Source: Catellatospora bangladeshensis
GTDB taxonomy: Bacteria; Actinomycetota; Actinomycetes; Mycobacteriales; Micromonosporaceae
Direction: 5' to 3'
NCBI RefSeq assembly: GCF_016862575.1
Contig: NZ_BONF01000005.1
Location: forward strand, 62,001 to 126,000
DNA: 64,000 nt
How positions within the stretch are numbered: the first letter of the stretch is position 1; each line of letters opens with the position of its first letter. The notes beneath the pieces are model-generated. The model was not told where the DNA came from, made no database searches, and was given only the letters and a program-made list of their open reading frames with translations. This document shows, in pieces, positions 1 to 64,000 of the stretch. The position numbers and the translations under genes are program-made.

Positions 1-308
1 GGGTCCTGCATCACCAGCTGGATGTTGCGGCGCAGCTTGCGCTGCTCCGCCGCGGACAGCTTCAGCACGTCCCGGCCCTGGTAGCGGATCGACCCGGCGG
101 TCGGCTGCTCCAGGTTCATCAGCAGCTTGGCCAGCGTCGACTTGCCACAGCCGGACTCGCCGACGATGCCCAGGGTCTCACCCTTGTGCAGGTCCAGCGA
201 GACGCCGTCCACCGCCTTGATCTGCCCGACCGTCTTCTTGAAGAGGACGCCCTTGCGGATCGGGAAGTGCTTGACCAGGTCGCGTACTTCGAGGATCACG
301 TCACTCAC
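1..308 (-). CDS. Peptide ABC transporter ATPase, DppF/OppF type (5' part only)
   Basis: The gene starts with GTG at 308 and runs off the left edge, so only about 102 N-terminal residues are present. The protein begins VSDVILEVRDLVKHFPI and carries a complete Walker A motif (GESGCGKST) followed by the segment leading to the Q-loop (NIQLVMQD). This is the second cytoplasmic ATPase of an oligopeptide/dipeptide importer; in this family it pairs with the DppD-type ATPase encoded just upstream to power uptake. Its start overlaps the end of that gene by 8 bases (GTGAGTGA), which indicates translational coupling. It is the last visible gene of a five-gene minus-strand operon. The family assignment is secure; the exact substrate is not known. 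Confidence 0.9.
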   Translation of the reverse strand, partial: MSDVILEVRDLVKHFPIRKGVLFKKTVGQIKAVDGVSLDLHKGETLGIVGESGCGKSTLAKLLMNLEQPTAGSIRYQGRDVLKLSAAEQRKLRRNIQLVMQD

Positions 309-1335
309 GGCCGACCAGCTCCTCTGCGAAGTGGCACGCGCTGGCCCGGTCGCCCAGCTGGATCAGCGCCGGCCGCTCGGCCGAGCAGATGTCGCGCGCC
401 ATCCGGCACCGGGGGTGGAAGGCGCAGCCCGAGGGAATGCGCAGCAGGTTAGGCGGCAGACCCTTGATGGTGTTGAGCTCCTGGCCCTTGAGGTCCAGGC
501 GCGGCAGCGAGTCCAGCAGCGCCATCGTGTAGGGGTGGCAGGGCTTGGCGTACAGCGAGTGCACGTCCGCCTGCTCCACGATCCGGCCGGCGTACATGAC
601 CGCGATCCGGTCCGCGACGTCGGCGACCACGCCGAGGTCGTGGGTGATCAGGATCATGCCCATGTTCCGCTCCCGGCGGATCTCCGCGAGCAGGTCCATG
701 ATCTGGGCCTGCACGGTCACGTCGAGAGCCGTGGTGGGCTCGTCGGCGATCAGGATCTCCGGGTCCAGCGCCAGCGACATCGCGATCATCACGCGCTGCC
801 GCATACCGCCGGAGAACTGGTGCGGGTAGTCGTTGATACGGGTGGCCGCGGCCGGGATCTTGACCTGGTCCAGCAGCTCGATCGCGCGCTTCCTGCCGTC
901 GGCGCGGCTCATGCCCCGCCGCTTGCGGAAGAGCTCGGCGATCTGGAACCCGACCGTGAAGACCGGGTTCAGCGCCGACAGCGCGTCCTGGAAGACCATC
1001 GAGATGCCCTCGCCGCGGACGAGACGGCGCTCGTCCTTGGGCATGGTGAGCAGGTCCTTGCCGCGGAAGCGGATGGCGCCGCCCGTCACGAACCCCGGCG
1101 GGGTGTCGAGGATGCCCATGATGGTCTGCGCCGTGACGCTCTTGCCGGAGCCGGACTCGCCCAGCACCGCCAGCGTCTCGCCGGCGTCCACGTGGTACGA
1201 CACGCCGTTGATGACCTTGGCGACACCGTCCCGGGTGCGGAACTCCACGTGCAGGTTCTCCACCTCGAGGAGGTGCTGACCTGCCTTGCCGTCGGTGCCG
1301 AGGACCGGCGCCGTGTTCACCTTGATGTCCGTCAC
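301..1335 (-). CDS. Peptide ABC transporter ATPase, DppD/OppD type
   Basis: A 344-residue cytoplasmic ATPase. It has Walker A (GESGSGKS, about residues 58-65), the signature FSGGMRQRV, Walker B leading to ADEPTTALDV, and the C-terminal oligopeptide-transporter extension with the Cys-containing CHPYTMALL and GCAFHPRCRMA segments. That extension is typical of Dpp/Opp ATPases and can bind an iron-sulfur cluster in some members. The start is GTG at 1335, preceded by GGAGG at a 5-base spacing, and this SD overlaps the stop of the upstream permease. It works with the following DppF-type subunit to drive peptide import. Function as a peptide-type importer ATPase is well supported; specificity is not. 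Confidence 0.95.
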   Translation of the reverse strand: MTDIKVNTAPVLGTDGKAGQHLLEVENLHVEFRTRDGVAKVINGVSYHVDAGETLAVLGESGSGKSVTAQTIMGILDTPPGFVTGGAIRFRGKDLLTMPKDERRLVRGEGISMVFQDALSALNPVFTVGFQIAELFRKRRGMSRADGRKRAIELLDQVKIPAAATRINDYPHQFSGGMRQRVMIAMSLALDPEILIADEPTTALDVTVQAQIMDLLAEIRRERNMGMILITHDLGVVADVADRIAVMYAGRIVEQADVHSLYAKPCHPYTMALLDSLPRLDLKGQELNTIKGLPPNLLRIPSGCAFHPRCRMARDICSAERPALIQLGDRASACHFAEELVGRE

Positions 1336-1343
1336 GTCGCCTC

Positions 1344-2333
1344 CTAGCGCAGCTTCGGGTCGAGGGCGTCGCGTACGGCGTCACCGAGCATGACGAAGCT
1401 CAGCACCGCGACCACGAGGAACGCCGCGGGGAACGCCATGATGTACGGGGCGGGCTCCATGAAGTTGCGGCTCTCGCCGATCATGATGCCCCAGGAGACC
1501 ACCGGCGGGCGCAGGCCGACACCGAGGAACGACAGGGTCGCCTCCGCGCCGATGTACGCACCGAGCGTGATCGTGCCGACGACGACCATCGGCGCCATGG
1601 CGTTGGGCAGGACGTGCCGGAAGACGATCCGGCCCGGCCGCGCGCCCAGCGCCTGTGCGGCGTGCACGTAGTCGAGCTGTTTGGTGGACAGCACCGACGC
1701 TCGCATGATGCGGGCGAAGGACGGCCAGCCCAGCACGATGAACGTCAGGATCACCAGCGAGGTGATCCGGAAGGCGCTCGGGTCGCTCTGCACGGACGCG
1801 AACGTCGACAGGATCACCAGCGCGCCGAGCACGAACGGCAGGCCGAGGAAGATGTCGCCGAAGCGGGCCAGCAGGGTGTCCGTCCAGCCGCCCAGGTAGC
1901 CGCTGACGATGCCGAAGAAGCCGCCCAGCAGCATGTTGCCGAGCACCGCGAAGACGCCGACGACGATCGAGGCACGGGCGCCGTAGATGACCCGCGCGTA
2001 GATGTCCTGGCCCAGCACGTTGTACCCGAACTGGCCCTGCTCGCCGAACTTGAACCAGGCGCCGAAGTCCGGCTTCTCGAGGCTCTTGTGCAGGTCCTGG
2101 ACCGTGGGGTCGACGGAGCTGAACAGCTGCGGGAATGCCGCCATCAGCACGAAAATCGTGATCAGGATCGCGGAGATCACGAACAGCGGCTTGCGCCGCA
2201 GCTCGTACCACGCGTCACTCCACAGACCGCGGTTCTTCTCCTTGCGGGGAGCAACCTCGGCGGCGGCCGGGGTCGCCGGCACGGCGGTGGGCTCGGTGGG
2301 GCTGGTGGCGGTCGCCACCTCGGGGCTACTCAT
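1344..2333 (-). CDS. Peptide ABC transporter permease, DppC/OppC type
   Basis: A 329-residue integral membrane permease. I place the start at ATG 2333 (MSSPEVATATSP); the longer open frame to 2513 is Ser-rich shadow sequence overlapping the upstream permease gene. A Pro/Ala-rich cytoplasmic N-terminus precedes the first membrane helix (PLFVISAILITIFVLMAAF), then the BPD_transp_1 core with an EAA-type loop (AAQALGARPGRIVFRHVLPN). The start overlaps the upstream permease stop by 8 bases (ATGAGTAG), the same coupling geometry seen at the ATPase junction. With the DppB-type subunit it forms the transmembrane channel for peptides. Confidence 0.95.
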   Translation of the reverse strand: MSSPEVATATSPTEPTAVPATPAAAEVAPRKEKNRGLWSDAWYELRRKPLFVISAILITIFVLMAAFPQLFSSVDPTVQDLHKSLEKPDFGAWFKFGEQGQFGYNVLGQDIYARVIYGARASIVVGVFAVLGNMLLGGFFGIVSGYLGGWTDTLLARFGDIFLGLPFVLGALVILSTFASVQSDPSAFRITSLVILTFIVLGWPSFARIMRASVLSTKQLDYVHAAQALGARPGRIVFRHVLPNAMAPMVVVGTITLGAYIGAEATLSFLGVGLRPPVVSWGIMIGESRNFMEPAPYIMAFPAAFLVVAVLSFVMLGDAVRDALDPKLR

Positions 2334-3234
2334 AGCGGATCCTCGGGTCCAGGACGCCGTACAGCAGGTCGACGAGCAGGTTGACGACGAGGTAGACCAG
2401 CACGAGGATCGCCACGATGGAGACGACCACGCCGGACTCACGCCGGTTGATGGCACCGAAGAGCAGGCCGCCGATGCCGCGGATGTTGAAGATGCCCTCG
2501 GTGACGATGGCACCGCCCATCAGCGCGCCGAGGTCCAGGCCCAGCCAGGTGACCACCGGGATCATCGAGTTGCGCAGCAGGTGCACGCCGGTGACGCGGC
2601 TGGGGGTGAGGCCCTTGGCCACCGCGGTGCGCACGTAGTCGGCGCGGCGGTTCTCCACCAGGTTCACCCGGGTCAACCGGGTGATGTACGCCATCGAGCC
2701 ACTCGCCAGGATGATGCCTGGGATGATCAGCTCCACGAACGGCGCGTCGGGCGAGACCGACGACAGGCCGAGCGCGTACCGGGCCACCAGGCCGATCACG
2801 AAGATCGGGACGGCGATGAGGACCAGGGTCGAGACCAGCACCAGGTTGTCGATGAAGCTGCCCCGGCGCAGGCCGGTGAGCACACCGGCGGTGATGCCGA
2901 TCAGCGCCTCCGCGACGACCGCGACGAGCGCCAGCTTCATGGAGATGGGGAACGCCTGGGCCAGCAGCTCACCGATCTCGGTGCCGTTGAAGGTCTGGCC
3001 GAAGTTACCCGTGATCAGGTTCTTCAGGTACATCAGGTACTGGACGGGCAGCGGCTCGTCCAGGTTGAACTTCTCGGTCATGTACGTGACGTAGGCCTCG
3101 GGGCACTTCTTCTCGCCACAACGACCGGCGAAGGGGTCACCTGGGAGTCCCCACACCAGGAACCAGATGAGAAACGTCGTGCCGATGAAGACAGGGATCG
3201 CCTGCAGCAACCGGCGGAGGGCATACCGCCCCAT
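2326..3234 (-). CDS. Peptide ABC transporter permease, DppB/OppB type
   Basis: A 302-residue permease beginning MGRYALRRLLQAIPVFIGTT, the classic DppB N-terminus of one helix followed by a periplasmic-side loop. That loop carries two cysteines (about residues 39 and 44, in GRCGEKKCPE), which is unusual for the family but seen in some actinomycete members and may form a disulfide. The C-terminal part has the transport core and an EAA loop (AVAKGLTPSRVTGVHLLRNS). The start has GAGGAG six bases upstream. It is the first gene after an intercistronic hairpin that separates it from the binding-protein gene, so it is probably made in lower amount than that protein. Confidence 0.95.
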   Translation of the reverse strand: MGRYALRRLLQAIPVFIGTTFLIWFLVWGLPGDPFAGRCGEKKCPEAYVTYMTEKFNLDEPLPVQYLMYLKNLITGNFGQTFNGTEIGELLAQAFPISMKLALVAVVAEALIGITAGVLTGLRRGSFIDNLVLVSTLVLIAVPIFVIGLVARYALGLSSVSPDAPFVELIIPGIILASGSMAYITRLTRVNLVENRRADYVRTAVAKGLTPSRVTGVHLLRNSMIPVVTWLGLDLGALMGGAIVTEGIFNIRGIGGLLFGAINRRESGVVVSIVAILVLVYLVVNLLVDLLYGVLDPRIRYE

Positions 3235-3272
3235 GTCTTACTCCTCACTGAGCCTCGCTGAACATGAGCGAC

Positions 3273-3300
3273 GTGCCGCGGCCCGCTAGGGCCGCGGCAC
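3273..3300 (-). promoter_or_regulatory. Intercistronic hairpin between binding-protein and permease genes
   Basis: Perfect 12-bp stem GTGCCGCGGCCC / GGGCCGCGGCAC with a 4-base loop, between the stop of the substrate-binding gene and the start of the DppB-type permease. No T-run follows on the minus strand, so it looks more like an mRNA-stabilising or partial-termination structure than a full terminator. Such hairpins are known in other importers to raise binding protein over membrane subunits; that role here is inferred. Confidence 0.75.
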
Positions 3301-3327
3301 GCCTCCCGTTATTCAGGGTCTTCTAGC

Positions 3328-4965
3328 TCACTTGACCGTGACGGAAACCAGGTCGAGCTCGCCGAAGGTGTTGATCACCACGTTGTCCAGCTTCTCGGAC
3401 CAGACCGTCTGCTGCGACGAGTGCCACAGCGGGATGGTCGGCATGAGGTTCGGCAGCATGGCCTCGGCCTCCTGGTAGAGCTTCTCCGCAGCCGCGAGGT
3501 CGGCGGTGCCGTCGGCCTCCTTCAGCTTGTCGTCGAAGGCCTTGTCCGAGAACTTGCCGTCGTTGGACGACGCGTCGGTGCGCAGCAGCGGGTTCAGCCA
3601 GTTCTCGATGCTCGGGTAGTCGGCCTGCCAGCCGGCACGCGACATACCGGTCATCTTCTCGCCCACGACCAGGGTGCGGAACTCACCGAAGGTCGGGAAC
3701 GGCTTGCCCTTGCACTCGGTGCCCAGCGCCTGCGAGATGCTGCCGCAGACCGCGTCCACCCAGTCCTTGTGCGAGGCGTCACCGTTGTAGGCCAGCGACA
3801 GCTCCTTCGGCTTCACCGGCGCGGCGTCCCAGAGGGCCTTCGCGGCGGCGGCGTCGAACTTGCAGGCCGCGCCACACACGTCGGCCTTGTAGCCGGACAT
3901 GTTCGGGTTGACCCAGCCGTTCATCGGGATGCGGGTGCCGTTGAAGATCTTGTCGATCACCAGCTGGCGGTCGATCGCCATCGAGATGGCCTTGCGGATG
4001 TTCGGGTCGTTGTAGCCCGGCAGCCAGGTCGGCATCGCGATGAACGCGGAGACCGAGATCGGCTTGTTGCTGGCACGGTCGCCGAAGTCCGACTTGTACT
4101 GGTTGCCCACCAGCTTGGCCGACGGGACCTGCTGCTGGAAGTCGATGGTGCCGTTCTTGACGTCCTCGTACGCAGCGGCGTCGTCGGTGTAGACGCGGAA
4201 GATGACGTCCTTGACCTTCGCCTTGTCAGCGCCCTGGTAGTCGTCGTAGCGGGTCACGACCAGCTCGGTGTTCTTGGTCCACTTGGACAGCTTGAACGGG
4301 CCGTTGCCGATCGGGGCCTGGCCGAACTTCGCCGGGTCGGCGAAGAACGCGTCCGGCAGCGGCATGAACGCCGCGTAGCCGACCTTGATCGGCCACAGGT
4401 TGGACGGGCCGGCGAGGGTCACCTCGAAGGTGGTGTCGTCGACGACCTTCAGGCCGGAGAGCTTGTCGGTGGCCGGCTTCGGAGCCGTCTTCGGGCCCTC
4501 CTCGCCGTCCGGGTCCTCGGTGTGCACCTGGTCGAAGCCCGCGATGTCGGCGAAGAAGCTGCCGTTGATCAGACCGTTGGGCGAGTACGCCGCGTAGTTC
4601 CACGCGTCGACGTAGTTCTTCGCCACGACCGGCGTGCCGTCGTGCCACTTCCAGCCCGACTTGAGCTTGACCGTCCAGGTCTTGCCGTTGTCGGCCGAGG
4701 TGATCGACTCCGCGTTCGCCATCTCGGTCTTGGCGTCCTTGGGGGCGTACTGGGTCAGACCGGTGAACAGCGCGTCGATGACGACACCGCCCTGGGTCTC
4801 CGAGGTGCCCGCCGGGATCAGCGGGTTCTGCGGCTCGCCCCAGCTGATGATGAAGGAGCCGTCCTTCTTCTCGGGCTCAACCGGGTCGGCGCTGGAACAG
4901 CCAGCGGCCGCCAGGGCGACAGCCGTCAGACCGACTGCCACCTTCCATGGGGTAATCCCACGCAT
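3328..4965 (-). CDS. Peptide-binding lipoprotein (SBP family 5, DppA/OppA type)
   Basis: A 545-residue extracytoplasmic binding protein. The N-terminus is a lipoprotein signal peptide with lipobox LAAAGC, Cys about residue 23. The mature part has the family-5 pattern: FIISWGEPQNPLIP, GKTWTVKLKSGWKWHDGTPV, and a late segment where RKAISMAIDRQLVIDKIF marks the second lobe. It captures peptides outside the membrane and hands them to the permeases encoded downstream. The start at 4965 has GAGGAGG eight bases upstream. The 250 bases upstream (4966-5215) hold the operon promoter, but I could not fix its -10/-35. First gene of the importer operon. Confidence 0.95.
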   Translation of the reverse strand: MRGITPWKVAVGLTAVALAAAGCSSADPVEPEKKDGSFIISWGEPQNPLIPAGTSETQGGVVIDALFTGLTQYAPKDAKTEMANAESITSADNGKTWTVKLKSGWKWHDGTPVVAKNYVDAWNYAAYSPNGLINGSFFADIAGFDQVHTEDPDGEEGPKTAPKPATDKLSGLKVVDDTTFEVTLAGPSNLWPIKVGYAAFMPLPDAFFADPAKFGQAPIGNGPFKLSKWTKNTELVVTRYDDYQGADKAKVKDVIFRVYTDDAAAYEDVKNGTIDFQQQVPSAKLVGNQYKSDFGDRASNKPISVSAFIAMPTWLPGYNDPNIRKAISMAIDRQLVIDKIFNGTRIPMNGWVNPNMSGYKADVCGAACKFDAAAAKALWDAAPVKPKELSLAYNGDASHKDWVDAVCGSISQALGTECKGKPFPTFGEFRTLVVGEKMTGMSRAGWQADYPSIENWLNPLLRTDASSNDGKFSDKAFDDKLKEADGTADLAAAEKLYQEAEAMLPNLMPTIPLWHSSQQTVWSEKLDNVVINTFGELDLVSVTVK

Positions 4966-5215
4966 GCGTGTGCCTCCTCAGGCGCTCACGAGGGGGTGTG
5001 AGGTGGCCACACTTTCGCACCCCGCGACCACGCGCCGGAAGGGCCTGATACCAACCCGTTACCGAGCCGGGACGACGCCGATATCCCACAAAGAAATCTT
5101 TCACATCTCCGCGCGATCTCTTGACCAGCGGCTTTAGGGGCCACTCAGCCCGAAGTTGATCTAGGAGCGAAACACGACGGTAACTGGCATCCCAATCTAT
5201 GGGCGATACCGAGAG

Positions 5216-5881
5216 TCACACCAGGCGTCGATCCGCCGCCCACCGCGACAGCTCGTAGCGGTTGGACATCTGGAGCTTGCGGAGCACGTTCGAGACGTGG
5301 GTCTCCACCGTCTTGATGGAGATGAACAGCTCCTTGGCGATCTCCTTGTACGCGTACCCCCGCGCCAGCAGCCGCAGCACCTCCCGCTCCCGGTTGGTCA
5401 GCTGGTCCAGCTCCGGATCGGCGACCGGCGCGTCCGGCCGGGCCGCGAACGCGTCCAGCACGAACCCGGCCAGCCGTGGGGAGAACACCGCGTCCCCGTC
5501 GGCCACCCGGCGGATCGCGTCCACCAGGTCCTCCGGCGAGATGGTCTTGGTCACGTAACCGCGCGCACCGGCCCGGATCAACCCGATCACGTCCTCGGCG
5601 GCGTCGGACACCGACAGCGCCAGGAACTTCACCTGCGGCTGCGCCCGGCGCACCGCGTCCAGCACGGCCCGGCCGCCGCCGTCGGGCATGTGCACGTCCA
5701 GCAGCACCACGTCCGGCACGACCGAGCCGATCATGGAGATGGCCTGCGCCACGGTGGCCGCCTCGCCCACCACGTCGACGTGCGCGCCCAGCTCCGCGCG
5801 CACCCCCGCCCGGAACATCCCGTGGTCGTCGACCAGGAACACCCGCAGCCGCGGGCCGCCGCCACCGGCGCTCTCGCTCAT
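5216..5881 (-). CDS. NarL/LuxR-type response regulator
   Basis: A 221-residue two-component regulator starting at ATG 5881 (MSESAGGGGPRLRVFLVDD). The receiver domain is complete: acidic pair VDDH near the N-terminus, phosphoacceptor Asp in LLDVHMPDGG, and conserved Lys in YVTKTI. A LuxR-type helix-turn-helix (LTNREREVLRLLARGYAYKEIAKELF is split here as LTNREREVLRLL and YKEIAKELF) fills the C-terminus. The start overlaps the end of the histidine kinase gene by 4 bases (ATGA), so the two are co-translated and form a cognate pair. The kinase has a PspC-like sensor and a PspC/toastrack gene is divergent, so its targets probably concern envelope stress; that is inference. Confidence 0.95.
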   Translation of the reverse strand: MSESAGGGGPRLRVFLVDDHGMFRAGVRAELGAHVDVVGEAATVAQAISMIGSVVPDVVLLDVHMPDGGGRAVLDAVRRAQPQVKFLALSVSDAAEDVIGLIRAGARGYVTKTISPEDLVDAIRRVADGDAVFSPRLAGFVLDAFAARPDAPVADPELDQLTNREREVLRLLARGYAYKEIAKELFISIKTVETHVSNVLRKLQMSNRYELSRWAADRRLV

Positions 5882-7191
5882 GCCTTCTCCTCCTTCGGCT
5901 CCCTCGGCGAGGTCACCGCCATGGTCAGCCTGACCTCGGTGCCCTCGCCGATCTCGCTGCGTATCTCCGCCTGCCCGCCGTGCCGCGCCATGCGCCCGAT
6001 GATCGAACCACGGACGCCGTGCCGCCGCTCCTCCACCGACGCCGGGTCGAAGCCCTTGCCTCGGTCGCGGACGAACACGCTCAGCATCGTCGGCTCGGCC
6101 TCGGCGTACAACGACACGCTCTTGACCTGGGCGTGGCGGGCCGCGTTGACCAGCGCCTCGCGGGCCGCGGCCACGATCGCGGCCACCTTGTCGTCCACGG
6201 TGCGGTCGCCGACCACCACCGCCTCCACGGCGATGCCGTACGTGTCCTCGACCTCGGCGGCGGCCTGCTGCAGGGCCGCCGCGAAGTGCTCGGTCGGCGA
6301 GCCGGTCGGCTGGTAGAGCCAGTTGCGCAGGCTGCGCTCCTGGCCGCGGGCGATGCGCTGGACCGCGGCCGGGTCGCCCGCGTTGCGCTGGATCAGCGCC
6401 AGCGTGTGCAGCACCTGGTCGTGCACCATCGCGGCCAGCTCGGCCCGCTCCTGCTCCCGGATCCGGCCCTCCCGCTCGGTGCGCAGCGCGACCAGCGTGC
6501 GCCACAGCACCGGCGCGGCGACCAGCCCCACCCCGGCGAGCGCCACCAGCGCGAACGCGACCGCACGCCACATGTCGGCCCAGGAGACGCCCTCCACCAC
6601 CGGGGAGTAGAGGAACACCAGCCCGAGGATGCCCACCGCCACCAGCACCCCGCCGGCCAGGAAGCGCAGCAGGTAGATCCGCCGGTCGCCGTCGGACAGC
6701 GCGGCCAGCCACGGCGCCGACGGCGACTGGTCCGACCAGCGCTGGCGCCGGTCCGGGTCGCTCTGGTGCCAGATGATGCCCGCGCCGACCGCGACCAGCG
6801 CCACCAGCCAGCCCACGGTCATGCCGATGCCGCCGTTGTTGAGCAGCGTGCTGATGACCATCAGGACCAGCCCGGCGGCCAGGAACGGGGCCAGCCGCAG
6901 CAGCGAGCGGCGCGACGGCTCGCCCGGCGCGGCCGGCAGCACCGCCCAGAACGCGGCGTAGAGCAGCGCGCCCAGGCCGTTGATGGGCAGCAGCAGGACG
7001 AAGATGATCCGGATCAGCGTGGGCGACAGGCGGGTGTTCGCCGCGATGCCCCCGGCCACCCCGGCGACCAGGCGGTCGGTCCGGGAACGGGTCAGACGGG
7101 GGTGTCCGGGCGCGGAGGGCTGCACGGGATCGATGGTTTCACGGGTGCGGCCCTGCCGCCCACGGGTGAGACCCCGGATACAGGGCGGCAC
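5878..7191 (-). CDS. PspC-domain sensor histidine kinase
   Basis: About 437 residues. The N-terminus carries a PspC domain (RLVAGVAGGIAANTRLSPT then a membrane helix), followed by further membrane helices to about residue 220. Next is a HisKA_3 domain with the phosphorylatable His in MVHDQVLHTLALIQ, then an HATPase domain with N-box ALVNAARHA and G1 box DRGKGFD. It should sense envelope stress and phosphorylate the co-translated LuxR-type regulator. The start is uncertain: GTG at 7191 gives the full frame, and GTG at 7125 is an alternative just before the PspC domain. It is divergent from a PspC/toastrack gene with about 70 bases between starts. PspC-kinase fusions of this kind are known in actinobacteria. 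Confidence 0.92.
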   Translation of the reverse strand: MPPCIRGLTRGRQGRTRETIDPVQPSAPGHPRLTRSRTDRLVAGVAGGIAANTRLSPTLIRIIFVLLLPINGLGALLYAAFWAVLPAAPGEPSRRSLLRLAPFLAAGLVLMVISTLLNNGGIGMTVGWLVALVAVGAGIIWHQSDPDRRQRWSDQSPSAPWLAALSDGDRRIYLLRFLAGGVLVAVGILGLVFLYSPVVEGVSWADMWRAVAFALVALAGVGLVAAPVLWRTLVALRTEREGRIREQERAELAAMVHDQVLHTLALIQRNAGDPAAVQRIARGQERSLRNWLYQPTGSPTEHFAAALQQAAAEVEDTYGIAVEAVVVGDRTVDDKVAAIVAAAREALVNAARHAQVKSVSLYAEAEPTMLSVFVRDRGKGFDPASVEERRHGVRGSIIGRMARHGGQAEIRSEIGEGTEVRLTMAVTSPREPKEEKA

Positions 7192-7261
7192 CGCATCTCA
7201 GGGTCGGGTCAGGGTCGGGTCCTGAGGCAGGTCGGGCCGCTCGCGGGCCACCATCGAAGGC

Positions 7262-8578
7262 ATGAGCGACGAGACCCCCACGCCCGGCGGCGCGGCGCCC
7301 ACCGCCGAGGCGCCGCCCGGGGCGCAGGAACAGCCCCCTCCGCAGGGCGGGCCTTCCCCATACGTGTCCTGGGCCGCGCCGTACGGCCTGATCCGGCCGC
7401 GGCACGGCCGCTACCTGGCCGGGGTGTGCGGTGCGCTGGCCCGCGCGACCAGGACCGACCCGGTGCTGTGGCGCGTGCTGATCGGCGTGCTGTCGATCTT
7501 CGGCATCGGCGTCGTGATCTACCTCGCCGCCTGGCTGCTCACCCCGGCCGAGGACGACACCGCCTCGCCGGTCGAGGCGCTGTTCGGGCGCGGCTACTCC
7601 AGCACCTCCTCGACGCTGGCCCTGGTGCTGAGCGTGCTCACGGTGATCCTCATCGGGGCGGTGACCAACAGCTTCGAGGTCGCCGTCATCGCCGCGATCG
7701 GCCTGGTCATCGCCGCGCTGGTGGTCAGCCGTAACAGCCCCGGCGGGGCCGGCCGGGCGCCGCGCAGCGCGCCGGGCGCCACCTACCTGCCGCCGGTGTA
7801 CTCGGCACCGGTGACCGTGCCGGCCGCCGCGCCCGCCCCGGGCGTGGTGACCGAGCCCGTGCCACCGGTGGACCCCGCCGGTTACCGGGCCCCGTTCGCC
7901 CCGCACGGCCCGTACGCCCAGGCGGCCCCGCCGCCGCCCCCGCCGCCGCCGGTCAAGGCGCCGAAGGTGAAGCCGGAGCCGTCGCGGCTCGGCCGCCTGA
8001 TCTTCGGGCTGATCATGCTCGTGGTCGGCGCGCTGGCCATGGCCGACATGGCCGGGGTGTCCGTGCCGGGCAGCACGTACGTCGCCGCCGCGCTCGGCGT
8101 CACCGGTCTCGGCCTGGTCCTCGGCGCCTGGTTCGGCCGGGCCCGCGGCTGGATCTGGATCGGCGTGGTGCTGGCACTGGTCCTGCCGATGGTCGCCGCG
8201 GGCGGCGACTGGAGCCGGGAGCGCAGCCAGGCGGGCACCGTGGTCTGGATGCCCACCACCGTGGCGGAGCTGCACGACCGCTACGAGCACCGCTTCGGGG
8301 AGGCCACGCTGGACCTGACCGCGCTCGACCTCACCGGTCAGGACCTGCAGGTCACCGCGCAGATCACGGCCGGCCAGCTGCGCGTCATCGTGCCGGAGAA
8401 GACCGACGTCATCGTCGAGACCAGGGTGAACCTGGCCGACGCCGACGTCTTCGGCCGCGACATCAGCGGCGCGGGCCAGCGGGACACCCAGACCAGCCTC
8501 GGCCCCGACGGCAAGGGCGGCGGCACGCTGCGCCTGGTGCTCGACGTCAACCTCGGACACGCGGAGGTGGTCCGGTGA
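7262..8578 (+). CDS. PspC-domain membrane protein with C-terminal toastrack/LiaF-like domain
   Basis: A 438-residue membrane protein. Residues about 38-100 form a PspC domain (LIRPRHGRYLAGVCGALARA, then a helix IYLAAWLLTPAEDD). A second pair of helices, a Pro/Ala-rich cytoplasmic linker with a polyproline run (about residues 220-230), and further helices follow. The C-terminal roughly 110 residues are a beta-rich domain (FGEATLDLTALDLTGQDLQV, LRVIVPEKTDVIVETRVNLAD) that matches the toastrack/LiaF-type C-terminal fold. It sits back to back with the PspC kinase and probably feeds stress information to it. The stop overlaps the next gene (GTGA). Confidence 0.9.
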   Translation: MSDETPTPGGAAPTAEAPPGAQEQPPPQGGPSPYVSWAAPYGLIRPRHGRYLAGVCGALARATRTDPVLWRVLIGVLSIFGIGVVIYLAAWLLTPAEDDTASPVEALFGRGYSSTSSTLALVLSVLTVILIGAVTNSFEVAVIAAIGLVIAALVVSRNSPGGAGRAPRSAPGATYLPPVYSAPVTVPAAAPAPGVVTEPVPPVDPAGYRAPFAPHGPYAQAAPPPPPPPPVKAPKVKPEPSRLGRLIFGLIMLVVGALAMADMAGVSVPGSTYVAAALGVTGLGLVLGAWFGRARGWIWIGVVLALVLPMVAAGGDWSRERSQAGTVVWMPTTVAELHDRYEHRFGEATLDLTALDLTGQDLQVTAQITAGQLRVIVPEKTDVIVETRVNLADADVFGRDISGAGQRDTQTSLGPDGKGGGTLRLVLDVNLGHAEVVR

Positions 8579-8838
8579 AGAACCACCGCACCGACTCGGT
8601 ATCGCTCTTCTTCGGCCTGGTGTTCCTGCTGGTGTCGGGCGCGTTCCTGGCCCGGCACGCCTTCGACGTCGAGCTGCCCTCGCTGGGCTGGTTCATCGCC
8701 GGCGGCCTGATCATCCTGGGCGTGCTAGCCGTGCTCGGCGCGCTGTCGCCCAAGCGGCAGCCGGCCCCGATCCCGGCGGAGCCGGCTCCGGCGGACGCGG
8801 AGACCGCCGAGCAGCCCCCGGTGGAGCACGCGGGCTGA
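8575..8838 (+). CDS. Small two-helix membrane protein of the PspC operon
   Basis: An 87-residue protein starting at GTG 8575, overlapping the stop of the PspC/toastrack gene by 4 bases. It has two predicted membrane helices (VSLFFGLVFLLVSGAFLA and LGWFIAGGLIILGVLAVLGAL) and an Ala/Pro/Glu-rich tail. I do not recognise a named family; it resembles the short LiaI-type helix-pair proteins that accompany PspC/toastrack genes, an assignment made from context. A strong hairpin follows it directly, so it is the last gene of its operon. Confidence 0.8.
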   Translation: MKNHRTDSVSLFFGLVFLLVSGAFLARHAFDVELPSLGWFIAGGLIILGVLAVLGALSPKRQPAPIPAEPAPADAETAEQPPVEHAG

Positions 8839-8853
8839 AGCCCGCGCCACCCA

Positions 8854-8889
8854 GCGCCCCTCACCGCGCGAGCCCGCGGTGAGGGGCGC
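8854..8889 (+). terminator. Terminator of the PspC operon
   Basis: Perfect 15-bp stem (GCGCCCCTCACCGCG and its complement) with a 6-base loop, 15 bases after the stop of the small membrane protein, followed by TTATGCT. The long GC stem and position support intrinsic termination, though the T-run is poor. Confidence 0.8.
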
Positions 8890-8965
8890 TTATGCTGACC
8901 GGTGGACGAGCGAGCGAACCACACGGCCCGGTGAGGCTCATGCCGTCAGTGGGAAAGAAGGACAC

Positions 8966-9010
8966 ATGAGCAGCGAGCCGACCATGAAGCACAGCGAGGA
9001 GCAGGCATGA
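8966..9010 (+). CDS. Possible 14-codon leader ORF coupled to psd
   Basis: ATG at 8966, preceded by AAGGAC, opens a 14-residue frame (MSSEPTMKHSEEQA) whose TGA overlaps the psd ATG as ATGA. The psd SD (GAGGAG) lies inside it. It is in a different frame from psd, so it is not simply an alternative start. A similar short relay frame ends at the hydrolase after alr (44782-44859). It may keep ribosomes loaded on psd; translation is not shown. Confidence 0.35.
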   Translation: MSSEPTMKHSEEQA

Positions 9011-10263
9011 GCCAGTACCCGACCGATCGCCCCGACACCCCGGCCCTGGGACCGCTCGGCCAGATCCGCATCGGCGACCGAGCCGCCCGCACACTCACCA
9101 CCGAACTCGCCCGCCACGCGGGCCCCAAGACCGCGCTGCTCGTCGGCGCCACCGCCGACTCCCTGGTGCTGGCCGAAGCGCTGGACGCGCTGCTGCCCGG
9201 CGACCGGCTCACCGTCGTCGCGGCCGACGTGACCGTCGCGGGCCACCTGGCCACCCTCGGCAGCTTCCTCACCGAGCGGGTCAAGGTCGTCGACGACCTG
9301 GCCGCCGCCGAGTCCGCCGACCTGGTCATCGTCGCCGAGCCGGTGGTCGGCTCCGGCGAGGAGGCCCGCAACACCGTCGAGCAGCTCAGCAAGTACGTCG
9401 CGGAGGGCGGCCTGCTGATCATCGCCGCGGTGGCCCTGCCGGGCCTCTCCGGCGGCGCGACCGACGAGCTGGACCGCATCGCCGCCCGCCAGGGCGTCGG
9501 CTCCGACCTGGTGCTGCGCAACACCCCGCCGGTACGCGTGCACCGCCTGCGCTTCACCGACGTGGACCCGGCCGTGGCGGGCAAGCTCAGCCCCGCCTTC
9601 CGCCCGTCGAGCGTGCCGCTCTACGGCACCATGAACATCGACTCCAACGGCGTGGCCGCGGCCGGCATCGCGCTCGGCGCCGCCGCGTTCCTCAAGGCCA
9701 CCCGGCCGAAGTCGAAGGCGTGGATGCTGCCCGCGCTGCTCGCGGCGCCCGTGGCCGCGTTCTTCCGCGACCCGGAGCGCGAGATCCCGGCCGACCCGAC
9801 CGCGGTGGTCGCCGCGGCCGACGGCAGGGTGCTGAGCGTCGAGCACATCTACGACGAGCGCTTCGCCGACGAGGAGTTCCTGCGCATCGCGGTGTTCCTG
9901 TCCGTGTTCGACGTGCACGTCAACCGGGCGCCGGTGGCGGGCAAGGTCGTCGACTACTTCGTCGAGGACGGCGGCTACGCCAACGCGATGAAGCCCGAGG
10001 CCGAGCACAACGTGGCGGCGTACACCGTGCTGGAGACGCCGGACCGCAGCCGGGTCGTCGTCGCCCAGCGCACGGGCCTGATCGCGCGCCGGATCGTGCA
10101 GCGGGCGCCGATCGGCGCGCTGCTGGCCAAGGGCGAGCGCTACGGCCTGATCCGCTTCGGCTCCCGCACCGACGTCTACCTGCCCGCCGACAAGGCCGAG
10201 GCCCTGGTCGCCCCGGGCGACCGCGTGGTCGGCGGCTCGACGGTCATCGCCCGGCTGCGTTAG
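9007..10263 (+). CDS. psd: Phosphatidylserine decarboxylase with N-terminal Rossmann-like extension
   Basis: A 418-residue protein. The last roughly 220 residues are the Psd domain: FFRDPERE (about 251-258), VFDVHVNRAPVAGKV, MKPEAEHN, ARRIV, RYGLIRFGSRTDVYLP, and the self-cleavage site VGGSTVIAR with Ser about 411. Cleavage there makes the pyruvoyl cofactor that converts phosphatidylserine to phosphatidylethanolamine at the membrane. The first roughly 190 residues are extra relative to the compact Psd form. They look like a Rossmann/methyltransferase-type fold (KTALLVGATADSLVLAEAL, DLVIVAEPVVGSGEE, EGGLLIIAAVALPG). The partner synthase pssA is convergent just downstream. The start has GAGGAG six bases upstream. 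Confidence 0.93.
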   Translation: MSQYPTDRPDTPALGPLGQIRIGDRAARTLTTELARHAGPKTALLVGATADSLVLAEALDALLPGDRLTVVAADVTVAGHLATLGSFLTERVKVVDDLAAAESADLVIVAEPVVGSGEEARNTVEQLSKYVAEGGLLIIAAVALPGLSGGATDELDRIAARQGVGSDLVLRNTPPVRVHRLRFTDVDPAVAGKLSPAFRPSSVPLYGTMNIDSNGVAAAGIALGAAAFLKATRPKSKAWMLPALLAAPVAAFFRDPEREIPADPTAVVAAADGRVLSVEHIYDERFADEEFLRIAVFLSVFDVHVNRAPVAGKVVDYFVEDGGYANAMKPEAEHNVAAYTVLETPDRSRVVVAQRTGLIARRIVQRAPIGALLAKGERYGLIRFGSRTDVYLPADKAEALVAPGDRVVGGSTVIARLR

Positions 10264-10276
10264 TCGCCTCGCCGGC

Positions 10277-10343
10277 GTTGATCGCTGTTTCGTGTCACAA
10301 AGTGCGGCTGGACTGCACTTTGTGACACGAGACGCCGATCAAC
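10277..10343. repeat. Palindromic intergenic repeat, family 1, copy A
   Basis: Inverted repeat with 29-base arms differing at three positions: outer GTTGATCG, then TCGTGTCACAAAGTGC, mirrored as GCACTTTGTGACACGA. Three related copies lie at 17757, 51242 and 56178. It follows the psd stop by 13 bases and precedes the psd/pssA terminator. Confidence 0.85.
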
Positions 10344-10359
10344 CCCGTCCCGGCACAGC

Positions 10360-10402
10360 AAAAGGCGCCGCCCCGGTCCACTGGACCGGGGCGGCGCCTT
10401 TT
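10360..10402. terminator. Bidirectional terminator between psd and pssA
   Basis: Perfect 21-bp inverted repeat starting AAAAGGCGCCGCCCCGG and ending in TTTT, with a one-base centre. It has an A-run on one side and a T-run on the other, so it can terminate both convergent genes. It ends 9 bases from the pssA stop. Confidence 0.95.
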
Positions 10403-10411
10403 GTACGGCTG

Positions 10412-11380
10412 TCAGGCCACGCGCGTGGCCGCCCGGCGCTGGCGGGCCCAGAGGACCGGGCCGCTGATCAGGTAGACCAGCACCAGCAGGCCGAAGGTGA
10501 CCTCCGTGTTCCAGACCAGGCCGACCAGCGGCAGCAGGAACAGCGTCGGCGGCAGCTTCAGCACCTTGGCGAGCTTGGCGTACGGGAAGCTGGAGACCAT
10601 CGCGATGGCCAGCAGCACCACCCCGAACACCAGCGCCCCGGCGGGCAGCGAGCCGCCCAGCAGCACGGTCACCGCGAGCACGGTCGCCGCCATGGTGGTC
10701 GGCACGCCGCAGAAGAAGCGGCCGTCCTTCGGCGAGACGTTGAACCGGGCCAGCCGGATGGCCGCGCAGCAGGCGACCATGGCGCAGGCGGCGATGAGCA
10801 CCGGCGTCGCGACGTCGCCCTTCAGGAACGAGAACACCACCACGGGCGCGGCGATGCCGAACGACGTCATGTCGCCCAGTGAGTCCATCTGCACGCCGAA
10901 CGGGCTGGCCACGCCGAACTTGCGGGCCAGGGCGCCGTCGAGGCCGTCGAAGGTGATGCAGGCGAGCAGGCAGAGCGCGCCGTACATCGGGTTCTGGCCG
11001 GTGACCGCGAGGAAGATCGCGGTCATGCCGAGCAGCAGGCTGCTCAGCGTGCAGGCCTGCACCAGCGCGAACTTGATCCGGCGGTCGAGCGTGCGCTCGC
11101 CCGGCAGCAAGGGGATCGTGGTCGGGGTCGGCTGCTCCACCTCGGCCGTGGCGGCCTGCTCGATGGCGCGCAGTTCGACCGGGTCAAGGCCAGGCAGCGT
11201 GGGGCTCGTCGCGACGGGGTGGTCGGCCCTACGCAGGCGACCCACCGGCACCAGCAGCATCTGCCGGGCGATGGAGCCACCGGCGCGCAGGCGGCCGGTC
11301 CACTGCCGGCCCGCGGGTCGCGGGCTGTCCGTCAAGCGACGCCGACGCCATAAGGCTCTCGGCACGTGTCGTCCCTCCAT
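10412..11380 (-). CDS. pssA: CDP-diacylglycerol-serine O-phosphatidyltransferase
   Basis: A 322-residue membrane enzyme that makes phosphatidylserine from CDP-diacylglycerol and serine, the substrate for the convergent psd. The CDP-alcohol phosphotransferase motif is complete: FDGLDGALARKFG then FGVQMDSLGDMTSFG, supplying the metal-binding aspartates. Several membrane helices follow, and the C-terminus is basic (WARQRRAATRV). The first roughly 85 residues are a basic, disordered extension without helices. The start at ATG 11380 has an AAAGGAA upstream; GTG at 11365 with GGAGGG before it is an in-frame alternative. Bases 11381-11585 upstream hold no gene I can support. Confidence 0.93.
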   Translation of the reverse strand: MEGRHVPRALWRRRRLTDSPRPAGRQWTGRLRAGGSIARQMLLVPVGRLRRADHPVATSPTLPGLDPVELRAIEQAATAEVEQPTPTTIPLLPGERTLDRRIKFALVQACTLSSLLLGMTAIFLAVTGQNPMYGALCLLACITFDGLDGALARKFGVASPFGVQMDSLGDMTSFGIAAPVVVFSFLKGDVATPVLIAACAMVACCAAIRLARFNVSPKDGRFFCGVPTTMAATVLAVTVLLGGSLPAGALVFGVVLLAIAMVSSFPYAKLAKVLKLPPTLFLLPLVGLVWNTEVTFGLLVLVYLISGPVLWARQRRAATRVA

Positions 11381-11585
11381 GCCGGTTCGGTTCCTTTCCG
11401 CCGCCTCAGCGGACCGACCGGCTTTTGCGGCCTACACCATCGCACACCCCGGTGCGCGTTGGCGATACCCGGCACCTGATCTTCCAGGGCCGTCCTGCTG
11501 ATGGGGGCAAATCGGCCGCCTGGACGCACACGCGTCCCGGGGGCTGTTTGGTCCGTCAGGTGGCAAGTCTACCCGACGGAGGAAA

Positions 11586-12518
11586 TCAGGAAATATGTCG
11601 TAATTCTCGATGAGCGGAGTCGGTTAGTGGAATACTGCCCAGCTCAGCGGGGGTGAACCAGCGCGCCTGCGCGGTCGAGCCGCCGACCGCCTCGGTGACC
11701 GACGGCACGGTGGGCTCGGGCACCCGCACCCGGAACACGGCGCGCACCACGTACCAGTCATAGGGCTCGCCCTCCGGGCCCATCGCGGCCGGGTTGTGGT
11801 TCGAGTTGACCCGGAGCAGCTCGGTGACCTCACCGACCTGCGCGGACTCCTCGAAGATCTCCCGCAACAGGCCGACCGCGGGGGTCTCGCCGAAGTCGGT
11901 GCCGCCGCCGGGCAGGTGCCACTTGCCCGCGCCCGGGTAGTTCTCCGCGATCAGGGAGAGCAGCACCCGTCCGGCCGGGTCGGTGACCACGCCGTACGCC
12001 CCGAAGCGGGCGACCTTGCGCGCCCCGCCCAGGTCACGGCCGTCCGGCCCGACCTCGCCCGCGGTGTCCGGCGTCTGCGGGCGACGGCTGCTCGCCCGGC
12101 CCGCGGTGTCCAGGCCCAGCGTGTGCGCGGCGAACGGGATCAGGTCGAGCGAGGCGAGCCGCTCCCGCTCGATCCACTCGGGCAGGTCGGACGTGCCGCC
12201 GGTCTCCACGGTCAGCTCGCCGCCGGTGACCGTCATGTCGTAGATGATCCGGTCGTGGTGCAGCAGCACGTCCCGCCACGGGAACTCGACCAGGTCCGAG
12301 GTGACCTCGCGCAGGCCCGCGATCTCCGCGACGAGCCCGGTCTCCTCCCGGAACTCGCGCACCACGGCGCGCGCCGGGTCCTCGCCGTGCTCCAGGCCGC
12401 CGCCTGGCAGGAACCACACCCCCGGGAAGTTCGACCTTGCCGACGAGCGGACCAGCAACAGCCGGCCCTGCTCGTCGTGCGCTATGCCGTAGGCCCCGAT
12501 CCTCCGCCGTCTCTCCAC
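11586..12518 (-). CDS. Double Nudix hydrolase, paralog 1 (N-terminal Nudix box intact)
   Basis: A 310-residue protein with two Nudix domains in tandem. The first box (GGGLEHGE...REFREETGL, about residues 38-61) fits the GX5EX7REUXEEXGU pattern exactly. The second (GGGTDFGE...REIFEESAQ, about 201-224) keeps both glutamates but has lost the Gly and last hydrophobic residue. Nudix enzymes cleave nucleoside diphosphate derivatives; the substrate here cannot be read from sequence. The linker (about residues 140-170) is Arg/Pro/Thr-rich. It is followed upstream on the same strand by a paralog with the same two-domain layout, 31 bases away, so the two arose by tandem duplication. Start GTG. Confidence 0.88.
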   Translation of the reverse strand: MERRRRIGAYGIAHDEQGRLLLVRSSARSNFPGVWFLPGGGLEHGEDPARAVVREFREETGLVAEIAGLREVTSDLVEFPWRDVLLHHDRIIYDMTVTGGELTVETGGTSDLPEWIERERLASLDLIPFAAHTLGLDTAGRASSRRPQTPDTAGEVGPDGRDLGGARKVARFGAYGVVTDPAGRVLLSLIAENYPGAGKWHLPGGGTDFGETPAVGLLREIFEESAQVGEVTELLRVNSNHNPAAMGPEGEPYDWYVVRAVFRVRVPEPTVPSVTEAVGGSTAQARWFTPAELGSIPLTDSAHRELRHIS

Positions 12519-12549
12519 GACGACAGGTTATCGGCTGCCCGCGACATGA

Positions 12550-13497
12550 TCACTCCAGCGAGGCCGCGCGCAGCGCCTCGTAGGTGACCTCGGTGCAGTC
12601 GTCCGGGCCCAGCTCGACCAGCTCGTCCCGGGTGACCCAGCGGGCCTCGGCGGTCGAGCCGCCCTGGTCGTACACCTTCGGCTTGGTGGCCCGGTCGACG
12701 CGCACCCGGTAGAAGGCGCGCACGCCGTGCCAGTCGATCGGGTAGCCCTCGGGCCCCAGCGACGCCGGGTCGCGGTGGCTGGCCACGCCGAGCAGCTCGC
12801 CGAGCCGGCCGCGCTGGCCGGTCTCCTCCACCAGCTCGCGGATCAGCGCGACGCCGGGCTGCTCGCCGTAGTCGGTGCCGCCGCCGGGCAGGTGCCACTT
12901 GCCCGCGCCCGGGTAGTTCTCCGCGATCCGGGTCAGCAGGACGCGCTGCAACCGGTCGGTGACCACCGCGTACGCCGCGAAGCGCTGCGCGCGGTGCAAC
13001 CCGTCCGGACCCGGCGCCGCGAAGAAGGACGGGAAGTCCGGCACCTCATCGGGCAGCAGGTCGATCGCGGCCTCGGTGATGCCGAGCGCGCCGGCGGTGA
13101 ACGGCCGCAGCGGCAGCCGGGCCGCGTCCTCGGGATGGAACCAGTCCACCAGGTCCGTGGGCTGGCCGACGCGCTCGCGCAGCGCGCCGCCGCGTACCCG
13201 GGCCGCGTAGATGACCCGGTCGGTGTGGATCGTGACGCCGCGGTGCGGCAGCGCCCGGATGTCGGCCAGCACGTCACGCAGCCCGGTCACGGCCACGCTC
13301 AGCCCGGTCTCTGCGGCGGTCTCCCTGACGACGGTGTCATTGGGATGCTCGCCGTGGTCCACTGCCCCGCCAGGCAGGGACCACACGCCCGGCGTACCGG
13401 ACTGCGCCGAAGCGCGGACCAGGAGAACCTGGCCGGCTTCATTGGTGATGACGGCGTATGCGGCGATCCGCCGCAACGGCTCCAGCGCGGTGGTCAC
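12550..13497 (-). CDS. Double Nudix hydrolase, paralog 2 (C-terminal Nudix box intact)
   Basis: A 315-residue paralog of the neighbouring gene. The first Nudix box is degenerate (GGAVDHGE...RETAAETGL): Ala replaces the first glutamate of the catalytic EE pair. The second (GGGTDYGE...RELVEETGQ) keeps all metal-binding glutamates. The pattern of decay is thus opposite to paralog 1. Both share the stretch AENYPGAGKWHLPGGGTD before the second box. Start is GTG at 13497. Substrate unknown; housekeeping or nucleotide-derivative hydrolysis is the family expectation. Confidence 0.88.
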   Translation of the reverse strand: MTTALEPLRRIAAYAVITNEAGQVLLVRASAQSGTPGVWSLPGGAVDHGEHPNDTVVRETAAETGLSVAVTGLRDVLADIRALPHRGVTIHTDRVIYAARVRGGALRERVGQPTDLVDWFHPEDAARLPLRPFTAGALGITEAAIDLLPDEVPDFPSFFAAPGPDGLHRAQRFAAYAVVTDRLQRVLLTRIAENYPGAGKWHLPGGGTDYGEQPGVALIRELVEETGQRGRLGELLGVASHRDPASLGPEGYPIDWHGVRAFYRVRVDRATKPKVYDQGGSTAEARWVTRDELVELGPDDCTEVTYEALRAASLE

Positions 13498-13614
13498 GAG
13501 AAACCATTCTCCCCCGTCAGGAAGATCCCGACAAGATGTCCGATTTTACGATCATGTTTACACCAGTTGAAGACGATTTGTACCGGCCGTTCGACCTACC
13601 CCAGAAGTGATCAA

Positions 13615-13641
13615 AGGCCCCACCCGACAAGGGTGAGGCCT
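13615..13641 (-). terminator. Hairpin downstream of guaA
   Basis: Stem AGGCCCCACCC / GGGTGAGGCCT with one mismatch and a GACAA loop, 20 bases after the guaA stop. Flanking bases TGATCAA / TCGATCA extend the symmetry. Likely guaA terminator. Confidence 0.65.
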
Positions 13642-13661
13642 CGATCAGAGAATATCGGGAT

Positions 13662-15215
13662 TCACTCCCATTCAATGGTGCCCGGCGGCTTGCTCGTCAC
13701 GTCCAGGGTCACCCGGTTGACCTCGCGCACCTCGTTGGTGATCCGGGTCGAGATCCGGGCGATGAGGTCGTACGGCAGCCGCGACCAGTCGGCGGTCATC
13801 GCGTCCTCGCTGGAGACCGGGCGCAGCACCACCGGGTGGCCGTAGGTGCGGCCGTCGCCCTGCACGCCGACCGAGCGCACGTCGGCCAGCAGCACCACCG
13901 GGAACTGCCACACGTCGCGGTCCAGGCCGGACGCGGACAGCTCCTGGCGGGCGATCAGGTCCGCGGCGCGCAGGATCTCCAGGTTGTGCTTGTTCACCTC
14001 GCCGATGATGCGGATGGCCAGGCCCGGACCCGGGAACGGGTGCCGCCAGACCATCTCCTCGGGCAGGCCCAGGCTCTGCCCGAGCGCGCGCACCTCGTCC
14101 TTGAACAGCGTGCGCAGCGGCTCGACCAGGTCGAACTTGAGGTCGTCGGGCAGGCCGCCCACGTTGTGGTGGCTCTTGATGTTGGCGGTGCCGGTGCCCC
14201 CGCCGGACTCGACCACGTCCGGGTAGAGCGTGCCCTGCACCAGGAAGCGCACGTCGCCCGCGGTGGCGATCTCGCGGGCCGCCGCCTCGAAGACCCGGAT
14301 GAACTCCCGGCCGATGATCTTGCGCTTGGCCTCCGGGTCGGTCACCCCGGCCAGCGCGTCCAGGAAGCGGTCGGCCGCGTCCACGACCTTCAGCTTGATG
14401 CCGGTGGCCGCCACGTAGTCCCGCTCGACCTGCTCGGCCTCGCCCGCGCGCAGCAGGCCGTGGTCCACGAACACGCAGGTGAGCTGGTCGCCGACGGCCT
14501 TGTGCACCAGCGCCGCGGCCACCGCCGAGTCGACGCCGCCGGACAGGCCGCAGATCACCTCGGCGTCGCCGACCTGGGCGCGGATCGCGGCCACCTGGTC
14601 CTCGATGATGTTGCCCATGGTCCAGACCGGCTCGATGCCGGCCACCTCGTGCAGGAAGCGCTCCAGCAGGCGCTGGCCGTACGGCGTGTGCGCCACCTCG
14701 GGGTGGAACTGCACCCCGGCGAAGCCCCGGCTGACGTCCTCGAACGCGGCGACCGGCGCGCCCGCCGAGGCGGCGGTCACGGTGAAGCCCTCCGGCGCGG
14801 CGCTCACGCAGTCGCCGTGGCTCATCCACACGTCCTGGCGCGCGGGCAGGCCCGCGAAGAGCACGCCCGCGTCGGGCTGCGCGTCCACCACGGTGCCGCC
14901 GAACTCGCGCAGGCCGGTATGGCTGACCGTGCCCCCCAGCGCCGCGGCCATCGCCTGGAAGCCGTAGCAGATGCCGAACACCGGCACGCCGGCGTCGAAC
15001 AGGGACGCGTCGACCTGCGGCGCGCCCGGCTCGTACACGCTGGACGGGCCGCCGGACAGGATGATCGCGGCGGGGTTCTTGCGCATCATCTCCTCGACCG
15101 GCATCGAGTGCGGCACGATCTCGGAGTAGACCCTCGCCTCCCGCACCCGTCGCGCGATGAGCTGGGCGTACTGGGCACCGTAGTCAACCACCAGGACGGG
15201 GCGAGGCGTCGTCAT
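13662..15215 (-). CDS. guaA: GMP synthase (glutamine-hydrolysing)
   Basis: A 517-residue cytoplasmic enzyme that aminates XMP to GMP. The N-terminal glutaminase domain has the nucleophile Cys83 in GICYGFQAM and the His-Glu pair in QFHPEVAHT. The ATP-pyrophosphatase domain has the PP-loop [14 protein letters not shown], and the C-terminal dimerisation domain ends PPGTIEWE. Length is normal for the family. The IMP dehydrogenase genes guaB and guaB3, which supply XMP, lie a few kilobases away on the same strand. Start ATG at 15215. Confidence 0.97.
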
Positions 15216-15242
15216 GACCTCAATCTTAGGGTGCGACGCAGG

Positions 15243-15992
15243 TCACCCCACGTAGTGCACCCCGTCCGGGTACGGGTACGGGTTGGCCTTGCAGCCCTGC
15301 AGGCCCTTGGTCTGCTGCTGCATCACCGGCGCGAGCCTGCCCTTGCCCGGGCAGAAGACGTGGCCGTGGCCCAGGAAGTGACCGACCTCATGGTTGATGA
15401 CCATGGAGCGGTACACCTCCATGTCGGTGAAACCGTCCGCGCCGTTGGTCCAGCGGCGCAGGTTGATCACCACGTTGCTGCCCGCGCGGCAGGAGAAGAT
15501 GCCGTTGGTGATCAGCCCGACCTGCCCGCACAGCCGGTCCACGGTGTCCGGGGTGGCCAGCTTGACGTAGAAGTTGGGCGACTCCCCCGGGCCGACCCGC
15601 TGCAGGCGCCACTTCTTCGAGGCGATCCAGCTGCGGTCGTCGGACAGGATCTCGTCCACCTTGGCCGCGAAGCCGTCGGTGTCGAAAGCCGTGATGCCCT
15701 TCTCCACCTGCACCTGGTAGCGGCGCAGGGAGCCCGCGCTGCCCACGATGTCCGTGCCGCCCGCGGCGGTGTGGAAGGTGCCCCCGCCGCGCTGCAGCAC
15801 CGGCGTGTTCTTCGTCGGCTTCGGCTTCGCCGACGGGGAGGGCGAGGGTGGGGCCGACGGCGAAGCCTCCGCCGTCACCGGCGCCGACTCCGGCGAAGCC
15901 GCCTGGAACTGCGGTTGCGGCTGCGGTGCGCTGCCGCAACCGGCCAGCGCCAGCATGAGCAGCGCCACCGTCGTGACGCGAATCCTCCCCAT
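15243..15992 (-). CDS. DUF3152 lipoprotein with zinc-metalloprotease motif
   Basis: About 249 residues. A lipoprotein signal (lipobox LALAGC) is followed by a Pro/Ser/Ala-rich linker and a globular domain containing HEVGHFLGHGH, the HExxHxxGxxH zinc site of metzincin-like peptidases. Four cysteines in the globular part could form disulfides. It matches the DUF3152 family of actinobacterial secreted proteins; actual protease activity is inferred from the motif. I prefer ATG 15992 (AGGGTGA upstream) over the GTG three codons earlier. It lies 27 bases upstream of guaA on the same strand and may be cotranscribed. Confidence 0.85.
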   Translation of the reverse strand: MGRIRVTTVALLMLALAGCGSAPQPQPQFQAASPESAPVTAEASPSAPPSPSPSAKPKPTKNTPVLQRGGGTFHTAAGGTDIVGSAGSLRRYQVQVEKGITAFDTDGFAAKVDEILSDDRSWIASKKWRLQRVGPGESPNFYVKLATPDTVDRLCGQVGLITNGIFSCRAGSNVVINLRRWTNGADGFTDMEVYRSMVINHEVGHFLGHGHVFCPGKGRLAPVMQQQTKGLQGCKANPYPYPDGVHYVG

Positions 15993-16048
15993 GGCGATCA
16001 CCCTATGCGGCAGTGGCTTCCGGCGGGAGCGACTCCCGGACGGCGATC

Positions 16049-17695
16049 TCAGGCGATCCGGCGATACGGCTGCCCGAGCGGCGGGCGCGCGTCCGGCTCC
16101 CCCTTGACCGGCCAGGCCGCGAACGCCCGCTCGGCCTGCGCGGTGATGGTCAGCGACGGGTTCACGCCCAGGTTCGCGCTGACCGCGGCCCCGTCGGCGA
16201 CGTGCAGCCCCGGATGCCCGAACACGCGCTGGTACGCGTCGACGACCCCGCTGTCCGGGTCGGCGCCGATAACGGCCCCGCCGAGGATGTGCGCGGTGAG
16301 CGGGATGTCCATCACCTCGGTGAGCGCGCCGCCGGGCAGCCCGCCGATCTCCTCGGCGAGCAGCCGCGCCGCCTGGTTGCCGGCCGGGATCCAGGTCGGG
16401 TTCGCCGCGCCGTGACCCTGCGACGAGCGCAGCCCCCGCCCGCGCAGCCGGACCGTGAGCGAGTTGTCCACCGACTGCATGACCAGCGCGATGATCGTGC
16501 GGTTGGACCAGTCACGGACCGACACGGCCCGCAGGTAGGCGAAGGGCCACCGGAACATCGCCCGCGCCCAGCGCCCCGCCCGGCCCGGCCCGCCGTCGGT
16601 GAGCGCGGACTGCAGGAGCCCCATCGCGTTGGACCCCTTGCCGTAGCGCACCGGCTCGATGTGGGTCTGCGCGTCGGGATGGAACGAGCTGGTGATCGCC
16701 ACGCCTTCGGTGTACCCCAGCGCCTGCTTGCGGGCCCGGCCCTGCGGCACGGTCGCGCCGACCAGCGACTCCGAGTTGGTGCGGGTGAGCGCGCCCACCC
16801 GGTCCGACAGGTGCGGCAGGTGGCCGTCCGCCTTCATCCGGTGCAGCAGCAGCTGGGTGCCCAGCGCGCCCGCCGCGAACACGACCTGGCCGGCCTCGAT
16901 CACCCCCTGACCCGGCGCTCGGCGCCGCCGCGCGATCCGCGCCCCGGTCCGGGCCAGCTCGACGCGGTAGCCGCCCCCCTCGGCCGGCTTCACCGCGGTG
17001 ACCGTGGACATCGGGAAGATCTGCGCGCCCGCCTGCTCGGCCAGGTACAGGTAGTTCTTGACCAGGGTGTTCTTGGCGTTGTGGCGGCAGCCGGTCATGC
17101 ACTCGCCGCAGTGGGTGCAGCCTGCCCGCTCCGGGCCCTTCCCGCCGAAGTACGGGTCCGGCACGGCCTGGCCCGGCATGCCGAGGAACACGCCGACGGG
17201 CGTGGGGTGGTAGGTGTCGCCGACCCCCATGCGCTCGGCGACCTTGCGCATCACCTCGTCGGCGGGGGTGGTGCGGTCGTAGACGGTGACCCCGAGCATG
17301 CGCTCGGCGGTGTCGTAGTGCGGCGCAAGCTCGGCCTTCCAGTCGGCGATGTCGCGCCACTGCGGGTCGCGGTAGAAGGGGTCGAGCGGGCGGTAGAGCG
17401 TGTTGGCGTATACCAGCGAGCCGCCGCCCACACCCGCCCCGGACAGCACCAGCACGCTCGCGCCCGACTTCTCGCCCCGGTCGGCGCGCAGCAGCGTGAG
17501 CCGCTGGATCCCGTAGCAGCCCAGGGCCGGGGCCCACAGGAAGCGCCGTACCCGCCAGCTGGTCTTCGGGAAGTCGTGGTCGGCGAAGCGGCGGCCCGCC
17601 TCCAGCACGGCCACCGAGTAGCCCTTCTCGGCCAGCCGCAGCGCCGCCACACTCCCGCCGAACCCGGAGCCGATCACCACCACGTCGAAGCGCAT
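16049..17695 (-). CDS. FAD-dependent GMC oxidoreductase, ChoD-like
   Basis: A 548-residue flavoprotein. The N-terminal dinucleotide fold is GSGFGGSVAALRLAEKG, the flavin-contact segment is LVLSGAGVGGGSLVYAN, and the C-terminal part has the NLGVNPSLTITAQAERA segment of GMC enzymes. A Cys-rich stretch (CTHCGECMTGCRHNAKNTL, about residues 193-211) is shared with the mycobacterial ChoD type. In M. tuberculosis choD sits next to guaB3, matching this position, which strengthens the assignment. These proteins are annotated as cholesterol oxidases, but the natural substrate of this branch is uncertain. Confidence 0.88.
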   Translation of the reverse strand: MRFDVVVIGSGFGGSVAALRLAEKGYSVAVLEAGRRFADHDFPKTSWRVRRFLWAPALGCYGIQRLTLLRADRGEKSGASVLVLSGAGVGGGSLVYANTLYRPLDPFYRDPQWRDIADWKAELAPHYDTAERMLGVTVYDRTTPADEVMRKVAERMGVGDTYHPTPVGVFLGMPGQAVPDPYFGGKGPERAGCTHCGECMTGCRHNAKNTLVKNYLYLAEQAGAQIFPMSTVTAVKPAEGGGYRVELARTGARIARRRRAPGQGVIEAGQVVFAAGALGTQLLLHRMKADGHLPHLSDRVGALTRTNSESLVGATVPQGRARKQALGYTEGVAITSSFHPDAQTHIEPVRYGKGSNAMGLLQSALTDGGPGRAGRWARAMFRWPFAYLRAVSVRDWSNRTIIALVMQSVDNSLTVRLRGRGLRSSQGHGAANPTWIPAGNQAARLLAEEIGGLPGGALTEVMDIPLTAHILGGAVIGADPDSGVVDAYQRVFGHPGLHVADGAAVSANLGVNPSLTITAQAERAFAAWPVKGEPDARPPLGQPYRRIA

Positions 17696-17756
17696 GGCGG
17701 CATTATTACCGGCCAGTTAACTCCAGGGAAGCCCCGTCACCGGCGGCCGCATCGCT

Positions 17757-17823
17757 GAAGATCAGTGTCTCGTGTCAGAAAGTGCGGCCTGATCACACTT
17801 TCTGACACGAGACGGCGATCTTG
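17757..17823. repeat. Palindromic intergenic repeat, family 1, copy B
   Basis: Arms GAAGATCAGTGTCTCGTGTC / GACACGAGACGGCGATCTT with inner AGAAAGTG / CACTTTCT. Same core (TCGTGTCA ... TGACACGA) as the copies at 10277, 51242 and 56178. It lies between the ChoD-like and M1 peptidase genes. Confidence 0.85.
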
Positions 17824-17848
17824 CCCACCCACGACGCGACCCCACCCC

Positions 17849-19276
17849 TCACTGGGCCGGGCGGCCGACCTCGAACAGCCACTTCTGGAACAGGGTGTCC
17901 AGCTGCTGCCCGCTCACCCGCTCGGCCAGCGCGATGAACTCGGTGGTGGTCACATTGCCGTCGCGCTGCTCGCTGGCCCACGTCTTCAGGATCTCGAAGA
18001 ACTTCTCGTCGCCGACCTGCTTGCGCAGGGCGTGCAGGGTCATCCCGCCGCGCTCGTACACGCTGCCGGAGAAGATGTTGTCCGCGCCGGGCGCGCCGGG
18101 CGCGATGTCCCAGATCCGGCTGCCCGGGTCGTCGTAGCGGGAGTCGAACTCCTCCTGCACGGTGGACACGCCGAGCTTCTCGCCCCACAGCCACTGCGCG
18201 TACGTAGCGAAGCCCTCGTTGAGCCAGATGTGCTGCCAGGCCTGCACCGACACGCTGTCGCCGAACCACTGGTGGGCCAGCTCGTGCGCGACCACGATGG
18301 TGTTCGCGCCGCGGCTCCAGAACGCGTCGGAGTAGACCGGCCGGGTCTGCGTCTCCAGCGCGTAGCGCACCCGCTCGTCGTCGATCACGATGCCGCCGTA
18401 CGCGTCGAACGGGTACGGCCCGAAGTACTGCTCCAGGAAGTCGACGATCTCGGTGGTGCTCGCCATGGCCTTGTCGATCTCGCCCTTGGGCAGCGTCTCG
18501 GCGACCGCGGTGAGCACCGGCTTGCCCTTGTGCGTGCCCTCGACCAGCCGGTAGTCGCCGATCACGAAGGTGGCCAGGTAGGGCGCCATCGGCGAGGTGA
18601 CCCGCCACTTCCAGCTGGTCCACGCGCCCTGGGCGGTCCTGCCGTCGAGCAGCCCGTTGCTGATCGCCTCCAGCTGCGTGGGCACGGTCAGCTCGATGGT
18701 GTAGAGCGCCTTGTCCTTCGGGTGGTCGTTGACCGGGAACCAGGTCGTCGCCGACTCCGGCTCGCCCAGCGTGAACGCGCCGTCGTGCGTGGTCAGGAAG
18801 CCGGTGACGCCGAGGTCGGGTGCTTTGATCGCCTTCGGCACGCCGCCGTACGCCACCACGGCCACGAACTCCTTGCCGTTCGCCAGCGGCGCGCCGGGCG
18901 TGATGATCAGCTCGTCGCCGTCGCGGGTGGACGTCGCGGCGGCGCCGTCGACGGTGACCTTGTCCACGGTCAGCCCGTGCAGGTCCAGGTGGAACTTGGC
19001 CAGGTCCGCCTTCGCGGTCGCGGTGACCGTGGCGACGCCGGTGAGCTGGTCGCTCGCCGGGTCATACTTGATCTTCAGGTCGTACGCGGAGACGTCGTAG
19101 CCGCCGTTGCCGTACGTCGGGAAGTACGGATCGCCCGCGCCCGCGAGGTCCACCGGCAGCGGCACCGGGGCGGGGAAGCCCGCCGCACCGGTGAACAGCG
19201 GCCTGCTCGGCCCGCCGCATCCCGCCGCCAGCGCGGCCGACACCGCCGCCATCACGATCCACGCACGCCTGCCCAT
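17849..19276 (-). CDS. M1-family metallopeptidase lipoprotein
   Basis: About 475 residues. A lipoprotein signal (AALAAGC) anchors it outside the membrane. The zinc site is HELAHQWFGD with the third ligand in LNEGFATY, as in M1 aminopeptidases. The exopeptidase GAMEN-type segment is replaced by YGGIVIDDERVRYALE, which is usual in this secreted actinobacterial branch and makes classical aminopeptidase specificity uncertain. A later GGMTLHALR supplies the region where the catalytic Tyr is expected. I chose ATG 19276; GTG 19294 is six codons upstream. A hairpin lies just past its 5' side, separating it from guaB3. Confidence 0.9.
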   Translation of the reverse strand: MGRRAWIVMAAVSAALAAGCGGPSRPLFTGAAGFPAPVPLPVDLAGAGDPYFPTYGNGGYDVSAYDLKIKYDPASDQLTGVATVTATAKADLAKFHLDLHGLTVDKVTVDGAAATSTRDGDELIITPGAPLANGKEFVAVVAYGGVPKAIKAPDLGVTGFLTTHDGAFTLGEPESATTWFPVNDHPKDKALYTIELTVPTQLEAISNGLLDGRTAQGAWTSWKWRVTSPMAPYLATFVIGDYRLVEGTHKGKPVLTAVAETLPKGEIDKAMASTTEIVDFLEQYFGPYPFDAYGGIVIDDERVRYALETQTRPVYSDAFWSRGANTIVVAHELAHQWFGDSVSVQAWQHIWLNEGFATYAQWLWGEKLGVSTVQEEFDSRYDDPGSRIWDIAPGAPGADNIFSGSVYERGGMTLHALRKQVGDEKFFEILKTWASEQRDGNVTTTEFIALAERVSGQQLDTLFQKWLFEVGRPAQ

Positions 19277-19308
19277 GGGCTCCACCCTAACCACCCCTCA
19301 CATGATCA

Positions 19309-19348
19309 AAGCTCCCGCCATGCTGTTCTCACAGCAAGACGGGAGCTT
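19309..19348 (-). terminator. Terminator downstream of guaB3
   Basis: Outer stem AAGCTCCCG / CGGGAGCTT encloses a second perfect stem TGCTGT-TCTC-ACAGCA. It lies 16 bases past the guaB3 stop. The outer stem sequence is the same as in the terminator at 22647. Confidence 0.8.
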
Positions 19349-19364
19349 CGGTCGCGAACGGGGC

Positions 19365-20504
19365 TCAGCGGTCGAGCATCAGGCCGACCTTCTGGAACTC
19401 CTTCAGGTCGCGGTAGCCGCACTTGGCCATGGCCCGCTTGAGGCCGCCGAACAGGTTCAGCAGGCCGTCGGGGTCGGTGGCCGGGCCGAACAGCACCTGC
19501 TCCAGCGAGCCCAGCGGCTCCGGGGTCAGCCCGATCGAGCCGCGCGGCAGCTTCGGGTGGCTGGCCGACGGGTGCCACCACAGGCCGTTGCCGGGCATGC
19601 CCTCGGCCAGCGACAGCGGCGCGCCGAGCATGACCGCGTCCGCGCCGCAGCCCAGCGCCTTGGCGATGTCGCCCGACGTGTGCAGGTCGCCGTCGGCGAT
19701 GAGGTGCACGTACCGGCCGCCGGTCTCGTCCAGGTAGTCCCGCCGCGCCGCGGCCGCGTCGGCGATCGCGGTGGCCATCGGCACCCGGATGCCCAGCACG
19801 GTGTCCGTGGTGGTCAGGTGGTCCGCGCCGATGCCGACGATGACGCCGGCCGCGCCGGTGCGCATCAGGTGCAGCGCCGTCTGGTAGTTCGTGCAGCCGC
19901 CGACGATGACCGGCAGGTCCAGGTCGGCGATGAACTCCTTCAGGTTCAGCGGCTCGTCCACCGTGGAGACGTGCTCGGCGGAGACGAGGGTGCCCTGGAT
20001 GACCAGCAGGTCCACCCCGGAGTCCAGGATGACCGGCGCCAGCGCCAGGGTGTGCTGCGGCGAGACCCGGACCGCGACGGTGACGTTGCCGCCGCCGTCT
20101 GCGGCCATGGCGCGCATCTCGCGCACCCGCTCCGCGATCAGCTCCGGCTTGATCGGCTCGGCCGCGTAGAGCTGCTGCAGCCGGGCGGTCATGTTCTCCT
20201 CGTCGCCCGCCTCGGCCAGCGCCTCCAGCTGCTTGCGCGGGTCCTCGTAGCGGGTCCACAGGCCCTCGACGTTGAGCACGCCGAGGCCGCCGAGCCGGCC
20301 GAGCGCGACCGCCGAGGCCGGGCTCATCGTGGCGTCGGACGGGTGGGCCACGCACGGGATGCCGAACTTGTACGCGTCGAGCTGCCAGTTCGTCGAGACG
20401 TCGTCCACATCGCGGGTACGGCGGCTCGGCACGATCGCGATGTCATCCAGGTGGTAGCCGCGCTGCGCGGTCTTCCCCTGGCCTATCTCGACGATGTCAC
20501 GCAC
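19365..20504 (-). CDS. guaB3: GuaB3-family IMP dehydrogenase-related protein
   Basis: A 379-residue TIM-barrel protein of the actinobacterial GuaB3 family, without CBS domains. Diagnostic segments are GKTAQRGYHLDDIAIVPSRRT at the N-terminus (given here in part), VLNVEGLWTRYEDP, and the phosphate-binding DGDLHTSGDIAKALGCGADA. It lacks the GAICTTR catalytic-Cys loop of true IMP dehydrogenase: the equivalent region reads GTLVSAEHVST. Its exact activity in most actinobacteria is unresolved. The start is GTG 20504 with GAGAGGA upstream, and the gene follows guaB by 39 bases in the same operon. Confidence 0.93.
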   Translation of the reverse strand: MRDIVEIGQGKTAQRGYHLDDIAIVPSRRTRDVDDVSTNWQLDAYKFGIPCVAHPSDATMSPASAVALGRLGGLGVLNVEGLWTRYEDPRKQLEALAEAGDEENMTARLQQLYAAEPIKPELIAERVREMRAMAADGGGNVTVAVRVSPQHTLALAPVILDSGVDLLVIQGTLVSAEHVSTVDEPLNLKEFIADLDLPVIVGGCTNYQTALHLMRTGAAGVIVGIGADHLTTTDTVLGIRVPMATAIADAAAARRDYLDETGGRYVHLIADGDLHTSGDIAKALGCGADAVMLGAPLSLAEGMPGNGLWWHPSASHPKLPRGSIGLTPEPLGSLEQVLFGPATDPDGLLNLFGGLKRAMAKCGYRDLKEFQKVGLMLDR

Positions 20505-20543
20505 GGTTGGTCCTCTCCGAGGTTCGCTTCAGCATGGCAGAAC

Positions 20544-22142
<1,599 letters not shown>

Positions 22143-22247
22143 TCACTCGGGTGGCCCGCCCGGGGCACTCGACGGCATCGCGATCTGTCGCTGACGCGCG
22201 GGGGACTCATGCCCCCGCTGCCGCGCCGAGAGGACTAACGTGAAGGG

Positions 22248-22628
22248 GTGCAGCACGACGAGCCCATTGACCCCTTCCACGGGGACCCGACCGACCCCAC
22301 GGCGGGCCTCTCGGACCCCGAGGGCGACACGTACGGCGAGCTCTCCACGCAGGAGCGCGCCGACCTGCTCGCCGACCTCGCCGAGCTCGAGGTGTACCAG
22401 GTGCTGCTCTCTCCCAAGGGCATCCGGGGCCTGGTCGTGGACTGCGAGGACTGCCGCGAACCGCACTACTTCGACTGGGACCTGCTGCGCGGCAACCTGC
22501 GCCACCTGCTCGACTCGGGCCGCCCGCGGGTGCACGAGCCCGCCTACGACCCCGACCCCGACCACTACGTCACCTGGGAGTACGCGCGCGGCTACGCCGA
22601 CGCCGTCGACGACATGGTCGAGGAGTAA
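22248..22628 (+). CDS. DUF5319 conserved actinobacterial protein
   Basis: A 126-residue acidic protein (MQHDEPIDPFHGDP...) starting at GTG 22248. It has a central CEDCREPHYFDWD segment with a CxxC pair that could bind metal, and a Tyr/Asp-rich C-terminus (YVTWEYARGYADAVDDM). It matches the small actinobacterial family DUF5319 found divergent from guaB, as in M. tuberculosis (Rv3412). Function is unknown. In mycobacteria sigD and its anti-sigma factor follow; neither is present here. Confidence 0.85.
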   Translation: MQHDEPIDPFHGDPTDPTAGLSDPEGDTYGELSTQERADLLADLAELEVYQVLLSPKGIRGLVVDCEDCREPHYFDWDLLRGNLRHLLDSGRPRVHEPAYDPDPDHYVTWEYARGYADAVDDMVEE

Positions 22629-22646
22629 CCGCTCCCCACGGATGAC

Positions 22647-22690
22647 CGAAGCTCCCGCCACGCTGCCGGAACAGCCTGGCGGGAGCTTCG
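22647..22690. terminator. Bidirectional terminator between DUF5319 and the BldM-like gene
   Basis: Perfect 14-bp stem CGAAGCTCCCGCCA / TGGCGGGAGCTTCG with a 16-base loop, between two convergent genes. It shares its stem sequence with the guaB3 terminator at 19309. Confidence 0.85.
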
Positions 22691-22699
22691 TCCGTCAGG

Positions 22700-23479
22700 T
22701 CAGAAGACCAGGCCCGCCCGGAAACCGGCGGCCACCGCGTGGGCGCGGTCGCGCGCGCCCAGCTTGCGGAACAGGCGTCTGGCGTGCGTCTTCACGGTGT
22801 CCTCGGAGACGAACAGGTCCCGGCCGATCTCGGCGTTGCTCTGCCCGTCGGCCATGCCCCGCAGCACCTGCAGCTCCCGCTCGGTCAGCGTGACCGACCG
22901 GGCCGGGCGCACCGGCGGGGCCTCCCCCGCCTGATCACCACGCTGGACGGGCACCACCGCGGACGGCATTGCCGCGGCCGGGCGGTTCGCGTACGGCACG
23001 GACATCCCCGGACCGGCTGGCGGCATGGGCCGCCCCGGACCGGCGGGCGCCCTGGTCGCCCCGGCCATCACCCCGGCGACCGCCGGGCGGGCGGCGTCGG
23101 CGGTGCGCGCGGCGGGCCGGCTGACCAGCAGCAGGGCCTTGGCGGCGGTGCTCACCGGATCGGGCTCGGTGCCGCCGATGAGCCCCCGGGCCCCGGCGCG
23201 GATGGCGGCCTGCGCCGTCGCCGGCTCCTCCGGCCCGAACAGCAGCAGGACCGTATGCGGCACCGCGGCCATCACCTTCCGCGTGAATCCGACCGTGTCC
23301 GGTCGGGTCAGCGCCGTGTCCGCCAGCACGATCCCGGCCGGGAACGCGGCGAGCTGCGCTATGGCCTCAGCGGCGCTGGTCGCGGTACGTACGCCCGCGG
23401 CCACCCCCAGGCGCTCGGCGCACGAGGCGATGGTCGCGGCCGCCGCGGCGGTGCGGACGCAAACGAGGACGGTCTGCAC
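22700..23479 (-). CDS. BldM-like LuxR-type regulator with degenerate receiver
   Basis: A 259-residue regulator. The C-terminal helix-turn-helix (LTERELQVLRGMADGQSNAE then SEDTVKTHARRLFRKLGA and RAHAVAAGFRAGLVF) closely resembles Streptomyces BldM, and the position next to whiD and guaB matches bldM. The N-terminal receiver is atypical: it reads VQTVLVCVRTAAAAAT where an acidic pair is expected, and the switch Lys region is LIGGTEPD. An Asp remains in VLADTAL. A Pro/Ala-rich linker of about 65 residues separates the domains. I chose GTG 23479 because a GAGAGAGGGGG SD precedes it. It is probably phosphorylation-independent and developmental by synteny. Confidence 0.85.
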   Translation of the reverse strand: MQTVLVCVRTAAAAATIASCAERLGVAAGVRTATSAAEAIAQLAAFPAGIVLADTALTRPDTVGFTRKVMAAVPHTVLLLFGPEEPATAQAAIRAGARGLIGGTEPDPVSTAAKALLLVSRPAARTADAARPAVAGVMAGATRAPAGPGRPMPPAGPGMSVPYANRPAAAMPSAVVPVQRGDQAGEAPPVRPARSVTLTERELQVLRGMADGQSNAEIGRDLFVSEDTVKTHARRLFRKLGARDRAHAVAAGFRAGLVF

Positions 23480-23680
23480 GGTGATCCCCCTCTCTCCTGC
23501 GAAGAAGACCACGAGACACCCAGATCATTACGCACTTTCCGGGGATTCCGTCGAAAACTCAGTCCAGCTCTACCTGATCATCCACTGGATGGCGACAAGT
23601 GGACGTACATGGCGTAACGTGCTGACGTTGTCCTAAATCTCTTCGCTTGACCCCAAGCCTCCCATCCCCTAGGAGGTCAC

Positions 23681-24046
23681 ATGGCTCACTTCCGCAGACT
23701 TCCCGGTCCGATAGCCGACGTTTGGGACTGGCAGCACCACGGCGCGTGCAAAGGCCGTGACAGCCTGCAGTTTTTCCACCCCGATGGTGAGAGAGGCTCA
23801 TCTAGGGGCCGCCGCGAGAATGCGGCGAAACAGGTGTGCGGGCGGTGCCCGGTCCGCGCCGAGTGCGCCGCGCACGCCCTCCTCACCCGCGAGCCGTACG
23901 GCGTCTGGGGCGGTTTCACCGAGCACGAGCGGCACCGCCTCCTCCAGATCGGCTGGCGCGACGTCGCCGACCGCCGCGGTGACCGCGTGGACGTGCAGCG
24001 GCTCGAATCCCGCCTGTCCGCCTCGGTCAGCGCACCTGCACGCTGA
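23681..24046 (+). CDS. whiD: WhiB-family iron-sulfur regulator, WhiD/WhiB3 type
   Basis: A 121-residue WhiB protein. Four cysteines (Cys23, Cys53, Cys56, Cys62, the last three as CGRCPVRAEC) hold a [4Fe-4S] cluster, and GVWGG (residues 74-78) is the family turn that contacts the primary sigma factor. The location between a BldM-like gene and groEL matches whiD in Streptomyces and whiB3 in mycobacteria. Such proteins sense redox or nitric oxide and control late development. The SD is TAGGAGG six bases before the ATG. The 3' end overlaps the convergent molybdoprotein gene by 20 bases. Confidence 0.93.
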   Translation: MAHFRRLPGPIADVWDWQHHGACKGRDSLQFFHPDGERGSSRGRRENAAKQVCGRCPVRAECAAHALLTREPYGVWGGFTEHERHRLLQIGWRDVADRRGDRVDVQRLESRLSASVSAPAR

Positions 24047-25568
24047 TCGTGTGCCAGCCCGTCGCCCCGTCCGGGAACGGATCGAGGCGCGTCTCCGGCT
24101 GCACCTGACCGGTGCTGTCGGCGGCGCGCACCGCCAGCGTGTGCGGGCCCGGCGTGGCGTCCCACCGGAAGGTCCACTGCCGCCAGGTGTCCGGTGACAC
24201 CGTGCCCGCCGGGTCGGCGGGCTGCCACGGGCCGTCGTCGACGCGTACCTCCACCGCGGTGACCCCGCGGTGCTGCGCCCAGGCGACCCCGGCCACCACG
24301 ACCGTGCCCGCGTCGACCGTGCCCCCGTCGCGGGGCGTGTCGATGCGGGACTCGGTCTTGATCGGGCCCTGCGCCGCCCAGCCCCGGCGCACCCAGTACG
24401 CGTCGAAGTCGGCGAAGGAGGACAGCTCCAGCTCGGTGACCCACTTGGTGGCGCTGACGTAGCCGTACAGGCCCGGCACCACCATCCGTACCGGGAAGCC
24501 GTGCTCGACCGGCAGCGGCTCGCCGTTCATCGCGACGGCGAGCATCGCGTCGCGCCCGTCGCGCAGCGCCGCGGTCGGCGTGCCACAGGTCCAGCCGTCC
24601 GCCGAGCGGCTCACCACCTGGTCCGCGCCGTCCAGCGGCCCGGCCTCGTCCAGCAGGTCCTTCAGCGGCACGCCCAGCCAGCGCGCGTTGCCGATCAGGT
24701 CCCCACCCACCTCGTTGGAGACGCACGCCAGCGTCACGTACCGCTCGATCATCGGACGGGCCAGCAGCTGCTCGTAGGTGAGCGTCAACGGCCGGGCCAC
24801 CCGCCCGTGGATGCGCAGCTGCCACGTCGCCGGGTCCACCTGCGGCACCACCAGCGCGGTGTCGATGCGGTAGAAGGTGTCGTTCGGGGTCACGAACTCG
24901 GAGAGCCCGTTGACCGGCGGGTCCACCGTGCCCGGCAGCGGCGGTGCCGGGCTGGCCGGGGCGGGCAGCTTGATCTCCCCGCGCGCCTGCTGCACGCCCT
25001 GGCGCGCGGCCAGCGTCCGGCCGAGGAAGCCCACCACGGCCGCCGCCCCGAACCCGGCCACGCTCAACCGCAGGAACCGCCGCCGCCCGGCCTCCAGAGC
25101 CTTCGGGTCCTCGATCACCGGTGCTTCACCGGCACCCTCCGCGGCAGTCGCCGCGCGGAGCAGCAGGCGCAGCACGGCGACGGCGGCGGCCGCGCCGAGC
25201 AGCGACGGCAGCACCGCCGCCGGGCCCGCGTTCGGGCGGGTGACCGCGGCGGCTGCGCCGACCAGGCCGAACAGGGCGATCCCGGCCACGCCCCAGCGGA
25301 AGTCCCGGCGCGCCGCCAGGCCGACCAGCGCCGCGAACACCGCCAGCAGCAGGGCCGTCCCGATCAGCAGGGCGATCTTGTCGTACACCCCGAACAGGCT
25401 GATCGCGAAGGCCTTCACCGGCTCCGGGACGGCGTCCACCACCACGCCGCCCACCGCGATCAACGGGGCACTGCGCGGCCCCGTCCATACCGCGACCAGC
25501 TCACCCAGGCCCACCGCCACCGCGGCGGCGGCGAGCCCCGCCACGACCGCACGTCTCCGACTCACCAC
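24027..25568 (-). CDS. Membrane-anchored sulfite-oxidase-like molybdopterin protein
   Basis: A 513-residue protein. The first roughly 170 residues contain about four membrane helices (KIALLIGTALLLAVFAALVG and others). The remainder is an oxidoreductase molybdopterin domain with the molybdenum-ligand Cys in VTLACVSNEVGG, and a C-terminal Mo-cofactor dimerisation domain (ESRIDTPRDGG...WRQWTFRWD). It should transfer electrons at the outer membrane face; the substrate is unknown, and it may be a sulfoxide or sulfite-type activity. The start is GTG 25568. The convergent 20-base overlap with whiD means each transcript runs antisense to the other's 3' end. Confidence 0.9.
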   Translation of the reverse strand: MVSRRRAVVAGLAAAAVAVGLGELVAVWTGPRSAPLIAVGGVVVDAVPEPVKAFAISLFGVYDKIALLIGTALLLAVFAALVGLAARRDFRWGVAGIALFGLVGAAAAVTRPNAGPAAVLPSLLGAAAAVAVLRLLLRAATAAEGAGEAPVIEDPKALEAGRRRFLRLSVAGFGAAAVVGFLGRTLAARQGVQQARGEIKLPAPASPAPPLPGTVDPPVNGLSEFVTPNDTFYRIDTALVVPQVDPATWQLRIHGRVARPLTLTYEQLLARPMIERYVTLACVSNEVGGDLIGNARWLGVPLKDLLDEAGPLDGADQVVSRSADGWTCGTPTAALRDGRDAMLAVAMNGEPLPVEHGFPVRMVVPGLYGYVSATKWVTELELSSFADFDAYWVRRGWAAQGPIKTESRIDTPRDGGTVDAGTVVVAGVAWAQHRGVTAVEVRVDDGPWQPADPAGTVSPDTWRQWTFRWDATPGPHTLAVRAADSTGQVQPETRLDPFPDGATGWHTISVQVR

Positions 25569-25656
25569 GCCTGCCAGTCTGCGCCCCGCGCCCCGCCCCA
25601 GACCATGCCCGAACGCCTTACCGATCCCTTACCGACCCCGTCGCCCCTGCGGGCCG

Positions 25657-25719
25657 CCAGTTTCGGGGAAAGTGCAGCCGTCCCGCCACCCGAAGCTGCA
25701 GTTTCCCCGAAACTGCAGC
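25657..25719. repeat. Palindromic intergenic repeat, family 2, copy A
   Basis: Two inverted modules: CAGTTTCGGGGAAAGTGCAG on the left and GCAGTTTCCCCGAAACTGC on the right. Each module is itself a short hairpin (GCAGTTTC ... GAAACTGC around three bases). Other copies lie at 46510 and 47564. Confidence 0.85.
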
Positions 25720-25777
25720 CGGCCCAGCCGGCCCAGCCGGGGCCCGGCCGGCCAGCGCGGGACGGGCGGGGCGCCGG

Positions 25778-26674
25778 TCAGGTGAGGGGGATGGTGACGG
25801 CGATGTTGGGGGGTGCGTCGAAGCTGCCGTGGATGACGCTGAAGGACAGGCGCACCTCGGTCACCTCGGGTCCGAGGACGCCGTCGAACACGATGGTGCC
25901 GGTCGCCTCACCGTCGGCGGGCACGGTCTGCGGCCAGTCGCCCGCGGCCGGGTCCGGCTGGAGCGTCCGGCCCGGGGCGGTGAGCTGGGCACGGCCGAAC
26001 ACGGGCAGCGTCAGCGCGTCCCCGCCGCTGTTCACCCCACGGATCTTGACCTTGGTGGCCTGGCTGGTGACCTCGACGCTCAGCACGGTGATGGTGAGCG
26101 GCCCGCCCGTCTCGGAGACCTCCTCCGCCAGCCGCTCCTGCCCGGTCTCCTGGCCCTTCTTGATCCACGGCGGGGTGGCGAACTCGTTCAGCTGCTGCAC
26201 GGCGGCCTGCATCGCGGTGGTCGCCAGGTAGCCGCCGCCCGCGCACAGGCCGAGCAGCAGCACGGCGGTCAGCACCAGCCCGGCTCCGCCGCGCCGGGGA
26301 GGCGTCGCGCCGCTCGCCGGACGGGCCGCTGCCGCGCCGGCCGGGTAGCCGCCGTGAACGCCGCCGGGAGCCGGTGTCCCGCCGTACCCCACAGGTGCCG
26401 GACCGCCGTGGCCCGGGGTGCCGCCACCGCCGGGCGTCGCCGGATAGGCGCCGACCGCCGCCGGTGTGGCGCTCTTGCCGGCGTTGCTCTTGGCGAGGTC
26501 GATGGCGCCCAGCAGCAGCGCCACGAGCAGGCCGACACCGCCCGAGATGAGCAGCGCCTTGGACCTGCTGACCTCGGCCGCGGTCAGGTAGTCGGTCAGC
26601 CCCGTGCCCAGGGTCGCCACTACGTAGGCGAGCCCCACGAAGCCGAAGTACCGCACGAGCCCGCGCCCTGTCAT
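25778..26674 (-). CDS. Membrane protein with extracellular DUF4352-like domain
   Basis: About 298 residues from ATG 26674 (MTGRGLVRYFGFVGLAYVVA); GTG 26710 would add 12. Two N-terminal membrane helices are followed by a Gly/Pro/Ala-rich cytoplasmic linker (TPGGGGTPGHGGPAPVGYGG), a third helix (AGLVLTAVLLLGLCAGGGYL), and an outside domain. That domain is beta-rich (LTITVLSVEVTSQATKVKIR, FDGVLGPEVTEVRLSF), like DUF4352/immunoglobulin-type lipoprotein domains. I do not recognise a defined function. It lies downstream of groEL beyond a terminator, so it probably has its own promoter. Confidence 0.75.
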   Translation of the reverse strand: MTGRGLVRYFGFVGLAYVVATLGTGLTDYLTAAEVSRSKALLISGGVGLLVALLLGAIDLAKSNAGKSATPAAVGAYPATPGGGGTPGHGGPAPVGYGGTPAPGGVHGGYPAGAAAARPASGATPPRRGGAGLVLTAVLLLGLCAGGGYLATTAMQAAVQQLNEFATPPWIKKGQETGQERLAEEVSETGGPLTITVLSVEVTSQATKVKIRGVNSGGDALTLPVFGRAQLTAPGRTLQPDPAAGDWPQTVPADGEATGTIVFDGVLGPEVTEVRLSFSVIHGSFDAPPNIAVTIPLT

Positions 26675-26723
26675 GGCAGGGACCTTATCGACGGGCGCCG
26701 TCGTCACCAACGACGGAAAGACG

Positions 26724-26757
26724 ACAGCGGGCCCCGGCCGGAGCCGGGACCCGCTGT
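26724..26757 (-). terminator. Terminator downstream of groEL
   Basis: Stem ACAGCGGG-C-CCCGGC / GCCGGG-A-CCCGCTGT with one mismatch and a 4-base loop, 18 bases past the groEL stop. Likely end of the groES-groEL transcript. Confidence 0.75.
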
Positions 26758-26775
26758 GCGGTCAGCCGTACGGGC

Positions 26776-28437
<1,662 letters not shown>

Positions 28438-28447
28438 TTAAACGTCA

Positions 28448-28487
28448 CGATGCCCCGGCTCGCCCGTGAGGGCGGGCCGGGGCATCG
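28448..28487 (-). promoter_or_regulatory. Intercistronic hairpin between groES and groEL
   Basis: An 18-bp stem beginning CGATGCCCCGGC with a single G-T wobble and a GTGA loop, filling most of the groES-groEL gap. It may favour extra GroES or mark an RNA-processing point. Confidence 0.75.
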
Positions 28488-28493
28488 CACAGA

Positions 28494-28802
28494 TCACTTC
28501 TCGACGACCGCGAGGACGTCGCGGGCGGAGAGCAGCAGGTACTCCTCGCCGGCGTACTTGACCTCGGTGCCGCCGTACTTCGAGTAGATGACCTTGTCAC
28601 CCACCTTGACGTCGACCGGGATGCGGTTGCCCTTGTCGTCGACGCGGCCCGGACCGACCGCCAGGACGGTGCCCTCCTGCGGCTTCTCCTTGGCGGTGTC
28701 GGGGATCACGAGGCCCGACGCGGTGGTGGTCTCAGCCTCGTTCGCCTGGACCAGGATCCGGTCCTCGAGCGGCTTGATCGCAACCTTCGTCGCGGTAGTC
28801 AC
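28494..28802 (-). CDS. groES: Co-chaperonin GroES
   Basis: A 102-residue 10-kDa chaperonin ([18 protein letters not shown]...[11 protein letters not shown]). The mobile loop ([20 protein letters not shown]) and the roof segment are complete. I place the start at GTG 28802, eight bases after AGGAGG; an ATG two codons upstream is only two bases from the same SD. The open frame further upstream overlaps the heat-shock operators and is not coding. It caps the GroEL ring. Expression is very likely controlled by HrcA at the two CIRCE-like sites upstream. Confidence 0.97.
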
Positions 28803-28929
28803 GAGCATACCCTCCTGGGGTATAGCCCCAGGTCCCGCGGCACGAGACCCAGGTGTTGTCTTCTGGTCGAGTAGGCCGCCCGGTGCGGCGCCGTCGTCGC
28901 GGGTGTCGGCGTCGCCGGGCGGTCGTGCG

Positions 28930-28956
28930 TTAGCACTCTGCATGGCAGGGTGCTAA
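28930..28956. promoter_or_regulatory. CIRCE operator 1 (HrcA site) upstream of groES
   Basis: TTAGCACTC, nine bases, GGGTGCTAA: the CIRCE consensus with one mismatch. It lies downstream of the -10 box of the groES promoter, where a bound HrcA repressor would block transcription. Confidence 0.92.
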
Positions 28957-28961
28957 CTCGA

Positions 28962-28990
28962 ACATTATGCCGGACCTAGCACTCAGTCAA
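28962..28990 (-). promoter_or_regulatory. groES-groEL promoter (-35 TTGACT, -10 TAATGT)
   Basis: On the minus strand TTGACT is separated from TAATGT by exactly 17 bases, an excellent vegetative-type promoter. CIRCE 2 overlaps the -35 and spacer and CIRCE 1 lies just downstream of the -10. Confidence 0.8.
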
Positions 28991-29002
28991 GGAGAGTGCC
29001 AG
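28976..29002. promoter_or_regulatory. CIRCE operator 2 (HrcA site) upstream of groES
   Basis: CTAGCACTC, nine bases, GAGTGCCAG: a CIRCE site with both outer ends degenerate. Its centre is 46 bases from the centre of operator 1. It spans the -35 box of the groES promoter. Confidence 0.85.
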
Positions 29003-29074
29003 CCGCCACTCAGTGAATTTATCCGATTCACCCTGGTGTCCGGCGCGCCCGGGAGGCGCTGCGAGAATCAGCCC

Positions 29075-30238
29075 GTGGATCTCGACCAGCTGGCGCTGCT
29101 GCGTACCCCCGACGGAGCGGCGGCGCTGGCGCTGGCCGCCGAGCTGGCCGGCGCCGACGAGCTGGCCGCCGCCTCGGCGCTGCGCGCCCGCGGCTTCCCA
29201 CCCGGCCTGGCCGCCGCCGCGCTGACCCAGGTCACCCTGCGGGCCCGCGCGGGCGCCAAGTTCGGTGCCGACGCCCCGCGGGCCTTCCTCACCCGGGCCG
29301 GGCTGGAGCAGGCCACCCGCGAGATCGTCGCGGTACGCCGCGCCGCCCGGCTGCGTGCCGCCGGGGTGACCGCCCTGGCCGACCTGGGCTGCGGGCTCGG
29401 CGCCGACCTGCGCGCCGTCGCCGCCGCCGGGATCCGGGCCTACGGCGTCGACGCAGATCCCGTCACCGCCGCCTGCGCCGCCCTCAACGTGCCCGACGCC
29501 ACCGTGACCTGCGGCGACGCTCGCGATTTCGACCTGAGCGCAGTCGACGCCGTCTTCTGCGACCCCGCCCGCCGCAGCGGCGGCCGCCGCGTCTTCCGCC
29601 CCGAGGACTACTCCCCGCCCTGGGACTGGGTGACCGCCCTGCCGCAGCGCGTCCCGAACACCGTGCTCAAGCTCGCCCCCGGCATCGACCAGGCCCTGCT
29701 GCCACCCGGCGCCGAGCTGGAACTCGTCTCCGTCGACGGCGACGTGGTCGAGGCCGCCGCCTGGTGCGGCCCCCTGGCCCGCGCCCCGCGCCGCGCCACC
29801 GTCTTCCGCGACGGCATGCCCCACGAACTCACCGGCACCGGCGAGGAAACGGCACCCGTCGGCCCCCCCGGCCGCTACGTCACCGACCCCGACGGCGCCG
29901 TCGTCCGCGCCCACCTGGTCGCCGAGCTGGCCGCCGCCCACTCCGCCCGCCTCGCCGACCCCACCATCGCCTACGTCTGGACCGACACCCCCGTGACCTC
30001 CCCCTTCGGCCGCTGCTTCGGGGTCGTCGACACCATGCCCTTCTCCCTCAAACGCCTCCGCGCCACCCTCCGCGAGCGCGGCATCGGCCGCCTGGAGATC
30101 CTCAAACGCGGCTCCGCCCTAGACGTCGAACAACTCCGCCGCGACCTCCGCCTGACCGGCCCCAACCCCCTCACCCTCCTCCTAACCCGCATCTCCGCCA
30201 CCCCCACCGCCGTCCTCGCCCACCCGGTCGTGCGTTGA
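29075..30238 (+). CDS. Class I SAM-dependent methyltransferase with THUMP-like domain
   Basis: About 387 residues from GTG 29075 (VDLDQLALLRTPDGAAALAL). The SAM-binding motif is ALADLGCGLGADLRAVAAAG, followed by the acidic loop YGVDADPVTAACAALN and the catalytic-region motif AVFCDPARRSGGRRVF. The C-terminal part (VVDTMPFSLKRLRATLRERG) matches THUMP-like-domain methyltransferases of actinobacteria. The substrate is probably RNA, but this is not shown. Codon use near the 3' end is extremely C-rich. It is divergent from groES; the frame upstream of 29075 crosses the CIRCE sites and is not used. Confidence 0.85.
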   Translation: MDLDQLALLRTPDGAAALALAAELAGADELAAASALRARGFPPGLAAAALTQVTLRARAGAKFGADAPRAFLTRAGLEQATREIVAVRRAARLRAAGVTALADLGCGLGADLRAVAAAGIRAYGVDADPVTAACAALNVPDATVTCGDARDFDLSAVDAVFCDPARRSGGRRVFRPEDYSPPWDWVTALPQRVPNTVLKLAPGIDQALLPPGAELELVSVDGDVVEAAAWCGPLARAPRRATVFRDGMPHELTGTGEETAPVGPPGRYVTDPDGAVVRAHLVAELAAAHSARLADPTIAYVWTDTPVTSPFGRCFGVVDTMPFSLKRLRATLRERGIGRLEILKRGSALDVEQLRRDLRLTGPNPLTLLLTRISATPTAVLAHPVVR

Positions 30239-30291
30239 TCATGAACTTATGGACGTGTTCGACGGCGTGTCGCCACCCCCACACCGTGATC
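30234..30291. repeat. Intergenic repeat, family 3, copy A
   Basis: GTTGATCATGAACTTATGG, then about 13 bases, GGCGTGTCG, ending CGTGATCAC. A second copy lies at 43515. The repeat begins inside the last codon and stop of the methyltransferase gene. Confidence 0.75.
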
Positions 30292-30399
30292 ACCACCGGC
30301 ACTGCCACCCGCAGCTGGATCTAGATGAGTTGTGGTCGCCGGAGCGACAACAGGTCTCCTAGATCCGGGACTCTGGCAGGCGGGCGGTAGCATCGCGCC

Positions 30400-30879
30400 A
30401 TGGCCAGCCAGGGGACGCCCGCGACGGCGCTGCTCACCAAGCAGAAGGTGACGCACACGCTGCACCCGTACGAGGTGTCGGCGGACTCCCCCAACTACGG
30501 CGCGCTGGTGGCCGAGGCGATCGGCGCCGACCCGGCCCGCGTGTTCAAGACGCTGGTCACCGAGGTCGACGGCAGGCTGACCGTGGCCGTGGTGCCGGTG
30601 ACCGGCGAGATCGACCTGAAGGCGCTGGCCGCGGCGGCGGGCGGCAAGAAGGCGGCGATGGCCGACCGCGACCTGGCCGAGAAGACCACCGGCTACGTAC
30701 GCGGCGGCATCAGCCCGCTCGGCCAGCGCAAGCGCCTGCCCACCGTGATCGACCAGTCGGCCCTGGACGGCGACGCCATGTACGTCTCCGCCGGCAAGCG
30801 CGGCCTCCAGCTCCAGCTGGCCCCCGCCGACCTGGTCCGCCTCACCCAGGCCGTCCTCGCCCCCATCGCCCGCCCCTGA
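30400..30879 (+). CDS. ybaK: Cys-tRNA(Pro)/Cys-tRNA(Cys) deacylase, YbaK family
   Basis: A 159-residue editing protein that removes cysteine from mischarged tRNA(Pro). Family segments are complete: the Lys in RVFKTLVTEVDG, the VVPVTGEIDLKALA region, and the C-terminal GGISPLGQRKRLPTVID active-site loop. The length is typical. It stands alone between two intergenic repeat elements, with no operon partners. Confidence 0.93.
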   Translation: MASQGTPATALLTKQKVTHTLHPYEVSADSPNYGALVAEAIGADPARVFKTLVTEVDGRLTVAVVPVTGEIDLKALAAAAGGKKAAMADRDLAEKTTGYVRGGISPLGQRKRLPTVIDQSALDGDAMYVSAGKRGLQLQLAPADLVRLTQAVLAPIARP

Positions 30880-30912
30880 CCCACCCGCGCCGCCCTCTCC
30901 CGCGTACCCCCG

Positions 30913-30999
30913 AAGATCGTGACGATCTTGCGCGAAGTGTTAGGGATATGTCCTATTTGGGCGTGTCGCACCCACAGTCCGCGCAAGATCGGCGCGGGA
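30913..30999. repeat. Intergenic palindromic element, family 4
   Basis: Arms GATCTTGCGCG (30924-30934) and CGCGCAAGATC (30980-30990) are exactly complementary and enclose an AT-richer centre (TTAGGGATATGTCCTATTTGG in part). A small inverted repeat GATCGTGACGATC overlaps the left arm. Only one copy is in this window. The rest of 30880-31262 holds a G-rich stretch and the sugar-operon promoter. Confidence 0.65.
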
Positions 31000-31071
31000 G
31001 GGGGCGGGAGGGGTGGCGGGGCGGGAGGTGGTTTTGGGGGGTGGATCTTTGGTTACGGGGACGTTGCTGAA

Positions 31072-31141
31072 TTGTTATTGCCAACAACAAACCCGGGGCT
31101 TGCGCGTTTGGTTTTGTTCCGCATACGTTGTCGCACACAAC
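31072..31141 (+). promoter_or_regulatory. Promoter and candidate ROK operators of the sugar ABC operon
   Basis: This AT-rich stretch in a GC-rich genome holds TTGTT-N6-AACAA (31072-31087) and GTTGT-N5-ACAAC (31127-31141). A plausible promoter reads TTGCGC (31100), then ATACGT or TACGTT about 17-18 bases later, so the second palindrome would overlap the -10. The ROK repressor encoded at the end of the operon is the likely ligand; inferred. Confidence 0.55.
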
Positions 31142-31262
31142 AAAACCCTTGTGACCGGCCTCACGCACCGCTGACAGCTCTGGCTTCGCCGGCCCGAACG
31201 GCCGAACACAACCGCACCACCGTTGAGTACACACCCCTGAATCCGAGAGGATTTGAGCAACG

Positions 31263-32351
31263 ATGCGCAAAGGGATCCTGGCTCTGACCATGACGGGCGC
31301 CCTCGCCCTCACCGGTCTCGCCGCCTGTGCGGAAGACACCACCGACCCCGGTGCGGCGAAGACGCCGAAGATCGGCGTCATCCTGCCGGACAGCAAGTCC
31401 TCGGCCCGCTGGGAGACCGCGGACCGCAAGTACCTCGAGGAGGCCTTCAAGGCCGCCGGCGTGCAGTACGACATCCAGAACGCCCAGGGTGACAAGACCC
31501 AGTTCCAGTCGATCGCCGACCAGATGATCACCGGTGGCGTGACCGTCCTGGTCATCGTCAACCTGGACTCGGGCACCGGCAAGGCCGTGCTGGACAAGGC
31601 CAAGGCGCAGGGCATCCCGACCATCGACTACGACCGGCTCACGCTGGGCGGCGGCGCGGAGTACTACGTCTCCTTCGACAACGTCGCGGTCGGCCGCCTG
31701 CAGGGCGAGGGCCTGGTCAAGTGCCTCACCGAGAAGGGCGTCAAGAACCCGAACATCGCGCAGCTGAACGGCTCGCCGACGGACAACAACGCGACCCTGT
31801 TCAAGGAGGGCGGCGTCTCCGTCCTCAAGCCGAAGTACGACGCCAACGAGTACAAGCTCGTCGACGACCAGGCCGTGCCGGACTGGGACAACGCGCAGGG
31901 CGGCGTGATCTTCCAGCAGATGCTGACCAAGGCCAACGGCAAGATCGACGGCGTGCTCGCCGCGAACGACGGCCTGGGCAACGCGGCCATCTCCGTGCTG
32001 AAGACCAACAAGCTGAACGGCAAGGTCCCGGTCACCGGCCAGGACGCCACCGTGCAGGGTCTGCAGAACATCCTCGTCGGCGACCAGTGCATGACCGTGT
32101 ACAAGGCCGTCAAGAAGGAGGCCACCGCGACCGCCGAGCTGGCGATCGCCCTGGCCAAGGGTGAGAAGAAGCAGGTCTCGCAGACCACCAAGGACTCCGA
32201 GTCCGGCAAGGACGTGCCCTCGGTGCTGCTGGAGCCGCAGGCGATCTACTTCAACAACGTGAAGGACGTCGTCACCGACGGCTACGTGACCAAGGACGAG
32301 CTGTGCACCGCCGACTTCGCGGCCAAGTGCACCGAGGCCGGCATCAGCTGA
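31263..32351 (+). CDS. Sugar-binding lipoprotein, XylF-like
   Basis: A 362-residue periplasmic-type binding protein with lipobox LAAC (Cys about 22). Strong XylF-like segments include TIDYDRLTLGGGAEYYVSFD, GSPTDNNATLFKEGG, IDGVLAANDGLGNAAISVL, and VTGQDATVQGLQNI. This is the class-I sugar binder of a CUT2-type importer; D-xylose is the likely ligand by similarity but a related aldose is possible. It is the first gene of an operon with an ATPase, a permease and a ROK repressor. A hairpin separates it from the ATPase gene, probably giving more binder than transporter. Confidence 0.9.
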   Translation: MRKGILALTMTGALALTGLAACAEDTTDPGAAKTPKIGVILPDSKSSARWETADRKYLEEAFKAAGVQYDIQNAQGDKTQFQSIADQMITGGVTVLVIVNLDSGTGKAVLDKAKAQGIPTIDYDRLTLGGGAEYYVSFDNVAVGRLQGEGLVKCLTEKGVKNPNIAQLNGSPTDNNATLFKEGGVSVLKPKYDANEYKLVDDQAVPDWDNAQGGVIFQQMLTKANGKIDGVLAANDGLGNAAISVLKTNKLNGKVPVTGQDATVQGLQNILVGDQCMTVYKAVKKEATATAELAIALAKGEKKQVSQTTKDSESGKDVPSVLLEPQAIYFNNVKDVVTDGYVTKDELCTADFAAKCTEAGIS

Positions 32352-32370
32352 CCTGACCGGTCGTGAACAG

Positions 32371-32409
32371 GCGTGGTCCCTGGGGACGCGAGTGCCCCGG
32401 GGACCACGC
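32371..32409 (+). promoter_or_regulatory. Intercistronic hairpin between sugar-binding and ATPase genes
   Basis: Stem GCGTGGTCCCTGGGG / CCCCGGGGACCACGC with one wobble pair and a 9-base loop, 19 bases after the binder stop. Same architecture as the hairpin between the peptide binder and its permease at 3273. Confidence 0.78.
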
Positions 32410-32448
32410 TTGTGGAACAAGCAGTAACCCCCTCGAACGGAGCCCCTG

Positions 32449-33219
32449 ATGGGAACCCCTCTACTCGAACTGCGTGGGATCAACAAGAGCTTCGGCCCGG
32501 TGCAGGTGCTGCGGGACGTGGCCTTCACGGTTCAACCAGGCGAGGTCACCGCCCTCGTCGGCGACAACGGCGCCGGCAAGTCAACGCTGGTCAAGTGCAT
32601 CGGCGGCATCTACCCCATCGACTCAGGCGACTACCTGATCGAGGGCAAGCAGGTCAGCGTGCACAGCCCGCGCGACGCCGCGCAGCTGGGCGTCGAGATC
32701 GTCTACCAGGACCTGGCGCTCTGCGACAACCTGGACATCGTCCAGAACATGTTCCTGGGCCGCGAGCGCCGCAGCGGCATGATCCTGGACGAGCCGACCA
32801 TGGAGCAGCTCGCCTCGGAGACCCTGGCCAGCCTCTCGGTGCGGACGGTGAAGTCCGTACGCCAGCAGGTGTCCAGCCTCTCCGGCGGCCAGCGGCAGAC
32901 GGTCGCCATCGCCAAGGCCGTGCTGTGGAACAGCAAGCTGGTCATCCTCGACGAGCCCACCGCCGCGCTCGGCGTCGCGCAGACCGCCCAGGTCCTGGAG
33001 CTGGTGCGCCGCCTCGCCGACAACGGCCTCGCCGTCGTCCTGATCTCGCACAACATGAACGACGTCTTCGCCGTCTCCGACCGGATCGCCGCGCTCTACC
33101 TGGGGCGGATGGCGGCGCAGGTCAAGACGACCGACGTCACCCACGCACAGGTGGTCGAGCTGATCACCTCGGGCCGCAGCGGCGCGCTCGGCCTCGCTGA
33201 GGAAGGAGCGGCGGCATGA
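32449..33219 (+). CDS. Sugar ABC transporter ATPase, single-domain XylG/FrcA type
   Basis: A 256-residue ATPase with Walker A GDNGAGKST, the signature SLSGGQRQTV, Walker B LVILDEPTAALGV and H-loop in LISHNM. XylG and RbsA of enteric bacteria are about 500 residues with two fused ATPase domains; this one has a single domain, like FrcA-type subunits, so it must act as a homodimer. The GVAQTAQV following Walker B is typical of this subtype. SD GGAG seven bases upstream. It powers the permease that follows with an ATGA overlap. Confidence 0.93.
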   Translation: MGTPLLELRGINKSFGPVQVLRDVAFTVQPGEVTALVGDNGAGKSTLVKCIGGIYPIDSGDYLIEGKQVSVHSPRDAAQLGVEIVYQDLALCDNLDIVQNMFLGRERRSGMILDEPTMEQLASETLASLSVRTVKSVRQQVSSLSGGQRQTVAIAKAVLWNSKLVILDEPTAALGVAQTAQVLELVRRLADNGLAVVLISHNMNDVFAVSDRIAALYLGRMAAQVKTTDVTHAQVVELITSGRSGALGLAEEGAAA

Positions 33220-34472
33220 GCGCCGTCACCAAGGAGCCCGCGACCGCCGTCGCGCCGCAGGCCGCCAGGGACGAGGGGATCCTGGGCTACCTGCGGGGGT
33301 ACGGCCAGAAGGTGCGCGGCGGCGACATGGGCGCGCTGCCGGCGGTGCTCGGCCTGCTGGTGCTGTGCGTCGTCTTCGGCCTGGCCCGGCCCGTCTTCCT
33401 CACCGCGCCGAACTTCGCCAACCTGCTCACCCAGGCCGGCCCCGTCGTCGTCATCGCGATGGGTCTGGTCTTCGTGCTGCTGCTGGGCGAGATCGACCTC
33501 AGCGCCGGCTACACCTCGGGCGTGTGCGCCGCGGTGCTGGCCATCATGCTGACCACCCACGGCTACCCGTGGTACGTCGGCGTCGCCGCCGCGCTGGCCA
33601 CCGGCCTGGTCATCGGCCTGCTGCTGGGCTTCCTGGTGGCCAAGGTCGGCATCCCGTCGTTCGTGGTCACCCTCGCCGCGTTCCTGGGCTTCCAGGGCAC
33701 GGTGCTGTGGCTGCTCGACGAGGGCACCAACATCTCGGTGCGCGACAGTGTCATCATCTCGCTGGAGAACGAGTACCTGTCGCCGGCGGTGGGCTGGGGC
33801 CTGGCCGCGGTCACGGTGCTCGGTTTCGCCGCCGTCCAGCTGATCCAGCAGCGCAACCGGCGCCGGCGGGGCCTGAAGGCCGACCTGTGGCAGGTCGTCG
33901 CGTTCCGGGTGATCGGCCTGGCGGTGCTGGTCGGCTTCGCCGTCGCCATCCTCAACCAGGAGCGCAGCCGCAACCCGCTGTTCTCGCTCAAGGGTGTGCC
34001 GATCATCGTTCCGGTGGTGGGCGTCCTGCTGCTGCTGTGGACGTTCGTGCTGCGCCGCACCGCGTACGGCCGGCACATCTACGCGGTCGGCGGCAACAAG
34101 GAGGCGGCCCGCCGCGCCGGTATCGCCGTGGACCGCATCCGCATCTCCGCGTTCGTCATCTGCTCGTCGATGGCGGCGGTCGGCGGCGTGCTGCTGGCCA
34201 GCCAGGCGCGCTCGGTCGACCCCAACACCGGTGGCTCCAATGTGCTCCTCTACGCCGTCGCGGCGGCCGTCATCGGCGGCACCAGCCTCTTCGGCGGCAA
34301 GGGCCGCGTGCTCGACGCCGTGCTCGGCGGTCTGGTGATCACGATGATCATCAACGGCATGGGCCTCGTCGGGTGGAGTTCGGCATACAAGTACATTGCC
34401 ACCGGCGTCGTGCTGCTGCTCGCCGCGAGTGTCGACGCGTTCTCGCGCAGACGCGCCGCCGCGAGCAGCTGA
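33216..34472 (+). CDS. Sugar ABC transporter permease, XylH-like
   Basis: A 418-residue membrane permease of the CUT2/XylH type with about ten hydrophobic segments. Landmarks are NFANLLTQAGPVVVIAMGLV, LLGEIDLSAGYTSGV, AFLGFQGTVLW, and the coupling segment YAVGGNKEAARRAGIAVDR. A basic insertion (QQRNRRRRGLKADLW) near residue 210 sits in a cytoplasmic loop. It starts inside the ATPase stop (ATGA). With the XylF-like binder and the ATPase it forms a complete sugar importer. Confidence 0.93.
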   Translation: MSAVTKEPATAVAPQAARDEGILGYLRGYGQKVRGGDMGALPAVLGLLVLCVVFGLARPVFLTAPNFANLLTQAGPVVVIAMGLVFVLLLGEIDLSAGYTSGVCAAVLAIMLTTHGYPWYVGVAAALATGLVIGLLLGFLVAKVGIPSFVVTLAAFLGFQGTVLWLLDEGTNISVRDSVIISLENEYLSPAVGWGLAAVTVLGFAAVQLIQQRNRRRRGLKADLWQVVAFRVIGLAVLVGFAVAILNQERSRNPLFSLKGVPIIVPVVGVLLLLWTFVLRRTAYGRHIYAVGGNKEAARRAGIAVDRIRISAFVICSSMAAVGGVLLASQARSVDPNTGGSNVLLYAVAAAVIGGTSLFGGKGRVLDAVLGGLVITMIINGMGLVGWSSAYKYIATGVVLLLAASVDAFSRRRAAASS

Positions 34473-34499
34473 CCGGCGTACACCGTCTACAGGAGAGTC

Positions 34500-35687
34500 A
34501 TGCGAGCGGGACCGAGCCAGGAGGAGATCCGGCGGCAGAATCTGGGCGCGTTGCTGCGTTTCGTGCACGTGCGCGGCCAGATCTCGCGTGCCGAGCTCAC
34601 CTCCGAACTCGGTCTCAACCGCTCCACCATCGGCGCCCTCACCGCTGACCTGGCCGGCGTCGGCCTGGTCAGCGAGGAGGCGCCGCGGGAGACCGGCCGG
34701 GCCGGGCGCCCGTCGCTGGTGGTGCGCCCCTCGTCCGATCTGGTCTACGCGTACGCCGCGAGCGTCGAGGTGGACCGGATCCGGGTGGCCCGGGTCGGGC
34801 TGGGCGGGGTGGTGCTGGACCAGCGCGAGGCGCCCCGCCCGCGCGGGGAGGCGATCGAGGCGGTGCGCCCGGTCGCCGAGTTCGTGAAGGACATGGCGGC
34901 CGACGTGCCGCCGCAGGCCCGCTGCATCGGGGCCGGGATCGCCGTGTGCGGGCTGGTCCGCCGCGAGGACGGCCTGGTCCGGCTCGGTCCGCACCTGGGC
35001 TGGATGGACGAGCCGCTCGGCCACGCCCTGCAGGACCACCTGCCCGAGCTGCTGCCGCAGGTCGCGGTCGGCAACGTGGCGGACCTGTGCGCGCTGGCCG
35101 AGCACACCCGCGGCGTCGCCGTGGGCTGCGCCAACCTCATCTACGTGTACGGCGACGTCGGCGTGGGCGCCGGCATCATCGCGGGCGGGCGGCGCGTCAC
35201 CGGGCACGGCGGCTACGGCGGCGAGGTCGGCCACATGGTGGTCAACCCGCACGGGCGGGCCTGCGGCTGCGGCTCGCGCGGCTGCTGGGAGACCGAGATC
35301 GGCGAGCATGCCCTGCTGCGCGCGGCGGGCCGGGACTGCTCGCCCGGTGCGCCGATGGGCACCGACGCGGTGCTCTCCGTGGTGGACGCCGCCGCGCGCG
35401 GGGACGCCGCCGCGCAGACCGCGGTGCGCCAGGTCGGCGACTGGCTCGGCTTCGGCGTGGCGAACCTGGTCAACATCTTCAACCCCGAGCTGGTCATCTT
35501 CGGCGGCACGCTGCGCGACGTCTACCTGGCCGCCGCGGCGCAGGTGCGCAGCCGCCTGAACAGCATCGGGCTGCCCGCGACGCGCGAGCACGTGCGGCTG
35601 CGTACCCCCAAGCTGGGCAATGACGCGGCGCTGCTGGGCGCCGCGGAGCTGGCCTTCGAGCAGCTGCTGGCCGACCCGCTGGGCTGA
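34500..35687 (+). CDS. ROK-family transcriptional regulator (XylR-like)
   Basis: A 395-residue repressor. The N-terminal helix-turn-helix (ISRAELTSELGLNRSTIGAL) is followed by the ROK sugar-kinase-like fold. The ROK zinc signature ACGCGSRGCWETE and the sugar-pocket segment GHGGYGGEVGHM are both present. SD AGGAGA precedes the ATG, 27 bases after the permease stop, so it is cotranscribed. It very likely represses the sugar operon through the palindromes around 31072-31141 and is released by the imported sugar. Confidence 0.92.
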   Translation: MRAGPSQEEIRRQNLGALLRFVHVRGQISRAELTSELGLNRSTIGALTADLAGVGLVSEEAPRETGRAGRPSLVVRPSSDLVYAYAASVEVDRIRVARVGLGGVVLDQREAPRPRGEAIEAVRPVAEFVKDMAADVPPQARCIGAGIAVCGLVRREDGLVRLGPHLGWMDEPLGHALQDHLPELLPQVAVGNVADLCALAEHTRGVAVGCANLIYVYGDVGVGAGIIAGGRRVTGHGGYGGEVGHMVVNPHGRACGCGSRGCWETEIGEHALLRAAGRDCSPGAPMGTDAVLSVVDAAARGDAAAQTAVRQVGDWLGFGVANLVNIFNPELVIFGGTLRDVYLAAAAQVRSRLNSIGLPATREHVRLRTPKLGNDAALLGAAELAFEQLLADPLG

Positions 35688-35728
35688 GCGGCAATACCGG
35701 GCATGCCCCCGGCCATCCAGCACAATGG

Positions 35729-36742
35729 ATGGTTGTGAGGGTGACCGAATCGTCCCGGCACGCCGCTTCCCTGCCCCGCCAGCCGGAATCGCACGTTCCC
35801 GTGCTGACGCCGTCGCGGCTGGCCGGGCTCGCCGACGTGCCGCACGCGCTGCCGTATCAGGGCAGCAAGCGCCGACTCGCGCACGCGATCGTGCCGCTGC
35901 TGCCCGCCGACACCGACCGGCTGCTGGAGCCGTTCGCCGGGTCGGCGGCGGTGACGATCGCCGCCCGCCATCTGCGCATCGGGCGCACCGCCGAGATCAG
36001 CGACCTCAACGTGCCGCTGATGCGGCTGTGGCAGCGGGTGCTGACCGAGCCGGGCGCGCTCGCCGACGACTACGCGCAGCTCTGGCACGCGCAGCAGGCC
36101 GACCCGCGGGCGTACTACGACGCGGTGCGCGACCGGTTCAACACCACCGGCGAGCCGCACTGCCTGCTCTACCTGCTGGCCCGCTGTGTGAAGGCCGCGG
36201 TGCGCTACAACCGCGAGGGCGGCTTCAACCAGGGCCCGGACAAGCGCCGCCTGGGCGCGCGCCCGGAGGTCATGCGCGTGCGGCTCACCGAGACCGCGCG
36301 GGTGCTGGCCGGGTGCCGCGCCTACGCCGCCGACTACGCCGACGTTCTGGTCCAGGCCGACCCCGCCGACGTCGTCTACCTGGACCCGCCCTACCAGGGC
36401 GTGAGCCGGGCCCGCGACCACCGTTACATGGCCGGGCTGCCGCGCGAGGCGTTCGTGGCGCGGCTGCGCGAGGCGGTCGCGGCGGGCACGTCGTTCGTGC
36501 TGTCCTACGACGGCCTGTCCCGCGAGCGCACCGGCGACCGTGCGTACGGCGAGCCGCTGCCCGGCGACCTCGGCCTGCTCCACCTGCACGTGGACGCGGG
36601 CACGTCCACGCAGGCCACCCTGCACGGCCGCCGCGCCCGCACGCTCGAATCCCTGTACCTCTCCCCCGCCCTGGTGGCCCGCCTCGGCGGCCCCGCCGCC
36701 GTCACCGGTCAGCTCTGCCAGGAGCGCCAGAGCGCGGCGTAG
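35729..36742 (+). CDS. DNA adenine methylase, D12 class
   Basis: A 337-residue N6-adenine methyltransferase of the Dam/D12 group. The order is alpha-type: the N-terminal motif PYQGSKRRLAHAI, SAM motif I LLEPFAGSAAVTIA, and the catalytic DPPY in VVYLDPPYQG. No restriction enzyme or specificity subunit is next to it, so it looks like an orphan methylase. D12 enzymes often recognise GATC, but the target cannot be read from sequence. Three of the palindromic intergenic families here have GATC near their ends. Its 3' end overlaps the convergent ABC exporter gene by 34 bases. Confidence 0.88.
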   Translation: MVVRVTESSRHAASLPRQPESHVPVLTPSRLAGLADVPHALPYQGSKRRLAHAIVPLLPADTDRLLEPFAGSAAVTIAARHLRIGRTAEISDLNVPLMRLWQRVLTEPGALADDYAQLWHAQQADPRAYYDAVRDRFNTTGEPHCLLYLLARCVKAAVRYNREGGFNQGPDKRRLGARPEVMRVRLTETARVLAGCRAYAADYADVLVQADPADVVYLDPPYQGVSRARDHRYMAGLPREAFVARLREAVAAGTSFVLSYDGLSRERTGDRAYGEPLPGDLGLLHLHVDAGTSTQATLHGRRARTLESLYLSPALVARLGGPAAVTGQLCQERQSAA

Positions 36743-38445
36743 GAGCCGTCGGCGGCGACGAGGTCGTCGTGGGGGCCGAGTTCGATGATGCGGCCGTCCT
36801 CGACGACGGCGACGCGATCGGCGTCGTGGGCCGAGAAGAGGCGGTGCGCGATCGCGACGACGGTGCGCCCGTCCAGCACGGCGGCCAGGGAGCGTTCCAG
36901 GTGGCGGGCGGCGCGCGGGTCGATCAGCGAGGTGGCCTCGTCGAGCACCAGTGTGTGCGGGTCGGCCAGCACCAGCCGGGCCAGCGCGAGCTGCTGCGCC
37001 TGGGCGGGCGAGACCTCGTGCTTCCCGCTGCCTACCTCGGTGGCCAGGCCCGCGGGCAGGTCGTCGACCCAGTCCAGGGCGTCGACGGCGGCCAGCGCCC
37101 GGCGGATCTCGGCGTCGTCGGCGGACGGCTTGGCCAGGGCCAGGTTGTCCCGCAGCGTGCCCAGGAAGACGTGGTGCTCCTGGGTGACCAGCGCGACGTG
37201 GCCGCGCAGCTCCTCCAGCGGCAGCTCGACCAGGGGCGCGCCGCCGACCGCGACGGTGCCGGTGCGCGGCCCGTCGATGCCCGCGAGCAGCCGCCCCAGC
37301 GTCGACTTGCCCGCGCCGGACGGGCCGACCATGGCCAGCCGCTCGCCGGGGGCGATGGTCAGGTCGACGCCGTGCAGCACGTCGCGGCCCTGGGTGTACG
37401 CGTACCGCACGTCGCTCGCGGTGAGCCGCTCGGAGTCCGGCCGCGCGTCGCCGGGCGTGCGGTCGTCGCCGACCTCGGCCACGCCCAGCAGCCGGGCCAG
37501 CGACGTCGCGCCGACCTGCAGCTCGTCGGCCCAGCCGAGCAGCCGGTCGATCGGCTCGACGAGCTGCTGCACGTAGAACACCGCCGTGACGACCTGCGCC
37601 AGCTCGGCCCAGCCCTGGATGTAGAACCAGCCGCCGAGGAACAGCGTGGCCACCACCGGCAGCACGAAGCCGACCTCGACCACCGGCCAGAACACGGTGC
37701 GCAGCCCGAGCGTGCCCCGCTCGGCCAGGTACTGCTCGTGCAGGTCGTGGTCGGTGCGGGCGATGCGGCGGGCGCCGGTGCGCAGCGCCTCGGTGGTGCG
37801 CGCGCCGTCGAAGGTCTCGGTGAGCCCGTCGATGACCTCGGAGGAGGCGGCGTTCTCGCGCAGGTACGCCTTGGGGGCGCGGCGCAGGTACCACCGCGCG
37901 CCGCCGATGATGATCGGCGCGCCGACCAGGCAGGGCAGGGCCAGCAGCGGGGACAGCCAGATCAGCGCGCCCGCGGTCAGGATCAGGGTGACCGCGGCGA
38001 TCAGGCTCTCCGGCACGCCGCGGCGCACGCTGTGGGACAGCTGCGCGACATCCCGGCTGGTACGCGTGACCAGGTCCCCCGTGCCCGCCCGTTCCACCGT
38101 GGACAGCGGAATGGCCAGCACCCGGTCCACGAACTCCTCGCGCAGCTCGGCCAGCACCCGCTCGCCCAGGTTCGCCGAGGAGAACGCGGCGAACCGGGTG
38201 AGCACTGCCTGCACCAGCACGAAGACCACCAGCGCGACGGCGATGCCGTCGACCGCCGACACGGTGGTGCCGTGCTCGATCGCGCCGATCAGCCGCCCCA
38301 GCAGGAACGGGGTGACCAGGCCCGCGAGCGCGGCCAGGCCGTGCAGCGCGACCACCCGGAACAGCGGGCCGGTGTGCCGCCTGGTCAGCCGCCGGGCGTA
38401 GCGGCGTACCGCGGGCGCGTCGGCGACGGGCAACTGCACCCTCAT
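36709..38445 (-). CDS. ABC exporter subunit with intact Walker A but degenerate signature
   Basis: A 578-residue half-transporter: six membrane helices then an ATPase domain. The real start is ATG 38445 (MRVQLPVADAPAVRRYARR), overlapping the upstream subunit by ATGA; the very long open frame beyond it is shadow. The nucleotide domain has Walker A GPSGAGKST, Q-loop VTQEHHVF, Walker B LVLDEATS and H-loop IAHRL, all intact. The signature is VSPAQAQQLALAR instead of LSGGQ. It therefore supplies the catalytic nucleotide site, paired with the signature of the other subunit. The substrate is unknown; multidrug or lipid export is the family expectation. Confidence 0.92.
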   Translation of the reverse strand: MRVQLPVADAPAVRRYARRLTRRHTGPLFRVVALHGLAALAGLVTPFLLGRLIGAIEHGTTVSAVDGIAVALVVFVLVQAVLTRFAAFSSANLGERVLAELREEFVDRVLAIPLSTVERAGTGDLVTRTSRDVAQLSHSVRRGVPESLIAAVTLILTAGALIWLSPLLALPCLVGAPIIIGGARWYLRRAPKAYLRENAASSEVIDGLTETFDGARTTEALRTGARRIARTDHDLHEQYLAERGTLGLRTVFWPVVEVGFVLPVVATLFLGGWFYIQGWAELAQVVTAVFYVQQLVEPIDRLLGWADELQVGATSLARLLGVAEVGDDRTPGDARPDSERLTASDVRYAYTQGRDVLHGVDLTIAPGERLAMVGPSGAGKSTLGRLLAGIDGPRTGTVAVGGAPLVELPLEELRGHVALVTQEHHVFLGTLRDNLALAKPSADDAEIRRALAAVDALDWVDDLPAGLATEVGSGKHEVSPAQAQQLALARLVLADPHTLVLDEATSLIDPRAARHLERSLAAVLDGRTVVAIAHRLFSAHDADRVAVVEDGRIIELGPHDDLVAADGSYAALWRSWQS

Positions 38446-40142
38446 TCGACGCTCCTCGTGACCACGGCCCGGTAGCCGGGCTCGGCGGCCAGCAGCTCGC
38501 GGTGGGTGCCCTCGGCGGCGACCTTGCCGTCCTCCACGTACACCACGTGGTCGGCGCGGTCGAGCAGCAGCGGGCTGGTGGCCGCGACCAGGGTGGTCCG
38601 GCCCTGCCGCGCCTCGCCGAGCCGGCCGGCGATCCGGGCCTCGGTGTGCGCGTCCACGGCGCTGGTCGGCTCGACCAGGATCAGGATCGGCGGGTCCGCG
38701 ACCAGGGCGCGGGCCAGCCGCAGCCGCTGCTGCTGGCCGCCGGAGAACTCCCGCCCCCGCTCGGCGACGAACGCGTCCAGCCCGCCGGGCAGCGCGTCCA
38801 CGATCTCCTCGGCGGACGCGGCGTGCAGCGCCGCCGTGAGCCGCGCCTCGTCGCCGTGCCCGGCCGGGTCCAGCTCCTCGCGCAGCGGGCCGCTGAACAG
38901 CCGGGCGTTGTTGTCGGCGACCAGGATGCGGGCGCGCACCTCGTCGCGGGTGGCCTCGGCCAGCGGCACGCCGCCCAGGGTCACCTCGCCCTCGGCGTAG
39001 CGGCCGAGCCGGTCGGCGATCTCGATGGCGTCCTCGGGCCGGTCCGCGGCGAGCACGGTCAGCACGCCGGGGCGCAGCGTCAGGCCGGACTTCGCGTCGG
39101 CCAGCACGCCGTGCGCGGGCAGCTCCCGGGGCGCCGCCGGGCCGGTGATCTCCGGCTCCAGCCGCAGCACCTGCAGCACCCGGCCCGCCGACACGTGCCC
39201 GCGGGTCAGCTTCTCCAGCAGCTCGGCGAGCGTGCGCAACGGCATGATCAGGAACGCGGCGTATCCGTAGAAGCTGGCCAGCTCGCCGGGCTGGATCTCG
39301 CCGGTCACCGCCAGCCGCGCGCCGAGCCAGGTGACCAGCGCCAGGAACAGGCCCGGCATCAGCACCTGGATCGCCTCCAGCAGCGAGTCGATGCGCGCCG
39401 CCCGGATGCCCGCCGCGCGCAGCTCCTGCGACTGCTCCCGATACCGGTCGGCGAAGACCTGCTCGCCGCCGATGCCGCGCAGCACCCGCAGCCCGGCCAC
39501 GATGTCGACGGCCCGCCCGGTGAGGGTGCCCTGCTGGTCGCGGTACGCCTGCTGGCGGCGGTGCAGCGGCTTGATGAGCAGGCTGACCACCGCCATCTGC
39601 ACCGGCACGCCGAGCAGCACCACCAGGCCGAGCTTCACCGACGCGGTGAGCAGGATGACGGTGACGGTGATCAGGCTGACCACGGCGGCCGACCCGCGCG
39701 CGCTGATGTCGAGGGCGTTGCCGATGTGCGAGGTGTCGGCCGCGCCGATGGCGACCACCTCGCCCGTGGCCAGCCGCTTCGGCAGCGTCGCGCCCAGCCG
39801 GTTGGCGTGCCGCACCACGGCCTGCACGGTGCGGAAGTTCGCCGACATCCAGTTGAAGACGGCGTTGCGGTGGCGCATGATGCCGCTGCCCGCCTGCACC
39901 AGCCCCAGCAACAGGAACGCCCCGGCCCACTGGGCCAGGGCGGTGGTGTCGCGGGTGGTGATGCCGGCGTCGATGGCCTTGCCGATCACCATCGGCATCA
40001 GCGCCGCGGTGAGCATCCAGGTGATGCCGAAGAACATGCCGAACCCGATGGTCCGGGACTGATGCGAGGCCAGCCACCACAGGTATCTGGCGGCTGACCT
40101 GGTGTCGGGCGTGCCGGGATCGGCGACAGGTAAGGATCGCAT
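38442..40142 (-). CDS. ABC exporter subunit lacking Walker A, Walker B Asp and H-loop
   Basis: A 566-residue half-transporter starting at ATG 40142 (MRSLPVADPGTPDTRSAARYL). The membrane domain is normal. In the ATPase domain the P-loop is gone: LRPGVLTVLAADRPEDAIEI stands where GPSGSGKST should be. Walker B reads LILVEPTSAVD (Asp to Val) and the H-loop reads VAATSPLLL. The signature EFSGGQQQRLRLARA is perfect. This half cannot bind ATP canonically and can only complete the site of its partner. The reading frame is otherwise clean, so this is evolved degeneration, not a pseudogene. Confidence 0.9.
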   Translation of the reverse strand: MRSLPVADPGTPDTRSAARYLWWLASHQSRTIGFGMFFGITWMLTAALMPMVIGKAIDAGITTRDTTALAQWAGAFLLLGLVQAGSGIMRHRNAVFNWMSANFRTVQAVVRHANRLGATLPKRLATGEVVAIGAADTSHIGNALDISARGSAAVVSLITVTVILLTASVKLGLVVLLGVPVQMAVVSLLIKPLHRRQQAYRDQQGTLTGRAVDIVAGLRVLRGIGGEQVFADRYREQSQELRAAGIRAARIDSLLEAIQVLMPGLFLALVTWLGARLAVTGEIQPGELASFYGYAAFLIMPLRTLAELLEKLTRGHVSAGRVLQVLRLEPEITGPAAPRELPAHGVLADAKSGLTLRPGVLTVLAADRPEDAIEIADRLGRYAEGEVTLGGVPLAEATRDEVRARILVADNNARLFSGPLREELDPAGHGDEARLTAALHAASAEEIVDALPGGLDAFVAERGREFSGGQQQRLRLARALVADPPILILVEPTSAVDAHTEARIAGRLGEARQGRTTLVAATSPLLLDRADHVVYVEDGKVAAEGTHRELLAAEPGYRAVVTRSVE

Positions 40143-40197
40143 AGCGGCGCTGAACTTACTAAAGCGGCGCCGGGAACGCCAGTCGTTTTTCGCCTGT

Positions 40198-40887
40198 TCA
40201 CGCAGCCAGCAGGCCGGGCAGGTCACCCAGACGGCGTACCGTCTCGCCGGTCCAACCCGGATCGCCGTCGGCGTACTCCACGGTCCGGATCACGCGCATG
40301 CCCAGCGCCGCGGCCGCGTTCAGCTCGCCGCCCCAGCCGTCGCCGACGAAGACGCAGTCCTCCGGCGCCACCCCCAGGTCACCGCAGACCTTCAGGAAGA
40401 TCACCGGATCCGGCTTGACCGCGCCCAGCAGGCAGGAGAACGCGGCCACGTCGAACCGGGACGCCAGCGGCTGCCCGCGCCAGAGCGTCACCGTCTCCGT
40501 CGAGCAGTTGCTGACCAGCCCCAGCGGGTGGCCCAGCGCGCGCAGCCGGTCCAGCACCGCGAGCGTGCCCGCGGGCGGCCACAGCAGCTCGCGGCAGAAC
40601 CGCAGCCGGGTCACCTCCGCGAACCGCACCGCCTGCTCCGTCGGCTCGCCGCCCAGCCGGTACGCCAGGGTGCGGATCGTCTCGGCGAGGGTGCCGAACT
40701 CACCCCGCATCCGGGCCGACGTCGTGCCGCGGAACAGCGCCGCGAACGGCTCGGGCGGCACGCCCAGCGCCGCCGCCATCCGCCGGCTCACCTCGTCGCG
40801 CTGCTCCTGCGGCCGGTCCGGGAGCAGCGTCTCGTAGAGGTCGAAGAGGATCGCACCCCGCCGCCGCGCCCGCCGCATGTCCAGCAC
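40198..40887 (-). CDS. HAD-superfamily hydrolase
   Basis: A 229-residue phosphatase-like protein. Motif I is ILFDLYETLLP (the second Asp of DxD is Tyr-Glu, as in many dehalogenase-type members), motif II is LVSNCST, motif III the Lys in GAVKPDPVIF, and motif IV VGDGWGGELNAA. The substrate is unknown. GTG 40887 or ATG 40878 may be the start. It ends 55 bases from the start of the degenerate ABC subunit, on the same strand, so the three genes may form one unit. Confidence 0.85.
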   Translation of the reverse strand: MLDMRRARRRGAILFDLYETLLPDRPQEQRDEVSRRMAAALGVPPEPFAALFRGTTSARMRGEFGTLAETIRTLAYRLGGEPTEQAVRFAEVTRLRFCRELLWPPAGTLAVLDRLRALGHPLGLVSNCSTETVTLWRGQPLASRFDVAAFSCLLGAVKPDPVIFLKVCGDLGVAPEDCVFVGDGWGGELNAAAALGMRVIRTVEYADGDPGWTGETVRRLGDLPGLLAA

Positions 40888-40970
40888 GCGCAGAGGCTAC
40901 CGGAGTATGGGACGCGAGGGCACCGCTGTACGGCCGGGATCGGCGTCACGGGCGGACCGTTCCGCGTCGA

Positions 40971-41225
40971 TCACCGGTCGACGGGGGTGAAGTCCCAGAC
41001 GTGGGGCGAGCGGGCGGTGAGGTTGTCGGGCGGGTCGGGCAGCGGGCGCGGGTCGCTGCGCCAGCGGGAGATGACCACGATGCGCTGGTCGGTGGAGGAG
41101 AACACCTCGCTGGCGATGTGCAGCGGCTCGACCTCGATCCGCGGCACCGCCTCGTCGCATACCCAGTTCAGCAGGTCCGTGAAGGTGCGCGGGTATGCGC
41201 GCACCTCCCACATCCGCACGATCAC
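40971..41225 (-). CDS. Small dimeric alpha-beta barrel-like protein
   Basis: An 84-residue protein from GTG 41225 (VIVRMWEVRAYPRTFTDLLNW), preceded by GAGGG at seven bases. The pattern of a short strand, helix and strand (EVFSSTDQRIVVISRW) resembles antibiotic-biosynthesis monooxygenase-type or related ferredoxin-like barrels. I do not recognise a specific family, and the assignment is tentative. It lies just downstream of tsaD on the minus strand's other side, between tsaD and the HAD gene. Confidence 0.6.
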   Translation of the reverse strand: MIVRMWEVRAYPRTFTDLLNWVCDEAVPRIEVEPLHIASEVFSSTDQRIVVISRWRSDPRPLPDPPDNLTARSPHVWDFTPVDR

Positions 41226-41262
41226 GTCGTCGCCCTCAGCACCGGGCAAAGCTACACCTCCG

Positions 41263-42369
41263 CTATCGGCTCGTCCCGGCCAGTCCGCTCTCATGCGGCT
41301 GGCCAAGGGACTCCCCGACAGCGGCCACCAGCGTCAGCGGCATCGCGGAGTCGGCCGGGAAGTCCAGCTTGGACGGAGCGTTGCCGGCGGCCACCAGATG
41401 CGCCCCGAGCGCGGCGACCATGGCGCCGTTGTCCGTGCACAGCTTCGGCCGCGGCACCCGCACCGTGATGCCGTACTTCGCGGCGCGCTCGGCGGCCATC
41501 GCCTTCAGCCGCGAGTTCGCCGCCACGCCGCCGCCGATGACCAGGGTGTCGATGCCCTGCGTCCGGCAGGCGTCGATCGCCTTCATGGTCAGCACGTCGC
41601 AGACCGCGTCCTGGAAGCTCGCCGCCACGTCGTCGACCGGCACCGGCTCGCCGCTGCGCTCGCGCGCCTCCACCCAGCGGGCCACGGCCGTCTTCAGACC
41701 CGAGAAGGAGAAGTCGAACCGGTGCTCGACCAGGTCCTTCGGCGCCGTCAGGCCCCGCGGGAAGGTGATCGCGAGCGGGTCGCCGTTGCGGGCCGCCTTG
41801 TCGATCGGCGGGCCGCCCGGGAACGGCATGCCCAGCAGCCGGGCCACCTTGTCGAACGCCTCGCCGGCCGCGTCGTCGATGGTCGCGCCGAGCGGGGTCA
41901 CCCCGCGGGCCAGGTCGTCGACCCGCAGCAGCGACGAGTGCCCGCCGGAGACCAGCAGCGCGATCGCGGGCTCGGGCAGCGGCCCGTGCTCCAGGGTGTC
42001 CACCGCGACGTGCGCGGCCAGGTGGTTCACCCCGTAGATCGGCTTCTCGGCGGCCAGCGCCAGGCCCTTGGCCCCGGCGACGCCGACCAGCAGCGCCCCG
42101 GCCAGGCCCGGCCCGGCGGTCACCGCGATGGCGTCGATGTCGGCCAGGGTCACCCCGGCCTCGTCCAGGGCCCGGTGCAGCGTCGGCACCAGCGCCTGCA
42201 GGTGCGCGCGGCTGGCCACCTCGGGCACCACGCCGCCGAAGCGGGCGTGCTCGTCCACGCTGGAGGCGAGCGCGTCGGCCAGCAGGGTGTGCCCCCGCAC
42301 GATGCCCACGCCGGTCTCGTCGCAGCTGCTCTCGATGCCGAGGACGAGCGGCTCATCCTTCAAGGTCAC
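41263..42369 (-). CDS. tsaD: tRNA threonylcarbamoyladenosine transferase subunit TsaD
   Basis: A 368-residue enzyme that transfers the threonylcarbamoyl group to A37 of tRNAs reading ANN codons. The N-terminus is [17 protein letters not shown], the metal-site motif is [11 protein letters not shown], and VSGGHSSL and [12 protein letters not shown] complete the ASKHA fold. The start is GTG 42369, overlapping the rimI stop (GTGA). It is the last of three co-translated genes (tsaB, rimI, tsaD). Partner tsaE is in the divergent operon. Confidence 0.96.
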
Positions 42370-42806
42370 GGTTCTTCCCGTCTCATCACCAGGGCGTCGG
42401 TGTTGCTGGGCTGGTAGTAGCCCTTGCGTACGCCGATCGCCTCGAAGCCGTACGCGGCGTAGAGCCGCTGCGCGGCGGCGTTGTCCGCCGCGACCTCCAG
42501 CAGGATCTGCTTCACCCCGTGCCGCCCGGCCTCGGCGAGCAGCCCCTCCAGCAGCGCCCGGCCGATGCCGCGCCGCTGCGCGTCCCGGCGTACCGCGATG
42601 TTGTTGATCCAGCCTTCGCCCTGCCCGACGGCCAGCCCGGCGTAGCCGAGCACGGTGCCGTCGTCGTCCGTGGCGACCAGGTAGTGGTGCCCGTTGGCCA
42701 GCTCGTTCCAGAACATGGCCGCGGTCCACTGCTCGGCGCCGAACAGGTCCGCCTCGACCGGCAGCAGCTCGTCGATCTGCCACCACCGCAACCGGTCGAT
42801 CTTCAT
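42366..42806 (-). CDS. rimI: Ribosomal-protein-alanine N-acetyltransferase RimI
   Basis: A 146-residue GNAT acetyltransferase. The acetyl-CoA motif is [20 protein letters not shown], and the C-terminus [20 protein letters not shown] is characteristic of RimI, which acetylates the N-terminus of ribosomal protein S18 (and possibly other proteins). Both ends overlap neighbours by 4 bases, the standard tsaB-rimI-tsaD arrangement. Confidence 0.94.
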
Positions 42807-43480
42807 CGCTCGCTCGCCGACAGCGCGGGCTTGCGGGCCGACGGCTCGACCGCGTCCGGGCGCCGCAGGTAGAGCGGCGTGAGCGGCTCGCTCGGCGCAC
42901 CTTCGCGGACCCGCTGCGCGGCGATCTCGACCAGCGCGCCCGGGTCGGGGAAACGCGCGTCGCCGACGGGCAGGCCGAGCTGGTCGGCGTACTTCTGCGC
43001 GCCCTCGCCCACGGCCGTGGTCACGCCGAACTCCGCGAGCCGGGGCGCCACGTCGGCGGGCTTGTCCACGGCCGGGCCGGTCAGCGGGCTGCCGTCGGCG
43101 TACACCGCCCAGTAGACCTCGCGGCGGCGGGCGTCCGTGGCGACCAGGGCCCGTCCCGTGGTGCGCAGGCCCAGCGCGTCCAGCGTGCAGACGCCGTACG
43201 CCGGGATGCCCAGCACCATCGTCAGCGACGCCGCGGTCATCAGCCCCACCCGCAGGCCCGTGAACGGCCCGGGACCCACTCCCGCGACGACCGCGGCCAG
43301 GTCCCGGGGCTTGACCCCGGCCTCGCCCAGCACCGCGTCGATCTGCGGCGCGAGCAGCTCCCCGTGCGCCCTGCCGTCCACCGCCGCCCGCTGCGCGAGC
43401 AGCGCATACCCCGACGGACCGACCTCCGCCAGCGCCGCCGTCACCGCCGGCGTAGCCGTATCCAGAACCAGCACCAACAC
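42803..43480 (-). CDS. tsaB: tRNA threonylcarbamoyladenosine protein TsaB
   Basis: About 225 residues; partner of TsaD in t6A synthesis. Landmarks are [36 protein letters not shown], and [16 protein letters not shown]. It has the ASKHA fold but lacks the TsaD metal site. The start is uncertain among several GTG codons; 43480 and 43501 are both possible. It heads the minus-strand tsaB-rimI-tsaD operon, divergent from alr. Confidence 0.92.
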
Positions 43481-43514
43481 GCCACCCACCCTACTGCCCA
43501 CCCCACCCCACCCG

Positions 43515-43576
43515 GTTGATCATGAACCTATGGCAAGGCTCGGCGGCGTGTCGCGGACACAGCCTCCTGATCGACT
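43515..43576. repeat. Intergenic repeat, family 3, copy B
   Basis: GTTGATCATGAACCTATGG, about 13 bases, GGCGTGTCG, ending TCCTGATCGAC. It resembles the copy at 30234. It lies between the divergent tsaB and alr starts. Confidence 0.75.
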
Positions 43577-43648
43577 TCCGGCCGCCCGTTGTGGGACGGC
43601 GCGCGGCCCTGGGCGGTGTGCGGCGTACTGCTGGGTAGGCTGGGACAC

Positions 43649-44785
43649 ATGTGGCAAGGCGACGCTCAATCCCAGGTCGTGGTCGACCTCGACGCGATCC
43701 GCGCGAACGTGGCCACGCTGCGGTCGCACACCACCGCGCAGGTGATGGCCGTGGTCAAGGGCGACGGGTACGGGCACGGCATGGTCCCCGCCGCCCGCGC
43801 CGCGCTGTCCGGCGGCGCGACCTGGCTCGGCGTGTGCACCCTGGAGGAGGCCTTCGGCCTGCGCGACGCCGGCCTGACCGCCCCCGTGCTGTCCTGGCTG
43901 TGGCTGCCCGGCCAGCCCGTGGGCCGCGCGATCGAGCGTGACGTCGATCTCAGCGTGGCCAGCCTGTCCCAGCTCGCGGCCGTGCTCGCCGGGGCGCGCG
44001 AGGCCGGTCGCGCCGCGCGGCTGCACCTCAAGATCGACACCGGGCTGTCCCGGGGCGGCGCCACCGCGCAGGAGTGGCCGCAGCTCGTCGAGGCCGCCGC
44101 CAAGGCCCAGGCCGACGGGTACGCCGAGATCGTCGGCGTGTGGAGCCACTTCGTGTACGCCGACGCCCCCGGCCACGAGACCATCGACCTGCAGCTCGCC
44201 GGTTTCACCGATGCGCTCGGCGTCGCGTTGCGCCTCGGCGTCGAGCCGCAGCTGCGCCACATCGCGAACTCGGCCGCCACGCTCACCCGCCCCGACACCC
44301 ACTTCGACCTGGTCCGGCCCGGCATCGCGGTGTACGGCCTGTCCCCCGTCGAAGACCCGGCGATCCGCGCCTCGCTGCGCCCCGCGATGACCGCCCGCGC
44401 CCGGGTGCTGCTGGCCAAGCGCCTGCCCGCCGGGCAGGGCATCTCGTACGGGCACACCTACGTCACCGAGCGCGAGTCGACCGTGGCGCTGGTGCCGCTC
44501 GGTTACGCCGACGGGGTGCCCCGGCACGCCTCCAACAGCGGCCCGGTGCTGCTCAACGGCGCCCGCTACACCGTCGCCGGCCGGGTGTGCATGGACCAGT
44601 TCGTGGTCGACGCCGGGGACGCGCCGGTCGCCGAGGGCGACGAGGTGATCCTCTTCGGGCCGGGCGACCGCGGCGAGCCCACCGCCGACGACTGGGCCGA
44701 GGCCGTCGGCACCATCAACTACGAGATCGTGACCCGCTTCGGCAGCTCCCGGGTCCCGCGCGTGTACCGCGGTGATGACGCATGA
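43649..44785 (+). CDS. alr: Alanine racemase
   Basis: A 378-residue PLP enzyme making D-alanine for the cell wall. The PLP-binding Lys is Lys37 in AVVKGDGYGHG, and the catalytic Tyr is in GISYGHTYVT. The start ATG 43649 (MWQGDAQSQVVVDLDAIRAN) is preferred over 43589, whose extra codons precede the core. It heads an operon with a hydrolase and tsaE, as is usual in actinobacteria. Its stop overlaps the start of a 25-codon ORF (ATGA). Confidence 0.95.
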   Translation: MWQGDAQSQVVVDLDAIRANVATLRSHTTAQVMAVVKGDGYGHGMVPAARAALSGGATWLGVCTLEEAFGLRDAGLTAPVLSWLWLPGQPVGRAIERDVDLSVASLSQLAAVLAGAREAGRAARLHLKIDTGLSRGGATAQEWPQLVEAAAKAQADGYAEIVGVWSHFVYADAPGHETIDLQLAGFTDALGVALRLGVEPQLRHIANSAATLTRPDTHFDLVRPGIAVYGLSPVEDPAIRASLRPAMTARARVLLAKRLPAGQGISYGHTYVTERESTVALVPLGYADGVPRHASNSGPVLLNGARYTVAGRVCMDQFVVDAGDAPVAEGDEVILFGPGDRGEPTADDWAEAVGTINYEIVTRFGSSRVPRVYRGDDA

Positions 44786-44859
44786 GCGAGCCTTGCGAGC
44801 GAACCGGCTGGCATGTCTCCGCTCAGGCACGCGACGAGCGCGGCGAGGAGCGGGCATGA
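44782..44859 (+). CDS. Possible 25-codon relay ORF between alr and the hydrolase
   Basis: ATG 44782 overlaps the alr stop and its TGA overlaps the ATG of the hydrolase, both as ATGA. The frame (MSEPCERTGWHVSAQARDE, then RGEERA) is uninterrupted and contains the hydrolase SD. It resembles the 14-codon ORF before psd, and both end GAGGAG-C(A/G)G-GCATGA. It may exist to carry ribosomes across the gap rather than to make a peptide. Confidence 0.35.
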   Translation: MSEPCERTGWHVSAQARDERGEERA

Positions 44860-45995
44860 GCGACACGACCACCGAGAGCAAGGCCGTGGAGAAGGCGGCG
44901 GGCGGCAGGCGGCGGGCCGGGCTGATCGGTGCCGTGATCGGTGTCGCCGCGGCCGGCGTCGCCGCGGGCGTCGCCGTCGAGCGGCTGGTCGTCCGGCGCA
45001 CCCGGGAGAAGCCGGAGGGCGACCCGTACGCCGACGAGCCCTTCGGCCGCCTGCCCTACGACGAGACGCTCACCGTCACCACCGACGACGGCGTCGAGCT
45101 GCACGTCGAGATCGTCGAGCCGGTCGACGGGATCGCGGTCGAGCCGCTGCGCCCCGGACCGCCCGAGCCGACCATCATCTTCGTCCACGGCTTCTGCCTC
45201 GACCAGGGCACCTTCCACTTCCAACGCAAGGCCCTGGACGCGCTCGGCGAGCACCGCATGGTCTTCTACGACCAGCCCGGCCACGGCCTGTCCACCGCGC
45301 TGCACGAAGGCGAGTACGAGCTGCCCGCGCTCGGCGACGCGCTCTACGACGTCATCAAGGCCACCGCCCCGGTCGGGCCGATCGTGCTGGTCGGCCACTC
45401 GATGGGCGGCATGGCCATCATGGCCTGCGCCGAGCAGCACCCCGACCTGTTCGCCGACCGGGTGGCGGGCGCCGTGCTCATGGCCACCAGCGGCGGCCAG
45501 CTCGACGGCATCAGCTACGGCAACCTGCCCAACATCCTCAACCGGGCCAGCGGCCCGCTGCTCGGCCTGCTCACCGGCGCGGCCCGGTTCACCGGCCCGA
45601 TGATCGACGCGGCCCGGCAGGCCAGCACCGACCTCGCCTGGCTGCTGACCAGGCGGTACGGCTTCGGCGGCGACAAGCCCAGCCCGGCGCTGGTGTCGTA
45701 CGTGGAGCAGATGAACTCGCGGACCAGCACCGAGACCGTCGCCCGCTACATCCGCACCATCAACAGCCACGCCCGCTACCCCGCGCTGCGCGCCCTCAAC
45801 CAGGTGCCCGTGCTGGTCATCTGCGGCGACTGCGACCTGATCACCCCGGTGGCGCACTCCGAGGAGATCTGCCGGCTGCTGCCGCACGCCAAGATGGTGC
45901 TCATCCCCGACAGCGGGCACGTGACCATGCTGGAGCACGCCGACGAGGTCAACCAGGCACTGATCACCTTCCTGGACGAGCTGGAGCTCCGATGA
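44856..45995 (+). CDS. Membrane-anchored alpha/beta hydrolase
   Basis: About 379 residues. An N-terminal membrane helix (LIGAVIGVAAAGVAAGVAVE) precedes an alpha/beta-hydrolase fold with FVHGFCLDQGTFHF, the nucleophile elbow VGHSMGGMAIMAC, an acid region VICGDCDLITPV, and the catalytic His in DSGHVTMLEH. The start is ATG 44856 with GGAG seven bases upstream. Genes of this type sit between alr and tsaE in many actinobacteria; the substrate is unknown. Its stop overlaps tsaE by 4 bases. Confidence 0.9.
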   Translation: MSDTTTESKAVEKAAGGRRRAGLIGAVIGVAAAGVAAGVAVERLVVRRTREKPEGDPYADEPFGRLPYDETLTVTTDDGVELHVEIVEPVDGIAVEPLRPGPPEPTIIFVHGFCLDQGTFHFQRKALDALGEHRMVFYDQPGHGLSTALHEGEYELPALGDALYDVIKATAPVGPIVLVGHSMGGMAIMACAEQHPDLFADRVAGAVLMATSGGQLDGISYGNLPNILNRASGPLLGLLTGAARFTGPMIDAARQASTDLAWLLTRRYGFGGDKPSPALVSYVEQMNSRTSTETVARYIRTINSHARYPALRALNQVPVLVICGDCDLITPVAHSEEICRLLPHAKMVLIPDSGHVTMLEHADEVNQALITFLDELELR

Positions 45996-46468
45996 TCCTG
46001 ACCACCGTGGACGACACCCGCGCCTTCGGCGCCCGCCTGGCCGCCGTGCTGCAGCCCGGCGACCTGGTCGTGCTCAGCGGCCCGCTCGGCGCGGGCAAGA
46101 CCGCCCTGGCCCAGGGCGTCGGGCGCGGCCTGCGGGTGCTCGGCGACGTCACCTCGCCGACGTTCGTCATCGCGCGCGTGCACCGGCCCGACCGGGCAGC
46201 GGGCGGCACGGTGCCGATGGTGCACGTGGACGCGTACCGGCTGGGCAGCGTCACCGACCCGCGCGCCCAGGTCGACGACCTCGACCTCGACGCCTCGGTC
46301 GACGACTCGGTCACCCTCGTCGAGTGGGGTGAGGGCATGGTCGAGCAGCTCGCGGACTCCTACCTGGAGGTCCGCATCGACCGCCGCGACGACGACACCC
46401 GCGAGGTCACCCTCGTCGGCCACCACGGCACCTGGCCCACCCGCCTCACCACCCTCACCCCCGCCTGA
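45992..46468 (+). CDS. tsaE: tRNA threonylcarbamoyladenosine ATPase TsaE
   Basis: A 158-residue P-loop ATPase needed with TsaB and TsaD for t6A. The P-loop is GPLGAGKT (residues 30-37), with DVTSPTFVIARVH and the Walker-B-like MVHVDAYRLGS following, and VEWGEGM near the end. It starts within the hydrolase stop. TsaB-RimI-TsaD are on the divergent operon about 3 kb away. Confidence 0.95.
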   Translation: MILTTVDDTRAFGARLAAVLQPGDLVVLSGPLGAGKTALAQGVGRGLRVLGDVTSPTFVIARVHRPDRAAGGTVPMVHVDAYRLGSVTDPRAQVDDLDLDASVDDSVTLVEWGEGMVEQLADSYLEVRIDRRDDDTREVTLVGHHGTWPTRLTTLTPA

Positions 46469-46509
46469 CCCACCCCGCTGCCGCCCTCGCGCCCTCGGGC
46501 TTCCGGCGA

Positions 46510-46581
46510 GCAGTTTCGGGGAAACTGCGGCTTCAGCTCACGAGGTTCGTGCAGTTTCCCCGAAACTGCACGAACCTCGTG
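46510..46581. repeat. Palindromic intergenic repeat, family 2, copy B
   Basis: First module GCAGTTTCGGGGAAACTGC (46510-46528), second GCAGTTTCCCCGAAACTGC (46551-46569). The second lies in a perfect 20-bp inverted repeat starting CACGAGGTTCGTG (46539-46581) with a CCC loop. It overlaps the 3' end of the frameshifted gene that follows and supplies its stop codon. Confidence 0.88.
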
Positions 46582-47498
46582 CTCCGCGGGCGCGACGCGT
46601 GGGACGCCAGCCGCGGGTGCGCAGGGCGGTGCGGACTTCGGCGGTGAAGGCGGGAAGGTCGTCGCGGAGGCGCTGGGCGGTCAGGTGCAGCACGATCCAG
46701 TCCTGGCCGACCAGGCGGTTGAGGCGCTGACGGTCGCGATGGAACTGGTCGGCCTGGGCGTGCCAGACGCCGTCGTACTCGACGGCGACCCGGTATTCGG
46801 GCCAGGCCAGATCGACGCGGGCGACGAACCGGCCGCGATCCTCGACCACGTGCTGGGTGACCGGTCTCGGCAGCCCGGCCAGCACCAGCCCGACCCCGGG
46901 TGCGCGACTCGGGTGCCGACTGCGCACCGCCGTCAGCCAGCTCGACAGCCTTGCCGAACCGGCCGCCACCGCGCTGGTCCAGCTTGTTGTGCGCGTGCCT
47001 GCGCAGCTCACTGAGATCGACCGCACTGCGGCCCAGCAACGAGTCGACGTGGGCGACGGCCTCGGCCGGCTCATACCACTGCGCCAGATCCCAGCACGTG
47101 CGCAGTGGTGACGTGACCCGTGCCCGGCCCCGCGAGACGAACTCCGCCGTGGTGACGTCCGCCGTGTGCACGCGCAGCCCGGCCACCGGGCCGAATCGGT
47201 GCCTCGGCGGAACGAGCACCTCGACCGGTTCCGCGTCCGCCGGGGCCAGGCCGCCGTGGAACGCCACCGCGGATTTGCCCGCGATGGCCGCCTGTGCGGG
47301 GATGAGCCAGCGCACGGCCGCCTCACCGCGGGCCAGGTGGGAAACGCTCATCCGGGCGTCGGCGTACACCCCGCGGAAGATCCGCTGCCACGCGGAGCCG
47401 CGCAGCTCGTTGGCGCTCACGAGCCCGAGCCCGACCGCCTCCCGCGCCGAGAACACCTTGCCGACCAACCGCGGGCTCTGCCGAGAAGTCCGAGACAC
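46538..47498 (-). pseudogene. Frameshifted DUF559-type endonuclease-like gene
   Basis: Two overlapping frames encode one protein. The N-terminal part (VSRTSRQSPRLVGKVFSARE..., from GTG 47498) reads to RFGKAVELADGGAQSAPESR in one frame. The rest (VGLVLAGLPRPVTQHVV, FVARVDLAWPEYRVAVEYDG, DWIVLHLTAQRL) continues in another. The break is in a run of four C on the plus strand (46894-46897), so a one-base insertion explains it. The C-terminal segment is the very-short-patch-repair-like DUF559 fold common in actinomycetes; the N-terminal part resembles AbiEi-type wing domains. The last codons come from a family-2 repeat. It is either a pseudogene or a sequencing error. Confidence 0.75.
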
Positions 47499-47563
47499 CC
47501 CGCCACCCTGCCCCACCCGCCACTTTCCCGCTCCCGTCCCTGTGGATAACCCGCGCCGGGAGG

Positions 47564-47623
47564 GCAGTTTCCGGGAAACTGCACGAATCTGAGCGGGTGA
47601 GCCTGCAGTTTCCCCGAAACTGC
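47564..47623. repeat. Palindromic intergenic repeat, family 2, copy C
   Basis: Modules GCAGTTTCCGGGAAACTGC (47564-47582) and GCAGTTTCCCCGAAACTGC (47605-47623). With copy B it brackets the frameshifted DUF559-type gene. A DnaA-box-like TGTGGATAA lies just before it at 47541. Confidence 0.88.
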
Positions 47624-47677
47624 GGGCGTCGCGGGGCGGGCGTCGGGGAGGCGGGCGTCACGGGGCGCGCGGGGCGG

Positions 47678-49153
47678 TCAGCGGGGGCGGACGGGGGCGA
47701 CGCCGATGGGGGCGTGGGTGAGGGAGGCGATGGTGGGGCGGAGGGCGGCGGCTACGTCCACCGCGGTGACGGGGCCGGTAGTGGCGGCGAGGCGGCCGGC
47801 GAGGCCGTGGGCGTAGGCGGCGGCGACGGCGGCGCGGATCGGCGGCAGGCCGCCGGCGAGCAGGGAGCCGAGCAGGCCGGAGAGCACGTCGCCGGTGCCG
47901 CCGGTGGCCAGGGCGGGGGTGCCGGTCGGGTTGACCCACGCCTCGCCCGACGGGCCCGCGACGACGGTCCGGTCCCCCTTGAGCAGCACCACCGAGCGGG
48001 TCCAGGCGGCGAGCTTCTGCGCGGCGGCGACGCGGTCGGCGCCGGGGTGCTCACCGGCGAGCCGGGCGTACTCCCGGTCGTGCGGGGTGAGCACGGTCGG
48101 CGCGTCGCGGCGGCGCAGCTCACCGGACATGGAGCCGTCCACGAGCAAGGTGATGGCGTCGGCGTCGAGCAGCACGGGCACCGGCGCGGCGAGCACCGAG
48201 CGCAGCTCGCCCGCGGCCCGCTCGTCGGTGCCGAGGCCGCTGCCGCATACCCACGCCTGCACCCGGCCCGCGTCGGCCACGCGCGGCGCGGCGATGACGC
48301 TGGGGTGCGCGGGCACCACCAGCTCGTGTGCCGACCCGGCGTAGCGGACCAGGCCGGCCGGCCCGGCGAGCGCGCCGGACAGGGACAGCAGCGCGGCGCC
48401 CGGGTACTCGGCGGAGCCGGTGGCGACGCCGACGACGCCGCGGGTGTACTTGTCGGAGATCGGGCCGGGCTGCGGCCACCAGGCGGCGAGGTCGGCGGTG
48501 TCGGCGACGCGCAGCGCCGGGTCGGCGGGCAGGTGCGGCATGATGCCGATGTCGACCAGTTCGACCTGCCCGGCCAGCACCGCGGCGGGGCCGACCACGT
48601 GGGCCGGTTTGAGGCAGCCGAAGGTGACGGTCACGTCGGCGCGTACGGCGGTGCCGGGCACGTCACCGGTGTCCACCCCCACGCCGGAGGCGACGTCGAC
48701 CGCGATCACGGTGGGGCGCGGGTCGAGGGCGGCGAGCTGCTCGGCCAGGGTCAGCGCGGTGCCGCGCAGGGCGCCGGTCGCGCCGATGCCGAGCAGGCCG
48801 TCGACGACCAGGTCGATCCGGCGCGGCCAGTCGGGCAGCACCCGGCCGCCCGCGGCGCGCAGCGCCGCCAGGCCCTCGGCATGGGCCCGCTTCGGGTCGC
48901 TGAGCAGCGCGCCGACCTGGACTCCCTGCCGCGCCAGCTTGGCTCCGGCGTACAGGGCGTCGCCGCCGTTGTCGCCGGGGCCGACCAGGAGCACGACCCG
49001 CGAGGCGTACACCCCGCCCTGGTCCCGCAGGGTCACCGCGCAGCGGCGGGCCAGCCCGGCGGCGGCGCGCTGCATGAGCGTGCCCGGCGGCAGCGTCGCC
49101 ATCAGCGCGGACTCGGCCGCCCGCACCTGCGCGACGCGATACACCGGCCTCAT
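47678..49153 (-). CDS. nnrD: Bifunctional NAD(P)HX epimerase/dehydratase
   Basis: A 491-residue repair enzyme. The N-terminal epimerase (YjeF-N) has LLVGPGDNGGDALYAGAKLA and the C-terminal ADP/ATP-dependent dehydratase has VLTPHDREYARLAG and GTGDVLSGLLGSLLAGG. Together they restore hydrated NADH/NADPH. The start is ATG 49153 (MRPVYRVAQVRAAE) with GGGAGG at eight bases. It follows acpS on the same strand, the same neighbourhood as in M. tuberculosis. Confidence 0.95.
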   Translation of the reverse strand: MRPVYRVAQVRAAESALMATLPPGTLMQRAAAGLARRCAVTLRDQGGVYASRVVLLVGPGDNGGDALYAGAKLARQGVQVGALLSDPKRAHAEGLAALRAAGGRVLPDWPRRIDLVVDGLLGIGATGALRGTALTLAEQLAALDPRPTVIAVDVASGVGVDTGDVPGTAVRADVTVTFGCLKPAHVVGPAAVLAGQVELVDIGIMPHLPADPALRVADTADLAAWWPQPGPISDKYTRGVVGVATGSAEYPGAALLSLSGALAGPAGLVRYAGSAHELVVPAHPSVIAAPRVADAGRVQAWVCGSGLGTDERAAGELRSVLAAPVPVLLDADAITLLVDGSMSGELRRRDAPTVLTPHDREYARLAGEHPGADRVAAAQKLAAWTRSVVLLKGDRTVVAGPSGEAWVNPTGTPALATGGTGDVLSGLLGSLLAGGLPPIRAAVAAAYAHGLAGRLAATTGPVTAVDVAAALRPTIASLTHAPIGVAPVRPR

Positions 49154-49178
49154 GGGCGGACCTCCCGTGCCGGGCGGC

Positions 49179-49553
49179 TCACAGCCCTGCCTCGGCGATG
49201 ACGACGGCGGAGGCGATGCCCCCGTCGTGGGACAGGGACAGGTGCCAGCGCTCCACGCCACGCTCGGCGGCGACCGCCGCGACGGTGCCGGACACGGTCA
49301 GCCAGGGCCGCCCGTCCGGGTCCACCACGATCTCGCAGTCGTGCCAGTGCATGCCCGCGGGCGCGCCCAGCGCCTTGGCCACCGCCTCCTTGGCGGCGAA
49401 CCGCGCGGCCAGCGACTCGGGCGAGCGCTCGTGGCCCGAGCTGGTAGTGCGCTCGGCCTCGGTGAACAGGCGCTCCTTGAGCTGCGGGGTGCGCTGCAGC
49501 GCCTGTGCGAACCGCTCGACCAGGACGACGTCGTTGCCCACCGAGACAATCAC
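49179..49553 (-). CDS. acpS: Holo-[acyl-carrier-protein] synthase
   Basis: A 124-residue phosphopantetheinyl transferase. Its core segments are [17 protein letters not shown], the second metal-site motif [13 protein letters not shown], and [15 protein letters not shown] at the end. It activates acyl carrier protein for fatty acid synthesis. The first motif has Asn before Asp (GNDVV) where GIDVV is usual, but the essential Asp is kept. Start GTG 49553, with AAGGTC upstream that is half of a 12-base palindrome shared with the divergent gene. Confidence 0.94.
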
Positions 49554-49558
49554 GTGTT

Positions 49559-49570
49559 GACCTTAAGGTC
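49559..49570. promoter_or_regulatory. Palindrome giving both divergent genes a Shine-Dalgarno
   Basis: GACCTTAAGGTC is perfectly symmetric. Its AAGGTC half is 5 bases from the acpS GTG on the minus strand and 6 bases from the amidohydrolase GTG on the plus strand. The start codons are only 23 bases apart. Confidence 0.6.
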
Positions 49571-49576
49571 TCAGGT

Positions 49577-51187
49577 GTGGATCTGGTACTTCGCTCCGGG
49601 AATGTGTACGGCGTGCGCGGCGCCACGGCGTGCGCGGTCGACCAGGGCGTGATCGTCGCCGTCGGCTCGGACGACGAGGTGTCTTCGCTGGTCACGGCCC
49701 GGACCGAGGTGGTGGACCTGGCGGGGCGGCCGCTGCTGCCGGGGTTCCAGGACGCGCACGCGCACCCCGTGTTCGCCGGGCTGAACCTGCTCCGCTGCGA
49801 CCTGACCGAGCCGCACGACGAGGCCGGCTACCTGCGGGAGCTGGCCGCGTACGCCGCCGCGCACGGCAACCGGCCGTGGGTGATGGGCGCCGGGTGGTCG
49901 TACGACGCGTTCGGCGGCGGCCAGCCGCACCGGGCGGCGCTGGACGGCGTGATCGCCGACCGGCCCGTGTACCTCGCGGTGCAGGACGCGCACAGCGCCT
50001 GGTGCAACTCGCGCGCGCTGGCGCTGGCCGGGATCGACCGGCACACCCCCGACCCGGAGGGCGGGCGGATCGAGCGCGACGCCGACGGCGAGCCCACCGG
50101 CGTGCTGCACGAGAGCGCGATGGAGCTGGTCAGCTCGGTGGCCCCGCGACCGGACGCGGCCGAGATCCGGCGCGCGCTGCTGCTGGCCCAGTCCCGCCTG
50201 CACGCGCTGGGGGTGACCGCCTGGCAGGACGCGATCCTCGGCGACTACGGCGGCTGGCCGGACGCCTTCGACGCGTACCGGTCCGCCGACGCGGACGGGC
50301 TGCTCACCGCGCGGGTGCGCGGGGCGCTGTGGTGGGAGCCGTCGCGCGGCCTGGAGCAGCTCGCCGAGCTGCGGGAACGCCGGGCCATGGCGCGCGCCTC
50401 GGGGGGCGCGAACTTCCGGGCGGAGACCGTCAAGATCATGCAGGACGGGGTGGCCGAGAACTTCACCGCCGCGATGATCGACCCGTACCTGGACGGCTGC
50501 GGCTGCGCCACCGACCGCCGCGGCATCTCCCGGGTCGACCCCGCCGAGCTGCGGGAGATCGTGTCGCTGCTCGACGCCGACGGGTTCCAGGTGCACTTCC
50601 ACGCGATCGGCGACCGGGCCGTGCGGGAGGTGCTGGACGCGGTCGAGCCGGTCGCGCGGTCGGCGCGGCGGCATCATGTGGCTCACGTGCAGGTGGTGCA
50701 CCCTTCCGACGTGCCGCGTTTCGGGCGGCTCGGGCTCACCGTGACCATGCAGGCGCTGTGGGCGGTGCACGAACCGGCGATGGACGAGATGACCATCCCG
50801 TTCCTCGGGGCCGAGCGGGCGGGCTGGCAGTACCCGTTCGGCGCGGTGCGCGCCGAGGGCGGGCGGCTGGCGGCGGGCAGCGACTGGCCGGTGTCCGATC
50901 CCGACCCGATGCGCGCGATCCACGTGGCGGTGAACCGGGTCGCGCACCGCTGCGACGAGCCGCCGCTCGGGCCTGAGCAGGCGCTCGACCTGGGGACGGC
51001 GCTGGAGGCGTACACGGCGGGGTCGGCGTACGTGAACCACTTCGACGACAGCGGCCGGATCGCGCCCGGACTGCGGGCCGACCTGACCGTCCTGGATCGC
51101 GACCCGTTCGCGGGCCCGCCGACCGAGATCGGCGCCACCCGCGCCGCCCTCACCTGGGTCGCCGGCCACCTCGTCCACACCACCTGA
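49577..51187 (+). CDS. Amidohydrolase family 3 protein, YtcJ-like
   Basis: A 536-residue metal-dependent hydrolase from GTG 49577 (VDLVLRSGNVYGVRG). Metal-site motifs are FQDAHAHPVFAG, FHAIGDRAVREVLDAVEP, and the late Asp in LAAGSDWPVSDPDP, as in the N-substituted formamide/YtcJ group. GWSYDAFGGGQPHRAALD supplies the usual substrate-pocket signature. The natural substrate is unknown. The gene is divergent from acpS with start codons 23 bases apart. Confidence 0.92.
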   Translation: MDLVLRSGNVYGVRGATACAVDQGVIVAVGSDDEVSSLVTARTEVVDLAGRPLLPGFQDAHAHPVFAGLNLLRCDLTEPHDEAGYLRELAAYAAAHGNRPWVMGAGWSYDAFGGGQPHRAALDGVIADRPVYLAVQDAHSAWCNSRALALAGIDRHTPDPEGGRIERDADGEPTGVLHESAMELVSSVAPRPDAAEIRRALLLAQSRLHALGVTAWQDAILGDYGGWPDAFDAYRSADADGLLTARVRGALWWEPSRGLEQLAELRERRAMARASGGANFRAETVKIMQDGVAENFTAAMIDPYLDGCGCATDRRGISRVDPAELREIVSLLDADGFQVHFHAIGDRAVREVLDAVEPVARSARRHHVAHVQVVHPSDVPRFGRLGLTVTMQALWAVHEPAMDEMTIPFLGAERAGWQYPFGAVRAEGGRLAAGSDWPVSDPDPMRAIHVAVNRVAHRCDEPPLGPEQALDLGTALEAYTAGSAYVNHFDDSGRIAPGLRADLTVLDRDPFAGPPTEIGATRAALTWVAGHLVHTT

Positions 51188-51241
51188 CCGCCACCGGCAC
51201 CACCGCACCGCCGGGCCGCGCCCCCGGGCCCGGGCCCGGGG

Positions 51242-51312
51242 GCGAAGATCGCTGGTTCGTGTCAGAACCTGTGGTTGGAGCCCAGGTTGTGACACGAGAC
51301 GGCGATCTTCGC
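51242..51312. repeat. Palindromic intergenic repeat, family 1, copy C
   Basis: Arms GCGAAGATCGCTGGTTCGTG and CACGAGACGGCGATCTTCGC around inner AACCTG / CAGGTT. Same core as copies A, B and D. Region 51188-51511 holds this repeat and a DnaA-box cluster, but no gene. Confidence 0.88.
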
Positions 51313-51429
51313 GACGGATGGCGGCTCCGGGCGCGGCAGGCGGCCGGGTGACACGGCGGGCCTGCGCGGTGGGCCGAGTGACGGGCCGGGTGGACCGGCT
51401 AACAGGGCGCGGTGTCCGTCGGCAAGGCC

Positions 51430-51470
51430 TGTGGAAAACCTGTGGGTAACGGTAGTCGCGGTTATCCACA
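51430..51470. promoter_or_regulatory. Cluster of DnaA-box-like 9-mers
   Basis: TTATCCACA at 51462 is a perfect DnaA box; TGTGGAAAA (51430) and TGTGGGTAA (51441) are inverse near-matches. TGTGGGTAAC and GTTATCCACA form a near-perfect inverted repeat. No origin genes are near, so a titration or regulatory role is possible. Confidence 0.45.
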
Positions 51471-51511
51471 GGGGCTGTGCGGGTCCCCACCCGGCCGGAA
51501 GCATCCCTGCC

Positions 51512-51838
51512 ATGAAACCGACCTTCGCCGACGGGTCCGTGCCGCTCAAGCCGGTGCTCGTGGAACCAGATGAACTGGTCAGGCTGGCCGCCTCGCTGGA
51601 CGGCCTGTCCGGCGCGCTCGCCCGGGAGGCCCCGGCCGCGACCAGGCTGCGCGACTGCCCGCCGGGGTGGGCGGTGGGCGACGCCCAGGCCGCGCTGGCG
51701 CACGCGGTGACCGCGCAGCTGGCCGCCGTCGCGGCGGACATCGCCGGCTTCGGCGACCGCCTGCGGGTGGCCGGGCTCAGCTACGCCGACCGCGACTCCG
51801 ACCTCGCCCGGAAGATCACCGCGGCGGCCCGCCGATGA
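51512..51838 (+). CDS. EspC/WXG-like small helical protein
   Basis: A 108-residue protein from ATG 51512 (MKPTFADGSVPLKPVLVEPD). Its body is a helical hairpin with WAVGDAQAALAHA in the middle and FGDRLRVAGLSYADRDSDL at the end, the pattern of ESX-secreted EspC-type proteins. No signal peptide. It overlaps the next gene (ATGA), which carries its own WXG-like region and a DUF1023 domain, so the two are probably a secretion pair. Confidence 0.75.
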   Translation: MKPTFADGSVPLKPVLVEPDELVRLAASLDGLSGALAREAPAATRLRDCPPGWAVGDAQAALAHAVTAQLAAVAADIAGFGDRLRVAGLSYADRDSDLARKITAAARR

Positions 51839-53517
51839 CCATCACGTACGCGCAGCTGCGCGACGCCGACCCGGCCCGGTGGCACGCCGGCGCGGCGGCC
51901 TGGCGCGGGCTGAGCCGCCGCGCCGACGAACACGCGGACGACCTCGCCGGCCACCTCGCCCGGGTGGATCGCGCCTGGAGCGGGGGCACGGCCGCCGACG
52001 CGGCCCGGGAGGCCGGTGCGGCGCTGGCCGCACGGTTGCTGGTGACGCCGGGCGCGCTGCTGGAGGCGGACCAGCTGCTGTCCCGGCACGCGGCGCGAAT
52101 CGCCGTGCTCCGGGAGCGGCTCGCAGCCGCGGTCGACGCGACCCGCGGCAGCGCCGTGCGCGTCTCCGCGGTCGGCGACGTCAGCGTCGTGGCACCGCCG
52201 CACGGCTACGGCGACGATCGCGGCTCGGGCAGCGGACACGGCAGGCTGGGCTCGGGCAGCCGACGCGGCGGGCATGGTTCGGGCAGCGGGCAGAGCGCGG
52301 CCGGGGCGCCGGGGCAGGCGGACGTGGCGCTGGCCGTCCGGGTGGCCGCGGAGATCGACGCGGTGCTGGCGGCGGCGGACCGTAGCGACCAGGAGACCGC
52401 GAAAGCCCTGCACGCACTGGCCACGGCGGCTCGCACGGGCTGGGCGGGCAGCCCGGTGGCCGTGCCGAGCGGCGTGGGCCTGCTGCAGTTGGCGCAGTGG
52501 TGGGCGGGGCTGAGCGACGCCGAGCGCCGCTGGCTGGTGGCGCACCGGCCGGAGCAGATCGCCGGGCTGGACGGCGTGCCGGTGACCGCCCGCGACCGCG
52601 CCAACCGGGACCTGCTCGACCGCGAGCTGGACCGCCTGCGCGAGGCCGTGGCCGCGAGCCCCGGCGACACCGCCGCCCGGACCAGGCTCGACGCGCTCAG
52701 CGGCCTCTACCACCGGCTGGCGGCAGTCGAGCCGCGGGCGTACCTGCTGCGGTTCAGCGCGGGCGGGGACGGCCGGGCGGTGGTGTCCTTCGGCGATCCC
52801 GACGTCAGCGACAACGTGGCCACGTACGTGCCGGGCGCGGGCTCGTCGCTGGACGCGTTCGAGGGTGAACTCGATCGGGCCGCCACGCTGCAGCAGGCGG
52901 CCACGGCGCGGGCACCGGGTGAGGGCACCGCCGCGATCATGTGGCTGGGCTATGACGCGCCCGACGGGCTGGACGCCGCGCGCGACGACGCGGCCGTGGC
53001 GGCCCGGCCGGAGCTGACGTCGTTCCAGGCCGGGCTGGCCGCGACGCACGAGGGCGGCCAGGCCCGGCTGACGCTGATCGGGCACTCGTACGGCAGCCTC
53101 GCCGTCGGCGTGGCCGAGCGGGACGGGGCCGTGGTGGCGGACGAGATCGTGGCGCTGGGCAGCCCGGGGATGGGCGTGGACCGGGCCGCCGAGCTGCGCG
53201 ATCCGGCGCACGTCTGGGCGTCCACCGCGCCCAACGACATCGTCCGGTTCGCGCCGTCGCCGGGTGAGGCGGTGGTGGGTGTGCTGGCAGGCGGCCCGGG
53301 GATGGTCGCGCTGGGCTCGGCGAGCGACGCGGTGCTCGGCGGTAACGCCGACCTGTGGCACGGGACGGACCCGTCCGCGGCCGAGTTCGGCGCGCGGGCG
53401 TTCCCGTCGAAGGCGGGCGCCGACCCGGTCGACGCCCACGCGAGCTACTTCGACCCGGCCGGGCCCGCGCTGCGGACCCTGGCCGGGATCGTGACCGGGC
53501 CGGCCACGCCGCCGTGA
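51835..53517 (+). CDS. WXG-like and DUF1023 alpha/beta-hydrolase protein
   Basis: A 560-residue protein. The first roughly 110 residues are helical with a WSGGTAADAAREAG turn, as in WXG100-type proteins. A Ser/Gly/His-rich linker (about residues 125-165) follows, then a second helical segment, then a DUF1023 alpha/beta-hydrolase with AIMWLGYDAPDG, the nucleophile elbow LIGHSYGSLAVG, and LGSPGMGVDRAAEL. It is probably a type VII substrate or a surface esterase; the substrate is unknown. No signal peptide is visible. It is co-translated with the EspC-like gene. Confidence 0.82.
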   Translation: MTITYAQLRDADPARWHAGAAAWRGLSRRADEHADDLAGHLARVDRAWSGGTAADAAREAGAALAARLLVTPGALLEADQLLSRHAARIAVLRERLAAAVDATRGSAVRVSAVGDVSVVAPPHGYGDDRGSGSGHGRLGSGSRRGGHGSGSGQSAAGAPGQADVALAVRVAAEIDAVLAAADRSDQETAKALHALATAARTGWAGSPVAVPSGVGLLQLAQWWAGLSDAERRWLVAHRPEQIAGLDGVPVTARDRANRDLLDRELDRLREAVAASPGDTAARTRLDALSGLYHRLAAVEPRAYLLRFSAGGDGRAVVSFGDPDVSDNVATYVPGAGSSLDAFEGELDRAATLQQAATARAPGEGTAAIMWLGYDAPDGLDAARDDAAVAARPELTSFQAGLAATHEGGQARLTLIGHSYGSLAVGVAERDGAVVADEIVALGSPGMGVDRAAELRDPAHVWASTAPNDIVRFAPSPGEAVVGVLAGGPGMVALGSASDAVLGGNADLWHGTDPSAAEFGARAFPSKAGADPVDAHASYFDPAGPALRTLAGIVTGPATPP

Positions 53518-53565
53518 CGAGCCTGCCCGGAGCGTGAAGCCCAGCCGGAATCAGGGCCGGGCCGG

Positions 53566-55470
53566 CTACTCCACCGTGACGGACTTGGCCAGGTTGCGCG
53601 GCTGGTCGACGTCGTGCCCGCTGGCGTCGGCGATCGCCGCGGCGAGCACCTGCAGCGGCACGGTGGTGACGAACGGCGCGAGCAGCGTCGGCGTCCGCGG
53701 CACCCGCACCAGCATGTCGGCGTACGGGACGACGGCGTCGTCGCCCTCCTCGGCGATGACGATGGTGTGGGCGCCGCGGGCGCGCACCTCCTGGATGTTG
53801 CTGACGATCTTGTCGTGCAGCACGCCGCGCCCGGCGGGCGACGGGACGATGCAGACCACCGGGGTGCCCCGGTCGAACGCGCGCCCGTCCCCGGCGGGTC
53901 CGGCGATCAGCGCGATCGGGCCGTGCTTGAGCTCGCCCGCGGCGAAGCCCTCGGCGTGCAGGTAGGCCAGCTCCTTGAGCTTGAGCGCACCCTCCAGCGC
54001 CACCGGGTAGCCGACGTGGCGGCCGATGAACAGCACCGTCGAGGCGTTGGTCTCGGCGAGCTGGCGGCCCAGCTCGCGGACCGGGTCCATGGCCGCCAGC
54101 ACCTTCTCGATCTTGGCGGGCATCTCCTGGAGCTGTGCCAGCACCGCACCGACCTCGTCGGCGTACTTGACGCCGCGGACCTGGGCCAGGTGCAGGCCGA
54201 CCAGGAAGCAGGCGGCGAGCTGGGTGAGGAACGCCTTGGTGGAGGCGACCGCGATCTCCGGGCCGCCGTGGGTGTAGAGCACCGCGTCGGACTCGCGCGG
54301 GATGGTGGACCCGTTGGTGTTGCAGATGGCCAGCACCCGGGCCTTCTGCTCCTTGGCGTGGCGCAGCGCCATCAGCGTGTCCATGGTCTCGCCGGACTGC
54401 GAGATGACCACGACCAGCGTGGACCGGTCGAGCACCGGGTCGCGGTAGCGGAACTCGCTGGCCAGCTCGACCTCGCACGGGATCCGCGTCCAGTGCTCGA
54501 TGGCGTACTTGGCGACCAGGCCGGCATGGTACGACGTGCCGCAGGAGACGATGAAGACCTTGTCGACGTCGCGCAGGTCCTGGTCGGTCAGCCGGACCTC
54601 GTCGAGCATGATCTCGCCGTGCTCGCCGATGCGCCCGCGCAGGGTGTCGGCGACGGCCTGCGGCTGCTCGGCGATCTCCTTGAGCATGAACCAGGCGTGG
54701 CCGTCCTTCTCGGCGGCGCGGGCGTCCCAGTCCACGTGGTAGTCGCGGCCCTGCGCCGGGTTGCCGGCGAAGTCGGTGATCTCGATGGCTTCGGCGGTGA
54801 TCAGGACGATCTGGTCCTGGCCCAGCTCGACGGCCTCGCGGGTGTGCTCGATGAACGCGCTCACGTCGCTGGCGAGGAAGTTCTCGCCGTTACCGCGGCC
54901 GACCACGAGCGGCGAGTTGCGCCGCGCGCCGACCACCGCGCCGGGCGCCTGCGCGTCGACGGCGAGCAGGGTGAACGCGCCCTCCAGCCGGTTGCAGACG
55001 CGGCGCATCGCGTCGGCGAGCGCCTGCGGGCTGCCCGCGACCCCGGCCAGCTCGGCGGCCAGCAGGTGCGCCACGCACTCGGTGTCGGTGTCGCTGGCGA
55101 ACTCGACCCCGGATGCCTGCAACTCGGCCCGCAGCTTCGCGAAGTTCTCGATAATGCCGTTGTGGATCACCGCGATGCGGCCGTCGGCCGACAGGTGCGG
55201 GTGGGCGTTGCGGTCGGTGGGGCCGCCGTGGGTGGCCCAGCGGGTGTGCCCGATGCCCGTGGTGCCCGTACGCAGCTCGGCCTCGGACGCCTCGGCCAGC
55301 AGCTTCTCCAGGTTCGACAGCTTGCCGGCCTTCTTCGCCAGCAGCAGCCGGCTGCTCGCGAGCACGGCGACGCCTGCGGAGTCGTAACCCCGGTACTCCA
55401 GGCGACGCAGCCCTTCCAACACCACACCGAGCGCCGACTGGCCGCCCACGTATCCCACGATCCCGCACAT
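53566..55470 (-). CDS. glmS: Glutamine-fructose-6-phosphate aminotransferase (isomerizing)
   Basis: A 634-residue enzyme making glucosamine-6-phosphate. The nucleophile is Cys2 in MCGIVGYVGG, exposed after Met removal. The glutaminase domain has GIGHTRWATHGGPTDRNAHP, and two SIS domains carry SCGTSYHAGL and the C-terminal PRNLAKSVTVE. The start ATG 55470 is required by Cys2; the longer frame upstream is shadow. With glmM it leads to UDP-GlcNAc for the cell wall. The mmpS-like gene is divergent. Confidence 0.97.
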   Translation of the reverse strand: MCGIVGYVGGQSALGVVLEGLRRLEYRGYDSAGVAVLASSRLLLAKKAGKLSNLEKLLAEASEAELRTGTTGIGHTRWATHGGPTDRNAHPHLSADGRIAVIHNGIIENFAKLRAELQASGVEFASDTDTECVAHLLAAELAGVAGSPQALADAMRRVCNRLEGAFTLLAVDAQAPGAVVGARRNSPLVVGRGNGENFLASDVSAFIEHTREAVELGQDQIVLITAEAIEITDFAGNPAQGRDYHVDWDARAAEKDGHAWFMLKEIAEQPQAVADTLRGRIGEHGEIMLDEVRLTDQDLRDVDKVFIVSCGTSYHAGLVAKYAIEHWTRIPCEVELASEFRYRDPVLDRSTLVVVISQSGETMDTLMALRHAKEQKARVLAICNTNGSTIPRESDAVLYTHGGPEIAVASTKAFLTQLAACFLVGLHLAQVRGVKYADEVGAVLAQLQEMPAKIEKVLAAMDPVRELGRQLAETNASTVLFIGRHVGYPVALEGALKLKELAYLHAEGFAAGELKHGPIALIAGPAGDGRAFDRGTPVVCIVPSPAGRGVLHDKIVSNIQEVRARGAHTIVIAEEGDDAVVPYADMLVRVPRTPTLLAPFVTTVPLQVLAAAIADASGHDVDQPRNLAKSVTVE

Positions 55471-55644
55471 GCCCGTTACCCTAGCGGAGTTTCGCTCATA
55501 TTGCATGAGCGGAACGGGGGTATTCACGCATGCGTTCTGATTGCAATGCGGACGGACCTGGGGACGGGCCGGCGCGTGCCCGAATAGTGACGGGTTGGCG
55601 GCAGGGCTGGTGATCGACGGGCGCGGCTGCCCTACCATCCGCGC

Positions 55645-56175
55645 ATGAGTTACCCCCCTCCTCAGCCTGACCCGTATCAGCCGTCGCCGCCGCAGTACGG
55701 CGCGCCTGCGTACATGAACCCGATCCAGCCGCCGAAGAAGAGCAAGGCCGGCCTGATCGTCGGGATCATCCTCGGCATCGTGCTCGTGCTCTGCGTGGGC
55801 TGCGGCGCCTTCGGCTACTTCGTGCTCGACTGGACCGGGGACAAGGTCCAGGAGATCGAGGACAGCCTGCCCAGCATGGGCGTCGTCACCGGTGAGGGCG
55901 GCGGCTCGCACACGGTGCGCTACACCGTGGAGGGCACCGGCCAGACGGTCATCACGTACTCCCTCGGCACCGGCGGCACGGAGAGCGAGACGGTCACCCT
56001 GCCCTGGAGCAAGGATCTCACCATCGCGTCGGACTCGTTCGCGGCTTCCGTGATCGCCCTCGGCGGCAGCGCGGACCTGGACGGCTGCAGCATCACGATC
56101 GACGGCAAGGAGCAGAAGCGCAGCAGCGCCACCGGCGCGACGGCCATCTGCACGACGGTCTTCGTAGGTGGTTGA
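55645..56175 (+). CDS. MmpS-like membrane protein
   Basis: A 176-residue protein with a Pro/Tyr-rich cytoplasmic N-terminus, one membrane helix (AGLIVGIILGIVLVLCVG), and an outside domain. That domain has the MmpS pattern: VRYTVEGTGQTVITYSLGTG, VTLPWSKDL, and two cysteines in GCSITIDGKEQ and ICTTVF. In mycobacteria MmpS helps MmpL lipid exporters; no MmpL is next to it here, so the role is open. It stands alone between glmS and a family-1 repeat. Confidence 0.8.
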   Translation: MSYPPPQPDPYQPSPPQYGAPAYMNPIQPPKKSKAGLIVGIILGIVLVLCVGCGAFGYFVLDWTGDKVQEIEDSLPSMGVVTGEGGGSHTVRYTVEGTGQTVITYSLGTGGTESETVTLPWSKDLTIASDSFAASVIALGGSADLDGCSITIDGKEQKRSSATGATAICTTVFVGG

Positions 56176-56177
56176 AC

Positions 56178-56246
56178 GCGAAGATCGCTGCCTCGTGTCA
56201 CAACCTGGGCTTAGACCTCAGGTTCTGACACGAGACAGCGATCTTG
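56178..56246. repeat. Palindromic intergenic repeat, family 1, copy D
   Basis: Arms GCGAAGATCGCTGCCTCGTG / CACGAGACAGCGATCTTG around ACAACCTG / CAGGTTCT. It begins 2 bases past the MmpS-like stop and ends 33 bases from the glmM stop. Confidence 0.88.
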
Positions 56247-56279
56247 CCAGCGGCGCGCGAGGCGCGACCGCCCCGCGAA

Positions 56280-57623
56280 TCAGCCGACCGGGCTGGCGGC
56301 CCTGACGTCCGCGGCGATGCCCTCGGCGATCTTCTGCGCCACGTCCTCCGTGGACGCCTCCACCATGACCCGGACCAGCGGCTCGGTGCCGGACGGGCGC
56401 AGCAGCACCCGGCCGGTGCCGGCCAGCTGGGCCTCGGCGGCGGCGACCGCGGCGAGGATCTCCGGCGCGCGGGCCACGCCCTTGTCGGCGACCCTTACGT
56501 TGATCAGCACCTGCGGCAGGCGCTGCACCACGGCGGCCAGCTCGGCCAGGGTCTTGCCGGTCTCGGCGACCCGGGCCAGCAGGCGCAGGCCGGTGAGCAC
56601 CCCGTCGCCGGTGGTGGCGTGCTCGGTGAAGACCACGTGGCCGCTCTGCTCGCCGCCCAGGCTGAACCCGCCGGCGCGCAGCTCCTCCAGCACGTACCGG
56701 TCGCCGACCTTGGTCTCGACCAGGGTGATGCCGGCCTCGCGCATGGCGATGCGCAGCCCGAGGTTGCTCATCACGGTCGCGACGAGGGTGTTCTCGGCGA
56801 GCGCCCCGGCGTCGCGCATGGCCAGCGCGAGGATCGCCATGATCTGGTCGCCGTCGACCTCCGCGCCGCTCGCGTCCACGGCCAGGCACCGGTCGGCGTC
56901 GCCGTCGACGGCGATGCCCAGGTGGGCGCCGTGCGCGACGACGGCGGCCTTGAGCGGGGCGAGGTGTGTCGCGCCGCACTCGTCGTTGATGTTCAGCCCG
57001 TCGGGCTCCGCGTTGATCGCGATGACCTCGGCCCCGGCCTCCCGGAACGCCTCGGGGGCGACGTCGCTGGCGGCGCCGTGGGCGCAGTCCAGCACGACCT
57101 TGATGCCGGCCAGCGGCTGCCCGGTCGCCTCGACCAGGTGCGAGGTGTAGTGCTCGGCGCCGTCGAGCAGGTCGTGCACCCGGCCGACCTGGGCCCCGGT
57201 GGGCCGCGTCCAGGTCGCGCCGAGCGCGGCCTCGATCGCGTCCTCCTGCTCGTCGGTGAGCTTGTGCCCGCCCGCGGCGAAGAACTTGATGCCGTTGTCC
57301 GGCATCGGGTTGTGGCTGGCGGAGATCATCACGCCGAAGTCGGCGCGCACCTCGGCGGTCAGGAACGCCACGCCGGGGGTCGGCAGCACGCCCACCCGGA
57401 CCACGTTGGCACCGGCGCTGGCCAGGCCGGCGACCACGGCCGCCTCCAGCATCTCGCCGCTGGCCCGGGGGTCGCGGCCGACCACCACGAGCGGCGGCTG
57501 CACCCGGTCCTCCTGGTCGGGCAGCGTGTGCGCCGCGGCGACCGCGAGGGAGAGCGCGAGTTCGGGGCTGAGGTCCGCGTTGGCCAGACCGCGTACGCCG
57601 TCGGTGCCGAAGAGGCGTGCCAT
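56280..57623 (-). CDS. glmM: Phosphoglucosamine mutase
   Basis: A 447-residue enzyme converting glucosamine-6-phosphate to glucosamine-1-phosphate. The phosphoserine is Ser103 in [12 protein letters not shown], the metal loop is DGDADRC, and [14 protein letters not shown] is the phosphate-binding end. The start ATG 57623 ([12 protein letters not shown]) has AAAGGG at nine bases. It follows rpsI beyond a terminator and acts directly after GlmS. Confidence 0.97.
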
Positions 57624-57716
57624 CCGGTGGCCCTTTCTGTGGGGTGCGAAAGGAGGGGGTACGACACGACCCGGCGCGCGGGTGGCGAGCCGAGGCCGGA
57701 GCTGCGGGGAAAAGTC

Positions 57717-57768
57717 GAACGGCCGGGCACGCCATCCCGCCTGGAAGCAGGAGCGTGCCCGGCCGTTC
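57717..57768 (-). terminator. Terminator downstream of rpsI
   Basis: Perfect 16-bp stem GAACGGCCGGGCACGC / GCGTGCCCGGCCGTTC with a 20-base loop, 15 bases past the rpsI stop. On the minus strand it is followed by GACTTTT. Confidence 0.88.
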
Positions 57769-57783
57769 AGCAGCTGAAAGCGA

Positions 57784-58263
57784 TCAACGCTTCGAGTACT
57801 GCGGAGCCTTACGGGCCTTCTTGAGACCGTACTTCTTGCTCTCGGTGACGCGGGCGTCACGGGTGAGGAAGCCGGCCTTCTTCAGCGCCGGGCGGTCGTC
57901 GAGGTCGAGCTCGCACAGCGCGCGGGCGATCGCCAGGCGCAGGGCGCCGGCCTGACCGCTGATGCCGCCGCCGCGCAGGTTGGCGACGACGTCGAGGGAC
58001 TCGCCCTTCTCGGCGAGCACGAGCGGCTCCCGCACCGACTGCTGCGCGACCTTGCTGGGGAGGTACTTCTCCAGCTCACGGCCGTTGCAGGTGATCTTGC
58101 CGGTGCCCGGGATCAGGCGCACCCGGACGACGGCCTGCTTGCGGCGGCCGACGGTCTGGATCGGGCGGTCGCCCTTGAACTTCGGGGTGGCCGGCTTGGC
58201 AGCGACGGCGACCGAGGCCTCAGCCTCGACCACGGCCTGGGTCGGCACGGAAGTGTCGGTCAT
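57784..58263 (-). CDS. rpsI: 30S ribosomal protein S9
   Basis: A 159-residue ribosomal protein. The core ([39 protein letters not shown]) and the essential C-terminal tail [11 protein letters not shown], which reaches the P-site tRNA, are intact. An Ala/Val/Glu-rich N-terminal extension of about 30 residues is normal in actinobacteria. Start ATG 58263 with AAGGAA before it; the longer frame enters rplM. Cotranscribed after rplM. Confidence 0.97.
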
Positions 58264-58283
58264 GGTGATTCCTTCGTCCGCGC

Positions 58284-58727
58284 TCACTGCGCGATCTGCT
58301 TGATCTCGAACGGCACCGGCTGCTGCGCCGCGTGCGGGTGCTCCGCGCCGGCGTAGACCTTGAGCTTCGACAGGATCTGCCGGCCCAGCTTGTTGTGAGG
58401 GATCATGCCCTTGACGGCCAGCTCGATCGCCTTCTCGGGGCGCTTGGTGAGCAGCTCCTCGTAACCCACGGCCTTCAGACCACCGGGGTGGCCGGAGTGC
58501 CGGTAGGCGATCTTGGTCGCGCGCTTGTTGCCGGTGAGGGCAACCTTGCCGGCGTTGATGATGATCACAAAGTCGCCGGTGTCGACGTGCGGCGCGAAAG
58601 TCGGCTTGTGCTTACCGCGCAGGAGGTTGGCGGTGTGGGTGGCGAGCCGGCCCAGCACGACGTCAGAAGCGTCGATCACGTGCCACTGACGCTCGATCTC
58701 ACCCGGCTTCGGGCTGTACGTACGCAC
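58284..58727 (-). CDS. rplM: 50S ribosomal protein L13
   Basis: A 147-residue ribosomal protein, the standard length. It starts [20 protein letters not shown] at GTG 58727 with AAGGTAGA upstream; the longer frame to 58784 is not needed. Landmarks are [19 protein letters not shown] and [18 protein letters not shown]. It forms an operon with rpsI. The 347-base region upstream (58728-59074) contains its promoter and leader, which I could not place precisely. Confidence 0.97.
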
Positions 58728-59049
58728 AGGTCTACCTTGTCTCGTCGTAGGTCTGTGTGACCGCGGGCGACCGCCCACGATCAACGGATTCTGCGATGCC
58801 GGCCGGCCGTGAACACGGACCGGCGCGCGAACGACAAGCCTACCTGAGCATCAGGACTGCCGGCTCGGCGCCACCTCTCGCACAACAGCCGCTAACGATA
58901 CCCGCTGCCCCGCAGTGAGGTCAAAACGGCCCGACCCTCCTGTGGTATGGCGCTCCCTGTCCGGTTTTCCAGGGCGAACTCACAGCGCCGCGCCGGGCGC
59001 GGTGCGGCAGGGTTCACACCACGGGTACGGGACGCGGAACATCATCGCA

Positions 59050-59065
59050 ATCACATGTTCGTAAC
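59050..59065 (+). promoter_or_regulatory. Candidate GlnR-type site before the nitrate transporter
   Basis: ATCAC-N6-GTAAC resembles half of the actinobacterial GlnR box (GTNAC-N6-GNAAC). A closer match, GTGAC-N6-GTAAC, precedes the nitrate reductase gene at 62413. It lies only 9 bases from the start codon. Confidence 0.4.
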
Positions 59066-59074
59066 TTGCTCGCT

Positions 59075-60421
59075 ATGACCGTCACCGCGCCCGCGCCGCC
59101 GGCAAAGACGCCCGCCGCCGCCATCAGTAACTGGGATCCCGAGAACCCGGAGTTCTGGGCGTCCACCGGCCGCCGTGTCGCCCGGCGGAACCTGATCTTC
59201 TCCATCTTCGCGGAGCACCTCGGGTTCTCGGTGTGGACGCTCTGGAGCGTCGTGGTGGTGGCCATGCCCGCCACCGCCTTCCCGTACACCGTCGACCAGA
59301 AGTTCTGGCTGGTCGCGCTGCCGAACCTGATCGGTGCGCTGATGCGCATCCCGTACACCTTCGCGGTGACCCGGTTCGGCGGGCGCAGCTGGACCATGAT
59401 CAGCGCGCTGCTGCTGCTGATCCCGATCACCGGCATGGTGTACGCGGTCACCGCCAAACCCGCGTACTGGGTGGTGCTGCTGCTGGCCGCCACGGCCGGT
59501 CTGGGCGGCGGCAACTTCGCCTCCTCCATGACCAACATCTCCTTCTTCTTCCCGGAGAAGGAGAAGGGCATGGCGCTGGGGCTCAACGCGGCCGGCGGCA
59601 ACCTCGGCATCAGCGTGATGCAGCTGGTCGTGCCGATCGCGCTGTCCTTCGGGCTGGTCTACGGCGGCCTGATGTGGCTGCCGCTGGTGCTGGCCGCCGC
59701 GCTCTGCGCACACCTCTACATGAACAACCTGAGCGTGGCGAAGTCGCCGCTCAAGGCCCAGTTCGCCACGGTGAAGCGGCCGCACACCTGGATCATGTCC
59801 TTCCTCTACATCGGCACCTTCGGCTCGTTCCTCGGCTACTCGGCCGCCTTCCCGCTGGTGCTGAAGCTGCAGTTCCCGCAGGCGCCGGTGGCTCACCTGG
59901 GCGCCGCGACGATCACCCTGGCGTTCACCGGCCCGCTGATCGGCTCGCTGATCCGCCCGGTGGGCGGCTGGCTGTCCGACCGGGTCGGCGGCGCGCGGGT
60001 CACCGCGGCCTGCTTCGTGCTCATGGGCATCGGCTCCTACGGCGTCGTGGCCGCGGTGCAGGCCAAGAGCATGGCCGGCTTCCTCACCGCGTTCCTGCTG
60101 CTGTTCGCCGCGGCCGGGGCGGGCAACGGCTCGACGTACCGCATGATCCCGGCGATCTTCGCGGCGACCTCGCCCGACCTGGCCACCGCGAAGCGGGAGT
60201 CGGCCGCGACGCTGGGCATCGCCGGCGCCATCGGTGCGGTGGGCGGCTTCTACCTGCCCCGGGCGATCAGCGACTCGATCAAGGCCACCGGCGGCATCGA
60301 GACCGCGTTCGGCTGGTTCGCCGTGCTGTACGGCGTCTGCCTCGCCGTCACCTGGTGGTGCTACCTGCGCCGGCGCGTGCTGGTCGCCCAGGCGCCCAGC
60401 CTGGCCCACGCGGGCGTCTGA
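59075..60421 (+). CDS. Nitrate/nitrite transporter, NarK/NasA type (MFS)
   Basis: About 448 residues with some twelve membrane helices. NNP-family segments are FSIFAEHLGFSVWTLWSVVV, the nitrate signature GLGGGNFASSMTNISFFFPE, and the second signature GAGNGSTYRMIPAIF. It imports nitrate for assimilation; the nitrate reductase gene at 62634 is on the same strand a few genes away. ATG 59075 is preferred over TTG 59066. A strong terminator follows. Confidence 0.93.
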   Translation: MTVTAPAPPAKTPAAAISNWDPENPEFWASTGRRVARRNLIFSIFAEHLGFSVWTLWSVVVVAMPATAFPYTVDQKFWLVALPNLIGALMRIPYTFAVTRFGGRSWTMISALLLLIPITGMVYAVTAKPAYWVVLLLAATAGLGGGNFASSMTNISFFFPEKEKGMALGLNAAGGNLGISVMQLVVPIALSFGLVYGGLMWLPLVLAAALCAHLYMNNLSVAKSPLKAQFATVKRPHTWIMSFLYIGTFGSFLGYSAAFPLVLKLQFPQAPVAHLGAATITLAFTGPLIGSLIRPVGGWLSDRVGGARVTAACFVLMGIGSYGVVAAVQAKSMAGFLTAFLLLFAAAGAGNGSTYRMIPAIFAATSPDLATAKRESAATLGIAGAIGAVGGFYLPRAISDSIKATGGIETAFGWFAVLYGVCLAVTWWCYLRRRVLVAQAPSLAHAGV

Positions 60422-60440
60422 CCCCTGGCCCTTCCTCCCC

Positions 60441-60474
60441 GCCCCGACCCCGGCCCGCCTGCCGGGGTCGGGGC
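60441..60474 (+). terminator. Terminator of the nitrate transporter
   Basis: Perfect 14-bp stem GCCCCGACCCCGGC / GCCGGGGTCGGGGC with a 6-base loop, followed by ATATTT, 19 bases past the stop. Confidence 0.88.
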
Positions 60475-60546
60475 ATATTTACGTATGGGCAGCTCAGAGG
60501 CTAGATAGTGTCGCCTAGGCCACAGTGCGCCGCCTTGCGAAATAGT

Positions 60547-60556
60547 TGAAGCTTCA
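60547..60556 (+). promoter_or_regulatory. Candidate MarR operator
   Basis: TGAAGCTTCA is a perfect 10-base palindrome within AGTTGAAGCTTCACC, 56 bases before the nitroreductase start. MarR-family proteins often bind TTGAA-TTCAA-type palindromes, and a MarR gene is second in this operon. Confidence 0.5.
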
Positions 60557-60611
60557 CCAAAGTTGGTCCCAGGTGGCTGACACAGCCAGACCGACTTCGC
60601 AAGGAGACATC

Positions 60612-61205
60612 ATGTCGATCGTCCTCGACCAGTCCGCGCAGGACCTGCTGTTCCGCGCCGCCCGCACCGCCAACACGTTCACCGACGAGCCGGTGAGCGA
60701 CGAGCAGGTGCAGGCCATCTACGAGCTGGTCAAGTACGCCCCCACCTCGGTGAACATGCAGCCGCTGCGGGTCGTGCTGGTCCGCTCGGAGCAGGCCCGT
60801 GAGCGCCTGGTCGCGCAGATGGCCGAGGGCAACCAGGCCAAGACGGCCGCCGCCCCGCTGGTCGCGGTGCTGGCCGCCGACACGAACTTCCACGACGAGT
60901 TCCACCGCACCTTCCCGCACTTCCCCGGCGTGCGCGACTGGTTCACCGGCGACGACCACGCCCGTGCCGAGACCGCCCGGTTCAACGGCGCGCTCCAGGT
61001 CGGCTACTTCATCCTGGGCGTACGCGCGGCGGGCCTGGCCGCGGGCCCGATGACCGGCTTCGACGCGGCCGGTGTGGAGAAGGAGTTCTTCCCCGACGGC
61101 GAGCACCGGGTGCTGGCCGTGGTGAACATCGGCAAGCCGGGCGCCGACGCCTGGTTCGACCGCAGCCCCCGTCTGCCGTACGACGATGTCGTGACGACGG
61201 CCTGA
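60612..61205 (+). CDS. Nitroreductase-family protein, RutE-like
   Basis: A 197-residue FMN enzyme. The N-terminus ARTANTFTDEPVSDEQVQAIY, the FMN-binding YAPTSVNMQPLRVVLV and the end KPGADAWFDRSPRLPYDDVV match the malonic-semialdehyde-reductase (RutE) group. Start ATG 60612 has AAGGAG six bases upstream. A MarR gene follows across a hairpin, so expression is probably induced by a redox or aromatic signal. Confidence 0.9.
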   Translation: MSIVLDQSAQDLLFRAARTANTFTDEPVSDEQVQAIYELVKYAPTSVNMQPLRVVLVRSEQARERLVAQMAEGNQAKTAAAPLVAVLAADTNFHDEFHRTFPHFPGVRDWFTGDDHARAETARFNGALQVGYFILGVRAAGLAAGPMTGFDAAGVEKEFFPDGEHRVLAVVNIGKPGADAWFDRSPRLPYDDVVTTA

Positions 61206-61215
61206 TCGAGACGAT

Positions 61216-61245
61216 GAGGGGTGGGGACCGGTGTCCCCACCCCTC
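61216..61245 (+). promoter_or_regulatory. Intercistronic hairpin between nitroreductase and marR-type gene
   Basis: Perfect 13-bp stem GAGGGGTGGGGAC / GTCCCCACCCCTC with a CGGT loop, 11 bases past the nitroreductase stop. No T-run follows. It may lower regulator output relative to the enzyme. Confidence 0.75.
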
Positions 61246-61258
61246 TAGGGTGTGATTC

Positions 61259-61759
61259 ATGGTGACCACCACGACGCAGACGACCGAGGTCCCCTGGCTT
61301 ACCGACCAGGAGCAGCGGGCATGGCGCAGCTTCCTGATGACCTCGAAGCTGGTCACGGCCGAGCTGGAACGTGGCATGGCCCAGCACGGCCTCTCCGGGA
61401 CCGACTACAGCGTGCTGGTGTGCCTGTCCGAGGCGCCGCGGCGGCGGTTGCGCATGTCGGAGCTGTCGCACACGCTGCTGCTGGAGAAGAGCCGGCTGTC
61501 CCACCAGATCACCCGCATGGAGCGGGCGGGCCTGGTCCGCCGTGAGAGCTGCCCGGACGACCGGCGCGGGCAGTTCGCCGTGCTGACCGACGAGGGCTGG
61601 GAGACGATCCGGCGGGTCGCGCCGTTTCACGTCGAGCTGGTGCGGTCGATCTTCATCGACCGGCTGACCCCCGCCCAGCTCGCCCAGCTGGCGGAGATCT
61701 TCGAGCCGCTGCAGTCCTCGATGCGGGAGCAGTGCCCGAAGGACGAGGCCGAGTGCTGA
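61259..61759 (+). CDS. MarR-family transcriptional regulator
   Basis: A 166-residue regulator with the winged helix core (YSVLVCLSEAPRRRLRMSEL, LLLEKSRLSHQITRMERAGL, RRESCPDDRRGQFAVLTDEG). The DDRRG wing is typical. Three cysteines (in VCLSE, ESCPD and EQCPK) could sense oxidants or thiol modification. It follows the nitroreductase and is likely its regulator. Confidence 0.93.
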   Translation: MVTTTTQTTEVPWLTDQEQRAWRSFLMTSKLVTAELERGMAQHGLSGTDYSVLVCLSEAPRRRLRMSELSHTLLLEKSRLSHQITRMERAGLVRRESCPDDRRGQFAVLTDEGWETIRRVAPFHVELVRSIFIDRLTPAQLAQLAEIFEPLQSSMREQCPKDEAEC

Positions 61760-61772
61760 GGGCTGCCGGGGC

Positions 61773-62066
61773 CTAGAGGTCCTGGATGATGCGCAGTGCG
61801 CGGCCCACCCGGCGCATGGTGTCGGTGTCGCAGACGTCCACCATGTCGGTGAACCACTTCTTCATGGGCGAGGACACCCGGTCCGGCATGATGATCAGCT
61901 CGCCCATCGGCACGGCCAGCGGCGAGTCGCGGAGCTCGTCCTCCTCGACGACCTCCGCGACTATGACGATCGGCACGTCCGTGCTGTTGTACACGTCGGA
62001 GCTGATGACCAGGCCGAGCCGCTCCCGGGCACCGTCGATCCGCCAGATCTCGCCTCTACGCAGCAC
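61773..62066 (-). CDS. MazF/PemK-type toxin
   Basis: A 97-residue ribonuclease-type toxin from GTG 62066 (VLRRGEIWRIDGARERLGL). The N-terminal RRGEIW and the LGLVISSDVYN strand are the MazF hallmarks, and SPMKKWFTDM sits in the loop near the RNA groove. Its start overlaps the end of the antitoxin gene by 11 bases, the normal order antitoxin then toxin. It should cleave mRNA when antitoxin falls. Confidence 0.88.
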   Translation of the reverse strand: MLRRGEIWRIDGARERLGLVISSDVYNSTDVPIVIVAEVVEEDELRDSPLAVPMGELIIMPDRVSSPMKKWFTDMVDVCDTDTMRRVGRALRIIQDL

Positions 62067-62316
62067 GCCGCCCCCGTCCTGACAGTTCCAGGCGTACCAA
62101 TTCGACTTCGCGCTCGTCGTCCAGAGCGTTCTTCTCCAAACGGTCGACGCCCGCCCGGCGGACCACGTCCGCGTGGGCGCTGAACAGCTCCCGTAGGGCC
62201 TTCTCCCGTGCGGCCTGATCCATCCAGGCCGACAGCGACAGCCCGTCGCGCTCGGCGTAACGGCGCGCTTCCTCAATCGTCTCGTCCGCGAAGGACAGCG
62301 TTACTTTGGCAGTCAT
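62056..62316 (-). CDS. MazE-type ribbon-helix-helix antitoxin
   Basis: An 86-residue protein from ATG 62316 (MTAKVTLSFADETIEEARRY). The first 45 residues form a ribbon-helix-helix DNA-binding domain (KVTLSFADETIEEA then LSLSAWMDQAAREK), and the acidic C-terminus (LDDEREVELVRLEL) would wrap the toxin. It autoregulates the pair. The longer frame upstream is not needed. Confidence 0.85.
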   Translation of the reverse strand: MTAKVTLSFADETIEEARRYAERDGLSLSAWMDQAAREKALRELFSAHADVVRRAGVDRLEKNALDDEREVELVRLELSGRGRRAA

Positions 62317-62379
62317 GCCGATTAGATTACGCCCGGTGTGACCACGAGTCATCCTGTTCTTCGTGCCACTTGCGTGAGT

Positions 62380-62460
62380 GAGAATCACCCATTCTGAGCA
62401 GTTTTACGCATTGTGACGTCATCGTAACTGTTAGCGCCCGGATGGGAGAATCAACCATTC
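62380..62460 (+). promoter_or_regulatory. Direct repeats and GlnR-like box before the nitrate reductase
   Basis: GAGAATCACCCATTC (62380) and GAGAATCAACCATTC (62446) match at 14 of 15 bases, 66 bases apart. Between them GTGAC-N6-GTAAC (62413-62428) fits the GlnR half-box. The whole gap 62317-62633 holds no gene; it is the shared 5' region of the antitoxin and the nitrate reductase. Confidence 0.5.
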
Positions 62461-62633
62461 GGACGATCATCACCGTCACTGGACGGCGGACCCGCCCGGA
62501 CAGCCCGGCCAGGGGTGCCACTGATCACTCCAGCGCCCCCAACAGCGCTTTCGTGCCGGACGTGCGCTGGTCTTAGCAGGTTGGAAACACAAGGGACGCT
62601 GAGGCGAAACTCCCGGACCGCAGGATTTCGCAC

Positions 62634-64000
<1,367 letters not shown>

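Follow-up and report, generated by a model that had tools for sequence, protein, structure and literature searches.

A predicted one-site heterodimeric ABC exporter of actinobacteria in which one half has a dismantled ATP pocket

Introduction

In the heterodimeric ABC exporters TM287/288, TmrAB and BmrCD, both halves carry a Walker A motif and ATP is bound at both sites. These pairs and MsRv1273c/72c share their fold and two-gene make-up with the gene pair described here, which we call A/B. Unlike these type IV heterodimers, however, A/B has one half (A) from which both the A-loop and the P-loop are gone. The account of MsRv1273c/72c, in the passages cited, has ATP in each of the two sites, held in the degenerate one through the Walker A groove (PMC12038006). 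The role of the degenerate site is described as an open question, and a common proposal is that ATP stays there as glue over several cycles (PMC12038006, PMC7756269).

The loss pattern of A/B is complementary, as is that of Pdr5 of the fungal/plant PDR subfamily. The parts of the sources cited describe one NBD of Pdr5 with the Walker A Lys changed to Cys, a changed Walker B, a Tyr at the H-loop and the signature kept, and another NBD that has lost its signature (LNVEQ) (PMC7756269, PMC8421411). A review of degenerate sites gives Pdr5 as one of the most deviant (PMC7756269), and the PDR subfamily has been termed the most extreme case, with ATP bound at the deviant site in cryo-EM maps (PMC8421411). 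Nevertheless, Pdr5 is a eukaryotic single chain with its NBDs ahead of its TMDs, and its Walker A is substituted, not removed. A and B are encoded by two genes, each with an MsbA-type TMD ahead of the NBD, and on these features lie outside the PDR/Pdr5 group. Human ABCG5/G8 resembles A in that the Walker A Lys of its degenerate site is altered, but only to Arg, and the protein is a type II exporter (PMC7756269). Among human proteins, signature loss and E to D are described in the same review as the commonest degenerate-site changes (PMC7756269).

An earlier note on this DNA had called the pair an extreme case. The published extreme, Pdr5, is described as still binding ATP at its deviant site (PMC8421411), and A/B go further than both Pdr5 and MsRv1273c/72c, in that the ATP-holding loops are gone. 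A likeness to OmrDE of Ornithinimicrobium was considered and rejected; its NBD motifs are conserved according to the passage cited (PMC11109279). Among the matches listed in a search of the open-access literature, there was no account of the A/B family or of a P-loop-less ABC exporter half; subscription papers and preprints lay outside that search, so the family can be called undescribed only provisionally.

Materials and methods

One hundred A loci were fetched from Micromonosporaceae genomes; a search of genomes of that family with A of the window gave a match at 1e-90 in 104 of 121, paralogous copies included. Further loci were taken from the best 80 loci of a GTDB-220 contig scan and from a phylum search, and a profile cut-off of 300 bits yielded 67 more A proteins (100 + 67 = 167 rows). 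In the loci handled with this cut-off, unbroken A-type proteins scored at least 350 bits and other half exporters below 250. A third batch of 35 A proteins was counted apart from the 167 rows. With the duplicates L112 = L236 and L132 = L222, the 167 A rows represent 165 genes and the 163 B rows 161 genes. Left out of the counts were the A half of L173 (broken and below the cut-off), three B halves (L142 and L170, at contig ends, and L230, broken), and the gap cells of each column. Since 27 of the 163 B rows are shorter than 500 residues, most of them cut at the locus end, n is smaller for the late motifs.

Results and discussion

The window (the whole 64,000-nucleotide stretch of DNA analysed) contains two half ABC exporters at 36709-40142 on the minus strand, exactly where the earlier note had put them. 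A (566 aa) precedes B (578 aa); both begin with ATG, and the stop of A overlaps the start of B by 4 bases.

38442..40142, minus strand: A half-exporter, 566 aa; six-TM-type domain and pseudo-NBD, with only the signature, X-loop and D-loop side kept
36709..38445, minus strand: B half-exporter, 578 aa; six-TM-type domain and NBD, with the ATP-binding side complete and the signature gone

Both proteins scored above the Pfam cut-off, with an exporter TM domain fused to an ABC NBD, as expected of a type IV, MsbA-like exporter. In A, ABC_membrane covers residues 34-302, and ABC_tran was matched only from profile position 37 onward. When compared with the named ABC families of NCBIfam, none of the best 25 of 161 models for A, or of the best 25 of 179 for B, reached its cut-off, the best scores being 210.7 against a cut-off of 780.4 for A and 267.5 against 602 for B. 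The best 25 NCBIfam models for each protein offer no curated name for this recurrent family. As judged by its motifs, the pair would belong with the two-gene degenerate-site heterodimers, its adjacent halves being different and one composite site being complete with the other defective.

The A half has lost the residues of an ATP pocket but not those that would reach across to a partner's ATP site. In the window A lacks the P-loop, the A-loop, the Q-loop Gln, the Walker-B Asp and the H-loop His, and retains SGGQ and the D-loop.

39021..39053, minus strand: A residues 364-374, where the Walker A P-loop would lie; modelled as strand 361-366, a two-residue turn and helix 369-379
38721..38744, minus strand: A residues 467-474, intact signature SGGQQQRL; SGGQ in 166/166 readable rows
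38637..38684, minus strand: A residues 487-502, LILVEPTSAVDAHTEA; has Glu and the D-loop Asp497 but no Walker-B Asp
38571..38576, minus strand: A residues 523-524, where Ser-Pro has replaced the H-loop His; Ser in 166/166 readable rows, Pro likewise

Where Walker A would be, A reads TVLAADRPEDAIEIADRL, and VADNNARLF occupies the Q-loop place. The signature is FSGGQQQR. The Walker B stretch is ILILVEPTSAVD, in which Asp has become Val and the next residue, at the catalytic-Glu position, is Glu; ATSPLLL stands at the place of the H-loop His. The loss of Walker A, of the Walker-B Asp and of the H-loop His, with SGGQ kept, had already been noted and is read directly in the window sequence. To these can be added the missing A-loop strand, the missing Q-loop Gln and the Glu at the catalytic-Glu position.

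Most of these features recur throughout the family. The Walker A Lys is present in 0/167 A rows and in 0/35 of the further A proteins, and the second P-loop Gly position is Pro in 142 of the 167. The defective site does not keep its A-loop either, as the column of the A-loop Tyr is a gap in all 167 rows. In the NBD alignment the A-loop stretch of the window measures 17 residues in A versus 29 in both B and the classical half C4a; it spans 23 to 33 residues in six classical halves and mostly 15-21 across the A rows. In 17/167 rows, largely of the C10-like subgroup, the shortening is smaller and leaves 23-25 residues, at least as many as in the classical half C25a (23). SGGQ is also found in 35/35 of the further proteins, and the D-loop D497 in 166/166 readable rows. 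The H-loop His is found in 0/166 rows; the further proteins have Ser (34/35) or Ala (1/35) at that position. Loss of the Walker-B Asp, which holds for A of the window, does not extend to the whole family, as 19 of 166 readable rows have the Asp. Position 491, the catalytic one, is Glu or Asp in 165/166 rows. Simple decay does not account for the invariant Ser523-Pro524 or for the Glu/Asp at 491.

An AlphaFold monomer model of A (38 rows, mean pLDDT 87.9) is closest in fold to TM287 (3qf4_A) and to the A chains of the MsRv1273c/72c structures. At the Walker A place it has the two-residue turn given above, and in this model the phosphate loop is absent. We conclude that the pocket of A is dismantled, more than mutated, the A-loop strand being shortened and the phosphate loop replaced by a turn. 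A P-loop relocated elsewhere in A, which the earlier note had named as grounds for rejecting its reading, was searched for as G-x4-GK[ST] and matched in 1/167 rows only (L121, at residue 519, well removed from the Walker A place). This lone match was taken as chance, and the model has a turn at the loop's place. The same pattern was found in 85 of 87 other half exporters of the fetched loci, and the remaining two have an eroded P-loop. These two, from gut Clostridia (L172:3938-5722, plus strand; L211:3869-5665, plus strand), are each the degenerate half of an otherwise classical heterodimer with a milder, separate Walker A erosion (Lys to Gln; the last Gly ahead of it to Ala).

The B half is the mirror image: its own ATP-binding motifs are complete (GPSGAGKST, VTQEHH, LVLDEATS and IAHRL in the window), and VSPAQAQQ stands in the place of LSGGQxQR.

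37300..37326, minus strand: B residues 374-382, Walker A GPSGAGKST; Lys in 162/162 readable rows
36988..37014, minus strand: B residues 478-486, VSPAQAQQL replacing LSGGQxQR; Gly pair absent in 150/150 readable rows
36937..36942, minus strand: B residues 502-503, Walker-B Asp and catalytic Glu; Asp-Glu in 136/136 readable rows

That B retains the ATP motifs and has lost LSGGQ (VSPAQ) had been proposed for the window, and it is constant in the relatives: Lys380 is present in 162/162 rows, Q422 in 161/161, D502-E503 in 136/136, H534 in 135/135 and Tyr350 in 163/163. At the signature a single Gly of the pair is found in 9/150 rows and both in 0/150. The D-loop of B, which is part of the dead site, has lost its Asp in 10/135 rows, nine of them with Gly (the C10-like subgroup, L114 and eight rows). 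In an AlphaFold monomer model of B (37 rows, pLDDT 85.8), TM288 is among the best structural matches, and strand 369-373 is followed by a six-residue loop (374-379) and helix 380-387. The D-loop region, 506-512, is the only stretch of at least 3 residues with pLDDT below 50, and would face the dead site.

With A lacking a pocket and B lacking a signature, only the site made of the Walker A/B motifs of B and the signature of A can form; going by the motifs, an A-A or a B-B dimer would have no full site. The earlier proposal of complementary losses that leave one complete composite site holds both for the window and for the relatives that were fetched. Mean conservation of consensus-site versus pseudo-site positions was 0.87 versus 0.62 in A (p=0.004) and 0.98 versus 0.70 in B (p=2e-5), a contrast that depends on position sets which the author picked from general ABC knowledge. 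Orthologs of A with an intact P-loop, the other ground for rejection named in the earlier note, were sought, and the absence of the Walker A Lys from every one of the 167 rows and 35 further proteins shows that the loss of the pocket is not due to sequencing error or chance. No A-clade member with an intermediate pocket was seen among the rows examined. All eight rows of the third batch that were set aside as non-family carry a P-loop. One of them, the classical L296, scored 342 bits with the A profile, above the P-loop-less members L295 (335) and L298 (294), so score alone cannot separate the family at its edge.

Comparison with seven same-genus orthologs gave dN/dS values of 0.33-0.51 for the A NBD and 0.12-0.28 for the B NBD. 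By these ratios both NBDs are constrained, A less so, and the A NBD evolves faster than that of B. Over A residues 340-420, the former pocket, six of the comparisons gave 0.22-0.50. The closest one gave 1.67, a value of little weight at a dS of only 0.01, so that purifying selection is less certain here.

Three trees were built. Among the rows used, A forms one clade and B another, each with full support. A falls beside the degenerate halves of classical pairs with support of 86, 85/83 and only 72 in the three trees, and B beside the classical consensus halves with 97 and 88/85 in two. Support for separating all degenerate halves from the remaining sequences is weak (80/60 in the careful tree). 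A and B thus appear to share descent with classical heterodimers. The nearest relatives of A found are classical heterodimers of the same genome, at C25:500-6000 and C4:100000-106000 (L245, L247). Their A-like half resembles A in lacking the H-loop His, and has Asp at the position of the catalytic Glu; in C25 the A-loop is already shortened. Like B, the partner half has an altered signature, LSVGE. Unlike A/B, however, these pairs keep GxxGxGK in both halves. Among the consensus-half relatives of B the signature has likewise drifted already (for example LSVGE, ISAGQ, LSAGQ). From these sequences we infer an order of loss in which E to D and signature drift would have come first, then loss of the H-loop, then of the A-loop and then of the P-loop. 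On that order, the Glu in most A proteins would have been regained, not kept.

B adjoins A in 98 of the 100 Micromonosporaceae loci. The two exceptions (L101, L102) were considered as orphan A genes, and this was ruled out, as B lies ~4.5 kb further in the same locus; they are the only such cases among the 100. In the second batch, three A without a B row are explained by contig ends (L142, L170) or by breakage of both halves (L230/L342). Across 134 loci, A and B diverge in step (r=0.964, against at most 0.18 in 500 label permutations). The genome of the window has four such pairs, on C5 (the window), C19, C49 and C10. The A protein was found in Micromonospora, Nonomuraea, Herbidospora, Terrabacter, Humibacillus, Phycicoccus, Cellulomonas, Actinomyces, Streptomyces, Kribbella, Amycolatopsis, Prauserella, Glycomyces, Saccharothrix and Nocardiopsis, among others. 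In a class sample, 119/246 genomes matched at 1e-85, an upper figure since G486 matched through the classical L296 and most of the weaker matches were left unread; in a phylum sample 22/296 matched at 1e-110. In eight genomes of one same-order family, 24 of 34 matches (1e-45) were read and all were classical with P-loops; a ninth genome from the same family, G397, does carry a member (L235). No non-actinobacterial member was found among the best 80 loci of the GTDB-220 contig scan. Interrupted copies were seen for B in L062 (near 4762-6702) and for both halves in L173 and L342.

In our proposal, A and B are the obligate partners of a heterodimeric ABC exporter that has the MsbA/TM287-288 fold and a single nucleotide site. 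ATP would be held by B through the A-loop Tyr350, Walker A Lys380, Q422, D502/E503 and H534; the roles of these individual residues in contacting ATP are presumed on the basis of ABC proteins in general and not of a dimer model. The signature and D-loop of A would close over the ATP on B. On the opposite side, the dismantled pocket of A would meet the altered signature and D-loop of B with no nucleotide between them, possibly as a protein-protein hinge or latch, and one ATP would be bound and hydrolysed per closure-opening cycle. Heterodimer assembly, ATP stoichiometry, transport and the latch are all what we infer. As a whole, the reading of A/B as a heterodimeric exporter that uses one ATP per closure, with the opposite interface nucleotide-free, seems to us quite likely. 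The presence of the same dismantled pair in many actinobacteria makes it look like a long-established functional design rather than a damaged gene. We also lean, though only slightly, towards a broader proposal, that A/B represents a widespread ancient actinobacterial class of one-ATP exporters whose second pocket is now a nucleotide-free latch, with Ser-Pro at the old H-loop, and for which the ATP glue is dispensable. If true, a natural family with one ATP pocket removed would show that one ATP can suffice per exporter cycle, and would offer a clean system for counting ATP per cycle.

A different reading is that A/B is a classical degenerate-site exporter, whose second site binds ATP non-catalytically, as glue, through residues that are unrecognisable in the sequence. 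Solved degenerate exporters have ATP at the dead site, as described for MsRv1273c/72c and Pdr5 in the passages cited (PMC12038006, PMC8421411), and the nearest relatives of A are classical degenerate halves with an intact P-loop. ATP could still be weakly held between A and B without a P-loop; the sequence, however, suggests no means. We regard this reading as unlikely, given that A has neither the A-loop Tyr nor the Walker A Lys in any of the 167 rows and, L121 apart, no P-loop elsewhere, that the B signature has lost its Gly pair in 150/150 rows, and that the A model has a two-residue turn where the loop would lie.

The fold and both TM domains match bacterial exporters, and the recurrent neighbours that are annotated, a minority of those clustered, include no channel genes. 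These observations make it quite improbable that A/B is no pump but a regulated channel, sensor or scaffold whose conformational switch is gated by one ATP, in the manner of CFTR or SUR, even though degenerate-site ABC proteins are described as including a channel and sulphonylurea receptors (PMC7756269). That the pair is decaying, or a sequencing artefact, is hardly credible: broken copies do occur in a few loci (both halves of L173 and L342, B of L062), but nearly all fetched loci have long open frames, the signature is invariant and A/B occurs across many Actinomycetes families. Both an error in the sequence and a local decay were rejected as contradicted by this conservation across relatives.

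Under the preferred reading, of a one-ATP exporter, our guess at the cargo, from the fold and neighbours, is a metabolite, drug or lipid. Locus neighbour clustering and Pfam gave no guide to the substrate from the neighbouring genes. PADLOC returned only mad3 and mad8 matches, read as ABC-ATPase cross-matches, and the nine plasmid records held generic product names, none, or no annotation. Within the fetched flank, tsaD was present in 51/77 window-type loci of Micromonosporaceae versus 0/23 paralogous loci. Five Streptomyces-type loci (L147, L150, L153, L155, L170) have in common a MarR-type regulator, identified by Pfam in L147, where it lies upstream of A; in L147, L150, L155 and L170 there is also another ABC half exporter on the opposite strand. 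Five C10-like loci (L162, L163, L168, L169, L171) share a gene that is Peripla_BP_2 by Pfam in L162, where it lies downstream of B, hinting at a link with siderophore handling. In the window itself, a D12-class DNA adenine methyltransferase is encoded at 35729-36742 on the plus strand, convergent with B; the neighbour clustering placed it in just six loci (L035-L040), each from the same genus as the window.
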